NCBI GenBank assembly: GCA_023213315.1 | Contig: JAKCPI010005171.1 | Location: forward strand, 89,446 to 153,445 | Reading direction: 5' to 3' | DNA: 64,000 nucleotides | Source: Euborellia annulipes | Lineage: Eukaryota; Arthropoda; Insecta; Dermaptera; Anisolabididae | Shown: in pieces, positions 1-64,000 of the stretch | Numbering within the stretch: the stretch's first letter is position 1 | Layout of the letters: each line of letters starts with the position of its first letter | Made by a program: the position numbers and the translations under genes | The notes under the pieces: generated by a model | The model's database searches: none | What the model was told of the DNA's origin: nothing | What the model saw: only the letters and a program-made list of their open reading frames with translations

Positions 1-46
<46 letters not shown>

Positions 47-187
47 CAATTTGCGGGACCCACTTTTTTGGACTCAGGGGACCTCAAAACATGTATATCC
101 ATCAAAATCTCGACATCGAATTTTTGACATGATCGCAATACTTTCTCTCTCTATATATTTCATATATAGGGTACGAGAAAGTAAAAA
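1..187 (+). repeat. Family A element, 3' part, cut by window edge
   Basis: The window opens in the AC microsatellite of family A and continues through the conserved distal segment to the terminal AT-rich hairpin ending GAGAAAGTAAAA. The head hairpin and body lie outside the window. It abuts a family E MITE missing its left end, so one element probably interrupted the other. Confidence 0.85.
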
Positions 188-672
188 TTATCGTAATTAA
201 TTTTTTTGTTATCAAGCAAATACAAAAAAACAATCTGTCCCAATAATCTTTAATTTTTTTTAAATTTAAAAATGAATTTATTGTTATTATTAATCACATA
301 TTAATTAAGAAGTTTTTAAAATAAGCTTAGATGTTTTATTTAAAATTCATCTGTCAAATTAGTTCAGCATTCTTGCAATAGATGGCAGGCTAGTCTAACA
401 GAAGATATAGTATAAGCCTATATCTGGCCTATATTTATATATTTTTATGCTTTTATAAAAGATACATAATATATAATAACATTTATAAAGTATTTATTGT
501 TAAAAGATCAATGAAAATCAACCAAATGCATTAAATATTATATAATATATATTAGCTACCATTTTGACATCTCTCGGCAAATTTTTGAATTACTTGATAT
601 TTGGACATACTTTTTTACTTCTTAGCGGGAAAAACATGCGTAACATCTTCGGTCCTATTTCGCATTAAATAT
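188..672. mobile_element. Family E TTAA-type MITE, left end lost
   Basis: Closely matches the copies at 6530, 17150 and 22739 (for example the AT-rich stretch with ATAGATGGCAGGCTAGTC). The left inverted terminus is missing where family A begins, and the right terminus near 665 is degenerate. Non-coding. Confidence 0.8.
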
Positions 673-679
673 AAGCTTT

Positions 680-1520
680 TATCACTCAATAAATTTTAAG
701 AAAAAAAAAACCTGAGATGAGTAAGAGAACATCATAAAACTTCCTTATCGTAATGTCATGTGCTCTTTACCACTCCTTTTTTTATTTTTATTAAAACTTA
801 ATATTAGATCCTGTAGACTACTTGTATTATAATATGTGTTATTTACTCACCCTAAAATAACAAGTTTATATTTAATAGAATAATCTCGTTTTAATTGATT
901 GAGTTGGGATGTAAACAGAAGAAATGGATTTAAGCAAAGGCACGTAAACAAAATTGAGACAAAAATAGGGAACGAATGAACAAGACACGAAATTAACTCT
1001 GGTAGAGAGAGTGAGAGAGAGAGAGGAAATGAAAGTTGCTCTCTCTCTCTCTCTCAATCAATTTAAATGAATGGCAAAATGACGATTGCTTAAATCCTCC
1101 CCCCTACCCTTCAAATGATGATGATGATGATGATGACACCCCCATCTCTCTATTGCTTAAAATTAAACAAACTGGTACTAACTTTACAAGTTTTCTCCCT
1201 CTCTCTGTCTCTGTCTCTCTCAATTAATGAATATTCCAATTTAGTGAGTGGGTAAATTTGATGTTTGTATTTTTTTGTATACTATCTATCAATTTGATTA
1301 AAAAAAAAGAAAAGTTATTAAAATAATTAATATTTATTTTTATTCAAAATAGCGAAATTTGTCAATTTAAACTCATAGTCAGCTTCTGGTCTATTCTCTA
1401 AGCAAAAAAAGCTGAAAAATCACATTTAATTCATTTTAACTCCTTGCCTCAAATTGATATTATGCAAGCAAAAACTTTAACATAGGCATGTGTATAGTGA
1501 TAGTGCTGAAATAACTATTT
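680..1520. other. AT-rich stretch without recognised gene
   Basis: Only low-complexity tracts stand out: a GA/CT run around 1003-1055, a GAT run at 1118-1135 and a second CT run at 1195-1220. The short ORFs on both strands are translations of these runs. Confidence 0.6.
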
Positions 1521-1640
1521 TGTTTACAATTTCGTTAATAATTAACCTATTTGAACGAATGAATGAATTCTGAGAAGCTAAAGAATTACAGAATATCGTA
1601 CATATACGATTTTTGCATTCAGGGATGGTAAAATTATTTA
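1521..1640. repeat. Dispersed repeat shared with 33628-33748
   Basis: About 120 bp beginning TTTCGTTAATAATTAAC and ending in CATTCAGGGAT recurs at 33.6 kb with roughly 80 percent identity by eye. No coding capacity; family unknown. Confidence 0.6.
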
Positions 1641-1818
1641 TTTATTTATACTCAAATTACAGGAGTTACCCCATTTAACATTTGAGAAGAGTGAAATTAG
1701 AAAAACAAAATAGACAATACAATAACAATTCAATAAAATTCTGAAAGGAGTTTATAAAATATAAAACACAAAATAAATAAAATAAATTTATATAAATGGA
1801 CCAATCAGAGGGAAACCA

Positions 1819-3269
1819 CCCAGGTAGAAATTTATCTTAGTATTAGCTTGAAATTAGCTTTATTTAAGCTTAGAATCTAAGATAGTTTTTTAAGCTTATT
1901 TCTAGCTTATTATTAGCTTATTATTAGCTTGTTATTAGCTAGTTTCCTTAGGTTGCTGCTATCTTATTTCTAGCTTATTATTAGCTTGTTTTTAGCTTAT
2001 TATTAGCTTGTTTTTAGCTTATTATTAGCTTGTTTTTAGCTTATTATTAGCTTGTTTTTAGCTAGTTTTCTAAGCTAATTTCAAGGTTCGTTTTTATCTT
2101 GGATATCTAGCTTAAAGCAACCTTACATTCCATTGATACTATAAGGTTGTATTGTATTCGAATAAGTAATTACTTTTATCTTAAGGTACTGACCAGGGCC
2201 GCAGGCAAACCCCCTCCCCCCTCCATAGCACCTGCTCTTCTATCAAATGTATATTAAAAAATTTTTAATTTGAGAAAAATCATTTTTCTTAATAAATATA
2301 AATTTGGCAGAGTATCAGTATATTAAATAAAATTTAAATAATAAATTTTTTAATCACTTAGAATGAGTGTAAATAGTAATCTAATATTATTCTTGAATTT
2401 TAACTCTTTTATTTATAATTTAAAAAAAAAAGACCCTGCCTACCTGGAAAAACCCAAAAAGGGGAAGCATTTGTAAACAAAAGAATTTACAGTTAGAGTG
2501 GACACAGGCAGCTTTGGTCAGGTTAGTCTACTCTAAACTTTAGGCCTGATAGGATCGTGAATTTTTTTTTAGAATTTAAATTTGTGTTTTAAAAATTCGA
2601 GGGGTGCAAACTAATTTTTTAAATATCTCTTTTGCCCCCCCCCCCCTGAAAGACGCTATTCATCATTTATGTAAGTATATTTATTACATATAAAATAAAT
2701 AAGAAATAAGCTTAAATGATTAAATATTTTTTTTTAGATTTTTAGGTCCAGTGCTAAGTGCTTGGTTTCATAAAGAATATAACATGGTGATTTATTAACT
2801 GCATGTTTTAAAAATAAATATATATTGATAAATTATGTGATTTCTCATTTTTTGTAAAAAGTGGACTTACACCACTTTCAAAATAAATGGTCCATATATA
2901 TGTATTTTATATCTTTTGTTTGTGTTGGAAAAACATTTTAAATAAAAATTTTATTTTTTGCAAATACTTTTTTTTTAACTCAAAATACCATACCTTGCCC
3001 TTAGCTAGTTTTGTTAGCTAATTCCAAGCTTATTTTAAGCTAACAAAACAACATTGCCCTTAGCTAGTTTTGTTAGCTAATTTTAAGCTTATTTTAAGCT
3101 AACAAAACAACCTTATTTTTAGCTAGTTTTGTTAGCTAATTTTAAGCTAATTCGGTAAGCTTGCTGCTAGCTATGCAAAGCGTTACAAAACAACCTTAAA
3201 CTAAGCTAATTTAGTTAGCTAATTTTAAGCTTAATATTAGCTAGTTTTAAGGTTGAATTTCTACCTGGG
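1819..3269. mobile_element. DNA-transposon-like element with AGCTT subterminal repeats
   Basis: The unit is bounded by inverted copies of CCCAGGTAGAAATT at 1819 and 3269. The left subterminal part (1840-2075) is a tandem array of roughly 20-bp TTATTAGCTTG-type units. The right part (3000-3245) has about three ~55-bp units rich in TTAGCTAGTTTTGTTAGCTA. Such arrays are typical transposase-binding regions. The middle is AT-rich and non-coding, so it is non-autonomous. The same terminal motif starts a different element at 34549. No clean TSD was found, so the superfamily is open. Confidence 0.6.
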
Positions 3270-3294
3270 CAGTAGCTTTTTAAAATCGTTTTTT

Positions 3295-3600
3295 CCAATT
3301 CCAACCACATCAATTCACCTCCGATTGGCCTCTGCTATATTTCTGAAGATGGGAGATCTTTCCCTATATTGAGTCCGTGCAAACCCCTGATGGAGCAAAT
3401 ATTTGTGTCTCCTATCAAAGGCCTGCACAGAAAGTCCAATCCTCTCAAGCAACATTGGACAGTCCAATCCATAATTAACAATGTTGTATATAAGTTTTAG
3501 GCCATGTTGCCTCCTCCTACTCTCCAGGGATCTCACCTCGAAAAGCCCCAAGAGCTCAGGGTAAGGGACATGAGAAGCGTAGAAGCCGGTACTTTTGTAA
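3295..3600 (-). pseudogene. Non-LTR retrotransposon (jockey/I-type) C-terminal fragment
   Basis: On the minus strand an open stretch of about 80 codons reads YPELLGLFEVRSLESRRR followed by HGLKLIYNIVNYGLDCPMLL and, later, RRHKYLLHQ with RTQYRERSPIFR. This is the region after the reverse transcriptase of jockey/I-like LINEs, where an SLESRRR-type helix, a KLxYNIxN segment and a final RTxYxxxSPxxR motif are usual. No RT core is present, so this is a 5'-truncated dead copy. The exact clade is uncertain. Confidence 0.7.
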
Positions 3601-3659
3601 AAAAGATATCACAAAAATTTCATCTGCACTGACTCCACGCTCTCCATTTGCACAATTTT

Positions 3660-4047
3660 AATGTTGTCCAAAGTTAAGAAAAATTGAATTTTTTTAAAAA
3701 CTTTAGCCGTATTTTGCACCACTAAATCACTTCTGATTGGGCTTAATCTTTAGATTTCAATGTATCTTAGTTAACTGTTTATTTTTAAGGGGAACCCCAT
3801 ACAAAAATCTAGAAAACTTAAAATAAGAGCCGCTTTAGAGCAGAATTTCTATTAAAATTTTATATTCTCTATCTCTCTAAAACTAGAGCTATTCGAGCAA
3901 AACAGATGGCATTGTTGGAAAAAGGACGTCGCATATACTCAGAGAATAGCTCGAAATACCCCCCGGTACCAAAATCACTGTTAGCCCGCGTAAAGTTTTC
4001 CAATTATGACAAAAATCCAACGCAAGGGTTGTTTTAATTAATTGTTC
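3660..4047. repeat. Dispersed repeat shared with 33750-34010
   Basis: Contains a segment (AAACTTTAGCCGT, then AAGAGCCGCTTTAGAG and ATCTCTCTAAAACT) that recurs in diverged form at 33.75-34.0 kb. It runs directly into the family A tail at 4048, giving a composite unit with a different head from normal family A copies. Confidence 0.55.
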
Positions 4048-4268
4048 CTCAATTCCTTCAGTGCTTAAAATTAAACAGACACACAGACAGACAGACACAC
4101 ACACACAGACACACAGACAGACAGACCATGTCGCGAAAACCACTTTTTTGGATTCAGGGGACCTCAAAACGTGTATATCCATCAAAATCTAGACATCGAA
4201 TTTTTGACATGAATCCAATACTTTTTCTCTATATATATTAACATATATAGAGGTAAGAGAAAGTAAAA
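4048..4268 (+). repeat. Family A tail joined to a foreign head
   Basis: From CTCAATTCCTTCAG through the AC/AGAC microsatellite to the terminal GGTAAGAGAAAGTA this matches family A. The usual hairpin head is replaced by the unrelated repeat upstream. Confidence 0.8.
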
Positions 4269-4496
4269 CTGTATGCACATGCATGATACAAGAAAACAAG
4301 GTATAGCCACGCGCACATCTTCCCTCTCACTCTAGCTCACTGTGACGTCACGTGGCAGGCAGACATGGCAGGCAGACTATGATACAAATACACTTCTCCC
4401 TATCTCTAGCTCACTGAGAAACGTGGCACGTGGCATACAGATACTACCACAGATATTTACATACTACTAAATGCATTGTTGAACTGTGAAGTCAAA

Positions 4497-4637
4497 ATGC
4501 CGTACTCTGCAGTTTATGGGTGTAGTAATTTTAGTAAAAAACATCGGGAATATCATAGATTTCCAAAGGATGAAACTTTATGTAAATTATGGACAAATGC
4601 CTGCGGCAGGGATGATAAGATTAATGTTAAAAATAGT
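4497..4637 (+). pseudogene. THAP-type zinc-finger exon (fragment)
   Basis: The ATG at 4497 opens MPYSAVYGCSNFSKKHR and continues with YHRFPKDETLCKLWTNACGR. That is the N-terminal half of a THAP DNA-binding domain: AVxGC, then HRFPKD, then W about ten residues on. THAP domains occur in host transcription factors and in P-element-type transposases. A GTAAGT donor-like site at 4635-4640 interrupts the domain, where THAP first exons often end. The C-x2-H half of the finger is absent, and the usual first cysteine is serine (MPYS instead of MPxC). No matching second exon was found within 1 kb. It may be a true first exon or a relic; an alternative upstream ATG lies at 4476. Confidence 0.6.
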
Positions 4638-4837
4638 AAGTGTTTTTCTTTCAAAAAAATAATCAAAAATTATTATTTTTAACAATAATTTTATTACCAT
4701 ATTTAAATACAGTGAGAATTTAGCTGGATATATAGTATATCTATTTAGATAAAAATATTCATTTCTTGGCAATAATTTAAAGAAATTTGATAAAATAAAT
4801 GAAACTTTAAACTGGATACTATTTATATCTAAAGGAC

Positions 4838-5222
4838 TAGGGTCCGACCGAAACAAGATTTTCAGCCGAAACCGAAACCGAATTTCTACCTCAATCTTAG
4901 TTTCGGCCGAAACCGTAACCGAAACCGAAACTTGTATTTACTATCAGGGGCGTATATAGAAATTTTTTCTGAGGGGGGGGCCCGCGGAACCTTTCCCCTT
5001 TTTGCGGACTCTTAAGATTTCCGCCTTGCGGGAAAATTTTTTCCTCAAGTGCAAATCATTTGACCTTTTTTATTTATTTATTTATTATATATATTTTTTA
5101 TGCGTGCGATTCTCATCCCATCTTTTCAGACTCAGGTTTCGGCCGGCCGAAAGTTTCGGCTAATTTTTGACCGAAACCGAAACCAGAATTTTTGGCCGAA
5201 ACCGAATTTCGGCCGGTTCCTA
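4838..5222. mobile_element. hAT-type non-autonomous element with 8-bp TSD
   Basis: Inverted termini TAGGGTCCGACCG and (read from the other end) TAGGAACCGGCCG enclose a non-coding body with many CCGAAACCGAAA-type repeats near both ends. The element is flanked by identical 8-bp copies of TAAAGGAC at 4830-4837 and 5223-5230. An 8-bp TSD with TAGGG termini fits hAT. Within it, 4947 onward starts a second hAT-like end (CAGGGGCGTATATAG, then a G-run) whose partner end is not visible. Confidence 0.85.
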
Positions 5223-5276
5223 TAAAGGACATTTAAGTTATCCAATTGAAAATTTATATTCAATTATTACAGTTGC

Positions 5277-5340
5277 AGACAGGGGCGGCGCGCCCACTAG
5301 GCGAACTAGGCGGTCGCCTTTGTCATAAATCAAGTACAAA
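5277..5340. repeat. hAT-like terminus fragment
   Basis: CAGGGGCGGCGCGCCC followed by TAGGCGAACTAGGCGGTCGC resembles the start of common hAT-type elements (CAGGGGCGG). The following 300 bp are AT-rich and I could not find the second end. Confidence 0.4.
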
Positions 5341-5779
5341 GAAAATAAAAAAATTTCTATAATACATTTTTAATATTAAGTAATTTTAATTTTATATTTA
5401 ACATTAAATATCACATATATACATTAAATGATACCTATACTATGAATATTTTTGGGTTCATTTATTTTTAGACTGTATCATAGTTATAAAATAATAGCTT
5501 GTGCTCACTTATTTTTTACAAAATAAAATTCACTTTTAATAAAATAAACATATTTAAAAGTGATCATATTTGTTTTGTTTTTATTTTCATAAAATCTGTT
5601 AATATAAGCAAACAAAACTGTGATTTACCCTCTACTCCGCATAGCAAACTTACTTATCTGCCCGCCACGTGACGTCATGCGCAGAGTAGGACGAGTTTTC
5701 ACTCCGAAGTGGACATACCTTGTTTTTTTGTATCATGATGCACATGTGCAGTTAACACTGCAGTTAATTCAAAAAGTAA

Positions 5780-6461
5780 AAATCTGGTGTGACTGGCGCA
5801 CAGCACACAACTTTCTCTTACCTTCGGTAATCGAAAGTTGTGTTCTGCGCTTGTCACACCAGATTTTTTGTGTCGACATATATTTAGTTCCCGACAGTAC
5901 GGAACATTTGAATTCAGATGTAAAATTTATAAGTATGGGAAAATATTTATATTTTGTTACCATGGCAACCATTTCTCCTATCTTCCCTATGAAATACAAG
6001 AGTAAAGTGGTCTTCAGAAGATTTCAATTGCAAAATGAGAATATACATTTTAAAGAAAATCTAAAAATTAATTGATTTTTGAATTTTAAAAAAAATCGTT
6101 GGAGCAAATTTTGAGAAAATCGAAAAAAACTGAAAAAATACATCAGTAAAGTACTAGTACTCTTTGGCCGATTTTGATTAAAAGCTTATTTTTCCGGTCC
6201 CGGGGGGTGTTTAACTTAAATATAAAATTTCAACCTCGTAGCTCAATTCCTTCATCCTTAAAATTGAACACACACCCACCCACCCACCCACCCACACACC
6301 CACACACCCACAGACAGACCATGTCGCGAAAACCACTTTTTTGGATTCAGGGGACCTCAAAACGTGAAGATCCATCAAAATCTCGACATCGAATTTTTGA
6401 CATGAATCCAATACTTTCTCTCTATATATATATTACATATATACATAGGTAAGAGAAAGTA
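5780..6461 (+). repeat. Family A element, full-length copy
   Basis: A reference copy of family A. The head is an 89-bp near-perfect hairpin (5780-5868; arms from AATCTGGTGTGACTGGCG to its complement). A ~370-bp AT-rich body follows, including GTACATCAGTAAAGTACTAG. Then a CACC/CACA microsatellite (6269-6314), a very conserved block (ATGTCGCGAAAACCAC, then GGATTCAGGGGACCTC), and a second AT-rich hairpin at 6412-6460. Both hairpins contain CTTTCTCTTACC or its complement. No protein of its own is convincing. The class is unknown; no TIR or TSD is evident. Confidence 0.9.
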
Positions 6462-6529
6462 ACAAATTGGACTTTTATTGTTCTTTTTTTTACTTCTCTG
6501 ATAAGGCCTTATTATAATCTCTAAATATA

Positions 6530-7158
6530 TGGGGGTTCAGGAGCGACGTCTAAACGTACTTAAAAAAAAAAAAAAACTAGACTATTATAAGGAATTTTTC
6601 AATGCATTTTTTTTTTAAATGAATTAAATTCATAAGAGATTATTGGGACATCGAGCTATAATTTTTTTAATGATTTATTAAAAAATTATCGTAATTAATT
6701 TTTTTGTTATCAAGCAAATACAAAAAAACAATCTGTCCCAATAATCTTTAATTGTTTTTAAATTTAAGAATGAATTTATTGTTATTATTAATCACATATT
6801 AATTAAGAAATTTTTAAAATAAGCTTAGATGATTTATTTACAAATCAACTGTCAAATTAGTTCAGCATTCTTGCAATAGATGGCAGGCTAGTCGATATAG
6901 TATTAGCCTATATCTGGCCTATATTTATATATTTTTATGCTTTTATAAAAGATACATCATATATAATAACATTTATAAAGTATTTATTGTTAAAAGATCA
7001 ATGAAAATTAAACAAATACATTAAATATTATTAGCTACCAATCTGACATCTCTTGGCAAATTTTTGAATTACTTGATATTTGGGCATACTTTTCATGACA
7101 CACAACGCCATCTTATCGGGAAAAACATGCGTAACACCTTCGGTCCCGTTCCCCCTTA
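6530..7158. mobile_element. Family E TTAA-type MITE, near-complete
   Basis: Ends are imperfect inverted repeats: GGGGTTCAGGAGCGACGTC on the left and, read inward from the right, GGGGGAACGGGACCGAAGG. The right end is followed by TTAA. About 630 bp, AT-rich, non-coding. TTAA targets are typical of piggyBac-type transposition, which is the inference here. Confidence 0.75.
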
Positions 7159-7159
7159 A

Positions 7160-8030
7160 CTGACAAAGGTTTTGAAATCGTTGTTAGCTATCTAATATTT
7201 ATTGAATAATAATCATGAATAGAGATTTTCATTCCCTTTCTATTGATACATATAAAATATTTTTCTATCTATTTTCATTTACGTGTTATAAACATCGCAT
7301 ATCGAAATTCTCCACCATGTGTCGTTAAAAAGAAGTTATTTCTCTTCGTTTAAAAATGACGCAGCACGTCTCTCTCTCTCTCTTTTTTTTTTTTTTTAAT
7401 AAAAGAGGTATAGCAGCATCTCTCTTCTATTGATGGATTGATTGTCGTGTCTGAAATTACAATTAGCTAACGCCTATTTGACAAGAAAAAAACATAAGCA
7501 ATGAATGCCTTTGTAGAAATAAACTCCCTCTAGTGGGGGGGGGGAAGGCTCTTAAATTAATCGATTCATTTAAGGCAGCAACCTTTGTGAGAGAGATCCA
7601 ATTAATTTAGCTGTCATAGTGAATGAGCCTTTTTGCTTTCCCCTACCTACATTTAATGTAATTACCGGCTGCGGGAAATGTATTTATATTTTTATATGAT
7701 AATAAAATAAATTTCTAACCGATCGAAACAACTTTGTCGATTAATTTAATTAAAATTAACCTTATAAACTTAAAACAATAATTTGACAACACTGTAAAAA
7801 ATCTGGGGAGCACAATAACTTTAAAAAGGGGGGACTTAGCCCAAAAAAAGGTTAGTAGGGGGAGGGCGCAAATTAGACACTTGCCACAGGCGCTTCATAC
7901 CCTTGTTACGCCACTGGGAATTTTAGAATTCCCACACTGCTTTCGAAAAAATACAATTTTTAACGAAAATTACTATACAATGTATGTAAAATTACAATAC
8001 ATCTTTAAGGTTCAGTAAATCCGGAATGAG
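7160..8030. other. AT-rich stretch, mostly unrecognised
   Basis: No gene. A CT run lies at 7369-7384. At 7840-7917 a G/C-richer segment ends in TTGTTACGCCACTG, which looks like the right terminus of a hAT-type element (reverse complement CAGTGGCGTAAC). Its left end is not visible. Confidence 0.45.
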
Positions 8031-8059
8031 CAACGCAGCTAGTCGTTTTTTCAATTTTT

Positions 8060-8279
8060 ATTTAAACATAAAGTGCCAGGGCCAACGTTTCGGTCACATA
8101 TAGGACCATCATCAGGGCCAAGCCATTGTCAATTTATTGATCCTCTTGATCATATTGGCCAAAGAAATTATTAACAATTTGATCATTGGATTTGTTGTAT
8201 TATTAATAATTCCTTTGGCCAATATGATCAAGAGGATCAATAAATTGACAATGGCTTGGCCCTGATGATGGTCCTATAT
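8060..8279 (-). mobile_element. Foldback element with hammerhead core (damaged right arm)
   Basis: Inverted arms 8098-8172 and 8196-8279 pair almost perfectly. The left side extends outward through a hammerhead-like motif on the minus strand; the right arm stops inside the same motif. This matches the foldback architecture at 40.9, 42.1, 25.8 and 52.1 kb. No TSD was found. Confidence 0.65.
8076..8124 (-). ncRNA. Hammerhead ribozyme motif (intact core)
   Basis: Read on the minus strand: stem I strand GGCC, core CTGATGA, one extra T, stem II GGTC/GACC with an 8-nt loop, GAAA, a minimal palindromic stem III (ACGT), nucleotide 17 = T, then GGCC closing stem I. All invariant hammerhead positions (C3 U4 G5 A6, G8 A9, G12 A13 A14) are present. 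The unpaired T after A9 is a departure from the textbook form, but it recurs in the sister copies. Confidence 0.7.
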
Positions 8280-9227
8280 TCAAACATACTCTATTTTTCG
8301 AAGAAAATTATAATTAAAAATTTTTTTTTTTTTGACGTGACGTCTTACAAATCATGTGTCTATAGTAGAGGTTAGGGAGGCATGCACGAAAAAGTTTATC
8401 GGCTTGAATAACTCCTCTGTCTTAAGAGGTATAATTATGAGAAATATACGGTTAGAAAGAATGAGTTTTCAGCTAAAGATTTCACCATTTATTTTTTTCC
8501 TATCATTTTATTTTATCCCGCCGCGGTAAATTTTAATTTGAAAGTTTTTATTGTAAACATTTGAACGCATAAATTTGTAAATTTAGTAGATAAATGCATA
8601 GTAGTTATCAGTTGCAAGGGAAATTTGTAAATTTAGTATTCCAAAACACTAAAAATATTTTTTTTTTTACAGTGCAGCTAAAAAACCAGCAAAACAAAAA
8701 AAAAAAACAATAAACAAAGAATATTAATCAACAACTAGGTGGTGTGATTTAATTAAAAATTAAACTTAAATCCCGCAATTTCGTTAAAAAAAAAAAAAAT
8801 CTGGCGTTATGAAGGATATAAAAAAAACAAATTGAGAGATTAATTTTAAGATTGCGATGATTGAGTGACCACACCTCTATTTTTAATTAATCCCCACAGG
8901 AGAGAGAGAGAGAGAGGTTATAAATAAATAACAACTTTTAGGGCGAAATCAAAATTTCGGTCCAATTATTGTCGATTTTCAGGGCGTGGTCATGGAGGTG
9001 GGACCAGGGGGAGGGGAGGGGAGGGGAGGGAGGAGGGGGGAGTGTAATCGGCCGTGTGCTAATTCAATTCATCAAGGTGGAAATTAATAATACAAGTTAG
9101 GAGGAGGAGACAACGAACCGAGTATTTATGTAAATTGAATTGATGATGACGTTAAATAATAATAATAATAATACGCTCCATTGGGATTGAATTGATTTCA
9201 GTTTTTTTTTTTTTAACGTTATCTATT
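8280..9227. other. AT-rich stretch without gene
   Basis: Poly(A)/poly(T) tracts, a GA run at 8897-8915 and a GGGGA-rich tract at 9000-9040. No coding region or recognised repeat family. Confidence 0.55.
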
Positions 9228-9590
9228 AAATTGAGGTCTATTCTCTAAAAACAGACGTTAAAATTTAAAATAAACAAATGGGTGTTAAAAAGTAATGTAA
9301 AAACAATCAGCGTTAAAAAATGCTATTCTCTAAACAAAGTTTTAACAGCGATGTTAACATGTTGCTTTTATTTCAAAGTTATCAAAATCCTTACTTTTTA
9401 GGTTAAAGACGCCATTTTTATTTTAAACACGACGTTAAAATATTAAAGCCACCTCCTAGACATGGCATTAATTTTTAATACTATTTACTAAATGTTAACG
9501 CTTTGGCTTTAAAGTTTTTGTTTATAGCTATTTGAGGCAATTTGTGATTGTGAATAGCATTTTGTAACGCTGATTGTTTTTGCATTACAC

Positions 9591-10506
9591 CAGCGGTTCC
9601 CAAACCGTGGGCCGCGGAGGAAAGATACAAATTATATATATTCATATAAAATTATAGTTCCGGTATGACCAAGAGCTCGGTGGTTTTTTCTTTTGATAAA
9701 AAACTAAAAAGTAGAATACTTCAGTAAAGTAATAGTACTCAAAGTATCCCAAGGACGAAATCTAGCTTAATTTATATTTAAAATATATTTTAAATTTCAC
9801 GTACCAATTTTTGAAAAAATTAGAAAAAGTAAATCAGTAAAGTACTACTATGCGGGGTTTCCCAAAGACGAGATTAATTGTAATTTGTTTTTTATACGAT
9901 AAATAGGAAATGTTTAAAATCTTAAAGAGACCGTTAAACAAAATTTCGAGAAAAATGGAAAAAAAAAACTAAAAAAGTACACCGGTAAAATTCTAATATT
10001 CAAAATTTCCCAAAGATGAGACCTAGTATAATTTGTTTTCTTTACAGGAAAAAGTATATATTTGAAAGAAATCGTTCATGCCAATTTGAAGAAAATTGTA
10101 AAAAAACAAAAAAGTACATCAATAAAGTACTAGTACTCAGTTTCCCAGAGACCGATATCAAACGAAATTTGTTTTCTATACAGGAAATAGTAAATATTTA
10201 AAATTTGTAAGAAATCGTTCAAGATAATTTCGAGAAAAATGGAAAAAACTAATAAAGTACAAGAACCCGAATTTTTCCAAAGATGAGACCTAGCACAATT
10301 TAATATTGAGACCGGAAATATGTATATAGGCTATTTAAAATTTGAAAAAAATTGTTGGAACCGTTTTCGAGAACTGATGTGCTTACAAACAAACAAACAT
10401 ACATTGCTCTTTTAATAGTATAAGATATAGTGGTATGCTCTGGGCCTCAGAGTTTTTTTTTTACGGAAAAAGTGGGGCGCATATCAAAAAAGGTTGGGAA
10501 CAACTG
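9591..10506. mobile_element. hAT-type element with 8-bp TSD CATTACAC
   Basis: Left terminus CAGCGGTTCCCAAACCGTGG and right terminus, read inward, CAGTTGTTCCCAACC are classic hAT ends. Exact 8-bp duplications CATTACAC lie at 9583-9590 and 10507-10514. No transposase is present. The interior is largely occupied by the diverged tandem array at 9700-10330. Confidence 0.88.
9700..10330 (+). repeat. Diverged ~135-bp tandem array (about 5 units)
   Basis: The landmark CATCAGTAAAGTACTAGTACT recurs in diverged form near 9721, 9832, 9977, 10113 and 10245, giving units of about 113-145 bp. Each unit also has a TTTCCCAAAGATGAGACCTAG-type block and a GAGAAAAATGGAAAAAACT block. The same landmark is present once in every family A body and once in a fragment at 31680-31826. 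Confidence 0.75.
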
Positions 10507-10535
10507 CATTACACTATTAACACCTATAGGGGCTC

Positions 10536-10655
10536 GTTATTGTAACGGACTAGGGTGTCGACTTCTACAAAAAAGATCCCTGTTCAAACCCTGGGCGTGC
10601 GAGATTTTTTCATTAAATAAAAATATTTATTTATTGTAAACAAATCCTCAAGCAG
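10536..10655 (+). repeat. tRNA-derived SINE fragment (short type)
   Basis: A tRNA-like head (ACTAGGGTGTCGACTTCTAC for the A-box and anticodon arm, then TGTTCAAACCC as B-box) is followed by TTTCATTAAATAAAAAT and TAAACAAATCCTCAAGCAGG. The same unit is found at 15655-15780 inside a longer SINE. The CCTCAAGCAGGC segment is also shared with the Helitron family. Confidence 0.6.
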
Positions 10656-11012
10656 GCCAGGGTGGTTAAAAAAAACACTTTTTTAGATTCCCAGAAAAAA
10701 TTAAATTTTATTATAGATGACAAATAAAGTTTAAAAATAATTAACTGTGATTGATTTTTTTATTGTTCCATGTGTGAAGGATTATTTAGAATAATTACTT
10801 TGTCATCTATTTGACTGTACTGTATGAAAAGTAAAAACCATGACGAATGATGGCCTGCTAATAAATAAAATTGTTATTTGTCATCGTATCGTCTTGCCCC
10901 GCCACAAATAACCGCGTGCGATGCGAGAGAATCTCCGTTCATAATTAGTAAACTTTTGTTCATAGCATTGGGAATAGACTACCCTCTAAAGACACGAGGA
11001 AGTGTGGGAAGG

Positions 11013-11212
11013 CAGGGGCGTATATAAGGGGGGGGCGAGCCCCCCCCCCCCCCCCGAAATGTCTGCGCGGTCCCTTTTTCCGAACGGAAAAAAATTTTGG
11101 CTCCGCGCAAGAGAAAATGTTCCGCGGGCGGTAAAAATTTTGCGTCTCTAAAATTTTGGAAAATTTTTGAGATCAGGCCCCCCTCGAAAAAAAATTTCTA
11201 TATACGCCCCTG
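11013..11212. mobile_element. hAT-type MITE, 200 bp, near-identical 8-bp TSD
   Basis: Both ends read inward as CAGGGGCGTATATA. Flanking octamers TGGGAAGG (11005-11012) and TGGGGAGG (11213-11220) differ at one position. The left side carries long G and C homopolymers. Non-coding; the start at 4947 is a relative. Confidence 0.8.
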
Positions 11213-11325
11213 TGGGGAGGGGATGCATTCCTGTGTCCCGGTTGAAAATTTCAGAAATCTGGCTAGTCTACATATAGGGATTAAGAAAGTTAAAATTTTT
11301 CCAACAAAAATTAATGTAAAATATG

Positions 11326-11600
11326 GCCCTCGGGGCATGGCGTAGAGGTTAGCGTGCTAACCTCATATACCAAAACGTCGCGGGTTCGGACCCCAGGCAG
11401 TCCGATGATTTTATTTAAGCCACTTGGATACCAAATGGCTTAAATAAGAATGCCTGGACCCCATATATGTATATTAAATCAATAACGGTTATCGTAAATG
11501 TCTTATATGGCCTGAGTTGCCGAAAAGACTGTGTGAATGTGTGTGTGACTGTGAGTGTGAATGAGAAAAAAGTGTGAGTGTTAAAAAAAAAAAAAAAAAA
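11326..11600 (+). mobile_element. SINE-B, full-length, 12-bp TSD
   Basis: Best example of the tRNA-derived SINE. The head is GCCCTCGGGGC with A-box GGCGTAGAGGTTAGCG and B-box GGGTTCGGACCCC. A tRNA-unrelated body with an internal hairpin follows (AAGCCACTTGGATACC / its complement). Then ACGGTTATCG, GCCGAAAAGACTGTGTGA, a TGTGAGTG-rich zone and poly(A). Identical ATGTAAAATATG copies at 11314-11325 and 11601-11612 are the TSD. Expected Pol III transcription from the internal boxes; mobilised by a LINE reverse transcriptase. Confidence 0.92.
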
Positions 11601-11895
11601 ATGTAAAATATGAGTTTTTTTTTTTACAGAGAGAAAAGAGAAAGAAAAGATATTTATAATATAAATACCATTTCAAAGAAATTATCTAATTGATTGAGAA
11701 AGATATAAAGTTAATTAGGCGGGACGAATGTGAGAACTGTTTAAGAAACGATTGGCGCCTGCTCACCTTCCCCCCCCTCCCCTCCCTCCACCCACTCTTT
11801 CATTCTGATTGTCGACGGCTAAAAATAGATTCGACAATAAAAATAATTTCCTTTCTTAATTTTCAAGTTTATTTTTTATTATTATTAAATAATTG

Positions 11896-12179
11896 AATCT
11901 CAGCCAAAAACATCGGAGATGCAAAAAGGGGCGCCTCGCATTATTTTTGCCTAGCGTCGAGGTGAAATCAAAAAAATGCGCCTCGCTTTTCTGATTTATA
12001 TAAAAGCGAGGAAATATTTTCACTTAAATAAAACCCCTACAGAATTTTATTTGTTTCATATATCCTCGCTTTTATATAAATCAGAAAAGCGAGGCGCATT
12101 TTTTTGATTTCACCTCGACGCTAGGCAAAAATAATGCGAGGCGCCCCCTTTTGCATCTCCGATGTTTTTGGCTGAGATT
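11896..12179. repeat. Near-perfect long palindrome (foldback)
   Basis: Arms of about 118 bp (11896-12013 and 12063-12179) are nearly identical inverted copies around a ~50-bp spacer. They include CTCGCTTTTCTGATTTATA and GGCGCCTCGCATT. No ribozyme core, no ORF, no clear TSD. The high arm identity implies recent origin or gene conversion. Confidence 0.88.
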
Positions 12180-12291
12180 TCACTTCTTTTTGTGAAATAT
12201 TACATGAAAATATTATTTATTAATTTTTGTTTATTAAATATTAAGTTATCCCATGAATAGATCTTTTAATATGCATTCCAAACAGTAAAAA

Positions 12292-12882
12292 TTAAATACA
12301 TCGTTTGGTATCCATTCGAAACGATAAACATAGGATTTTGCCAAATTTTATAAAATTTTAGGTTTTTTATTTTTGTTATGTTGGTAGATTGTAAATACTT
12401 CGTTTGGTATTCATTCGAAACGATAAACATAGGATTTCACCAAATTTTATAAAATTTTACGTTTTTTATTTTTGTTATGTTGGTAGAATGTAAATACATC
12501 GTTTGGTATCCATTCGAAACGATAAACATAGGATTTCACCAAATTTTATAAAATTTTACGTTTTTTATTTTTGTTATGTTGGTAGAATGTAAATACATCG
12601 TTTGGTATTCATTCGAAACGATAAACATAGGATTTCACCAAATTTTATAAAATTTTAGGTTTTTTATTTTTGTTATGTTGGTAGATTGTAAATACTTCGT
12701 TTGGTATTCATTCGAAACGATAAACATAGGATTTCACCAAATTTTATAAAATTTTAGGTTTTTTATTTTTGTTATGTTGGTAGAATGTAAATACATCGTT
12801 TGGTATCCATTCGAAGCGATAAACATAGGATTTCACCAAATTTTATAAAATTTTAGGTTTTTTATTTTTGTTATGTTGGTAG
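12292..12882. repeat. 99-bp tandem repeat, six units
   Basis: CGTTTGGTAT recurs at 12302, 12401, 12500, 12599, 12698 and 12797, an exact 99-bp period. Units are nearly identical, alternating small variants (AATACATCG versus AATACTTCG; GTATCC versus GTATTC). Each has CATTCGAAACGATAAACATAGG and an AT-rich half. The array is satellite-like. Confidence 0.93.
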
Positions 12883-14123
12883 CACTCCTTCTTATCACGT
12901 CAATCTATTTCTATCTGAATGGATCTATCCTAAAAAATTTTTGTTCCATTAGGGATGAAAATTACTAATAATAATATATATGTTCCTAGATGACGTCATC
13001 AGGGAGCAAAATAGTTAGAATTGTCTTTTCGCCATGTTAAAGATAGGACAAATTTGAAATTTTGAATACCTCTCAAAAAGTCACTTTTGATCCAAAATGA
13101 AATTTTATATCAAAGGTATCGGGTTTTTGATAGTACCTATTTGTATTTTAAATTTCATCCAAATCGGTCCAGCAGGGAAACCTGTAGCTTTGTCTAAAAA
13201 TTTGAAAATTGAAGAAAAGAATGAAAAAAAAAAAAGAAAAAAAAGAAAAAAAAAAAAAAAGGAAAAATAAGAGACTAACTTTTGACCTTCCGAAATCGGC
13301 AAAATCTCAACTTTGAGCCTCTGCCATTCTGTTTAGCACTGGAATTTTTTTTTGAATTCGTGCTCAAAATAATCCTTATTTATTCTAGTTTAATATAAAA
13401 AAAATTTGGCTCCGATATCTTAAAACCTTTTTGAGATATTCGCCCAGAAAGAGAAAAGTTTCTCAAAAAAATTTTTTCACGTCCCTATCTTTTATTAAGG
13501 ATTTAAAATCATTCTTGATAATATAGTCTAGGGACGACTCGTCCATCTAAATGCAATGGGCCATTGGCATCTATTGGAATATCAACTAAATGGTAGTATT
13601 AAGAGTTTCTTTGCTTTCTTTTGCTTTTCACATGCTCGGCGACGAGTCGCTCCCGCGACTCTTGATTAAATAAAATGAAAAATATTATTGTTTATAAGAA
13701 CGATGAATCAAAATAAATTTGTTCCGATATTTGTGTGTTTAATCAAAACACTAGATAGTGTACAGTTAATTTATATAAAAATTTTGTAAGCCAATGTAAT
13801 AGGAAAAATGGAAAATTATTACTCTGAAAAAAAAAATGATATTAATATATAATAAATAAATGTATTTAAGCAAACAGATCGCCTGCCAGAACTCAATAAA
13901 AAATCATCTAGGATCTTTTTATAAAATCTTCCATTATCTAAAAACATTTCCTTTAAAAAAAAAATAATAATAATAAACAGAAAATAAAAAGAATTCCCAG
14001 TAAAGATACTCACACGTGGTTCAAATATCTTTCTTAATAAACGCCCATAAAATAATTTCTAATAGAACACTTGATTAAATTGTTTGATAATTTTCTAGTC
14101 AATTTTTTTTTTTTTTAAATAAT
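12883..14123. other. AT-rich stretch without gene
   Basis: Includes an A-rich tract at 13205-13265 and a segment (13090-13200) with ATTTCATCCAAATCGGTCC of the kind found near many retroelement ends. No ORF or recognised family. Confidence 0.5.
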
Positions 14124-14125
14124 AA

Positions 14126-14593
14126 CTAGACGCAAAGCCCCGCCTTCGGCGGGGCTTTCCTAGCCAGGGGGCTGCGCCCCCTGGACCCCCCTTGCTCGGC
14201 TTCCCTTTTCATTTTTATATATAGAGTTTATTTTAACGGTTACTTATTCATGAACTTAAGATTTTTCGTGAATCATATCTTTTCCGGGACTCTCCCGGTA
14301 CACAGACAAAAAAAAATTTACGCCGATATTTTAGAATTCAAAATGTAAATAAATAAAAAATCGTAAACATGGGTAAATATTTATATTTTGTTACCATGAC
14401 AACTATTTCTCCTAATTTTTATTTTTTTCTTATTTTAACGGATAATTACTCATTAACTTATTGTTATTTGTGAAACAAAACCTGTCCGGGACTCTCACAA
14501 ACATACACAGAAAATTTCATCATAATTGGTTCAGTCGTTTAGGAGGAGTTCGGTCACATACACACGTACAGAAGAATTATATATATAAAGATT
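14126..14593 (-). mobile_element. Non-autonomous Helitron-like element
   Basis: On the minus strand the element starts near 14593 with a TATATATATAATTCTTCTG segment and runs through CTCCTAAACGACTGAACC. It ends with a perfect GC hairpin (GCCCCGCC GAA GGCGGGGC, 14136-14154) followed by TTTGCGTCTAG and a flanking T. A 3' hairpin about 10 nt before CTAG with insertion before T is the Helitron signature. No Rep/helicase. It holds a stretch (14370-14415) also present in family A (AATATTTATATTTTGTTACCATG). Truncated relatives are at 27180 and 60018. Confidence 0.78.
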
Positions 14594-14599
14594 AGCACC

Positions 14600-15300
14600 G
14601 GCCATGTTCTTGGCTTGGCTTGAAGGGAGTTGAAGAATTAATTAAATAAATTTCAATATACCTGAGTCAAAGGTGATGGCAGGCGCTTCACGATATAAAA
14701 TTTAATACTTGAAGACACATCACAATGAAAATTAAACTCACTGAACACATTTTATTATTTTTTAAAGCACTAAATAAAATCACTTAATGAAAACGAACCG
14801 AACGGGTGGAGAATTGGAAGCCAGACTGATTGTTTGGACTTGTTCGCCGCTAGAGTGCTCTGGGTCTCTTTGTTTTTTTTTTTTTACTCTTTGAAGCAAT
14901 TTTAAATTTGAAAAAAATTAAAATAATTTAATGAAAAAATTAATAATATGAAGAAAAAAATTATTGTATTAAATTATTTACAAATATTAATATCGCATTT
15001 GTATATATTATTATAAAAAAAAAAATAATAAAGTTCAATGAATACAAATACATTTTTATTTTTAACACGTGTAATTTAGGTAAAAATTTTATATGAAAAC
15101 AATTTTATATGAAATAAAATATACTTGGAATTGAGAAAATTATTGTATTTATGATAATAATTTATTTTAGCGAATAAATTTATTTGGTTCTCTTTTTGAA
15201 AGAAATATAGTATATTTTTGGTTATTTCATATCCTTGCCGCTAGAGCGAATTACTATCGCTTTGTTTTTATTCTTGTACAAATGTTAAAATTTTGAATTC
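14600..15300. other. AT-rich stretch without gene
   Basis: No ORF or repeat family that I can name; many A/T homopolymers. Confidence 0.5.
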
Positions 15301-15346
15301 AAAAATCTGGTGTGACTGGTCGCCCAGCACACAACTTTCTCTTAGC

Positions 15347-15476
15347 TTCGAATGATTGGTTATCTTCTTGCTTCCCTATACTACAATAAATTTATTAATC
15401 GGTTTCTTTTGGAAGGTCAAACAATTGAAGTGATTCCAGTCGTCACTTTAATTTTCATCGCTTTATCTTCTTTACG
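15347..15476 (+). pseudogene. Nuclear mitochondrial insertion: cox2 fragment
   Basis: The plus-strand translation reads [19 protein letters not shown], then [20 protein letters not shown], then LRL. This aligns with the second transmembrane segment of cytochrome c oxidase subunit II, where animals have a NRFLLxGQxIExIWTxxPAxxLxFIAxPSLRLLY pattern. The tryptophan-containing WTI/L step is missing (about 9 nt deleted). The fragment is only ~43 codons and lies precisely in the loop of a family A hairpin, so it is a dead NUMT. It uses no codon that is stop in the nuclear code. Mitochondrial cox2 is the only family I can match. Confidence 0.82.
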
Positions 15477-15561
15477 GTTAATCGAAATTTGTGTTTTGTG
15501 CTTGTCACACCAGACTTTTTGTGTCATGTATTTAGTTTCTGCCGATATATTTGAATTCAAG

Positions 15562-16191
15562 GGAGTTCGAGGGTGGTGCAGGTGGTAACACACCGGGGTT
15601 TCAATAGACAGACCCGGGTTCGTCTATAAAGGGCAAATTTTTGATGAGAGGGCTGGTGTAGTGAGCTAGGATGTCGGCTTCTACAAAGTAGATCGCAGTT
15701 CAAATCCTTGGCGTGCGGGATTTTTTTTCATTAAATAAAAATATTTATTTAATGTAAACAAACCCTCAAGCAGGCACTGGATTGGAATATTGGATCTCAC
15801 CACTATAGCCCCCAGGCAACTCTACGAGGAGAGGGAGTTGCTGTGACATCCCGTTCTGTGGAAGGGACGTAAGAAGATTCCCTCCCAGTGATGCATTCTT
15901 CGAAAGGAGTCGGTGCTGAGGGAGTCCCTCCTCGACTAATACATCCTCCCTAGCATAGAAGAGGTTGGATATAAGGAACCAGGTGGGTATAACACGAAAT
16001 AAGGATTAGTTCACTAGCTAGAGACCAGAGCAGGAGGAGGAGCTAGAGATAGGAAATGATGTAACTTCACGGGGTGCCGGTAGATGACTACGGCCAGAGG
16101 CCGGCAGGGTTTGAGGTGTGTGTCTTCGTGCACGAAAGCACCTCGGGTAAATAAACGGGGATCCCGATAAGAATTCAAATAATAATAATTA
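15562..16191 (+). mobile_element. 630-bp composite tRNA-derived SINE with (AAT)n tail
   Basis: Flanked by 9-bp copies GAATTCAAG at 15553-15561 and 16192-16200 and inserted in a family A copy. It has two tRNA-like modules: 15567-15632 (GGTGGTGCAGGTGGTAACAC, then ACCCGGGTTCG) and 15652-15718 (GTGAGCTAGGATGTCGG, then CAGTTCAAATCC). The second continues into the TAAACAAACCCTCAAGCAGG segment shared with 10.6 kb. A ~400-bp GC-richer body follows, ending GATCCCGATAAG and AATAATAATAATT. The AAT tail suggests mobilisation by an I-type LINE rather than by a poly(A) LINE. Confidence 0.75.
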
Positions 16192-16314
16192 GAATTCAAG
16201 ATTATTAGTATGGGAAAATATTTGTATTTTCTTACCATGCAGTGGCGTAACCATGAAATTACTGATGAACTTATTTTGAAAATTTTGACTTAGACCACTT
16301 TCATAATAGCCATC

Positions 16315-16414
16315 TCGACACAAGAAATCCGGTGTGACAAGCACAGAACACAACTTTCAAATACCGAAAGTAAGAGAAAGTTGTGTGCTGTGAGACCAGT
16401 CACACCAGATTTTT
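16315..16414 (-). repeat. Family A head hairpin facing the previous copy
   Basis: A hairpin with the arms AATCCGGTGTGACAAGCAC and its complement, preceded by a little of the body (CTTAGACCACTTTC). Its head points toward the copy at 15304, so two truncated family A copies lie in opposite orientation. Confidence 0.8.
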
Positions 16415-17149
16415 TTTAATGAAACGCGATATGAACTCTTAACTTCTAGCACTAGAAGCAAGAACCCTAAACCTTTTTGGATTTACTAATTCTTTAGTAA
16501 TAAAATATAATTTAGAAAGTATTTGTAGTGACTTGAAGTTTAACCCTTAAAAATTTGAATATTTGTTAAAATGAAATGAAACATCACGAAACCCTTCCCC
16601 TTCCACTAATTTATTTAACTAAATTCAAATAAATGTTAATTTCTCAATAAATATTAAAAGAAAAAAAAAACGATTTGTTCTTATCTTCTCTTTCGTTATC
16701 TATTCATCGATGTATTTTTGTTGTTGTTGATTTTGTTGATGGCAGACTCCTCACACACTCTCTCTCTTCGTGATCTAATTAAAATTTTAAAATTAAATTC
16801 ACCAAAGGGATATGCTGTTTTTTTTTAAACAAACAAAAATAAAGAGAGAAAACTCTTCTCTCTCGTTCGTCTTTTCGCTCGCATTTAAATTTTAAAAAAT
16901 TCAATTTTCTTAAAATGATTTTCCCAAATAGCATGTGTGTTTGTGAACATGTTCACGAATAGAAAGAGAATGGACTTGGCTTTGATTAAAAAAAAAAAAA
17001 TGCAACAAAGTTGCAAATTTTTTGATTTCTTTCTAAGTACATATTTGATGACGTTATTGAGAATTTAAACCTTCATCCTGGTTATAAAGTTGACTGGAGA
17101 TCAATATTTTAATGATTATTAGCAGAGGGGATACATAAATGAAAACAAG
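16415..17149. other. AT-rich stretch without gene
   Basis: Short CT and GTT runs near 16710-16770. No feature supported. Confidence 0.5.
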
Positions 17150-17862
17150 AGCCCAAAAAATTCAAAAATTTGCCAAGAGATGTCAGAATGGTAGCTATTA
17201 ATATTTAATGCATTTGATTGATTTTCATTGATCTTTTAACAATAAATGTTATTATATATTATGTATCTTTTATAAAAGCATAAATATATATAAAAATAGG
17301 CCAGATATAGGCTAATACTATATCGACTGATAGACTAGCCTGCCATCTATTGCAAGAATGATGAACTAATTTGACAGTTGGTTTTTAAATAAATCATCTA
17401 ACAATTGTAAGCTTATTTTAAAAATTTCTTATTAATATGTGATTAGCCCTCGGGGCTTGGTGTAGAGGTTAGCGTGCTAACCTCATATACCAAACGTCGC
17501 GGGTTCGGACCCCAGGCAGTCCGATGATTTTATTTAAGCCATTTGGATACCAGATGGCTTAAATAAGAATGTCTGAACCCCCAAAATATATAATTATTAA
17601 TACAACGGTCATCGTAAAAGTCTTATATGGCCTAATTTGCCGAAAAGACTGTGTGAATGAGAAAAAAGTGTGAATGTTTAAAAAAAAAAATTAAAGATTA
17701 TTGGGCCAGATTGTTTTTTTGTATTTGCTTGATCACAAAAAAATTAATTACGATAATTTTTTAATAAGTCATTAAAAAAATTATAGCTCGATGTCCCAAT
17801 ATATCTCTTATGAATTTAAAAAAAACCGCATTTTAGACGTCGCTCCTGAACCCCCTTAAGGC
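17150..17862. mobile_element. Family E MITE interrupted by SINE-B
   Basis: Inverse orientation to 6530. The left end is degraded; the right terminus reads GACGTCGCTCCTGAACCCCC followed by TTAA. A SINE-B copy at 17445-17690 replaces about 25 bp of the element, as shown by comparison with the uninterrupted copy at 22739. Confidence 0.8.
17445..17690 (+). mobile_element. SINE-B inside family E
   Basis: Head GCCCTCGGGGCTTGGTGTAG and B-box GGGTTCGGACCCC are intact. The 3' TGTGTGAGTG zone is short. Ends in poly(A). No clean TSD, apparently because target bases were lost. Confidence 0.88.
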
Positions 17863-17934
17863 CATTTTTTTAGCATCGAAGGCCATTTAGACTATGTCTC
17901 TATTTATTTTAAAATTTATATTATCATATTGCTC

Positions 17935-18172
17935 TCAAAATTGTTTGAAGCACACTACTCTTGTACTTTCATAGGAAAGACAGAAGAAATGGTTGCCATG
18001 GTAACATAATATTTTCCCTTGTTTATAAATTTTCTATCTTTAATTCTAATATATTGGCGGAAACTAAACATATGCCGACACAAAAAAATCTAGTGACGCA
18101 AGCAAAGAATCCAATTTTCAATTACCGAAGATAGGAGAAAGTTGTGTGCTGTGAGACCAGTCACACCAGATT
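17935..18172 (-). repeat. Family A, truncated copy with head hairpin
   Basis: Minus orientation. Only the head hairpin (18083-18172) and the adjoining ~150 bp of body survive. The hairpin is more diverged than others (AATCTAGTGACGCAAGC). Confidence 0.8.
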
Positions 18173-18450
18173 TATCATTTAAATACATTATTTTTAAATT
18201 TTAAATATATTAATATATAGAAGAACAAGATAAAATGAAAAAAAAGTTTATTTGTTTTGTAAATACGTACAATTCAACGGTGGTTTTAGAAAAATGAAAT
18301 TTTAAAATAATAATATAGAGATGGTTTTATTTGTACAAGAAAAACTTTAATATATTTTATGTTATGAAGATAGAGTAGTATGCCAAAACAAACAAAAATC
18401 AAAAGAAGATATTTATATGTCTAGCAAAATAATTGAAAAAATTCAAGAAA

Positions 18451-19104
18451 AAATCTGACGTGACTGGTCGCACAGCTCACAAGTTTCCTTTGGTAGAAGA
18501 AAGTTGTGTACTGTGCTTGTCACACCAGATTTTTTGTCGAGATATATTTAGTTTCCGCCGATATATTAAAATTCAAGATGTAATAAACATGGCAAAATAT
18601 TTATATTTTGTTACCATGGCAACCATTTCTCCTATCTTTTCTATGGAGTACAAGAGTAAAGTGTATTTCAAAATATTTCAATGACAAAATGAGAATATAC
18701 ATTTTAAAGAGCATCTAAAAAATAATTGATTTATGAATTTTAATCAAAATCGTTAAAGATAATTTAGAGAAAATCGAAAAAAACTGAAAAAGTACATCAG
18801 TAAGCTACTAGTACTATGTGGCCGATTTTGTTCAAAAGCTTCGTGTCACGTCCCAGGGGGGTGCCTAACTTAAATATAAAATTTCAACTTCCTAGCTCTT
18901 TTTGTTCTTGAGTTATTTTGTTCACAGACAGACACACACGCACACACACACAGACAGACAGATCATGTCGCGAAATCCACTTTTTTGGATTCAGGGGACC
19001 TCAAATCCATCAAATATCCATCAAAATCTCGACATCGAATTTTTGACATGAATTCAATACTTTCTCTCTCTATCTATTAACATATATAGAGGTAAGAAAA
19101 AGTA
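18451..19104 (+). repeat. Family A element, near full length
   Basis: Head hairpin with a shortened loop at 18451-18532, body, AC microsatellite at 18930-18960, distal block with a small duplication (CATCAAATATCCATCAAA), and terminal hairpin ending 19104. Confidence 0.87.
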
Positions 19105-19109
19105 AAAAC

Positions 19110-19668
19110 TAAATCGTTAGAAAGGCCTCCATTTTTTATCTTTTGTCATTGATTGCCTTCTCGTTATTTAATCTCAAAATTTGTTTTTGCAAACCATTTT
19201 TTTTATTTTATTGCAATATTTAAAAGAATATATATATTTTTTTTGTAATCTATTTAATATTCAAATTAAAAGATGATTCTTGACTATTTATTTATTTATT
19301 TATTGATCACCCATCGATCTCTCTTTCTTAGAGGTCAAACGGAAACGATAATTCGATACAAATGTTAAATTCTCTTCATTTTGACGATAATAAAGAATTT
19401 ATTAATATAAATACAAGTTTATTTTCTCAGAAACATTTCTTATGAATCTTTGTGGGAAAAATTAACACGTTCGTATCCAGTTATGGAACAAATTTCTTAA
19501 TGAGAAGGAGATTTATTTCCAGAACAAAAAAAAAAAAAAATATGGAGAATGACTTCCCCGAGACTTTCTCGTATATTCTTTTGGAATTACTGGGTGTGTG
19601 TGTGTGTGTGAACACGATTTGTTTCACAAATTCATTTGTTTATATTTATATGTTTTTTAATGACACTT

Positions 19669-19676
<8 letters not shown>
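19110..19676. other. AT-rich stretch without gene
   Basis: A TTTA-type microsatellite at 19286-19303 and a TG run at 19593-19610. No gene. Confidence 0.5.
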
Positions 19677-19700
<24 letters not shown>

Positions 19701-19957
19701 AAACATTCACACTTTTTTCTCATTCACACTCACACTCACACACACATTCACACAGTCTTTTCGGCAGCTCAGGCCATATAAGACATTTACGATAACCGTT
19801 ATTTATGAATTTATATATATTAGGGTCCAGGCATTTTTATTTAAGCCATCTGGTATCCAGATGGCTTAAATAAAATCATCGGACTGCCTGGGGTCCGAAC
19901 CCGCGACGGTTGGTATATGAGGTTAGCATGCTAGCCTCTACACCACGCCCCGTGGGC
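19677..19957 (-). mobile_element. SINE-B, full length
   Basis: Reverse orientation: poly(T) at 19677-19700, CACACTCACA zone, GTCTTTTCGGCAGCTCAGG, body hairpin, GGGTCCGAACCCGCGAC (B-box) and GCCCCGTGGGC as head. Confidence 0.9.
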
Positions 19958-20240
19958 CTGATTTTGTTTTGATTTTTCTTTCTAAAATTAACGAAAAATG
20001 TCTTTTTCTTGTGTGATTATTTAAAAAACTATTCAGTTTTCGGAAAAATATCAAAGAATAAAAACTTTTTAAAATTGAGTATTCTATCATAATATAACAA
20101 AAAATTGAATATTTCGAAATTCCTGAAAAAACTTATTAGGTGACTTCCAAGTGACGTATTTACTCCAAAAGTTGATAGAAATCTAGTATTATATAAAATT
20201 GCCCTGGGACTGCGATTTTCCAATTAGTAGGGGACGCCCA

Positions 20241-20814
20241 TCTAGAGGGAAAGTATTGGATTCATGTCAAAATTCGATGTCGAGATTTTGATAGATATAC
20301 ACGTTTTGAGGTCCCCTGAGTCCGAAAAAGTGGTTTTCGCGACATGGTCTGTCTGTGTGTGTGTGTGTCTGTGAACAAAATATCTCAAGAACGGAAAGAT
20401 CTAGGAGGTTGAAATTTTATATTTAAGTTAGTTAAGATTACTAGTACTTTATTGTATTTTTTCAGTTTTTACCAATTTTCTCAAAATTCCCTTCAACAAT
20501 TTTGATTAAAATTCAAAAATCAATTATTTTTTAGATTCTCTTTAAAATGTATATTCTCATTTTGCCGTTGAAATCTTCTGAAGTCCACTTTACTCTTGTA
20601 CTTCATAAGAAAGTTAGGAGAAACGGTTGCAATGGTAACAAAATATAAATATTTTCCCATACTAATAAATTTTACATCTTGAATTCTAATAGATCAGCGG
20701 AAACTAAATAAATGTCAACACAAAAAATCTGGTGTAACAAGCGCAGAACACAACTTTCTCTTCCCAAATGTCAGAGAAAGTTGTGTGCTGTGCGACCAAT
20801 CACACCAAATTTTA
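20241..20814 (-). repeat. Family A, distal hairpin degraded
   Basis: Minus orientation with head hairpin at 20727-20814. The distal hairpin is reduced to AGAGGGAAAGTATTGG. The body has lost the segment around the usual CGGGACC motif. Confidence 0.85.
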
Positions 20815-21254
20815 AAAAAATTGTATTTAAAATCTAATCTCAATTACTAGTTATTTATTTGGATCTACTTTCTTTCTCCTTTTTGACGTCATAACAAAAA
20901 TTAAAACAAAAAATGACAATTTTTCGCATAAACTTTTCAAAGGGTTTTTGTAAGAAATACAAGACAACATTTGATGATGACGATGATGATAATAAATCAG
21001 TGATGATGAATGAAGGAGGAGGCAAGCAACTAATGGCCACCTCTCTCTCTCTGATAAATCTCACCCCGAAAACGATCTATCATAAGGGTGATTGGACATC
21101 AATTAAATTAAAGGGGTGAAGAGAGGGGGGGGGTTGGGGGAGGGGGAGAGTTTAATCTAAAGCTAGAAATTTCCTATAAAATTTCAATTTTATTGATAGA
21201 TATAGGCGTAAATGCATTTGGAGTCAATAATTAGAAAGAGAGAAATGAAAAAAA

Positions 21255-21905
21255 AAAATCTGGTGTGACTGGCCCACAGCACACAACTTTCTCTTACCCT
21301 TCGCCAAGAGAAAGTTGTGTTCTGTGCTTGTCACACCAGATTTTTTGTGTCGACATGTATTTAGTTTCCGACAGTACGGTACATTCGATTTTCAAGAGGT
21401 ACAATTTATAAGTATGGCAAAATATTTATATTTTGTTACTATGGCAACCATTTCTCCTATCTTTTCTATGGAGTACAAGAGTAAAGTGGTCTTCAGAAGA
21501 TTTCAATGACAAAATGAGAATATACGTTTTAAAGAGGATCTAAAAAAATAATTGATTTTTGAATTTAAAAAAAAAAAATCGTTGGAGCAAATTTTGAGAA
21601 AATCGAAAAAAACTGAAAAAGTGCATCAGTAAAGTACTAGTACTCTTTGGTCGATTTTGTTCAAAAGCTTCGTGTCACATCCCATGGGGGTGCCTAACTT
21701 AAATATAAAATTTCAACTTCCTAGCTCTTTTCGTTCTTGAGATATTTTATTCACAGACAGACACACATACAGACAGACAGACCATGTCGCGAAAACCACT
21801 TTTTTGGAACGTGTATATCTATCAAAATCTCGACATCGAATTTTTGACATGAATCCAATACTTTCTCTCTATATATCTTAACATATATAGAGGTAAGAGA
21901 AAGTA
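21255..21905 (+). repeat. Family A element, near full length
   Basis: Head hairpin 21255-21341, body, short ACAC/AGAC microsatellite at 21755-21780, a ~20-bp deletion in the distal block (lacks the GGATTCAGGGG part), terminal hairpin ending at 21905. Confidence 0.87.
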
Positions 21906-21926
21906 AAAACAATGAAATAATCACAA

Positions 21927-22204
21927 GTATGTTAGCGAGGTGAATAACTGAATCAATATGTAGTAGAAAAATAAAAGGCCGAGCAGCTATGTTTATTTCT
22001 TTATTAAAGAAACCCACAGCGACGTTTCGGTCGACTATGCGACCATCTTCATGGCTAGAGTTCTGTCAATAGAAAAACTTCTTAAGTTATTTGACAGAGG
22101 TTTTTCTATTGACTGAACTCTAGCCATGAAGATGGCATAGTCGACAAAAACGTCGCTGTGAGCTAAAGAAATAAACATAGCTGCTCGGCCCTTTATTTTT
22201 CTAC
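21927..22204 (-). mobile_element. Foldback retroposon, degenerate hammerhead, 9-bp TSD
   Basis: Arms 21961-22080 and 22090-22204 pair over most of their length. Short repeats TAATCACAA lie at 21918-21926 and 22205-22213. The left arm read on the minus strand has GATGGTCGCATAGTCGACC with GAAACGTC. The core, however, reads ATGAAGA instead of CTGAAGA (C3 changed), so cleavage is unlikely. Confidence 0.65.
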
Positions 22205-22738
22205 TAATCACAATTAGAAAACGCATGGTTGGGACTTAATATTGACTCTCACTGGTACAGTTTCGTTCTTATAGGTTTAAAGTAAAACAAATTTTGTTTT
22301 GGTACAATTTTTTGTAACTGATTCTGCAGAGTTATAGTTTCGGTTATTCAATGCCTCCATTGGAGTTGTCTTGTCGGTTTAAATCTATCAAGCACTAGAT
22401 ATTTTATATTTTAAGTTCATATTTACTTTTAAAATGCATAACGAAACGAGCTCTAATTATAAGATAAAATTTAAATCCATATGACGTTCCACAAGCTGAT
22501 TTCTCGCCACCAACCCGATGTTCAACCGTAGTTGGCATTGCTTCTTCAAAACAATTTTATTAAATGAAAGTGTTATTTAATAATGTTATCAAAAATAACG
22601 ATATTCAAATCAAAATTATTCAAAGTTTTAAAAAAAAATTTGCTAAATCTGCACGTTTAGATTTTGATTTTCAAAATGTGCATTGCATCTTTCGCATCTA
22701 ATGAAAAGAAGAAGTTTCCCTTCCTCTCTCCATCTTTA

Positions 22739-23382
22739 AGGCGGAATAGGCCCGAAGGTGTCACGCATGTTTTTCCCACTCAGATGGCGTAGTGTGTTAT
22801 AAAAAGTATGCCCAAAAAATCAAGTAATTTGCCAAGAGATGTCAGGATGGTAGCTAATAATATTTAATGCATTTGGTTGATTTTCATTGATCTTTTAACA
22901 ATAAATACTTTATAAATGTTATTATATATTATGTATCTTTTATAAAAGCATAAAAATATATAAATATAGGCTAATACTATATCGTCTGTTAGACTAGCCT
23001 GCCATCTATTGCAAGAATACTGAACTAATTTGACAGATGAATTTTAAATAAATCATCTAAGCTTATTTTAAAAATTTCTTAATTAATATGTGATTAATAA
23101 CAATAAATTCATTTTTAAATTAAAAAAAAATTAAAGATTATTGGGACAGATTGTTTTTTTGTATTTGCTTGATAACAAAAAAATTAATTACGATAATTTT
23201 TTAATAAGTCATTAAAAAAATTATAACTCGATGTCCCAATAATCTCTTATGAATTTAATTCATTTAAAAAATTTAAAATAAAAAATAAATAAATTAAAAA
23301 AAAAAAACCGCATTGAAAAATTCCTCAAAATAGTCTAGTTTTTTAAAGTACGTTTAGACGTCGCTCCTGAACCCCTTAAAAG
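22739..23382. mobile_element. Family E TTAA-type MITE, complete
   Basis: The most complete copy. TTAA precedes GGCGGAATAGGCCCGAAGG on the left, and GACGTCGCTCCTGAACCCC on the right is followed by TTAA. Terminal inverted repeats are imperfect over ~30 bp. The body contains CTAGCCTGCCATCTATTGC. No ORF, so it would rely on a transposase in trans. Confidence 0.82.
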
Positions 23383-23804
23383 TTTTAATTAAATAAAAAA
23401 TGGATTCTCCCGCCCCCACAAGCACACACATTGTTAGAGATAGAGTGAGAGGGTTTCCTTTCCTCTCATCATCAGAGACAAAGTGTAATTATTTTTTGCA
23501 AATATTCAATTTCATATTTTATTTAATCGGATTAAGGAGCGGAGCCGCCGAGAGGGCGGGGCTTAACATTAAATGATTTATTGTTGAAAGGATGAAATCA
23601 TCTGCTTCAGTTTTCACTTTGAACTTTGACGTCTCTTTCTTCTTTTAGCTTTAAATTTAGTTTTGACCCTCCAACAAAAGATAACGTTTATCTCTCTCTC
23701 TCTGCGTTTCTCTTTTAATAGAAAATAGAAGAAAATTAAATCCTTTTTGTTTCTTCATTATCATCACAATGTGATTAACGAATCCCCGAATGGGGCTCAA
23801 TTCA

Positions 23805-24248
23805 TATTTGGACCCTGTTATGCAATAGTGTGTCCCTACAGTCACTAGATCATAGAAGAAGAGTATCTGCACTATCTCTCTTCTACAGGTATTACCATGG
23901 TCAATGCTCTGCCGAATTAAAATCAATTATCCCACCCAATGCAACATATTCACGGAACACAAGAGAGGCATCTTCCCAGCATCCCTATGCTGTTCAGATC
24001 ACGACTAACAGAACAAAACAATTTCATTCTTCCTTTGTCCCCATGACCTCCCGTGATTGGAACAAGCTCCCTGCGTCTATCTTCCCCAAAACCTACAATC
24101 TTCAGACTTTCAAGTCTAACCTCAACAGGCATCTTCTCAGTTCCCGCAGTTGAGTTCCGCTTTTATGCTTCTCCTTTTGTTTTTATTTTCTTCCTGGCTG
24201 CATGTGACTATTGGTCATTATAGGTCTTCGGACCTTATGCACCCATTC

Positions 24249-24284
<36 letters not shown>
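23805..24284 (+). pseudogene. Non-LTR retrotransposon 3' end (jockey/CR1-like), poly(A)
   Basis: The reading frame (about 23830-24153) contains SLQSLDHRRRVSALSLFYRY, then YHGQCSAELKSIIPP, SSQHPYAVQ and finally SRDWNKLPASIFP plus LQTFKSNLNRHL before the stop. This is the well-known C-terminal module of arthropod jockey/CR1-like LINE polyproteins, downstream of the RT. A ~100-bp 3' UTR ending GGACCTTATGCACCCATTCC is followed by a ~35-nt poly(A) (24250-24284). The 5' truncation is typical. A sister fragment is at 49838-50490. Confidence 0.85.
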
Positions 24285-24285
<1 letters not shown>

Positions 24286-24453
24286 CGCCAAAGAATTCAA
24301 AATTGAGTTAAGAACGGAATATTGTTTCAAATGCTATAATTAATAATATTTTTTATGAAATATGTCCTAAAAAAATTTATATTTAATGTAAAAGCTTAAA
24401 ATTATTTTTACAATATTTCAATGCAGAATTTTCATTTTGCAAAAATGATTTAT

Positions 24454-24676
24454 GTAGGGGAGAGGGCGGGACATTGGGACACGAGGCACATTGGGACATT
24501 CGAATTTTAGCTCTACTAAATGTGCCCCTTTTATTATAGAAAATTTTTTCTTAAAAAAATGGGTACTTAATGCACCCTAACGGTCAAAGAGTACAACTCA
24601 AACTTTATATTTAGTAGAGCTAAAATTCGAATGTCCCAATGTGCCTCGTGTCCCAATGTCCCCTCCTCTCCCCTAC
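24454..24676. repeat. Foldback with near-perfect arms
   Basis: Arms 24454-24521 and 24608-24676 are inverted copies (GACATTGGGACACGAGGC and its complement) around an ~85-bp spacer. No hammerhead core and no TSD seen. Confidence 0.8.
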
Positions 24677-24679
24677 CTA

Positions 24680-25705
24680 GCACGTTGTTTCGTAGTACTT
24701 AATTTGATATTATTCCTGATAATGAAGATGAGCATCAAAGCGATTTCGAAAAGACAACAAAATAAATAATATTAAGTCGATTTCATTATAACTTTACTGT
24801 TGCCATGTTCACTTCCATTCAGAAATTAATTGATGAGAAAATTTTGTTATTACTTTGTATTTAATTTTAAAATATTAATACTATTTAAAATTGATTAATG
24901 TAATTTTGATAAATAGTTTATATGCTACTAGTATTAAATATAACCATAAAAGAACTTTAATATCTTCGTTTTAATTTTTGAGTTATAACCTAAAATTATT
25001 TTATTAATATAAATAGTGCAAAGATTAATTTGCAATCATGTGTCAAGAGACTTTAAAGCATTTTTGCAAATATAATTGGACTTAGAGAATTTTGCAAAAA
25101 TAATTTTTTATATTTTATTGTTTATTCTCTAAATTAGTCGTATTTTTAGAGATAATTTATGAATATCTGCCATAATTACAGTATTCACTTGCACAATTGA
25201 CAAAAAAAAAATGATATATAATCTAATCAAAACAATTTAAATCAGAAAAACTTTAATGTTAATTTTCTCAAATCTCGGTACCTGGCGCTTGACACACAAT
25301 TGCGTAACAGGGGGTCCATTTATTCTAGCTCCACCCAATAAATAAATGTTTAGTTTATTTATTTTTGGTCTGATCCTTTACTCAATTGATGTAAACATAG
25401 AAAGTGATTGGAAATAGAATTTGATTCTATCATGTTTGTCTTCAATTTGAATTTCGATTCAGAGATATTTTTGTATCAAATAAAATCAAAGAGAGAGAGA
25501 GAGTGATAAAATACATTAAAAAATGTATTATTTTTTTCTTTGTATAATTAAAAAACTTTCTTTATATATAACAGCGAGATATTATTAGGGGGGGGGGGGG
25601 GAGCAAACTTTGGCAGGCCTCTATCTCTCATTCCGAGAGATCTAGATCGTATAATAAGCTCTTAGTTATTTAAATTAAAAAAAGTGAAGCGTCACTCTCT
25701 TTCCT
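24680..25705. other. AT-rich stretch without gene
   Basis: A GA run at 25491-25503 and a G run at 25589-25602 are the only notable motifs. Confidence 0.5.
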
Positions 25706-25710
25706 TAGTA

Positions 25711-25770
25711 GGGGTGGGCATTCACCTGGCTATTAATCCTACCTTAATAGCCAGGTGAATGCCCACCCCT
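25711..25770. repeat. Perfect 25-bp hairpin
   Basis: Arms 25711-25735 and 25746-25770 (GGGGTGGGCATTCACCTGGC... and its complement) separated by about 10 nt. Origin unknown; probably the smallest foldback in the window. Confidence 0.85.
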
Positions 25771-25874
25771 CTCTCCTCCTTTAACAGCTAATTTTTTTCA
25801 TTTCTATTTGAAAGGTAAAATACACTAGATTATGTGCTTGAAGGTTTTTTTTTTTTTTTATTAATTAAAATTAA

Positions 25875-25917
25875 CACTTAATACGTATTTCGACATTACT
25901 GTCATCATCAGAAGTGG
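25875..25917 (-). ncRNA. Hammerhead ribozyme motif, intact
   Basis: Minus strand: CACTT (stem I), CTGATGA, extra T, stem II GACA/TGTC with GTAA tetraloop, GAAA, self-complementary stem III ATACGTAT, nucleotide 17 = T, then AAGTG closing stem I with five pairs. Every invariant core base is present. This is the best-formed example in the window. Confidence 0.8.
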
Positions 25918-26420
25918 TTTTCTAAAATGAATACATCGTGAAGTTATCTACATTAAATACATCAAAAAAACATATGTTAACACAGATGGTGTGTGTGAAT
26001 ACTTACTTGTTAGTATTAGGATACATAGATGGTGTTACTGTTGGATGTATGGCGAGTATAGTTCAATACATAGATTGCTCAAAAATGTTTTGTGCCTAGA
26101 ATATATTAATTAGTGGGGTCTTATACAAGTCTAATTGTTCATTAACTATGTTTTTTCCCTGGAAATACAAGAAGCATTAAGAAAGGGAAAAAAACATAGT
26201 TAATGAACAATTACATTTGTATAAGACCCCACTAATTAATATATTCTAGGCACAAAACATGTTTGAGCAATCTATGTATTCAACTATACCCGCCATACAT
26301 GCAACAGTAACACCACCTATGTATTCTAATACTAAGTATTCACACACACCATCTGTGTTAACATATGTTTTTTTGATGTATTTAATGTAGATAACTTCAC
26401 GATGTATTCATTTTAGAAAA

Positions 26421-26463
26421 CCACTTCTGATAATGACAGTAATGTCGAAATACGTATTAAGTG
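26421..26463 (+). ncRNA. Hammerhead motif with G8 changed
   Basis: The right-arm copy of the same ribozyme. The core reads CTGATAA instead of CTGATGA: catalytic G8 is A. Stems I, II and III are otherwise unchanged. It is predicted to be inactive. Confidence 0.75.
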
Positions 26464-26749
26464 TTAATTTTAATTAATAAATAAAAAAAAAACCTTGAAA
26501 CACATAACCTAGTGTATTTTACCTTTCATATATACATAATGTTTCAACTTGAGCCTACGGTAGAAAGTTTAAATCTAATAAATTTTTTTCATTTCATTCT
26601 CCAGACAATGAATTATGAAGAACATTTTATCTCAACTCACCCATTCTTTAAAAAGGAGTTAACGCATTTGAAGACTTACCTGAAACAAAGAAAAAAAACG
26701 ATTAAATAATATCAAAGATAGAGAAATAAGAGAAAGGAAAGAGTTGGGA

Positions 26750-26885
26750 TGGAAAACGCGCTCGAAAAGTTGATTTTCGATTTTGAAATCGACTTGATAT
26801 TTTTACGATTCTCGGAATCGATTAATCATTTCTGAAAGTCGACTTTTCCACATTCAAATCGACTTTTTGAAAACTCTATAACTCT
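26750..26885. repeat. Dispersed repeat shared with 59930-60018
   Basis: ATCGACTTG, GAATCGATTAATCAT and AAGTCGACTTTTCC blocks occur here and, inverted, at 59.9 kb. No further copies or ends were identified. Confidence 0.55.
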
Positions 26886-27179
26886 TGCTAGGAAGATACT
26901 CAGTAAATATTAAATATATTTATTTATTTATAATATAAGATTTATTAAGTATTTAAACATTTTATTAAATACCGTACAACACACACAAATATTGTTTACA
27001 ATAGAGAGCTACCAACTTCCTCTCTAATTTCCAAGCCAACTTCCCATTTTTAAGAAATTTGTTCACTACGTTACTCCCTGGTCCATGTACTATATGTGTA
27101 TTCCAAATAGATTCATTAAAAATTGTGCATTTCTGTAGAATATATACACACATACATTTTTCCCATTTATTTCAATATA

Positions 27180-27362
27180 TAGATAAAATAGAGATTATTT
27201 TTAACGGTTAATTAATTATTCATGAACTTAAGATTTCTTGTGAATCATGTCCTTTTTGGGACTCTCGCAAACACACAAAAAATTTCATTAAAATCGGTTC
27301 AGTCGTTTAGGAGGAGTTCAGTCACATACACACGTACAGAAGAATTATATATATAAAGATAA
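27180..27362 (-). mobile_element. Helitron-like 5'-end fragment
   Basis: Same family as 14126-14593. On the minus strand it has TATATATATAATTCTTCTG, then CTCCTAAACGACTGAACCG, but it lacks the 3' GC hairpin. Confidence 0.65.
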
Positions 27363-27464
27363 AGAAAAGAGAAAAGATAGGTAAGAGAAAGTAAAAATTG
27401 TCTCCTCTTCTTGAAAAAAAAAAAAAAACGTGGGGTCGTGGGACCCCCGCCAGGAACGATTTCC

Positions 27465-27550
27465 TATTTGGATTTTGAAATATTGCCTTGTAAAAAATTT
27501 AGCGTTTTCTATCTCAAATAAACCAACTTCAGCAACACCACTAAAGGAGA
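27465..27550 (+). repeat. 3' fragment of the 42.1-kb foldback family
   Basis: GAAATATTGCCTTG, TAGCGTTTTCTAT and CCAACTTCAGCAACACCAC match the distal part of the hammerhead element at 42059-42324. The ribozyme core here is not recognisable. Confidence 0.6.
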
Positions 27551-27637
27551 TTTTTTTTTAACACACTTTTTCTCATTCACACTCACACACACACACACAC
27601 ACACCCCCACAGTCTTTTCGGCAACTCAGGCCATTAA

Positions 27638-28662
27638 GGTTGTTCGGACATTAAAGCACTTATAAAGATTAAAAGCTAATTTTTTAATATGATATTAATC
27701 ACTATCAAATAACTTACATATAAAATAAAATCTTGATTTCCAGATCTGACCCACGGTTATCTTGTAATTAATTTTTAAAAAATTGAAATTTAACATGTAG
27801 TCTATGGGAAATGTCGACGAAACGCACACATATCGAATTATATAGCCACCTCTGCAATAGATACAAAAACAAAAAACTTACATTTTATCAATTCACTAGC
27901 GAGAAATACATTAAACATAAAATCAAAAGTTTCTGCCAAAGGCTTTTAAAGATATTGTAAGCCGGCGGGCCTGGCAAGAAGAAAGAACAACAGCCACCAA
28001 GATCATCATTGTTAAGCAACGCCAAGTGGTGCTGAAAATCGGGATAAGGTGGCCCCCGAAAAACAAGACCATTGAACGCCCGCCGGAAGCCATCGATACA
28101 TGTATTAAATAAAATAATCAATAAATTTATAAAAGTCAAATGGCCTCTGGAGCCGAAATGACTTAAAAAAAAAAAAAAGATATTGTAACAAGAAAGTCAA
28201 AAAAATCGCGAAAATGACAGCCGGCCATATTAAAAAATAAGTTAGTCACACGACTCAGACCAGCCTGGCAACGTCGCATAACATAAGTGTCTTTTGTCGA
28301 TGTCAATTACATTTTTTTTCCATTTAACGATATTTTTTCTCGCAAATCGTCCATTGTGTTTAAACTGATTTGCATTAAACATTGTAATATATTAAATAAA
28401 ATAAAATTGAAGGCGTTTAAGATTTAAAATAGATAGTTGATGAATGCAATGTTGCCAGTTCTATATTACGTGAAATACTGCTCAAGTCAAAAGTCATTCA
28501 TTTATTATTTTTGGTAATTAAATTATTAACTTAATACAATTATAAACTATGATAGGTCACGACTAAATTATAATAAGGAATTTTGGGATTCAAATTTTTA
28601 ATTTTAATATTTAAAAAAAATTTAGATTGTATTATGACTTACGGGGTGTTATCCGAACAACT
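27638..28662. mobile_element. TTAA-duplicating transposon, 1,025 bp
   Basis: Termini GGTTGTTCGGACA and, inward from the right, AGTTGTTCGGATA are inverted repeats. TTAA flanks both sides (27634-27637, 28663-28666). This fits piggyBac-type insertion, but no transposase ORF remains. A 5S-derived SINE is nested at 27961-28175. Confidence 0.78.
27961..28175 (+). mobile_element. 5S rRNA-derived SINE with 13-bp TSD
   Basis: Exact duplications AAAGATATTGTAA at 27948-27960 and 28176-28188. The first ~120 bp track 5S rRNA without gaps over the first 61 positions: GCCGGCGGGCCTGGCAAG start, GATCATCATTGTTAAGCAACG matching the GATCxxxGAAGTTAAGCAACG region, then GGGATAAGGTGGCC at the internal-control-region position. 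The 3' part, ending GGAGCCGAAATGACTT plus poly(A), is unrelated to 5S. The 5S internal promoter is diverged. Known 5S-derived SINEs (SINE3 class) have this plan. Confidence 0.78.
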
Positions 28663-28722
28663 TTAAGACTTTGAAGATAATTAATTATAATATCTATTGG
28701 GGGTCCATGCAATTCTATTTAA

Positions 28723-29490
28723 AGATATTTTTTCGATGAGTAGTTACAAGATATTTGCATTATGACTTGAATGATAAATTGGAGCTTGAAAATTTGTTGC
28801 AAAAAAAATTTGTAGGTTAATGTCATTGGGGTGACAGCTCGTCATGGACGTTCCCCCTCCCGTTATTGGAGATTCAGGAGTCTTAATGGAGTGTGTGACA
28901 AATTCCTTAGAGTGTACAAAGAGAGAAGAAATTTTTCCTTATATACACAGTATGGAAAGACATTTTTTTTTTTCCGAACCGGCCAGCCATATTGGAGTGG
29001 AGCCATTTGGGTTCAAGTGCAAACATAGGATCGATGAAAGCCAAGAAGTTTAACGTTGTGTTAACATTTCCCAACACAAACCACAAGTATACATTCTTTT
29101 ACTTCTAATAGTAAGTGGAAGTATTAGGCCTATGATTAGGAAAAATTTGAAATATCTTCTCTAGAAAAAAGCTTTTATTTTAACCATTCATTGAAGATGG
29201 AGGATGAAATTTTATAAATTTCTTGTCCTAGGAGATTCAATCAAATTTGTCCGCAGGAGGCGGTAATAATTAAGTGATTTGTCTTCAGCAATTATCCGTT
29301 TGTTGAGTAGGAAGAAGTGGGATTTATTAAAAAACAAAAACAAGAATAAATGATTTTTAACGAGTTACGTTTCGTAGCATGAATTTTAATTTCAAATATT
29401 TTTCGTGTGAAAACAAAAATGAAATTATGTAGCCTATATACGTAAAAGCGACTTTCATTTTTCGAAATGTCTTGAAATAGTTTTTGACAT
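28723..29490. other. Unassigned region with one short ORF
   Basis: A 69-codon plus-strand frame at 28844-29053 (MDVPPPVIGDSGVLMECVTN...) overlaps another in the next frame. I recognise no domain and there is no supporting context. The region is slightly less AT-rich than its surroundings, and I cannot decide whether it is an exon. Confidence 0.3.
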
Positions 29491-29497
29491 TTATGTC

Positions 29498-29870
29498 CAG
29501 TAGCGTAGCCAGGATTTCTGCTCGGGGGGGGGGGGGCAAAAGTTTTATGACACCCCCCCCCCTTCTCCAAGAAACTTAAAGTGGAGAAATTTTTTTTTAG
29601 ATAATATAATAATAATAATTATAAATAAAAAACAAATAAAAAAATTTTTTTTTTTTCTTGAAATAAAAAATAATTTTAATACAAAATTCGTAAATATTAG
29701 AGATTTTTTCAATTATTTATAGGTTTTTTGTTAGATTTTAGAATTTATGAGAGTTAATAAAATAATTATTAAAAAAAAAAAATCATTAGGGAAAACAATA
29801 GGTATTTTTTTTGTTTTGGAGAAGGCTTTGGGGGGGGGGGGGGGCCCGGCCCCCAAAAATTTATATTTAA
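29498..29870. repeat. hAT-like terminus followed by G-rich tract
   Basis: CAGTAGCGTAGCCAGGATTT followed by a 13-nt G run is the start of a common hAT-type MITE. A second G run with CCCGGCCCCC lies at 29831-29854. The right inverted end and TSD were not identifiable. Confidence 0.5.
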
Positions 29871-29885
29871 TTTTATTTGTTGATT

Positions 29886-30162
29886 TTTTTTTTTTTTTTT
29901 TTATTTAAAAACATTTACACTTTTTTCTCATTCACACTCACACTCACACACGCATTCACACAGTCTTTTCGGCAACTTAGGCCATTTAAGACTTTAAACG
30001 ATATCCGTTATTTATAATTATACATATTGGGGTCCAGGCATTCTTATATAAGTCATTTGGTATCCAAATGCCTTATATAAAATCATCGGACTGCCTGGGG
30101 TCCGGGGGCGACGTTTGGTATATGAGGTTAGCACGCTAACCTCTACACCAAGCCCCGAGGGC
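29886..30162 (-). mobile_element. SINE-B with 9-bp TSD
   Basis: Reverse orientation: poly(T), CACACTCACA zone, GTCTTTTCGGCAACTTAGG, body hairpin, damaged B-box (GGGTCCGGGGGCGACG, with the GAACCC lost) and head GCCCCGAGGGC. TTGTTGATT occurs at 29877-29885 and 30163-30171. Confidence 0.85.
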
Positions 30163-30227
30163 TTGTTGATTGTTGATTTTCTCAAAACTCGATGTTTGGT
30201 CTTTGACGCACCAATGCATAACAGGGT

Positions 30228-30525
30228 CCATATATAATTCGCTAATGTCCATCTGGCTGTCACGCTCTATTAAGGCAACTTTCCGTTGGAATTTTGAAAT
30301 GAAATTTTATATGCTTAAAGAGGACCTTCTAGGGATTATATGAAAATTATTTTCATCCCGAAATTCCTATAACTTTTTGAGTTATTATTTCTTAAAGTTA
30401 CGATTTCTCCCATTGGAAATGTATAGAGAAATATTTATGTATTCTTTTCATTTGTATATTCCATGAATGTAAACAAATCCTCAAGCAGGCACTGAATTGG
30501 AATGGAATAATAATAATTTTCTTTT
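30228..30525 (+). mobile_element. Helitron-like 5' part (family D)
   Basis: Begins TATATAATTCGCTAATGTCC, followed by CACGCTCTATTAAGGCAAC, TCATCCCGAAATTCC, TAAACAAATCCTCAAGCAGG and an AAT run. It then gives way to SINE-B. The GC-rich 3' end typical of the family is missing or displaced (see 30796-31067). Confidence 0.65.
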
Positions 30526-30750
30526 CCGTAGAGGTTAGCGTGCTAACCTCGTATCCCAAACGTCGCGGGTTCGGACCCCAGGCAGTCCAATGATTTTATT
30601 TAAGCTATTTGGATACCAAATGGCTTAAATAAGAATGCCTGGACCCCTAAAATGTATATTAATCTCTATAACGGATATTGTAAAAGTCTTAAATGGCCTA
30701 AGTTACCGAAAAGACTGTGTGAGTGTGAATGAGAAAAAAAAGAAAAAAAA
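30526..30750 (+). mobile_element. SINE-B, 5' truncated
   Basis: Starts inside the A-box (GTAGAGGTTAGCGTGC), has B-box GGGTTCGGACCCC, body and A-rich tail. Confidence 0.85.
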
Positions 30751-30795
30751 ATTCTCGAGCAGGAACTGGATTGGAGTAGTAATAATAAAAAGAAG

Positions 30796-31067
30796 GGGAG
30801 GAGGAGAGAAGAAACGTAACAATCGAGATTAATTTTTTTGAGATCCAATCCTAAATTAACAGGACTCTTCGTAGTGGTATCAATTAATTTTTTTTTAATT
30901 CTGGCCGCACCGCCCATTTTGGAGGGCCCGAGCCAGCAGGCGGAGGTCTGGGAGGGGAAGCCCCCCTAGCAAGGCGCAAAGCCAGCCGAAGGTGGGTGGC
31001 GCTTCCAGAATTTAAAAAAGAAATTAATCTCAATTGTTACGTTTCTTCTCTCCTCCCTTCCCTTCAT
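30796..31067. repeat. Foldback with GC-rich centre
   Basis: Arms at 30796-30845 and 31013-31067 (AAACGTAACAATCGAGATTAA and complement) flank ~160 bp. These include a GC-rich block (30905-31005: GGGCCCGAGCCAGCAGGCGG, GGGGAAGCCCCCC) resembling the Helitron 3' GC units at 53.1 kb. Confidence 0.6.
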
Positions 31068-31415
31068 TTTTGACGTCATACAATATTCTATTTTTAGATA
31101 CAATTTAATTTCAATTTTAAATCCAGGACATTGAAATTAATATTTTTAATTATAAAATTATCAAGTTTATCTTTCCAATCTATTTATTTATTTATTTATT
31201 ATTATTATAGAATCAATGAATTGGATTTTTTTGATGATGACAAATTGAGAGAGAACAAAAATAAAACCTGTCCGGTGTGAGAGGATTTTCAAATAAATAA
31301 ATATATGGAAAGTGACTTGAAGAACTATTGCTATTTTATTGCAATTTATACTAACAAGTTAAATAGTTTAGAAAGTGAAGCGAGACCTCGATCTCTACTA
31401 GGAATTTGAATATTA

Positions 31416-32236
31416 CTAGCAGCGGCGCCCGCTTTCGGCGAGCTTTGCCCCTAGCCGGAGGGCTTCATCACCCCTCAGCTGGCTCGGGCCCGCCTATGGC
31501 GGTCCCTCGCCTTTTCTTAATTATGAAAAGAATTTTTTTTTTCTAAAAAAAACACACTTTCCCACACACACTCACATTCACAGTCTTTTCGTCAACTTAG
31601 GCCATTTAAGACTTTTACGATAACCGTTATTATTTATAATAATTGGCCAGGAGGCAAGCCCACTAGGCTTGGACCATTATAAAATATTTAAAGGGAATTT
31701 CAAGAAAATTGGAAAAAACTAAAAAAGTACACCAGTAAAGTACTAGTACTCGAACTTTCCCGAAGATGACACCTAGCGCAATTTGTTTTCTATACCGGAA
31801 ATAGGGAATATTTAAAATTTGAAAGAAAGGCATTGGGTATCCAAATGGCTTAAATAAAATCATCGGACTGCCTGGAATCCGAACCCGCGACCCTTGGTAT
31901 ATATAGAATGATGAAAAGAAAATTATTATTACTATTCCTATCCAGTGCCTGCTTGAGGATTTGTATATATTCACAGAATATATAAATGCAAATAATACCG
32001 GTACATGAATGCAAAGAATACATAAGCTTAAATATTTCTCAATAAATTTCCTATGGGAGAAATCGTAACTTTAGGGATTAATAACTCAAAAAGTTATAGA
32101 GATTTCAGGATGAAAAAAATTTTCCTGTAATCCCTAAAAGATCCTCTTTAATCATAAAAAAATTTGGTTTCAAACGGGAAGTTGTCCAAATAGAGCGTGA
32201 CAGACAGATGGACATTAACGAATTATTTAAATAGAT
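31416..32236 (-). mobile_element. Helitron-like element (family D), interrupted
   Basis: On the minus strand the 5' end is near 32236 (AAATAATTCGTTAATGTCC) and the 3' end is CTAG at 31416-31419. It is preceded by a GC-rich hairpin region (31420-31510) and followed by T. The interior is broken by SINE-B pieces and a fragment of the 135-bp array (31533-31915). Confidence 0.7.
31533..31915 (-). mobile_element. SINE-B interrupted by an array fragment
   Basis: 31533-31640 (tail, GTCTTTTCGTCAACTTAGG, ATAACCGTTA) and 31827-31905 (body hairpin, GAACCCGCGAC) are two parts of one SINE-B. Between them lie 31680-31826, homologous to one unit of the 9.7-10.3 kb tandem array (GTACACCAGTAAAGTACTAG). Confidence 0.7.
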
Positions 32237-32239
32237 TTA

Positions 32240-32685
32240 TTAAAAGACACTTAATGTTTGACACACATAGAATCAGAAAGCATCTTCAAATTTTCCTTTT
32301 TTTTTTTGCTTTGTCAGGCGGGAGGGTTAGTGTATTTTTTATTTGGTAGAAAAGATCTTAAATTGAATTAAACTCTCGCTTAGTTAATTTTCATTGAAAT
32401 ATAAATTGAATTTTACGTTTAAAAAAAAAAAAAAAATAATAATAAAATCTAATAGTCCATCTCTCTCTCTTTGGTTGAAACAAAAATATATTTGTTGTTG
32501 TTGTTCTTTAAAGTAGCCCTTTTGCGTGTAGGTCAGAAGGTTCTCTTTAAATATTGACAGATTTTTTTTTTATTATTATTAAAGAAATAAACTGGTATGA
32601 CCATCCCTCTGAACAGGGGCCAAGAGGAGAGTTTGGATTTAAAAAAAGTCAATTTCTCTTATCTTTTTCTCTATCCATGTAAATG
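32240..32685. other. AT-rich stretch without gene
   Basis: CT run at 32459-32470, GTT run at 32493-32505. Nothing else supported. Confidence 0.5.
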
Positions 32686-32689
32686 TCAA

Positions 32690-33368
32690 AAATCTGGTGT
32701 GACTGGCGCACAGCACACAACTTTCTCTTACCTTCGGTAATCGAAAGTTGTGTACTGTGCTTGTCACACCAGATTTTTTGTGTCGACATATATTTAGTTC
32801 CCGACAGTACGGAACATTTGAATTCAGATGTAAAATTTATAAGTATGCGAAAATATTTATATTTTGTAACCAAGGCAACCATTTCTCCTATCTTTCCTAT
32901 GAAACACAAGAGTAAAGTGTGCTTCAAACAATTTTGAGGGCGAAACGAGAATATACATTTGAAAGAGCATCTAAAAAATAATTGATTTTTGAATTTTAAT
33001 CAAAATCGTTAGAGCGAATTTTGAGAAAATCGAAAAAAACTGAAAAAGTACATCAGTAAAGTACTAGTACTCTTTGGCCGATTTTGATTAAAAGCTTATT
33101 TTTCCGGTCCCGGGGGGTGTTTAACTTAAATATAAAATTTCAGCCTCATAGCTCAATTCCTTCATGCTTAAAAGTGAACACAGACACACACACACACCCA
33201 CCCACCCACCCACCCACAGACAGACCATGTCGCGAAAACCACTTTTTTGGATTCAGGGGACCTCAAAACGTGAAGATCCATCAAAATCTCGACATCGAAT
33301 TTTTGACATGAAACCAATACTTTCTCTCTATATATATATTACATATATACATAGGTAAGAGAAAGTAA
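32690..33368 (+). repeat. Family A element, full length
   Basis: Very close to the copy at 5780. Head hairpin 32690-32779, CACC microsatellite 33185-33217, distal block and terminal hairpin to 33368. Confidence 0.9.
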
Positions 33369-33370
33369 AA

Positions 33371-33621
33371 CGTGAGCAAAGAAAAAACACAAGTATACTC
33401 ACTGAACGAAAAAAATGGACCTCTTGTTCTTGTAGAAGTATAAATAAAGATATCAGATTCAAAAAAATATTTTTTTTAATAATATATAATAAAGTTAGTG
33501 CCCGTGAACCTATGCTCAGAGAGGATACATTAGCTTCTCGTGGATAGGGTTCGCTTTTTAATTCAATTGAAATCCATTTTTTTTGACCAGTGAGTGTACT
33601 TGTGTTTTTTCTTTGCTCACG
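33371..33621. repeat. Foldback adjoining family A
   Basis: Arms 33371-33420 and 33575-33621 (CGTGAGCAAAGAAAAAACAC and complement). No hammerhead core found. Confidence 0.75.
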
Positions 33622-33627
33622 TTTTTG

Positions 33628-34010
33628 TTCATAATTTCGTTAATAATTAACAGATTTTTACGAATGAATGATTTTTAGAAAGCCAAAGAACTATAGAATA
33701 TCGTAAATATATGTTTTTTTCATTCAGGGATATCTAAAATTGTATTAGGGGTGACCAAAGCAAAAAAAATCTCTAAAATTTCGATTTTTTAAAACTTTTA
33801 GTCGTTTGCGGCACGTCTAAATGACCTCCGATTGGGATGAAACTTAAAATTTATATGTATTATAACTATCTGCATATTTTTACGGGGTGCGGCGTTAAAA
33901 ATAATGTGAACATTCTAAATAAAAGCCGTTTTAGAGCCCATTTTCAATCAAAATCTATTTTGCTCTATATCTCTAAAACTGTGCCTGATGGAAAAATTCT
34001 AACCACATAT
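33628..34010. repeat. Dispersed repeat, homologous to 1521-1640 and 3680-3900
   Basis: The first 120 bp match 1521-1640 and the remainder (TTTTAGTCGTTTGCGG, AAAAGCCGTTTTAGAGC, ATCTCTAAAACTG) matches 3680-3900. Here the two parts are contiguous, so they probably belong to one family. Confidence 0.55.
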
Positions 34011-34202
34011 CTGAATTCAGAATGAAAAATCGTACTAGGTTCACTTATCAGATTTCTTGTGAAAAAAACTTTGTCGACTAGTGATATTATTTGAAATTTC
34101 TACTGGGTTCACTTTTTAGAATCCCTAAGCAGTCTACTCTATTCCTTTTGAACATTGGCGTCATTTCAACTTTTTCTGGGGGGAGGGGAGGGGGCGGAAA
34201 CA

Positions 34203-34435
34203 TTTTTTTTACACTTTTTTTCTCATTCACACAATCTTTTCGTCAACTTAGGCCATATAAGACTTTGACGATAACCGTTATATAATATAATATCTAATGG
34301 GGGGGCCAGGCATTTTTATTTAAGCCATTTGGATCCAAATGGCTTAAATAAAATCATCAGACTGCCTGGGGTCCGAACCCGAGACGTTCGGTATAGAAGG
34401 TAGGCACGCTACCAACTACTCCAAGCCCGGGGGCT
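34203..34435 (-). mobile_element. SINE-B, variant head
   Basis: Tail to head on minus. The head uses CTTGGAGTAGTTGGTAGCGTGCC and TACCTTCTATACCGAACG, a subfamily shared with 44528 and 56302. Confidence 0.87.
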
Positions 34436-34548
34436 ACTCAAATTTGGCTAAAAGTTATTAAGTTAAATTAATTGTTTAATTTTGTACAGTTTGTATACTA
34501 CGCCACTGCTTTTGAAGCATGCATCACTTTCTTTAGATCTCTTCCATA

Positions 34549-35525
34549 CCCAGGTAGAAATTGCCAATGCTGACAATTGGCTGAATCTTGGGCCAGTTGT
34601 CATTTGCCAAGCCTTGGGTAGTGACCATTGGGCCGAGTCTGGTCCGAGGCTTGGCTCAATTATTAAACCGAGCTTTGGGAAGTCACCAATGGACCAAGCC
34701 TGGCCCAATGGTTAACCGTATCACGGGCAAAGCTTAAAAAAGAATCATATCATTATAACAACCGTATACAAGAGCGTAAAGGCATTGAACAAATGAGTTG
34801 AAAATGATGATCTCTAGGAACAATTTTTTTTCCTCCCTGGTTTTTTGTTCCCCCGATGCCTAGATGGACCGTGGATTTTTCTTTTCTAAATACATGAGCC
34901 AACCTTGGTTTTTTTGTAGTCCGAAAGTTGGTGACAAAAATGGACAAGAGTTTTCTGAAGGCTAATATTTTCAGAATAGGTTGCAGTTTAGTGATGGAAA
35001 GTGAACGGTTCAGGAGATATAGAGGGGTAAAATTTGTAATTCTAACCATGGTTGTCATGGTACCAAGATATAAATATTTCCTGATAACCAGTGTCTCCTT
35101 TCATAGTATTACAAATTTTACCCCTCTATATCTCCTGAACCGTTCACTTTAGCGAGATTATGTACTAGACTATTTTTGTTTGTAATTTAATTTCAATTAT
35201 TTTTCTATAGATGAATATTTGCGGAAAACTGCATAGTTTTCGAGATATTTGCGAAAAACCATCTTCCCGCAACTTTACCGGCTTATTCCAGCTAAACGCC
35301 CCGGTACTGGAAGTGCTGACTCTAGAGTATCTTTTCATTACTAATATGCAACCTATTCTGAGGATATCAGAAAACTCTTGCCCATTTTTGTCGCCAGCTC
35401 TCGGACTATTGGGCTAACTCGGGTTTTTTATTTCCCTGGCAACATTGCTATCATCCAAGGCTTGAGCCTCGCCCATTGTTTAACCAAGGCTTGCCCCAAG
35501 TCTCACCCAATACTGGTCAAACAAA
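34549..35525. mobile_element. Element with CCCAGGTAGAAATT terminus and CCAAGCCTTGG repeats
   Basis: Starts with the same terminal motif as the element at 1819 but has a different interior. Motifs of the type CCAAGCCTTGGG and ATTGGGCC recur near the left (34590-34715), and in inverted form near the right (35413-35522). The middle is a large foldback: 34905-35045 pairs with 35108-35150 and 35338-35410. The right terminus was not recognised. Confidence 0.55.
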
Positions 35526-35870
35526 TAGTAAGTAAATTTATTTATTTTAAATTAAAAAAAAAAAAAAAATACTGTAGATTAACTTACAATTTGCTTGTGT
35601 TTTTTGTACCATTTCATTCAATAATTTGTGTAGAAAAATATATTATGAAAATTTTTCTCTTTTTTTATTCCCCAATGAGGGCCTAGAAATACTTCACTTA
35701 TTAAAATGTCTATATCCATCTCCGATCAGAGCGTCGATAAGAGCAGAGAAAATGAATCGGGATCAAAGAACGATTCTCAGCGCAGCTCCAATATAAACAG
35801 CTCTATTCAAAAGCATGTTTCTATTTTCTTTGCTATGCTCTTATCTACGCTCCAACATAATCGCACCCTT

Positions 35871-36375
35871 ATTATTATTATTATTATTATTATGGACCTA
35901 AGGCACTTTGAACTGCGACCATTAGTTGATCTTTTGTTCTATCCTTTGTTGTCCAATATCTGTCCTTAGAATAGACCCGTCCCTTTTACCAGGGCCAGTA
36001 TATTCTTTGGAGAGGCTTTTGATATTTCCTCAGGTTTTGTTTCAGCCCTTTCGAAAATTAGCCTTCTTTGACGGGTTAGTGCAATACATTCGCACATGAT
36101 GTGTTCCGCCGTTTCTTTTGTCAGATTGCAGAGGCGACATATATCGTCATCCGCTCTGCCCATCTTCATTAGATGATATTTTAAAGGACAGTGTCCTGTT
36201 AGAAGACCGCTTATCAGTCTTAGTTCATTTCTGTTTAGAGCGATAAGTCTCGCACCCTTAGGCAGTAGGCGGATGGCACCTTTCATTCTGATTCGTAACA
36301 GAATCTTCCAATTATTCTGCGAAATATTACGACTGGGCCAACCTAAACCAAGACTAATGTAATCTCACCCTTCTA
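35871..36375 (-). pseudogene. I-type LINE 3' end with (AAT)n tail
   Basis: The minus-strand frame (about 36363 to 35966, ATG-independent) includes LGLGWPSRNISQNNWKILL, then RLISGLLTGHCPLKYHLMKM, ADDDICRLCNLTKETAEHI and MCECIAL. The LTGHC...KMG...CRLC...ETAEHIMCEC pattern is the conserved C-terminal zinc-like motif after the RNase H domain of I/R1/jockey LINEs. Downstream on the minus strand are ~70 bp and an (AAT)n run at 35871-35893, as in I elements. An in-frame stop near 36366 and a 5' truncation make it dead. Confidence 0.8.
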
Positions 36376-36379
36376 GGAC

Positions 36380-36413
<34 letters not shown>

Positions 36414-37008
36414 AGTAATCGTAGAGCAACAAACACATCTAGATAGAAAAACTTTTAATATGATAAGTTTAAAAAAAAAAGAAATATTTTTCTTCTTTTT
36501 CTTTCAAATTCGTAATAATACAAGCCACTGTTTGTTGGACACCTTAGAGAAAAGGAGATGGAGTATTCAAAGTTTACTCCCAACTGGGACGTCACGTAAT
36601 TTGACAAACTTTAGGGTCGATATTATCAATGAATGAGATGGCGAGAGCCACCATTCATCTATACAATTCTTCTTTCTTTAGTTTTTTTTTTTTTATATTT
36701 GTGTTTGTAAATTAATAGCCTTGTCTGTGTGTATCGACGCAATTAAGATAATAGATGACATCTCTTCTCTCTTCTTCATTGTAAATTAATTAAAGGAAGG
36801 GAAAGAGAAAAAAAAACAGGCAATCGTTTATCCCCTTCTAGTCAACAGATTGAGTAGGCAGACGTCTTGATTATTGCAACGAAATTATGGTCCATGGGAA
36901 AATAAATATTAAGGAGCCTTTTTCCCTTTCCCTTCAAACTCTTTTCGGGCTCTCTTAGTACCCAAGGGCAGATAAAAAAGAGATTTTTATACTGTATTTG
37001 CTCAATAG
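36376..37008. other. Poly(T) tract and AT-rich stretch
   Basis: A ~33-nt T run (36381-36412), then AT-rich sequence without a supported feature. Confidence 0.55.
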
Positions 37009-37016
37009 CAAGAATC

Positions 37017-37164
37017 CAATGGCGGATCCAGAGGTGTTACTCGGGGGGGGGGGGGAGTAATCTGAAGTGACTGGTCGCACAGCACACAATTTTTTTCTTA
37101 ATTTCGGTAATTTAAAGGCGCATTCTGTACTTGTTTGCCAGAATATAAATACAATCCGCCCTTG
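37017..37164. mobile_element. hAT-like MITE carrying a degenerate family A hairpin
   Basis: Ends read inward as CAATGGCGGATCC and CAAGGGCGGATTG. Flanks CAAGAATC and CGAAAATC agree at 6 of 8 positions. The interior has a G run and a decayed family A head hairpin (AATCTGAAGTGACTGGTCGC). It is a deleted relative of 57022-57316. Confidence 0.6.
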
Positions 37165-37800
37165 CGAAAATCTAAATTGTAATTTATTTGTATAATTCGC
37201 TCATGTTTGTCACGTTCTGTTTGGGAAACTTGCAATAATATCCAAATTGAAGTTTGGCACTCTCTCGCTCAGGGGCCCACATCTTGTGGGCACGTGGATG
37301 GCGACCAAGAGCTTCCCGAGCTGGGACAGGCAGTCCTTCAGTTCTTTGTATGACTGTCTCTTCCTGTCTTTTCAACAGGCGTCAGACCGTGTGACGGGCC
37401 GGCCTGTCCTATTTCTTTCTGTCACAAAAACGCATTATAGGGTTGGAGTGAAAAAGCTGAGGTTCGCCGACCCCGTATCAAGGGAATAAGGCGAGGACAA
37501 AAGAAGAAGATGTTTGGTACTCTTATGGTTAGTTAGGAGATGCTTGTTGAGTCTGGGCTTGTTTTTTTTTTTTTTTGGTAGTGTAGAAACCCTCTTCCGG
37601 GGGAACAAATCCTGTTCTGTTCGTGAAGGTAGCAACTTCTTATAAAAACCGCTGGTTCGCATCCCGTCTCATGCGACATTTATTTCAATTTAATTGGCTA
37701 CGAATAAATTGAGAGGGTGGTCTAAATGGCTCCCGTTTCCGAAAAAGACCTTAAAATAAATTAAAATCCTTGTTAATATTGCAGCTAGTGTTTTCACTGA
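37165..37800. other. GC-richer segment of unknown origin
   Basis: 37245-37500 stands out as GC-rich. Overlapping frames on both strands (for example minus RKRQSYKELKDCLSQLGKL) look protein-like, but I recognise no family and stops break every frame. It could be a degenerate transposon exon. 37570-37680 holds a T run and a tRNA-B-box-like GGTTCGCATCC. Confidence 0.35.
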
Positions 37801-37814
37801 TAATTGTGATTTCT

Positions 37815-38074
37815 GCCCTCGGGCTTGGTGTAGTTGGTAGAGTGTTGGCCTTCTATATCAAGGGTCTCCAGGCAGTCCGATGATTTTATTTAAGCCATTT
37901 GGGAACCAAATGGTTTAGATAAAAATCCCTGGATCCCCAATATAAGCTTATATATTCATAAATAACGGTTATCATAAAAAGTCTTATATGGCGTAAGTTT
38001 CCAAAAAGACTGTGTATGTGTGTGTGAGAGTATGAGTGGGTATGGGACAAGTGTGAGTGTTTGAAAAAACAAAG
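37815..38074 (+). mobile_element. SINE-B with 11-bp TSD
   Basis: Head GCCCTCGGGCTTGGTGTAGT with a deletion that removed most of the B-box (AAGGGTCTCCAGGCAG). Flanks TTGTGATTTCT (37804-37814) and TTGTAATTTCT (38075-38085) differ at one base. Confidence 0.87.
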
Positions 38075-38089
38075 TTGTAATTTCTCACT

Positions 38090-39270
38090 ACACTAGTCAT
38101 CATTTCTATTTGAAAATACCCTCTCCAAACAGCAGCATTAGTACCGGGGCAACAGAGATCTCATTGGACCAACAATTTCAAATTTTTGTGGGGTACATAT
38201 TATGCATTATACAGTATGTACTGTAATGCAATTTATAACATTTGATCAAATTTTTATTCATTAAAATTAGAAAAAGAAAAAAGGAGTTTGTTTCGAATAG
38301 AGTTTACGTAAAAGGAGTATAAAACTCACTAAAAGAGTACGATTGGTCACGTGATTATTTGGAGTATCTTGGTGGATCCCAATTAACGATCACAATCTCA
38401 CTAGACAGAAAATTTATATTAAATTTTTTTTTATTTAATAAATTTGACACATTTTTTTTACGTTTTTAATTTAAGAAATATAGAATCTATTTAGAGTATC
38501 GGAAGGTAAGAAAGTGTAAGTCTTGTGCAGTCAGATTTTTGAAATATGAAATGACGTAGGCATTAGAAAATTATTCAATTTAACTTGATATCACGTGATT
38601 CTCATTATAAATAAGGTTTATTAAAGGGGATTAAGTTGAAAATCATGATCATTTGAATCAGCAGCAGCTTCAAGTTCCATTCCAATTCAGTGATCTAGTC
38701 AATTGAATTCAAGACTTTGATGTTCATTTATGCAATTATCAGCCGCCGCCTCATAGATAGACAGGATATGGAAGGGTCATTACCCCCCCCCCCACCCCCT
38801 CCCCTAGGTGTAATCAACTTAAATTATCTTATAGCTCTGATAATCCCTCAATTAATATCAGACCACCAGTCAACCCTCCTCCCTCTCTAAGGGTCGTTCG
38901 TCCCGAAATTCGGATTCACTAGTTGTATAGTTATATAGTGACTTCACGTCAAAGACATATTTTTTTTTCAAAGATTGTTTTAGAATTTTAATTCTCTCTT
39001 TGACGCAATTTTTCCACTTTATAAGAAAGTTTTTTTTTTTTCTTAAACACAAAATAAAATCGTTTGAGATAAATCAGATAAATCCCCATTTGGGCTAAAA
39101 GAGTGTCAGAGTCAAAAAGGGCAACTAATTCTATTCTTTTCTTATAATAAGATCAAAAAGTGATCTCGGTGAAATATCAATTACAAAAGTTTTTAATCTC
39201 TTTGAACTCTCGAAGAAATCTTATAGGTTACAAATTAAACACAGTTTACTCGAAACCAAATATTTTTATA
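38090..39270. other. AT-rich stretch without gene
   Basis: A C-rich tract at 38783-38805 and T runs. No supported coding region; the 60-codon minus frame at 38870 has no recognisable content. Confidence 0.5.
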
Positions 39271-39272
39271 AA

Positions 39273-39845
39273 AAAATATGGTGTGACTGGCGCACAGCAC
39301 ACAACTTTCTCTTACCTTCGGTAATAGAAAGTTGTATTCTGTGCGCCAGTCACACCAGATTTTTGTGTTGACATGTATTTTGTTTCCGACAGTACAGTAC
39401 ATTCGATTTTCAAGTAAAATTTAAATGGGAAAATATTTATATTTTGTTACCATGGCAACCATTTCTCCTATCTTTTCTATGGAGTACAAGAGTAAAGTGG
39501 TCTTCAGAAGATTTCAATGACAAAATGAGAATATACATTTTATAGAGAATCTAAAAAATAGTTGATTTATGAATTAAAAAAAAAAAATCGTTGAAGCAAA
39601 TTTTGAGAAAAACGAAAAAAAAAAACTGATCAAGTACATCAGTAAAGTACTAGTACTCTTTGGTCGATTTTGTTCAAAAGCTTCATATTAGGTTCCTTTG
39701 CGGTAGAGAAGTTAAATATAAAAAGTTCCACCTCCTAGCTCTTTTCGTTCTTGATATATTTTGTTCACAGGTTCTTGACATCGAATTTTTGATATGATCG
39801 CAATACTTTCTCAATATATATTACATATATAGGTAAGAGAAAGTA
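39273..39845 (+). repeat. Family A with internal deletion
   Basis: Head hairpin 39273-39362 and body are present. The microsatellite and the ATGTCGCGAAAACC/GGATTCAGGGG block are deleted, joining TTTTGTTCACAG to TTGACATCGAATTTTTG. Confidence 0.87.
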
Positions 39846-39928
39846 AAAAATAATTTAACAGACAAATCATTTTTATTATTTTTTTTTACTAAAAACACAA
39901 AGCACTATCTTTCAATATATTATGGGGG

Positions 39929-40431
39929 CAGGTGTATAAGTCCGTGACTTTTTGAATTTCCCGCTTCTTAACTGAAATGGCAACACTGCTCCTGTCAGCA
40001 GGCAACTATCAACTGACTCCTGTCGAAATTTGAACCAGCTGGGTCTTTTAGTTTTTGTTTGACATCCATTAATAGCAGAATACCTCGTGATTTAAGAAGA
40101 AAATGGAAAAAAGTGAATTTTCAGTTTCCAAGGCAAAAATCCATGAATTGGGGTACGAATTGCTCCCTCATCCGCCCTATTCTCCGAATTTAGCCCCGAG
40201 TGACTATTTCTGGTTTCCAAACCTGAAAAAATGGCTCGGCGGGAAGAGATTTGACACCAACGATGATTTTGATGTCCTCGACAAATCTTATTTTTTGGAA
40301 GGGATAAAAAAAATTGGAGAAACGTTGGACAAAGTGTATAGAGCTCAAAGGAGACTACGTTGAAAAATAAAATAATTTTTTTTATCCAAAAACCTGAGTT
40401 TCATTCATAAAGTCACGGACTCATTGACCTG
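39929..40431 (+). mobile_element. Deleted mariner element with ~29-bp TIRs
   Basis: Left CAGGTGTATAAGTCCGTGAC and, inward from the right, CAGGTCAATGAGTCCGTGAC continue into CTTTxTGAAT, giving inverted repeats of about 29 bp. At 503 bp it is well below the usual ~1.3 kb. A flanking TA duplication is not evident. Confidence 0.85.
40103..40363 (+). pseudogene. Mariner transposase, in-frame internal deletion
   Basis: The 86-codon frame starts MEKSEFSV, the usual first residues of mariner transposases. It jumps to KAKIHELGYELLPHPPYSPN and LAPSDYFWFPNLKKWLGGKR, then FDTNDDFDV and the native C-terminus. The helix-turn-helix domain and first two catalytic aspartates are gone. The third acidic residue (D in APSDY) and the C-terminal tail remain. 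The join keeps frame, so a small protein could still be made but could not transpose. Irritans/cecropia-type mariner is likely. Confidence 0.88.
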
Positions 40432-40439
40432 CTCGTGTT

Positions 40440-40876
40440 TCGGCACTGGGTGTGTCATTTTTAGAAGATTACCTTCAACTTTATAATTTGATTATTTAGT
40501 ATCAAGAGAAAATTATACAAATAGTAACTTTTTTTATTTTGACATGATTGTCAACTAAACCAAGTAGCGTTAAGAAATAATAATATTCTTTGAATGTTAA
40601 AAGCTTCTTGATTATTTTCTTTTCATTTTATTATTAGACCCTTTGGGAAATTAATTCATTCAAAGAGATAAAAAACAAAAAAAACACAAACTTTGTTCCT
40701 TTCTTCTTCTTCATTTTCTATTCACTTGAAGAAGGAGATATTTTAAAGAATATTTCTTTATTCTCCATTTAGGGGAAGAAATTGTATATTCTTAGGGTCG
40801 GTTGCTTCATTTCTAATTAATTAGTTATCCCTCGGATAAACTTGTTGAATTTGGAGTCTTTTTACATCTAGTTAAA
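40440..40876. other. AT-rich stretch without gene
   Basis: No feature supported. Confidence 0.5.
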
Positions 40877-40942
40877 CTATTCATATATTTGAATAGGAAG
40901 AATAAATGAGCAAGCAGCTAGTTATATTTCAATTTATTAACA

Positions 40943-40993
40943 AACCAGGGCCGACGTTTCGGTCACGTATGGGACCATCTTCAGGGCCAGGTT
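40943..40993 (-). ncRNA. Hammerhead ribozyme motif, left arm
   Basis: Minus strand: AACC and GGCC of stem I, CTGAAGA core, T, stem II GGTC/GACC, GAAA, minimal stem III ACGT, nucleotide 17 = C, then GGCC and GGTT completing stem I across a small internal loop. All invariant bases present. Confidence 0.75.
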
Positions 40994-41135
40994 AATGTCT
41001 GAAAATACATACATCACTCGCTCTCTGTCCATGGTATGATAATAATTAACATTTGAGGCATGATCATGATTAGTTTACGTATAATTGTGAATGCCCAATA
41101 TAACTTGGCGAGGATTGTATGTATTTTCAGACATT

Positions 41136-41186
41136 AACCTGGCCCTGAAGATGGTCCCATACGTGACCGAAACGTCGGCCCTGGTT
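41136..41186 (+). ncRNA. Hammerhead ribozyme motif, right arm
   Basis: The plus-strand counterpart of 40943-40993 with the same core and stems, unmutated. Predicted cleavage is 3' of the C following GAAACGT, at about 41175. Confidence 0.78.
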
Positions 41187-41290
41187 TGTTAATAAATTGA
41201 AATATAACTAGCTGCTTGCTCATTTATTCTTCCTATTCTATTATCAACACTCAGCTATATACCTTCTTCAAATATTCATATATTTCTAAC

Positions 41291-41589
41291 CATGGGCGTA
41301 CCCAGGATCAAATCTAGGGAGGGGGGGCAGAACATGGTCGTCCGGGGGGGGGGGCAGATCATGGCCGTCCAGATTGTGACAAAGCTTTTAAATATATATA
41401 TATATATATACATATAGGGGAAAAGCCTTCTAATTAAAGGCATAAAAACCCTCGAGCCCTAACGAATCCCCGTCGCTATCGCCCTACCTAATTTTGTTTC
41501 GTTTCATCACTTTATAACCATTTAATTTTTTTTTCTTGCTTCTAGGGGGGGGGCAGCGGCCCCCCTGCCCCTCGCTGGGTACGCCCATG
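41291..41589. mobile_element. hAT-type MITE, 299 bp, 8-bp TSD
   Basis: Both ends read inward CATGGGCGTACCCAG. TTTCTAAC occurs at 41283-41290 and 41590-41597. Interior has G-rich tracts and a TA microsatellite (41391-41411). It inserted at the right TSD of the hammerhead element, so it is younger than that element. Confidence 0.9.
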
Positions 41590-42114
41590 TTTCTAACCAA
41601 TAAATAAATCAAATCCATATAATTTTAATAAATAATTAAATTGAAATATAAAACCAAGATAAAAATCTCGAAATTTATATTTATTTTCGCTAAATTTTCA
41701 AATAATCTTATTTTAAAATTCTTTATATTCTGGGATGAAGGTTATTTTAAATAGACCTCGAAGAGCCGCAGTTATTTAATCAAATCACTCAATGTGAAAA
41801 AACAAAAATGTAAAACTTTTATCAATTTTATATATTTATATATATAATTCACTAATGTCCGTCTGTCTGTCTGTCACGCTCTATTTAGGCAACTTCCCGT
41901 TGGTATTTTGAAATAAAATTTTATATGCTTAAAAATGACCTTCTAGGGATTATATGAAAATTATTTTCATCCCGAAATTTCTATAACTCTTGAGTTATTA
42001 ATTCCTAAAGTTACGATTTCTCCCATAGGAAATGTATAGAGAAATATTTATGTATTCTCGACAGAAAAAAGACGCTATATTTTCAGCAATTTTTATTAAT
42101 TATCAAGGCATTAT

Positions 42115-42155
42115 TTCCAGATATTTCGGAGACACTATCGGCACTCCTTCTTCAA
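42115..42155 (-). ncRNA. Hammerhead motif with C3 changed
   Basis: Left-arm copy on minus; the core is TTGAAGA rather than CTGAAGA, and stem I is correspondingly disturbed. Predicted inactive. Confidence 0.65.
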
Positions 42156-42188
42156 TTATAAGGGCCGTAATGTGGTGAATGAGGTGAA

Positions 42189-42234
42189 TTCCACTGAAGA
42201 AGGAGTGCCGATAGTGTCTCCGAAATATCTGGAA
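42189..42234 (+). ncRNA. Hammerhead ribozyme motif, intact
   Basis: Stem I TTCCA/TGGAA (5 bp), CTGAAGA, extra A, stem II GGAG/CTCC, GAAA, minimal stem III ATAT, nucleotide 17 = C. It has all invariant bases. Cleavage is predicted at about 42229. Confidence 0.8.
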
Positions 42235-42416
42235 ATATTGCCTTGATAATTAATAGAAATTGCTGAAAATATAGCGTCTTTTTTCTGTTGATTAACCAAC
42301 TTTCAGCAACACCACTTAAAGAGAATTTATGTATTCTTTTCATTTGTGTATTCCATGAATGTAAACAAATCCTCAAGCACGCACTGGATTGAAATGGAAT
42401 AATAATAATAATTTTA

Positions 42417-42646
42417 TTAGCGTGCCTACCTCCTATACCAAACGTCGCGGGTTCGGACCCAGGCAGCCCGATGATTTTATTTAAGCCATTTGGATACCAG
42501 ATGGCTTAAATAGAAATGCCTGAACCCACAATAGATAATATATATTACAACGGTTATCGTCAAAGTCTTAAATGGCCTAAGTTGCCGAAAAGACTGTGTG
42601 AATGTGTGTGTGAGTGTGAGTGTGAATGAGAAAAAAGTGTGAATGT
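42417..42646 (+). mobile_element. SINE-B, 5' truncated
   Basis: Starts in TAGCGTGCCTACCTCC, has B-box CGGGTTCGGACCC, body, GCCGAAAAGACTGTGTGA and TG-rich zone. It is followed immediately by family A, which may have inserted in its poly(A/T) end. Confidence 0.85.
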
Positions 42647-42647
42647 T

Positions 42648-43315
42648 TTTTACTTTCTCTTACCTATGTATATATGTAATATATATATAGAGAGAAAGTA
42701 TTGGATTCATGTCAAAAATTCGATGTCGAGATTTTGATGGATCTTCACGTTTTGAGGTCCCCTGAGTCCAAAAAAGTGGTTTTCGCGACATGGTCTGTCT
42801 GTGGGTGGGTGGGTGTGTGTGTGGGTGTGTTCAATTTTAAGCATGAAGGAATTGAGCTAGGAGGATGAAATTTTATATTTAAGTTAAATACCTCCCGGGA
42901 CCGGAAAAATAAGCTTTTAATCAAAATCGGCCAAAGAGTACTAGTACTTTACTGATGTACTTTTTCAGTTTTTTTCGATTTTCTCAAAATTCGCTCTAAC
43001 GATTTTGATTAAAATTCAAAAATCAATTATTTTTTAGATGCTCTTTCAAATGTATATTCTCGTTTTGCCGTTGAAATCTTCTGAAGACCACTTTACTCTT
43101 GTATTTCATAGGAAAGATAGGAGAAATGGTTGCCATGGTAACAAAATATAAATATTTTCCCATGTTTATAAATTTGACATCTTAAATTCTAATATATTGG
43201 CGGAAACTAAATATATTTCGACACAAAAAATCTGGTGTGACAAGCACAGAACACAACTTTCGATTACCGAAGGTAAGAGAAAGTTGTGTGCTGTGCGCCA
43301 GTCACACCAGATTTA
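42648..43315 (-). repeat. Family A element, full length
   Basis: Minus orientation. Distal hairpin 42648-42700, GTGG/GTGT microsatellite 42800-42830, head hairpin 43229-43315 with a strongly paired 40-bp stem. Confidence 0.9.
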
Positions 43316-43331
43316 AAAAAATTTATTGTAT

Positions 43332-43597
43332 GCCCTCGGGGCTTGGTGTAGAGGTTAGCGTGCTAACCTCGTATACCAAACTTCGCGGGTTCGGACCCCA
43401 GGCAGTCCGATCATTTTATTTAAGCCAATTGGATACCAAATTGCTTAAATAAGAATGCCTGGACCCCATATGTGAATATTTATCAATCAACGGATATCGT
43501 AAAAAAAAGTCTTATATGACCTGAGTTGCCGAAAAGACTGTGTGAATGTGAGTGTGAATGAGAAAAAAGTGTGAGTGTTTAAAAAAAAAAAAAAAAA
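43332..43597 (+). mobile_element. SINE-B with 9-bp TSD
   Basis: Complete head, B-box and poly(A). ATTTATTGT at 43321-43329 and 43597-43605. Confidence 0.88.
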
Positions 43598-43599
43598 TT

Positions 43600-44430
43600 T
43601 ATTGTCGTAATTAAGAAGCAAAGGCGAGGGGGGTCCAGGGAGGCGAAGCCCCCCTGCCTAGATTCAAAGGAGGGTTCCAGGGGTTCTCATAATTAAGAAG
43701 GGTCGCAGGCGGGCCCGAGCCAGCTGTATTAAAATTCATTTAATTACACACTCACCGAACAAACAGTGATTGATGAAGTAACTGCGGCCCTTCGAGGTCT
43801 ATTTAATCTTATTTTGTCCCACAAATTGAATATCGACAATTTTGTCTTTTTTTATTTAATTGCATCAATTTTATTAAGAAAAAACAAAGTGTTGCTTTTT
43901 TTTTTGCCGATGAGAGTATTTTAGGTTGGAAAACAAAGGGTTAGACGCGACAACGCGCTATAGATCCCATTTATTTGGGATCTGTAGCGCGTTGTCGCGT
44001 GTTGTCGCGCGCTTGTAGTGGACGAGGTTCAATTGAATCACACATATTGGGATCTGTAGCATGAATACGCCTGTTGTAGCGGTCGCGCGTTGTCGCCTCC
44101 AGTCTACGACCAGCCTTAATAATCCGAAATAATCCCGAGACAATTGGAATATATATATTTTTTTTGTTTTAACAACAAAAAACAATTTGCTCTTTTGATC
44201 TTGTAGCCCTGGATTTCCTTCTCAATTATCCAAATGTGAATTGAATGAAATGACTCTCTCTCTCGTTCTCTCTCTATTTGTGTGTGTGACTTTTTTTTTG
44301 CCATTACAAGTGGATTAAACAAATTTTTTTTTTAAATATTGCTGCTCACCTATTGTTTATAAACACTGAATAAATCCCCCCCCCCATTCTCTTTAATTTT
44401 GGGGTGGGGAGGGGGGGCAGATAAAATAAA
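43600..44430. other. GC-rich Helitron-type units and AT-rich sequence
   Basis: 43618-43735 contains GGGGTCCAGGGAGGCGAAGC and GGCGGGCCCGAGCCAGCTG, related to the units at 53.1 kb. 43945-44100 is a run of imperfect TTGTCGCG / GATCTGTAGC repeats with inverted parts. No gene. Confidence 0.5.
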
Positions 44431-44438
44431 AATCTACA

Positions 44439-44515
44439 GTCAACCCTCGATAATTCGAAATCCGAGGGACCGCAAGAAAAATTCTAATTATCAAGAAGTT
44501 TGAATTACCAAGAGG
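44439..44515. repeat. pogo/Tigger-like transposon terminus
   Basis: TA followed by CAGTCAACCCTCGATAATTC is the consensus start of pogo/Tigger-type Tc1-mariner elements. No second end or transposase found; SINE-B follows at 44528. Confidence 0.6.
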
Positions 44516-44527
44516 AAAGAAAAAGTG

Positions 44528-44795
44528 TTTTTTTCTTTTTTTTTTTTTTTAACACACTTTTTTCTCAACCACACTCACACACACATGCACACAGTCTTTT
44601 CGACAACTCAGGTCATATCAGACTTTTACGATATCCGTTATTGATTAATATACATATTAGGGGTCCAGCCATTATTATTTAAGCCATTTGATATCCAAAT
44701 GGCTTAAATAAAATCATCGGACTGACTGGGGTTCGAACTCGCGACGTTCGGTATAGAAGGTAGGCACGCTACCAACTAGACCAAGCCTGTAGGCT
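44528..44795 (-). mobile_element. SINE-B, variant head
   Basis: Poly(T) tail, GTCTTTTCGACAACTCAGG, GGGTTCGAACTCGCGACG (B-box) and the TACCTTCTATACCGAACG subfamily head. Confidence 0.87.
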
Positions 44796-44972
44796 ATTTA
44801 ATATTTACAAGGGGAGTGATAACACCGATTTGAACGAAAAATTTTTTATGTGTAGTACTTGATGAAAAACGAATTCTGTTAAAGCGAGAGAACGCGCTTC
44901 TCAACGGTTCGTCTAAAAAAAAATGTTAAAGATGCGCATGCCTTAAGCCGTTACTAACAATAACATTTACAA

Positions 44973-45043
44973 AGGTCGCGATGGCTAAATCGGTAGGGCG
45001 CATTCTTTGTAAACAAAAAATCCCGAGTTCAAATCTCGCCTTG
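44973..45043 (+). pseudogene. tRNA-Thr(TGT)-like sequence, left arm
   Basis: GATGGCTAAATCGGTAGGGC fits the D-arm/A-box, CTTTGTAAACAA the anticodon loop with TGT, and GAGTTCAAATCTC the T-arm/B-box. The acceptor strands do not pair fully and the anticodon stem is weak. It is a SINE head or tRNA relic rather than a working gene. Confidence 0.65.
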
Positions 45044-45452
45044 TGTAACTAACTATTTATTTTTTTTTTTTTGTGTACCATTACACTCTGCAAATGATTG
45101 GCGAGAAAAAATTAATCCCCAATGAAGAGTTAATAGCAATAAATGAAGCTGAAAATATTGTCGTAACATGTTCAAAGTTCGGAAAATTTACGACTCAACT
45201 GTTTAAAACATAAATATTATTATAAATTTATTTATGTGTCCAATTAATAGTAAAATATTTCTAGTATAATATTAAATATTTCCTTATAATATATTTTTGA
45301 CAGAAAGCATTCGAATTTTCTTTAAATATATGGAACATAGTGAAAATTAAATGCCAATAATTAAAAAAAAAAAACTTTTTATTAATATTAAAAAATATTC
45401 TGAAACAAAAAAAAGAAAAATAAATTACACAAAAAAAAAAAAAATAGTTGCA

Positions 45453-45522
45453 TAAGGCGAGATTTGAACTCGGGATTTTTTGTTTACAAAGAATGCGCCC
45501 TACCGATCTAGCCATCACGACC
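45453..45522 (-). pseudogene. tRNA-Thr(TGT)-like sequence, right arm
   Basis: The inverted partner of 44973-45043 with a few substitutions (GATCGGTAGGGCGCATTC). Both keep the B-box GAGTTCAAATCTC. Confidence 0.65.
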
Positions 45523-45867
45523 TTTGTAAATCTTATTGTTAGTAACGGCTTAAGACATGCTGGCAAAATATTTAACATTTTTTTTTTAAACGAACGGTGG
45601 AGTAGTGCGTTCTCTCGCTTTAGCAGAATTCGTTTTTCATCAAGTACTACACATAAAAAAATTTTCTTTCAAATCGGTGTTATCACTGCACTCCCCTTGT
45701 TAGTATGGTTTGTTATAAAATTTTAACCATTTAAAGACTTCATAAGAAGAGAGAGAACGAAATAATCCCTCTCTCTGCTTATTGATTAATTTTAATAAAG
45801 TTGACTCCTTATGACGTAGCTGCTACGTGAATCAATTCAATACTTGTTGAATATATATGTATATATT

Positions 45868-45979
45868 TTTTTTTTTAAACACTCACACTTTTTTTACTAA
45901 ACGCTACTCATTATTTGTTAATTTATACATATATTGAGGGTCAAGGCATTCTTATTTAAGCCATTTGGTATCCAAATGT
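45868..45979 (-). mobile_element. SINE-B fragment fused to family D
   Basis: Tail and half the body hairpin, stopping at ATTTGGTATCCAAATG, where family D begins. Confidence 0.75.
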
Positions 45980-46255
45980 CCTGCTTGAGGTTTTGTTTAC
46001 GTTCATGGAATACACAAATGAAAAGAATACATAAATATTTCTCTATACATTTCCTATGGGAGAGATCGTAACTTTAAAAATTAATAACTCAAAAAGTAGT
46101 AGGAATTTCGGGATGAAAATAATTTTCCTGTAATTCCGAGAAGGTCCTCTTTATGCATATAAAATTTCATTTCAAAATTCCAACGGGAATTTGCCTAAAT
46201 AGAGCGTGAAAAACAGACAGACAGACGGATATTAGCGAATTATATACATAGATTA
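45980..46255 (-). mobile_element. Helitron-like family D fragment
   Basis: Minus orientation from TCCTGCTTGAGG to the GCGAATTATATACATAGATT end; lacks the GC-rich 3' part. Confidence 0.75.
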
Positions 46256-46388
46256 TGTAACACCCGGTATATCAAAAATAAAGCAATTATGGATTTACAT
46301 TGATATGAACTTCATATTTATTAGAATGACCCCTCTTAGGGAAGAGCATCCAAATATGAAACAACCTGTCTATTAAATATTATTATCG

Positions 46389-46490
46389 CCCTCGGGGCTT
46401 GGTGTAGAGGTTAGCGTGCTAACGTCGCGGGTTCGGACCCCAGTCAGTCCGATGATTTAATTTAAGACATTTGGATACCAAATTTAATTG
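46389..46490 (+). mobile_element. SINE-B head fragment
   Basis: GCCCTCGGGGCTTGGTGTAG with a small deletion in the anticodon region, B-box GGGTTCGGACCCC; 3' half missing. Confidence 0.8.
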
Positions 46491-46633
46491 CATGATTTAA
46501 AATTTTTAACAAAAAAGTACTTTATTTCACTCAAGTTCCTCAGATAACGTTTTCTTTTCAAAGTGAAAAATAAATACAACACGTGCAGAAATATTGACTG
46601 AAACGTTGAAATTTTCAAATATGAGTGGGATGG

Positions 46634-46795
46634 AAGCCAGGAAAGAAATCAGACAAAAATTTAATCAATCTTTATCTAATTTTTAATTTCGATTGCCGAC
46701 GTTTCGGACGCAAATCGCATCCTTCCTCAGTACACTCGGAAGTTAGTAAAATTAGATAAAGATTGATTAAATTTTTGTCTGATTTCTTTCCTGGC
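46634..46795 (-). mobile_element. Foldback with hammerhead in the loop
   Basis: Arms 46634-46685 and 46748-46795 (GCCAGGAAAGAAATCAGAC and complement) enclose a ~60-bp loop that carries one hammerhead motif on the minus strand. No TSD identified. Confidence 0.7.
46691..46738 (-). ncRNA. Hammerhead ribozyme motif
   Basis: Minus strand: CTGAGGA core (N7 = G), extra A, stem II GGATGC/GCGTCC (six pairs, one wobble), GAAA, stem III ACGT, nucleotide 17 = C. Stem I is interrupted by mismatches near the core. Confidence 0.68.
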
Positions 46796-46920
46796 GTAAC
46801 CTTTTAAAAATCTTATAATAATTTTATTTTTATGAAGAAAATAACAAAAATGGATCTTTTTCGGTCAATCTTTATTTAATGAAAACAAAAATGACAAAAA
46901 TTATTAATCAATTCTAGATT

Positions 46921-46958
46921 GGGACGTTTCAATTCTAGATTGAGAATTATCTTCAGAC
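46921..46958 (-). ncRNA. Possible hammerhead motif, weak stem I
   Basis: Minus strand: CTGAAGA, T, stem II AATTCT/AGAATT, GAAA, ACGT, C. The core is complete but the usual G-C pair at the base of stem II is A-T, and stem I pairs poorly. Confidence 0.5.
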
Positions 46959-47153
46959 TATTTTTTATTTTTATGTCAATATTTTTTTTCCTCTTCTTTC
47001 CTGACCATCCTGTAAATATGAGATTTTTCTCTTTGATTTATTCTTTTAAATTTTAGTTAACTCTAATAATTTTTCCCCCTTTGAATACTCATCGCCCCCG
47101 CTTATTTATCGCCCCCCTGATAACCCAAATCGCCCACTCGGAGGCTGGTCTAA

Positions 47154-47218
47154 ACTCTTAAATGGCCTGAGTTGCCGAAAAGACTGTGTGAATGTAAGTG
47201 TGAATGTTAAAAAAAAAA
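47154..47218 (+). mobile_element. SINE-B 3' fragment
   Basis: TTAAATGGCCTGAGTTGCCG, AAAAGACTGTGTGAATG and poly(A). Confidence 0.75.
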
Positions 47219-47363
47219 TGACAAAATAGCTGACCATTCCATTAATCCAATTTTCATAATCGATTAAAGATTTGCCCAACATCTGTTGATTGTACTGAAG
47301 ATGATTCCATATCACTGGGATAGAAATATCTACAAATAAACGGATAATACGCAGAAGTATTTA

Positions 47364-47512
47364 TTTTTACTTTCTCTTACCTATGTATATATGTAATATA
47401 TATAGAGAGAGAAAGTATTGGATTCATGTCAAAAATTCGATGTCGAGATTTTGATGGATCTTCACGTTTTGAGGTCCCCTGAATCCAAAAAAGTGGTTTT
47501 CGCGACATGGTC

Positions 47513-47548
<36 letters not shown>

Positions 47549-48046
47549 CACTTTTAAGCATGAAGGAATTGAGCTATGAGGCTGAAATTTTATATTTAAG
47601 TTAAACACCTCCGGGGACCGGAAAAATAAGCTTTTAAGAGTGTTAATCAAAATCGGCCAAAGAGTACTAGTACTTTACTGATGTACTTTTTCAGTTTTTT
47701 TCGATTTTCTCAAAATTCGCTCTAACGATTTTGTTTAAAATTCAAAAATCAATTATTTTTTAGATGCTCTTTCAAATGTATATTCTCGTTTTGCCCTCAA
47801 AATTGTTTGAAGACCACTTTACTCTTGTACTTCATAGGGAAGATATGAGAAATGGTTGCCATGGTAACAAAATATAAATATTTTCCCATACTTATAAATT
47901 TTACATCTGAATTCAAATATTCCCTACTGTCGGAAACTAAATACATGTCGACACAAAAAATCTGGTGTGACAAGCACAGTACACAACTTTCGATTACAGA
48001 AGGTAAGAGAAAGTTGAGTGCTGTGCGCCAGTCACACCAGATTTTT
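47364..48046 (-). repeat. Family A element, full length
   Basis: Distal hairpin 47364-47415, pure GT microsatellite 47517-47546, head hairpin 47958-48046. Minus orientation. Confidence 0.9.
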
Positions 48047-48519
48047 GTCCTTTGATTTTCCTTACGGCAATATACAAACAAATCTATCTTTTATATGGAA
48101 ATTAAAATCCACCTCCCCTCCCAGTTCGAGGGCGTTAAAACGAATATATTACATTATCATATTTTTTTTTCCTCCTCATTTGTGAATATGAACAAAACAA
48201 ATTACCAAACATAAATCGAATGATGGTGGTATATTTATATATAGCGGGGGGGGGGCCCGCCCCTTGTCTTTTCTGTTTTTTTTTTTTTTGTGGTTTTTTT
48301 TTTTTGACTTGTTTTGGTCTTCTTGGCCTCCCGTCGCAAATTTGTTTGTTATGTAAATAAATAAAAAAAATGTAAACATGGAAATATTTATATTTTGTGA
48401 GGGGTGGAATTATAATATAGTACGATATGAATGAATGAAATGTAATTAAAAATCAAAGTCAAATTGCAATATTTAATGATTAAATATAAAAAGTGGATGG
48501 CTCGCAAAATAAATAAATA
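48047..48519. other. AT-rich stretch without gene
   Basis: G run at 48245-48253 with GCCCGCCCC and long T runs at 48278-48305. No gene. Confidence 0.5.
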
Positions 48520-48596
48520 AAATCTGGTGTGACTGAAGGACACAACTTTCTCTTCGGTAATTTAAAGTTGTGTTCAGTGCTTCTCACAATGTGACA
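48520..48596 (+). repeat. Family A solo head hairpin, degenerate
   Basis: AATCTGGTGTGACTG followed by shortened ACACAACTTTCTCTTCGG and its complement; no body. Confidence 0.65.
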
Positions 48597-48701
48597 AAGT
48601 AAAAGTATGTAATATTTGTTGAAATAAATAAAAAGAATATCCCGTAAATGAAGGGAAGAGGATGAGAAAGAAAAGCACTAAAGATTTTATGAGAAATCGA
48701 A

Positions 48702-49506
48702 TTTTTACTTTCTCTTACCTCTATATATGTTAATATATAGAGAGAGAAAGTATTGGATTCATGTCAAAGATTCGATGTCGAGATTTTGATGGATATACTC
48801 GTTTTGAGGTCCCCTGAATCCAAAAAAGTGGTTTTCGCGACATGGTCTGTCTGTCTGTGTGTGTGTGTGGCTGTGTGTCTGTGAACAAAATATCTCAATG
48901 AAGTAAAAGAGCTAGGAGGTTGAAAATTTATATTTAAGTTAGACACCCCCTGGGACGTGACACGAAGCTTTTGAACAATATCGGCCAAAGAGTACTATAC
49001 TTTTTCAGTTTTTTTCGATTTTCTTTCAATTCGCTCCAACGATTTTTTTTTAAATCAAAAATTCAATTATTTTTTAGATTCTCTTTAAAATGTATATTCT
49101 CATTTTGTCATTGAAATCTTCTGAAGACCACTTTACTCTTGTAGGAGGGGGGCTTCATAGGAAAGATAGGAGAAATGGTTGCCATGGTAACAAAATATAA
49201 ATATTTTCCCATACTTATAAATTTTACATCTGAATTCAAATATTCCCTACTGCCGGGAACTAAATGCGTGTCGACACGAAAAATCTGGTGTGACAAGCAC
49301 AGAACACAACTTTCGATTACCGAAGGTAAGAGAAAGTTGTGTGCTGTGCGCCAGTCACACCAGATTTTACATCTTGAAATTCGATGTACCGTACTGTCGA
49401 AAACTAAATATATGTCGAGACGAAAAATCTGATGTGACAAGCACAGAACACAACTTTCGATTATTGAAGATAAGAGAAAGTTGTGTGCCAGTCACACCAG
49501 ATTTTT
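48702..49506 (-). repeat. Family A with a duplicated head
   Basis: A full copy (48702-49368) is followed head-on by a second partial head, 49369-49506. That part has TACCGTACTGTCGAAAACTA and another, diverged, hairpin. The arrangement is direct tandem, as in 54939-56301. Confidence 0.85.
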
Positions 49507-49837
49507 TTTTCAAATTCACTTTTCAAGGTTCTCTTTATTGTTATCAAAGAACAGTTAGCTTTCATATTTATTATACTATTTAATTTAACAGCTCTAATGA
49601 CTATCAGATAGAGAGAGAGAGAGGGAGAGAGAGAATCAAAGTTAGATCTTGATTTCTCCCCCGCGAGCGACATACATTAGAGAGAGAGAGATAGTCACAC
49701 CACCAGTATTTATTTGTGTTTAGTTTGCATATCAAATTTATTACTCCTGCACTATTTATTGCGTCATCAAATTTAAATTGATTATAAACTAAGAGATTTA
49801 GCATTAAGAATTAAAAGGTGATATGTGAATTACAGCA

Positions 49838-50490
49838 ATAATAGTCTCGAGTTCAAAGATTCTCCTAGAGCAGCCACATCTCTTCTGTGGTTAATTCTAC
49901 CGCAAAGAAATTAGGTTTCCTATTCAAAACGAAGCGTTACTTTTCCTCCCAACAACACCTAACCCCCTATAAGGCCTAAATTCGGTTGAATATGGTTCCC
50001 ACCTTTGGCGAAACGCTCTCTCCTCACCTCCTTAGACGCCATACAGAGGCGTGCAATTAGACTGATTCTACTCTCACCGCATCCCTACAGTCACTAGATA
50101 ATAGAAGAAGCGTGTCTGCACTCTCTCTCTTCTATAGCTTCCGAATTAAAATCAATTATCCCACCCAATGCAACATATTCACGGAACACAAGAGAGGCAT
50201 CTTCCCAGCATCCCTATGCTGTTCAGATCACGACTAACAGAGCAAATCAATTTCATTCTTCCTTTGTCCCCATGACCTCCCGTGATTGGAACAAGCTCCC
50301 TGCGTCTATCTTCCCCAAAACCTACAATCTTCAGACTTTCAAGTCTAACCTCAACAGGCATCTTCTCAGTTCCCGCAGTTGAGTTCCCCTTTTATGCTTC
50401 TCCTTTTGTTTTTAACTATATTCTTCCTGACTGCATGTGATCACTGGTCATTAGAGGTCTTCGGACCTTATGCACCCATTCCAAAAAAAA
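49838..50490 (+). pseudogene. LINE 3' fragment, frameshifted sister of 23.8 kb
   Basis: Begins further upstream than the 23.8-kb copy and, across several frames and stops, shows IRPKFG / FGETLSPHLLRR-type RT-thumb sequence and RRHTEACN / DAIQRRAIRLI. It then rejoins ELKSIIPPNATYSRNT, DWNKLPASIFP and the shared 3' UTR (GGACCTTATGCACCCATTCC) with an A-rich end. A ~30-bp deletion removes the SLFYRYYHG part. Same jockey/CR1-like LINE; inactive. Confidence 0.8.
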
Positions 50491-50781
50491 TAAAAAAATA
50501 AAATGTTTTTAATTTTAATTTATTTAATCAAATCATATTTAAACTTGAGCCAAAGGGTTGCAGATTTTAAATTTAAAAATATATTTACTTTCTAATTAAT
50601 ATTTATAAACTTTAGTTTACGATTTACACTCAACACACTCACACTCATTTATACTCAACTACTCAGCTATTTGCGGAGCTAAAAGCCAAACGCGCAGATG
50701 CTTATTTGCCGTTTTTTTTTTTTATTTAAATTTCCCTTTTCAACTGAAGAAACCATTTGGATTTAATTGTACAATGTGTAC

Positions 50782-50986
50782 ATATATTAGGCCATCAGCG
50801 CCAGAACGGCCTAACACATATATCACTTTTTTGGTTTTATGCCTTAGTATCTATTAAATCATGAAGTTCAGAGCAGTAGAGTACTGCTTTGGAATTTACG
50901 ATTTAATAGATACTAATTGTAAGGCATAAAACCAATAAAGTGAAATATGTGTTAGGCCGTTCTGGCGCTGATGGCCCAATATATAT
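50782..50986. repeat. Foldback without ribozyme
   Basis: Arms 50782-50860 and 50905-50986 (GGCCATCAGCGCCAGAACGG and complement, then ATGCCTTAGTATCTATTAA). GGCGCTGATGG is not followed by GAAA, so no hammerhead. Confidence 0.75.
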
Positions 50987-51103
50987 TTAATATAATATTA
51001 TTTGGTTTTATGTATTTTATAAATACCTATCTCTACAGTATATCCCCTTGAAAAAAGAATAATTTATTCAATCTGTTTTCAATAAAAATACTTTTTAATC
51101 AAA

Positions 51104-51577
51104 AAATCTGGTGTGACTGGCGCACAGCACACAACTTTCTCTTACCTTCGGTAATCGAAAGTTGTGTTCTGTGCTTGTCACACCAGATTTTTTGTGTCGA
51201 CTTATATTTAGTTCCCGACAGTACGGAACATTTGAATTCAGATGTAAAATTTATAAGTATGGGAAAATATTTATATTTTGTTACCATGGCAACCATTTCT
51301 CCTATCTTTCCTATGAAATACAAGAGTAAAGTGGTCTTCAGAAGATTTCAATTGCAAAATGAGAATATACATTTTAAAGAGCATCTAAAAAATAATTGAT
51401 TTTTGAATTTAAAAAAAAAATCGTTGGAGCAAATTTTGAGAAAATCGAAAAAAAACTGAAAAAGTGCATCAGTAAAGTACTAGTACTCTTTGGCCGAATC
51501 TCGACATCGAATTTTTGACATGAATCCAATACTTTCTCTCTCTATATATATTACATATACATAGGTAAGAGAAAATA
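51104..51577 (+). repeat. Family A with internal deletion
   Basis: Head hairpin 51104-51191 and body to CTCTTTGGCCGA, then a direct join to ATCTCGACATCGAATTTT and the terminal hairpin. The microsatellite and conserved block are missing, a different deletion from that at 39273. Confidence 0.87.
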
Positions 51578-51579
51578 AA

Positions 51580-51992
51580 AACAATTCAAAAACATCACTT
51601 ATTAAAAAATAAATGTGAAAATATTTTTAAAAGAATTCATCTCTATTTTTTTTTTACTTATAAATAAAGTTAGATTAAAATAAAACTAATAAGTATTATA
51701 CATTTTGGCGCCCCCCCCCCGTGGCCCAGGCGCCCTTGTGCCACCACCACCACCCGGCGGCCGGCTGGTTATCAAGGTTATGTTGGTCTTTCTCTTTTTA
51801 TTTTTTTTGTTTTTTTTCTTTTTGCTGTATGAGCTGATCACATAATCTATCTGAGTGACTGACTGACTGACCACTTCCTACAAAAGAATTAACTACCAGA
51901 GAGGGAGGGAGTAAGCTCAACTTGTTAGATTAAATCAGCAAATAGTGAGAGGATCAAGCAGGCAGAGAACAGCAGGGGAGGTTTTCTTTAAA
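51580..51992. other. AT-rich stretch with C-rich hAT-like end
   Basis: 51705-51770 has a C run, GTGGCCCAGGCGCCC and CCGGCGGCCGGC. This may be a hAT-type terminus, but I cannot define it. Confidence 0.4.
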
Positions 51993-52105
51993 AGAAAAAT
52001 CTATTGAAGTAAAAGAAATCATGTATGCTCGGACGATTGAATTAAGTGTATGGAGAAGAAAAAAAAAAAAAACAGCGACTGCTTTCCACGTCAAAATAAT
52101 CTATT

Positions 52106-52148
52106 TGCAAATATTTCGGTCTGCCTAACGCAAACCATCCTCAGTGCA
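52106..52148 (-). ncRNA. Hammerhead ribozyme motif, left arm
   Basis: Minus: TGCA stem I, CTGAGGA, T, stem II GGTTTGC/GCAGACC (one G-U), GAAA, stem III ATAT, nucleotide 17 = T, TGCA. Complete core. Confidence 0.72.
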
Positions 52149-52280
52149 TCAACTGGAACATAAAAGACACACATTATGCACTGTCCGGCAATATACAATA
52201 TTATACATCAATTTACATACATGTATAATATTGTATATTGCCGGACAGTGCATTATGTGTGTCTTTTATGTTCCAGTTGA

Positions 52281-52323
52281 TGCACTGAGGATGGTTTGCG
52301 TTAGGCAGACCGAAATATTTGCA
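52281..52323 (+). ncRNA. Hammerhead ribozyme motif, right arm
   Basis: Plus-strand mirror of 52106-52148, unmutated in the core. Confidence 0.72.
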
Positions 52324-52399
52324 AATAGATTATTTTGACGTGGAAAGCAGTCGCTGTTTTTTTTTTTTTTTCTTCTCCATAACCTTAGAAAAATCTATT

Positions 52400-53071
52400 C
52401 TTAAACAAACATTTTTACTTTTTCTTACCTATATATATAGCTCATTCTAAACAAAAAATCGAAATCGATGTCCTTAATGATTTCCTTAGAGCAGGTTTGT
52501 CAATTATGAAATTTCTTTTATTTTTTATTAAAACTACTGTACTAGATGTACCAAATTATGAAACAAATTTGTTTCTTATATGATAAGCAGAAAGGATATA
52601 TCCAAGAACGTACCCTAAAAATCATTCCCTCACTATGTCCCAACTGCTAAATTCAAAGACAATCATGAACTGAAATCGAAAAATTCCTTACTAATTGTTT
52701 GCTATCTTATTTTTTTGCTTATATATGATAGTATTGGCTGTATCTACATGAATTTTTAATTTAAAAAAAGGCGAAAGGAAAAATTATTAAAATTACTTTA
52801 AAACTTGTCCTTAAAAACCCCATGACGGGTTTGAGGGAATGGCTCCCTCACTGTTTTAAAACAGTGTGATTGGAGCAAAATTTGAAATTCTTCCAAGCCC
52901 CGGTTTAGTTTTTTAAAGTTGACAAAATTGCTATTGAGAACATGCACTAAAGCGAATGATTAAAGAAAGGATGTATTGTTGAAACTATTTTGAACATAAG
53001 TTTTTTAAAGATTACATTTTTTAACGTCATTCCCTCACCTTATATTATAAAGGCGCTTTTTTATTTAATAA
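52400..53071. other. AT-rich stretch without gene
   Basis: 52412-52440 is a remnant of the family A distal hairpin (TTTTACTTTTTCTTACC). The rest is unassigned. Confidence 0.5.
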
Positions 53072-53735
53072 CTAGCCGCGTCGCCCGCCTTCGCGAGCTT
53101 CGGCGGGGCTTCGCCCCCTGGACCCCCTCCAGCTGGCTTCGGGCCCGCCTGCGGCGGACCCTCGCCTTTTCTTAATTATGAGAACCCGTGGCGCCCGCCT
53201 TTGCATCTATACAGGGGGCTTCGCCCCCTGGACCCCCCCCTCCAGCTGGCTCGGGCCCGCCTGCGGCGGACCCTCGCCTTTTCTTAATTGTGAGAACCCG
53301 AGGCGCCCGCCTTTGCATCTAGACAGGGGGCTTCGCCCCCTGGACCCCCTGCCAGCTGGCTCGGTCCCGCCTGCGGCGGACCCTCGCCTTTGCTTCTTAC
53401 TAATGAAAAGAAAAGAATTACTACCTATTCCAATCCAGAGCCTGCTTGAGGATTTGTTTACATTCATGGAATACACAAATGAAAAGAATACATAAATATT
53501 TCTCTATACATTTCCTATGGGAGAAATCGTAAATTTAAAAATTAATAACTCAAAAAGTTATGGGAATTTCGGGATGAAAATAATTTTCCTGTAATCCCGA
53601 GAAGGTCCTCTTTATGCATAAAAAATTTCATTTCAAAATTCCAACGGGAAGTTGCCTAAATAGAGCGTGACAGACGGACAGACGGACAGACAGACAGACA
53701 GACGGACATTAGTGAATTATATATATAGATTATAG
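53072..53735 (-). mobile_element. Helitron-like element (family D) with three GC-rich units
   Basis: On minus the 5' end (near 53733) is ATCTATATATATAATTCACT. The 3' end is GCGGCTAG at 53072 with a flanking T. Upstream of it the sequence has three tandem ~113-bp GC-rich units (53075-53395), each with GGGGGCTTCGCCCCCTGG and CCGCCTGCGGCGG hairpins. A GAC microsatellite lies at 53670-53705. No Rep/helicase. The best-preserved family D copy. Confidence 0.8.
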
Positions 53736-53754
53736 CATATTTGTATAGGTATCC

Positions 53755-53852
53755 CGTGATCTGATGTGACAAGCACAGAATACAACTTTCAATTACCCAA
53801 GTTAAGAGAAAGTTGTGTGCTGTGCGACCAGTTACGCCAGAATTTTATTTAA
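53755..53852 (-). repeat. Family A solo head hairpin
   Basis: ATCTGATGTGACAAGCACAG and its complement with the CTTTCTCTTAAC loop; no body attached. Confidence 0.75.
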
Positions 53853-54136
53853 AAATTCATTAATCTTTTTTTATTTTTTTAATTAATCACTCTTATAAAG
53901 GAAAAGGAATATTCTTTTTATCAGATAAACTTTCTAATTTAAATTCTCATTATATCTTTCAATAAGAATTCTTCAACTTGAAATAATTACATTTTGTCTT
54001 CTTTCAACTATCTCAAGTGGAATTTGTGTATGGCTAATCGTTACATGTTCCATCCTCAAGGTGCTCAAATTTGATTTTTTTTTTTTGGAATAAGAAAAAG
54101 GCAGTAATCAGCTCAAAATCATCTTTGTTTTTTAAT

Positions 54137-54190
54137 TTGCACAACTTTCTCTTACCTTCGCTAATCGAAAGTTGTGTTCTGTGCTTGTTT
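54137..54190 (+). repeat. Family A hairpin core fragment
   Basis: Only the inner ~50 bp (ACAACTTTCTCTTACC and complement) remain. Confidence 0.65.
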
Positions 54191-54385
54191 TAATACAAAC
54201 ATTTGAAATATATTGTAATTGTAAAAAATCTGCATTTATACAGTGTGCTAGATGACATGAAAATTATTGTTTCACTTGCTTTTATCACGATTATCATCCT
54301 AGTTTCGGTAATGTGGATAAGTAAAACTTTTTTTAAAAGCAGAAGCTAGAAGGATAATCATCATAAAAGCAAGCGTAACAACAGG

Positions 54386-54490
54386 GGCTTAGCTAGACCT
54401 GTGGGAGCCCCGGTGCAAAATAAGAAAATGAAGCCCCAGCGAAGTGTCCAACCAGGGGGGTAGAGGGGGGGGGGTCCGGGGTCAAAATTT
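54386..54490. repeat. hAT-like terminus
   Basis: CAGGGGCTTAGCTAGACC with GGAGCCCCGGTGC and a G run; partner end not found. Confidence 0.45.
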
Positions 54491-54578
54491 TACAAATAAT
54501 GACCTTGAAATCACTGTTTAGACACCATTTTTAACCAAAAAATTAACACACTTCACTTCTGAACCATTAACTGAAGTG

Positions 54579-54662
54579 TTTTATTTTTTCACATTCATAC
54601 TCACATTCACATAGTCTTTTCGTCAACTTAGACCATTTATGACTCTAAACGATACTCGTATT
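54579..54662 (-). mobile_element. SINE-B tail fragment interrupted by a foldback
   Basis: CACATTCATACTCACATTC, GTCTTTTCGTCAACTTAG and GACTCTAAACGATACTCGTA. The next element duplicated GATACTCGTATT. Confidence 0.75.
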
Positions 54663-54926
54663 GTTCAAGATGATAAGGAATAAATCCCAAAGAAGAATAC
54701 AGCGAAATTTATTTCATTTAATTTTAATAAAAATTCTTAATCACTTGCTGACGTTTCGGTTCGGGTTTGAACCATCATCGGAGCTACAAACATGGAAAAT
54801 AATACAAAAGATGTTTTTTGTTTACAAATCATTTGAAAAGACCTAATAAATTAATTGCATTCATCTTTGGGATTTATTCCTTATCCTCTTGAACATAAAA
54901 CTACAGCTATAACAAATATTCAATCA
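54663..54926. mobile_element. 264-bp foldback retroposon, 12-bp TSD, degenerate hammerhead
   Basis: GATACTCGTATT at 54651-54662 and 54927-54938. Arms 54663-54700 and 54857-54895 pair; a 31-bp tail follows. A hammerhead-like motif lies in the loop. It inserted in SINE-B, and family A begins at the right TSD. Confidence 0.78.
54746..54787 (-). ncRNA. Hammerhead-like motif, U4 changed
   Basis: Minus: core CCGATGA (U4 to C), stem II GGTTC/GAACC, GAAA, ACGT, C, then AGC pairing with GCT. Predicted inactive. Confidence 0.6.
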
Positions 54927-54938
54927 GATACTCGTATT

Positions 54939-56301
54939 TTTACTTTCTCTTACCTATGTATATATGTAATATATATATAGAGAGAAAGTATTGGATTCAT
55001 GTCAAAAATTCGATGTCGAGATTTTTTGATGGATCTTCACGTTTTGAGGTCCCCTGAATCCAAAAAAGTGGTTTTCGCGACATGGTCTGTCTGTCTGTGT
55101 GTCTGTGTGTCTGTGTGTGTGTGTGTCTGTGAACAAAATATCTCAAGAACGAAAAGAGCTAGGAAGTTGAAATTTTATATTTAAGTTAGGCACCCCCCCC
55201 CATGGGACGTGACACGAAGCTTTTGAACAAAATCGACCAAAGAGTACTAGCACTTTACTGATTCACTTTTTCAGTTTTTTTCGATTTTCTCAAAATTTGC
55301 TCCAACGATTTTTTTTAAAATTCAAAAATCAATTATTTTTTAGATTCTCTATAAAATGTATATTCTCATTTTGTGATTGAAATCTTCTGAAGACCACTTT
55401 ACTCTTGTACTCCATAGAAAAGATAGGAGAAATGGTTGCCATGAGTATCAAAATATAAATATTTTCCCATACTTATAAATTTTACATCTTGAATTCAATT
55501 GTACCCTACTGTCGGAAACTAAATACATGTCGACACAAAAAATCTGGTGTGACAAGCACAGTACACAACTTTCGATTACCGAAGGTAAGAGAAAGTTGTG
55601 TGCTGCTGCGCCAGTCACACCAGATTTTTACTTTATCTTACCTATGTATATATGTAATATATATATAGAGAGAAAGTATTGGATTCATGTCAAAAATTCG
55701 ATGTCGAGATTTTGATGGATCTTCACGTTTTGAGGTCCCCTGAATCCAAAAAAGTGGTTTTCGCGACATGGTCTGTCTGTGTGTGTGTGTGTCTGTGTGT
55801 CTGTGTGTGTTCAATTTTAAGCATGAAGGAATTGAGCTAGGAGGTTGAAATTTTATATTTAAGTTAAACACCCCCCGGGACCGGAAAAATAAGCTTTTAA
55901 TCAAAATCGGCCAAAGAGTACTAGTACTTTACTGATGCACTTTTTCAGTTTTTTTCGATTTTCTCAAAATTTGCTCCAACGATTTTTTTTAAAATTCAAA
56001 AATCAATTATTTTTTAGATGCCTTTTAAAATGTATATTCTCGTTTTGCGATTGAAATCTTCTGAAGACCACTTTACTCTTGTATATCATAGGGAAGATAG
56101 AAGAAATGGTTGTCATGGTAACAAAATATAAATATTTTCCCATACTTATAAATTTTACATCTGAATTCATATGTTCCGTACTGTCGGAAACTAAATATAT
56201 GTCGACACAAAAAATCTGGTGTGACAAGCACAGAACACAACTTTCGATTACCGAAGGTAAGAGAAAGTTGTGTGCTGTGCGCCAGTCACACCAGATTTTT
56301 A
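54939..56301 (-). repeat. Two family A elements in head-to-tail tandem
   Basis: Copies 54939-55627 and 55626-56301 are joined directly: the first ends in the head hairpin CCAGATTTTT and the second starts with TTTTTACTTTATC, sharing the T run. The two differ in microsatellite length and in the CCCCATGGGACG versus CCGGGACCGG stretch, so they are not a recent duplication of one copy. Confidence 0.88.
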
Positions 56302-56451
56302 ATATATCTATTGGGAGTCCAGGCATTTTCTATTTAAGCCATTTGGAATCCAAATGACTTAAATAAAATTATCGGACTGCCTGGGGTCCGAACCCGCGAC
56401 GTTCGGTATAGAAGGTAGGCACGCTACCAACTACTCCAAGCCCCGTGGGCG
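56302..56451 (-). mobile_element. SINE-B head part, variant subfamily
   Basis: Body hairpin, GGGGTCCGAACCCGCGACG, TACCTTCTATACCGAACG head and GCCCCGTGGGC. The 3' part is missing at the family A junction. Confidence 0.82.
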
Positions 56452-56616
56452 ATCTCTACTTGATACACCATCAGAGGCTTTGACAACAATTCAAAATTAT
56501 TCCAACTTAATTAAAACACGCAATCTTCAAAGTCGATTTTCTTGAGTGTTCTTGAGTAGTGCATCGTACTGCTTTAGGAAATTGATGTCCAGATACTAAT
56601 CTTCAAATCCTATGAG

Positions 56617-56854
56617 TAGAGACCGGATTTTTATGCAGTAAAAACCGCTAAATATGCCATATAATATGCAGTAAAAGTATTAAAATATGCAGCCAAATAT
56701 GCAATATATTTATGGCAAAAATATTAAGTAAATGGCTTCAAATTAAAGGCAAATCATGATTTCTACTGATGTAAAACTAATGGTGTTTTATTTTTGGAAG
56801 GAAATGATAGAGAAAAAAAAAAAAAAATTGGTCTCACAATAAAAAACTAAATTT

Positions 56855-56886
<32 letters not shown>

Positions 56887-57698
56887 TAAATAAAGTGCGA
56901 AATTTTGAAAATATTAATAAACAGAGAGCAATCCATTGCGAAATTTTTGAATCAACCGAGGACCCCTGTTTTGGCATTTTTTTTTCTTTAATTAATTTGA
57001 CTTCGAACTATGGAACACGACTAAGGGCGAATCCAGAGGTGTTTCTCGGGGGGGGGGGAAGAGGGATAATCTGGTGTGACTCATCGCACAGCACACTATT
57101 TTTCCTTAATTTCGGTAATTTAAAGGCGCATTTCTGTACTTGTTTGCCAGAATATAAATACAAATCAAATTTTTAAGTATTAATTTTTAAAATTTTACAT
57201 TAAAAATAAATTTTTTTTTTTTCGAAAAAAAAGTATTTTTTTTAAATCTCAGAGTGGGGTGAGGGGGGGGGGTAATTACCGCCTTTATCCCCCCCCTTCC
57301 CTTGTATCCGCCCTTGAACACAACTGACTTGATATTCATCCAAAGAAAATTCTAGCAAAATTAAATTTATTTCTTTAAAGAGGATATCAAGAATAAAAAA
57401 TATATAGTTATTTATTTTTTACAATGTAATAAAGGATTCAAACTTTTTCTTTTTTTTTGTTTTTAGAAAAAAAAATTAAAAAATTAAAATAAATTGAAAC
57501 TTTTACTGAAAAAAAATTTAAAATATCCAAAAAGTCTTAAATATGCAACTTTATGCAATATTGACCAAATATGCAAAAATATGCAATATAGAATTTGAAC
57601 CCTAGCTCCAAGGGGACATGATTCGGATAGAAAATTGGTTTTCAGTGACGTACCTATCAGCAAATAGAATATGCAATTGCATAGGAATCCGGTCTCTA
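56617..57698. mobile_element. hAT-type element, 8-bp TSD, interrupted at its last base pair
   Basis: Ends read inward TAGAGACCGGATTTTTATGC and TAGAGACCGGATTCCTATGC. TSD CCTATGAG at 56609-56616 and 59807-59814. The right TSD is displaced by 2.1 kb because another transposon used the terminal TA. Interior is AT-rich with repeated ATATGCA motifs and contains a nested hAT-like MITE at 57022. No transposase. Confidence 0.87.
57022..57316. mobile_element. hAT-like MITE with captured family A hairpin
   Basis: Ends TAAGGGCGAATCC and, inward, CAAGGGCGGATAC. Flanks AACACGAC (57014-57021) and AACACAAC (57317-57324) differ by one base. It includes a degenerate family A head hairpin at 57067-57165, as does the deleted copy at 37017. 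The hairpin is therefore part of this MITE. Confidence 0.75.
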
Positions 57699-59804
57699 CA
57701 CTGAAAAAAAAAACCTTGTAAATTCAATGGAAATCCCTTCAATTCATTCCGAAACCGTAATGAAAATGCGTCAATGAGGTTTCTCGTCAATTCAATGGGA
57801 TACCTTGTTAAAACGAAATTGAAGGTGCATCTTATAATTTCAAAAGGTTTTCCTGTTGAAAAAAAACTGACAAGATTTCCTTTAAATTTAAAAGGAAATT
57901 TTGTTAAAACGAAGTTGACCGTATTTACCGTAAATTTTAAAGGAATTTTTGTTGAAACGAAATTGACAGGATTTCCCGTAATTTTTAAAGGAAATTTTGT
58001 TGAAACGAAATTGACAGGATTTCCTGTAAATTTTAAAGGAAATTTTGTTGAAACCAAATTGACAGGATTTCCTGTAATTTTTAAAGGATATTTTGTCAAA
58101 ACTAAATTTACTGGATTTCTTGTAATTTTAAAATGATTTTTCATTTAATTTTAAATTGAATTTATTTCAATCTGCTACAGCTACACTCGACGGAACACAG
58201 GTTTTTGGCGTGTTGATTAATTTAAGAGATTTTTTAATTATTTATTTTAAATATATTTTTAATTTTTCTCAGGTCAAAGATATGCATTATTGTTTTACGA
58301 ATGACATGAGAAAAATCAAACATATATTTAAAAAATAATAAAAAAACTTTTTAATTAATCAACACGCCAAAAACCTGTGTTCCGACGAGCTGTGGCAGAT
58401 TGAAATAAATTCAAGTTACAATGATTTTTTTGTCAAAAACAATTTGACAGGATTTCTTATAATTTTAAAAGGATTCTTTGTATAAAGGAAATTATGTAAA
58501 ACAATCAAATTTACAAAATTATAACAAAAAAAATGTTTTTTTATTTTACGAGTTAATTACAAAAAAATTACAATTCAGTTGTAATGTACACCAAACTTAT
58601 ATAAATAAATACTTTTGAAATGAATTATCAAGATGTCTTATTTTATAAATAGGCCTATTAATAAGTTTTGAAACATATTAAAATATCAAAAATATGTATT
58701 TATTTTTAGATAATATGAAAAAAAAAATAGAAATGTCATTTTCAGAACCATAGGATGAATTGTTCATTTGTAGATGCTGAATCTTCGATTTTGTATTCTG
58801 AAAAAAAAAAAAAGTTTGTTTTTTAATTCTACCAAAATTTGTTTATATTCTAAATTTTTAACTTGTTGAGGTCGGCCTGACCAAGAGAGCCCTCTTGGGC
58901 TAAGGTATTGTATTCAGTTCTTTTGTCTCTTGAAAATAAGGAATTTTATCTGAAAGAACCCTTTTCCCACTAATGTCAATGGCCGAAAGCCTAAAACGTA
59001 TGCAAGAGTTTTTTATTCAAAAAAAATAAATTGTATAAACACTAGATAATATTTTGAAACATTTTACATTTTGTTTTATAACATTATATTTACCTTTTAA
59101 TGTATGAAACAGACCTTCTAAATCCCACTCAATTAGAATGTGATATAATTTTAAATAGTCTTCATTGAAGTCCTGCAAGTCAAGCACAAAATTTATTATA
59201 AATAATATATTAAAAGAAAATCATAATATATTTTGTAGACGTACCTTGGTTTTTTGCCATAATATGTAAAGAAAAAAACAGGATACAAAAAAAATTTTGT
59301 TAGACGTGCCGTGAATAAAAAAAAAAAAAGTACAAATATTTTTCAAAATTAAAAAAGTATATATGATAGAAGATATCAACTCGGATTTCAAATATTCAAA
59401 GAATGAATCTGGAAAAGAAATGCTGCCTAGTCAACTCAAGCTAGTCATACTGTCTGCTAAGAGAGAATGACGAGCTTTGAGTTAGAGAGGAAGCAATTGG
59501 TAGGTTAGGTAGAGAGGGAGTTGCCTTTTTCTCAGGTAAAATAAGAATTTAAAGGTTTTTACTGTCAAATTTAAAGGAAACCTTGTCAATTTTACAGGAT
59601 TTCTTTTTGAATTAGAACTCGATGAAATTTCCTGTAAAAATAAAAGGAAATTTTTTCATTTTCTACGGTATGAGTTTGTCATTTAGAACTTGAGGCGATT
59701 TCTTGTAAAAATGAAAGGAAAATTTGTTAATTTTATGGGAAGGTTTGTTGAAAATTTTTAAAGGGATTTCACTTTAAATTTACAAGGTCGGTTTTTTTTC
59801 AGTG
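57699..59804. mobile_element. 2.1-kb TA-duplicating element with CACTG ends
   Basis: Terminal inverted repeats CACTGAAAAAAA... / CACTGAAAAAAAA with AAGGTTTACAAATT-like continuations, flanked by TA (57697-57698 and 59805-59806). The left subterminal zone (57720-58135) is a ~51-bp tandem array (AAGGAAATTTTGTTGAAACG, AAATTGACAGGATTTCC); a decayed version lies near the right end (59540-59780). A foldback lies at 58160-58415 (CACGCCAAAAACCTGTGTTC). No transposase; the long ORFs here translate the array. Confidence 0.82.
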
Positions 59805-60017
59805 TACCTATGAGTTAAAAAAAAATCGGTGACCACTACCCGTGGGGACTCCTTCGGTTAGTGAGCATATGTGGCATTTTTAAATCCTCAATTTTAATAT
59901 TTTGATGTTTTATTATGATTAATCGACCCCGAGAATTGAAAAATACCAAGTCGATTCCAAAAATCTAAAATCGACTTTTCCAGCCGTTTGTTGTCGATTC
60001 CTGGTCTATGACGATTT

Positions 60018-60393
60018 TTATATATAGAGATTATTTTAACGGTTAATTATTCATGAACTTAAGATTTTTTTGTGAATCATATCCTTTCCGGGACTCTCCC
60101 GGTACACAGACAAAAAATTCAAGCCGATATTATAGAATTCAAAATGTAAATAAATAACAAAAATCGTAAACATGGGTAAATATTTATATTTTGTTACCAT
60201 GGCAACTATTTCTCCTAATTTTTATTTTTATCTTATTTTAACGATTAATTACTCATTAACTTATTGTTATTTGTGAAACAAAACCTGTCCGGGACTCTCA
60301 CAAACATACACAAAAAATTTCATCATAATTGGTTCAGTCGTTTAGGAGGAGTTCAGTCACATACACACGTACAGAAGAATTATATATATAAAG
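60018..60393 (-). mobile_element. Helitron-like fragment, sister of 14.1 kb
   Basis: Closely matches 14210-14593, including the ATTTTGTTACCATGGCAAC segment shared with family A. The GC hairpin and CTAG end are missing. Confidence 0.7.
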
Positions 60394-60414
60394 AAGAAGA
60401 AGATATAATATATA

Positions 60415-61074
60415 TTTTACTTTCTCTTACCTATGTATATATGTAATATATATATAGAGAGAAAGTATTGGATTCATGTCAAAAATTCGATGTCGAGATT
60501 TTGATGGATCTTCACGTTTTGAGGTCCCCTGAATCCAAAAAAGTGGTTTTCGCGACATGGTCTGTCTGTGGGTGGGTGGGTGTCAAATTTTAAGCATGAA
60601 GGAATTGAGCTATGAGGCTGAAATTTTATATTTAAGTTAAACACCCCCCGGGACCGGAAAAATAAGCTTTTAATCAAAATCGGCCAAAGAGTACTAGTAC
60701 TTTACTGATGCACTTTTTCAGTTTTTTTCGATTTTCTCAAAATTCGCTCTAACGATTTTGATTAAAATTCAAAAATCAATTATTTTTTAGATGCTCTTTC
60801 AAATGCATATTCTCGTTTTGCCCTCAAAATTGTTTGAAGCACACTTTACTCTTGTGCTTCATAGGAAAGATAGGAGAAATGGTTGTCATGGTTACAAAAT
60901 ATAAATAATTTCCCATACTTATAAATTTTACATCTGAATTCAAATATTCCCTACTGCGGGAACTAAATACATGTCGACACAAAAATCTGGTGTGACAAGC
61001 ACAGTACACAACTTTCGATTACCGAAGGTAAGAGAAAGTTATTGTGCTGTGCGCCAGTCACCACCAGATTTTTC
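60415..61074 (-). repeat. Family A element, full length
   Basis: Short GTGG microsatellite (60568-60583), body and head hairpin 60983-61074 with small insertions in one arm. Confidence 0.88.
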
Positions 61075-61660
61075 TTTTCATGAACGAATCCCCTTCCACT
61101 CAACTGATTGTTATGAAATTTGATCCATGGCTAGTAAACGTCTTAATTGTCACTATATCGGTGTTTTTCTAAAGATTTGGTCCATGGGAAGTTAAGAAAA
61201 TCAATAAATATTCACTTTTCAATTCAACTATGGTACTCTTATCTGATAAATGATTAAAAGCAACACATGCAAAAAAGAAAAATGACTTTCCAAATGCCAT
61301 TTAGACATAGATTATTTCAATCTTCTTTATAAGAATTAATTTAGCTACAATAATATTATTTTTTCCTTTATTAAAAAACAAAAAAAAAAGCTTTTTTCAT
61401 TAACTCCCGTGAAATATGCTTCGCTTTTTCACTTAAGCCTTCTTTCAAACTTAATATTAAAGAGAAAGAGAGATCTGTTTTAAAAACTCAAATTATTTAT
61501 ACATTTATAAGTAATAACAAGAAAAAAAAAATAAACTTTGAAATGCTTTTTTAATTAAATTTTACTATCTGCGCCCTTACTCCCCCTTAGTTGGGCTGTG
61601 CAGCTGGAATTCTGCTTTAAAGTTAAAAAAAAAATAATAATAATCTCTTGACACGAAAAT
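61075..61660. other. AT-rich stretch without gene
   Basis: No supported feature. Confidence 0.5.
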
Positions 61661-61663
61661 TGG

Positions 61664-61735
61664 TCTGTGAAATCTGTCTATCACTCTCTATTTAGACAAC
61701 TTCCCGTTGGAATATCGAAATGAAATTTTACGTTA
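61664..61735 (+). repeat. Family D (Helitron-like) fragment
   Basis: TCTATTTAGACAACTTCCCG and TGGAATATCGAAATGAAAT match part of the family D 5' region. Confidence 0.6.
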
Positions 61736-61950
61736 CGGAGAGTCCGGTAAATATATATGGTTCCTTAATGTCCATTTGCACCAACACATCTTACGATTAG
61801 ATCTTAGCTCGTCTTACATCTTACATCTTAAGATCCTCTATGTGTGCCTCCATCGCATAAATAATTACATAAGATATTTTTATTTAAAAAAAAAAATATA
61901 GCCTATATTCTCTACCTAAATAGTTGAATAGGTAAAATGTCACATTTCGA

Positions 61951-62340
61951 TTTTTTACTTTTTCTTACCTCTATATATGTTAATATATAGAGAGAGAAAG
62001 TATTGGATTCATGTCAAAAATTCGATGTCGAGATTTTGATGGATATACACGTTTTGAGGTCCCCTGAATCCAAAAAAGTGGTTTTCGCGACATGGTCTGT
62101 CTGTCTGTGTGTGTGTGTGTGTGTGTGTCTGTGAACAAAATATCTCAAGAACGAAAAGAGCTAGGAGGTTGAAATTTTATATTTAAGTTAGGCACCCCCA
62201 TGGGACGTGACACGAAGCTTTTGAACAAAATCGGCCAAAGAGTACTAGTACTTTACTGAAGCACTTGTTCTTTTTTTTTCGATTTTCTCTAAATTCCGCT
62301 CCAACAATTTTTTTTTTTAATTCAAAAAATCAATTATTTT
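61951..62340 (-). repeat. Family A, head lost
   Basis: Distal hairpin, conserved block, GT microsatellite (62101-62128) and the GTACTAGTACTTTACTGA zone, then a break near 62340. Confidence 0.85.
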
Positions 62341-62409
62341 CAACTTTGCCCATCAACCGGAGGTTCGCAGTGAAAGTTAATGTAATCGTAAAAAAAATCG
62401 AAATTTTTC

Positions 62410-62700
62410 TGAAGCTGCCAAAATGCGTTTTGAGGTCCCATGAATCCATTTAAGTAGTTTTTGGAATGATGTCTGTGTCTCTGTGTGTGTGTGTGTCCGT
62501 GTGTGTGTGTGTGTGTTTGTCTGTGGTAATTTTTTTCGTCAACGAAATCTCAAAAACTATTCACCCAATTGTTTTGAAATTTTGCACCCATAAACTGGGG
62601 GTAGAGGCCAAGAACTGAAAAGCTTTTGGTAAACATCGGACCATTAGGGGGGCTCTAGGGGGGGGACAAATATTTTTTTCTTGAATAGTGGGTGGGCAAA
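62410..62700. repeat. GT microsatellite with partial family A-like block
   Basis: 62430-62470 (TTTTGAGGTCCCATGAATCC) is a second, diverged, copy of the family A distal block followed by a GT/GTCT microsatellite (62472-62523). The CTCAAAAACTATTCACCC segment after it is unlike family A. Confidence 0.55.
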
Positions 62701-62714
62701 GTTGTGCGCTCAGC

Positions 62715-63417
62715 TTACAAGGGGAGGTCGCCACATGTGGGTCACCGATTTTATTCATATTTGGTGAAGTTAAAGTACACAACCCCCCTAATCATCTGTG
62801 CAAAATAATAGGTCGCGCTTCTCAAGCACAATACTTTTTTATAATTGCCGTAGAGAAACAAAATTTTAAAAAGGACTTTAATAGATCCGTTAATTTATAT
62901 GAAAATATATTAAAATAGACTTTTCTTTTGAATAAATTAATATTAGGAATTTATTATGAATTAAAATATAACTTCGCATTTGATAATGAATGTCGGCTAT
63001 AAATTTGTACATATGTTAACTTTTATATTAATTCTATTTAAATATTAATTAGCTACTCCATGTGAGGTATAAATAATAGTAATTTAAAATCATTTAATTA
63101 ATATTTCTATTAATTATAACAATTTACATTAACAAATATAATAATAATAAAAAAAAAAAAAAAATAATGCTCGAACGGGATTCGAACCCGTAACCACTGT
63201 TTTGGAAGGCAGGAACCATAGCGCCGCCCCACGCTCCCTAACGACGGAATGGCTCAACTAGTTTCACACATAACATGCGTGCTAATTTTTAGATCGATTT
63301 TTCCCGGAAATGCTTGAGAAGCGCTATTATTTTGCACAGATGATTAGGGGATTGTGTACTTTAACTTCACCAAATATGAATAAAATCGGTGACCCACATG
63401 TGGCGACCTCCCCTTTG
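62715..63417. repeat. Foldback with tRNA-like core
   Basis: Arms 62715-62827 and 63312-63417 (GGTCGCCACATGTGG, TTGGTGAAGTTAAAGTACAC, ATCATCTGTGCAAAATAATA) are inverted. The ~480-bp centre is AT-rich apart from a tRNA-like sequence at 63170-63243. Confidence 0.75.
63170..63243 (-). pseudogene. tRNA-Gly(TCC)-like sequence
   Basis: Minus strand: CGTGGGGCGGCGC as A-box region, CCTGCCTTCCAAAACAG as anticodon arm with TCC, and ACGGGTTCGAATCCCG as a perfect T-arm/B-box. Acceptor 5' and 3' strands do not pair, so it is a relic or a SINE head. A T run follows. Confidence 0.6.
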
Positions 63418-63419
63418 TT

Positions 63420-64000
63420 AGTTCGACCCTTTATCTTATTCAAACATACAGATCTCGAAAAATATTTAATTAAAAAATAATATTCTTGTCTTTCAATTGA
63501 AATTTTTTTTTATCTATAAATTTCAGCTGATGATGTTCTTCTCGGCATAATCTAGAAAACTTTATCCAATTTCAAGTTTAGAAAAACAACAAACAACAAA
63601 ACAATTGAGATATTGAACATCGATCAACACAAACACATGCTCTAGAATGTTTAACAAGATGTTGAATATCGATCTGATTATGTAATGGAGGGAAAGGGAA
63701 GACAACAACGTCAACAACAACAACAACAAAAATTTGAACTCCTTGAGAAGAACCAACCAACTTTCTCGTTTCTTCTTTTTATTTTATTCGAAAAAAAATA
63801 AAACTTTTTGATTAATATTGCCAAAAGACCTAGGGCACTCTGAAACGAGTGACTTTGCTCTTGTTAAAAAGGGAAACAATCATTTTAATATTGATCTTTC
63901 TCCTTGGAGACCGAATAAACAAACAGAAAAAAATTTTCCTGGTGCCCAGAATCGGATTTTTAAGAGAGATTATAGTTAGATATTTGTCTAATTTCGCAAT
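63420..64000. other. AT-rich stretch without gene
   Basis: An AAC-type microsatellite at 63703-63728 yields spurious poly-Leu/Val ORFs. Nothing else supported. Confidence 0.5.

Follow-up and report, generated by a model that had tools for sequence, protein, structure and literature searches.

Spliced leader foldbacks of a Penelope-like element in Euborellia annulipes point to insertion primed from both target strands

Introduction

Penelope-like elements (PLEs) are the third class of eukaryotic retroelements, and their mode of insertion is largely unknown. According to the available text of PMC3846280, canonical Penelope copies consist of a pLTR, an ORF, and a second pLTR with an adjacent, shorter inverted pLTR, and have an optional 31-bp tail, a 9-bp target site duplication (TSD) and a TCACT initiator; the same text favours an antisense template on the basis of intron retention, its authors stating that experiments are needed and leaving the choice between sense and antisense open. 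In the available text of PMC11167929, a PLE protein acts on both DNA strands by cleavage and extension, reverse transcription starts at the same place on either strand in the assay used, two adjacent internal start sites delimit the tail, and additional insertion steps are described as “yet to be validated experimentally.” Minimal type I hammerhead ribozymes have been described from PLEs and Terminons (Cervera & de la Pena 2014; Lunse et al. 2017; via the available text of PMC7761336 and PMC7229834), and type I hammerheads also occur in metazoan non-LTR retrozymes, which are arranged in direct tandem and involve circular RNA (available text of PMC7229834).

Here, a foldback in a 64,000-nucleotide stretch of the E. 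annulipes genome (assembly GCA_023213315.1, contig JAKCPI010005171.1; hereafter the window) was compared with these systems. Endonuclease-bearing PLEs of the Penelope/Poseidon type (Pen2a_Av of Adineta, PMC3846280; Poseidon of Anolis, PMC11167929), as far as the available texts describe them, resemble the family studied here in the pLTR with its shorter adjacent inverted partner, the optional one-sided tail of 30 to 40 bp, the short TSD, the TCACT-type initiator, the hammerhead near the leader end, and the ORF with reverse transcriptase (RT) and GIY-YIG domains. The window copy differs in having neither ORF nor promoter and consisting of two spliced leader arms only; moreover, unlike the retained introns and proposed antisense template of the Adineta PLE, sense spliced templates are indicated here. 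PLE hammerheads, inverted pLTRs and tails are already published, and since both PMC3846280 and PMC11167929 describe the same plan in their available text, the plan is known and the window copy is a leader-only version of it. No description of spliced, concordant leader foldbacks was found in the literature searched. From each such foldback a single event can be read: the polarity and 5' end of the template, where reverse transcription began, how the cut was staggered and how the ends were joined.

A leader-only insertion of a Penelope-like element

The window foldback (Table 1) has arms of 123 bp each (40891-41013 and 41116-41238) that are 100% complementary and separated by 102 nt; an alternative reckoning of the foldback at 40891 gives arms of 137 nt at 96%. 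Additional sequence outside the arms is present on the right side only. Positions in the underlying unit are numbered q1 to q259; the arm that ends in the tail is called the T arm, and its inverted, tail-free partner the N arm. The whole feature (40891-41272) corresponds to leader only, without coding capacity, and is a nonautonomous product. The T arm was matched over q1-q259 to the genomic pLTR of a sister copy, L089, and intron sequence at the splice junction of the unit was also seen in L060, L066 and others. ARAGORN, a Pfam scan of seven window ORFs and a PDB sequence search returned nothing bearing on the foldback.

Table 1. Coordinates of the foldback and of related features in the window
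Feature	Position	Strand	Remarks
Left TSD, TATTCATATATTT	40879-40891	.	Exact 13 nt; same letters at 41273-41285
N arm	40891-41013	-	Antisense copy of spliced leader, running inward from a proximal reverse transcription start at q~225-231; truncated; tail-free
Hammerhead core of N arm (minimal)	40953-40984	-	Core pattern match
T arm (unit q1-q259)	41014-41272	+	Leader of spliced PLE mRNA; begins at inferred transcription start TCACTC (41014) and includes tail
Hammerhead stem I strands (T arm)	41136-41144 and 41177-41186	+	Predicted pairing
Exon-exon junction GG|CC	41142-41143	+	121-nt GT..AG intron at same point in L089
Hammerhead core of T arm (minimal), CTGAAGA-T-GGTC(loop)GACC-GAA-ACGT-C	41145-41176	+	Predicted cleavage 41176/41177
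Proximal reverse transcription start zone P (inferred)	41235-41244	+	Outer end of most sister N arms
One-sided tail	41245-41272	+	Ends at inferred distal reverse transcription start D (q259)
Right TSD	41273-41285	.	Exact copy of left 13-nt TSD
Second family, same plan	42046-42337	+	13-bp TSD; N arm; T arm core 42194 (GAAATATC); 36-nt one-sided tail 42289-42324
Third family	54651-54938	-	Long N arm; core variant 54781 (CCGATGA); short T arm; ~31-nt one-sided tail; 12-bp TSD
Foldback akin in sequence to that at 40891	8024-8299	-	Core 8115; TSD not found; likeness read without alignment

Several sister copies carry more than the leader, L089 being a long copy in which an inverted N arm (q227-q139) is followed by a 5'-truncated ORF and a 3' pLTR. 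The ORF (4646-5641; 332 codons) encodes YVDD, an RT motif, as well as a GIY-YIG domain (PF01541, E=1.9e-4, 22.1 bits, slightly below the 22.6 cut-off); the RT domain is truncated and gave no RVT_1 match of its own. Among the 20 homologues of the encoded protein, the seven with a named organism were all from insects, and one was annotated as “Putative penelope-2 aae.” The 3' repeat comprises a promoter stretch, q1-129, a 121-nt intron (GTAATT...TTGTAG) and q130-259 with the tail, and the flanks of the copy (gagcattta/gatcattta) form a 9-nt TSD with one difference. The family thereby has, in L089, the ORF with RT and GIY-YIG domains of a PLE, along with the pLTR, inverted partner and one-sided tail of 30 to 40 bp by which PLEs are defined in the available text of PMC3846280 and PMC11167929, and a short TSD in an AT-rich target. 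By sequence comparison, the window feature is a leader-only insertion of a canonical, endonuclease-bearing PLE.

The original prediction had proposed, from the window alone, a foldback with arms of ~120 bp, a 13-bp TSD and a short tail, inserted via RNA and linked to Penelope; each of these elements was recovered, the RNA intermediate through the spliced arms and TSDs described below, and the Penelope link through the L089 ORF and its shared terminal repeat. The genome-wide copy search that it had suggested returned copies at every place scored.

A shared head-to-head plan among sister copies

Two samples of sister copies were analyzed. In sample 1, a genome search with the element itself gave 2,130 candidate places, of which 40 were scored (101 matched stretches, with six loci listed twice among the matches); all 40 were copies, some being the same insertion in two contigs. 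Sample 2 used the tail end as query (window 41177-41272) and gave 1,608 candidates, 40 scored and 39 new loci analyzed, mostly with the same head-to-head plan. Both samples were picked by similarity to the window copy, such that their frequencies are not genome-wide rates, and the foldback query of sample 1 may favour foldbacks. Subtracting 15 places that share another's flank from the 77 with a T arm left 62, and setting aside L005, which occupies the L004 site, left 61 distinct sites; L005 was likewise left out of the TSD, promoter-entry and splice-concordance counts.

At 37 of the 40 places in sample 1 (four of them, L005, L009, L036 and L040, being second contigs of the same insertions), a T arm reaching q259 was joined head to head to an inverted N arm that stopped short of it. 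Across the 61 distinct sites, a head-to-head partner arm was present at 55, counted by eye. No N arm was found in the stretches covered at L037, L057, L061, L068, L081 or L082 (for L082, within 9 kb); these six sites show that two-ended priming is not obligatory and that one-sided events occur. In L015 and L038 the arms are head to head and neither reaches q259. Because reaching q256-259 was the criterion by which T arms were picked, their end is a selected one. The tail was absent from every N arm seen, and the outer N ends fell within q217-237 in all 45 intron-free pairs, a count that includes both L004 and L005 and leaves out 13 intron-bearing and four single-armed copies.

Among 50 sites with outer ends close enough together to test, 47 are surrounded by an exact TSD of at least 8 nt, as against 3.7% with mismatched flanks, and the median TSD length is 12 nt versus 5 in a null that paired flanks from different copies. 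A+T makes up 90% of the first 10 nt beyond the tail.

Spliced sense RNA as template, with one event per copy

In spliced arms the intron has been cut out exactly at GT..AG, and the template was therefore a sense RNA. Among arms that reach the 5' end of the unit, none of the 34 spliced arms enters the promoter, compared with seven of the eight intron-bearing arms (Fisher p=3e-7); the exception is an intron-bearing N arm (L056) that stops at q1. Altogether, 32 of 90 arms end at q1-5. Since spliced arms do not pass q1 while nearly all intron-bearing arms continue, the RNA very probably begins at q1, an inferred transcription start with the sequence TCACTC. Spliced arms very probably derive from the mRNA leader, and most intron-bearing arms from the transcript's 3' repeat. 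The splice state was readable in both arms of 36 copies, with 30 spliced in both, 6 unspliced in both and none mixed (p=5e-7); the remaining 25 of the 61 sites comprise 20 with one arm readable or unclear and five without a readable core. These spliced, concordant leader foldbacks argue, for this family, against the antisense template proposed in the available text of PMC3846280.

Sequence variants indicate that the two arms of a copy share a source. Variants of T arms recurred in their own N arm in 96 of 145 cases, versus 745 of 3,836 in the N arms of other copies, and for rare variants the figures were 9 of 48 and 15 of 1,392 (both comparisons being from sample 1 only). Because the identity among N arms (0.947) is about that between T and N arms (0.941), the N arms do not form a separate lineage. 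A copy's own arm was at least as close as the best arm of any other copy in 10 of 33 copies; we think that this ranking is blurred by the young age of the family, and shared variants were used instead.

The inner junctions are scattered over the whole unit, unequal truncation is common, and either arm may be the longer. Of 45 junctions, 22 contain filler and 23 do not; the filler-free junctions overlap by a mean of 4.65 nt against 0.54 in the null, with overlaps of at least 2 nt in 17 of 23 (2.75 expected) and of at least 4 nt in 10 of 23 (0.27 expected), single overlaps being open to inflation by one nucleotide or more through BLAST extension. Given that junctions vary, that N arms are no lineage and that the two arms share source variants, each foldback appears to be made anew at insertion from sense PLE mRNA, and the inverted dimer, which the original prediction had taken as the unit, not to be heritable.

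Mode of insertion

We consider the best explanation, and a fairly probable one, to be a dead-end, leader-only PLE insertion through priming from both strands on sense leader RNA. Each of the two cut DNA ends probably primed reverse transcription, at start sites separated by ~30 nt, after which the cDNAs were joined. In this scheme, the PLE would be transcribed from the pLTR at TCACTC (q1) and a 121-nt intron removed from the 5' leader, a step that would also assemble the long form of hammerhead stem I. PLE protein bound to the leader would then make a ~12-nt staggered cut in AT-rich DNA, and the 3' ends of both target strands would prime reverse transcription on the same kind of sense RNA, one start lying at D (q259) and giving the tail, the other at P, ~30 nt upstream, and giving a tail-free arm. 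Each cDNA would extend toward the RNA 5' end and halt at the cap site or earlier; the facing cDNA ends would be joined by microhomology or filler, and copying across the junction would leave a foldback in head-to-head orientation, with a single tail and flanked by a TSD. Longer PLE copies would form likewise when reverse transcription begins in the 3' pLTR. Two-ended target-primed reverse transcription explains why one arm is inverted and truncation unequal, why there is a one-sided tail within a TSD, and also the microhomology, near-fixed outer ends and concordant splicing. Direct support from the sequences exists for the PLE family, the spliced sense RNA and its 5' end at q1, as well as for the tail-free N arm, arm concordance, TSD and microhomology; we infer the role of q1 as a cap site, simultaneous priming from both strands, the use of a single RNA or an RNA pair, and the order of steps.

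Two points sit less easily with two-ended priming. Reverse transcription started at the same place on both strands in the assay (available text of PMC11167929), so that the model leaves the one-sidedness of the tail unexplained; and two reverse transcriptions on the same stretch of one RNA would need strand displacement or two RNAs, which counts against it. Inverted L1 insertions arise by twin priming, in which the second target strand primes internally and a head-to-head join results; here, in contrast, the second start would lie in a fixed zone ~30 nt from the first rather than at a random internal site.

Of the other explanations, self-priming, in which an antisense PLE transcript or first cDNA folds back and is extended (the Adineta model in the available text of PMC3846280), seems unlikely to us. 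Near-symmetric interior junctions were found in 5 of 17 cases against a permutation mean of 1.7 (p=0.024), an excess from which some cDNA snap-back is possible; some junctions also looked palindromic by eye, and intron retention was seen in 8 arms extending to the start site as well as in others that are truncated. Sense RNA is nevertheless required for the arms from which the intron has been excised precisely at GT..AG, many pairs are unequally truncated with either arm longer, and a second arm made by snap-back would not end in the P zone each time. It is quite improbable that the foldback is instead a heritable nonautonomous element whose hairpin RNA serves as template, with dimers begetting dimers. 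The 2,130 candidate places (40 scored) would fit such an element, as would the geometry shared within L008/L009, L035/L036 and L039/L040, but each of these three pairs also shares its flanks and therefore represents one insertion present in two contigs. Nearly every other copy has its own junction position, with no identical inner junction noticed in 45, and the N arms form no lineage; in addition, reverse transcription would have to begin at the very end of the element, whereas the PLE studied in PMC11167929 appears to need template past the start site, as its available text indicates by a 172-nt minimum and a start at 111-118. Variable junctions and N arms without a lineage of their own led us to reject the foldback as a heritable unit.

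The original prediction had favoured a ribozyme-defined class of retroposons. A retrozyme-like element copied from hammerhead-processed circular RNA would explain the core in both arms, the pairing of stem II in 8 motif families (for which the descriptor demanded 3 pairs) and the start of both L076 arms exactly at the predicted cleavage site, and the window unit shares with metazoan non-LTR retrozymes (available text of PMC7229834) a noncoding nature, a scale of 170 to 400 nt, a type I hammerhead and, when present, a TSD. Against this, the unit is inverted and is bounded by q1, two inferred reverse transcription starts and the target site rather than by cleavage sites; 84 of 90 arms traverse the predicted cleavage site and only L076 begins there; and none of the 19 close pairs among the first 100 listed pattern matches (see below) is in direct tandem, as retrozyme units bounded by cleavage sites are. 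We regard this reading as very unlikely and rejected a ribozyme-bounded unit on the positions of the arm ends. An origin at the DNA level, as a foldback or MITE-type DNA transposon or as two unrelated adjacent insertions, is scarcely credible: inverted arms and a TSD would be expected of it, but the intron has been removed precisely, the tail is one-sided, and a single TSD surrounds the pair in 47 of 50 sites. A DNA foldback transposon was excluded by the spliced arms.

Leader foldbacks (61 sites; 2,130 candidate places) thus favour sense spliced mRNA and two-ended priming, and they make this mode testable with purified PLE protein and leader RNA. Whether PLEs in general integrate by paired target-primed reverse transcription, with both strands of one staggered break priming on the same sense mRNA species from start sites ~30 nt apart and microhomology joining the products head to head, is in our judgment evenly balanced. 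On that account, an inverted pLTR and one-sided tail would be the signature of every event, spliced leader foldbacks would be the short products, and splicing would, in this family, assemble stem I.

The hammerhead core and its role

Each arm holds one match to CTGAAGA-T-GGTC...GACC-GAAACGTC, the two lying on opposite strands, which bears out the core predicted originally for both arms; the extra nucleotide before stem II had gone unmentioned there. A generic core pattern matched 4 times in the window, including both foldback arms, and not at all in 100 shuffles. A relaxed scan that permitted 0, 1 or 2 extra nucleotides before stem II found 10 core sites in ~8 sequence families, compared with 0 to 2 per shuffle (20 shuffles); exactly one extra nucleotide lies between A9 and stem II in all 10, and a strict hammerhead descriptor without it had no match in the window. 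Helix III is self-complementary in all ten sites (ACGT, ATAT or ATACGTAT), a property largely built in because the scan demanded A...T ends and a second pair; in the window core it is reduced to ACGT. Stem II pairs in 8 of 8 motif families, both sides having changed in 10 cells, evidence that is only partly independent because the descriptor demanded at least 3 pairs. The conserved core and pairing stem II of a minimal type I hammerhead are therefore present, with one extra nucleotide. The published PLE and Terminon motifs introduced above have in common with these sites the CUGANGA / GAAA core and a helix III without nonconserved nucleotides (GAAACGUC); the extra nucleotide, in 10 of 10 window sites, is a possible difference from them.

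A check against covariance models, proposed with the original prediction, formally fails: the Rfam hammerhead models had no match in the window at the gathering score or at E<=5, and RF00008 had none genome-wide or in any of 14 control genomes. The pattern CTGANGA-N8..30-GAAACGTCGG had 9,605 matches in the genome (903 Mb) versus 3 for the reversed pattern, and a chance origin of the motif is therefore excluded. The first 100 listed of these matches comprised 69 distinct sequences, 45 of them with a stem II of at least 3 pairs; in those 45, one extra nucleotide gave the best pairing in 40, two in three and none in one, with one tie. The same 100 included 19 neighbours within 1 kb, all 19 of them head to head. 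Variation between arms was 0.028 in the core, 0.006 in stem II and 0.041 in the rest of the unit, figures from which no inference is drawn.

In 84 of 90 arms, copying continued past the predicted cleavage site, and the template was thus rarely cleaved, in agreement with the normal in vitro insertion of ribozyme mutants reported in the available text of PMC11167929. Judging from the arm ends, the ribozyme belongs to the parent pLTR and rides along as a passenger, and its cleavage is unnecessary for these insertions. In L076 (G000:C3825:85098-85257), both arms start at the predicted cleavage site (q164), at the palindrome GGCC, and this copy is a possible insertion from cleaved RNA. The original prediction also had one ribozyme in whichever strand is transcribed; this holds on paper, but the predicted fold of the foldback RNA (-252 kcal/mol) has the core base-paired within the duplex of the two arms. 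Splicing joins GG|CC inside the 5' strand of hammerhead stem I, whose predicted duplex energy is -13.1 kcal/mol spliced versus -3.6 unspliced, and splicing is accordingly predicted, by this model, to assemble the long form of stem I. Minimum-energy folds of 100- to 120-nt leader pieces gave no clean hammerhead; any self-cleavage would probably take place in a dimer or with the help of protein.

An ATG at the start of stem II in the window copy opens a 13-codon frame (MVPYVTETSALVC, stop) across the ribozyme (41151-41192); in the Anolis PLE, the main ORF begins at the stem II start (available text of PMC11167929).

Other foldbacks and repeats in the window

Several window foldbacks share the plan, as originally predicted; the accompanying claim that they share no sequence seems not to hold for the one at 8024-8299, which, read without alignment, also looks like a sequence relative of that at 40891. 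A search with the second family gave 1,407 candidates, of which 40 were scored, and yielded four short stretches. One tail was present in all three copies with both ends covered, the window copy included, and L092 and L093 are head to head, their left end lying outside the sequence covered.

No clear TSD was found around the hammerhead-bearing window foldbacks at 52059, 46636, 25846 and 8098. That at 52059-52370 has 150-bp arms (99%) with a long A/T run and a core with ATAT as helix III in both (52285, +; 52144, -), and no TSD longer than 7 nt was found. In the large foldback at 25846-26492, with 160-bp arms (99%) and a core at 25911 (-), helix III is the 8-nt palindrome given above. At 46636-46956, two different hammerhead repeats adjoin (cores 46730 and 46956, both -), only the first being in a foldback. 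A further foldback at 11896-12179 has GCGAGGCGC-rich arms of 122 bp (98%) within a 10-bp direct repeat (TTATTAAATA). No core was detected there by the relaxed scan, and the foldback is perhaps a different kind of element.

A remnant ORF at 35966-36364 (-) has a weak zf-RVT match (E=1.1e-5, slightly below the cut-off) and is probably the end of a non-LTR retrotransposon. An interspersed repeat family of ~215 to 540 bp, 82 to 96% alike, occupies at least 10 places in the window (5766-6308, 32683-33209, 47643-48058 and 55770-56312 among them).
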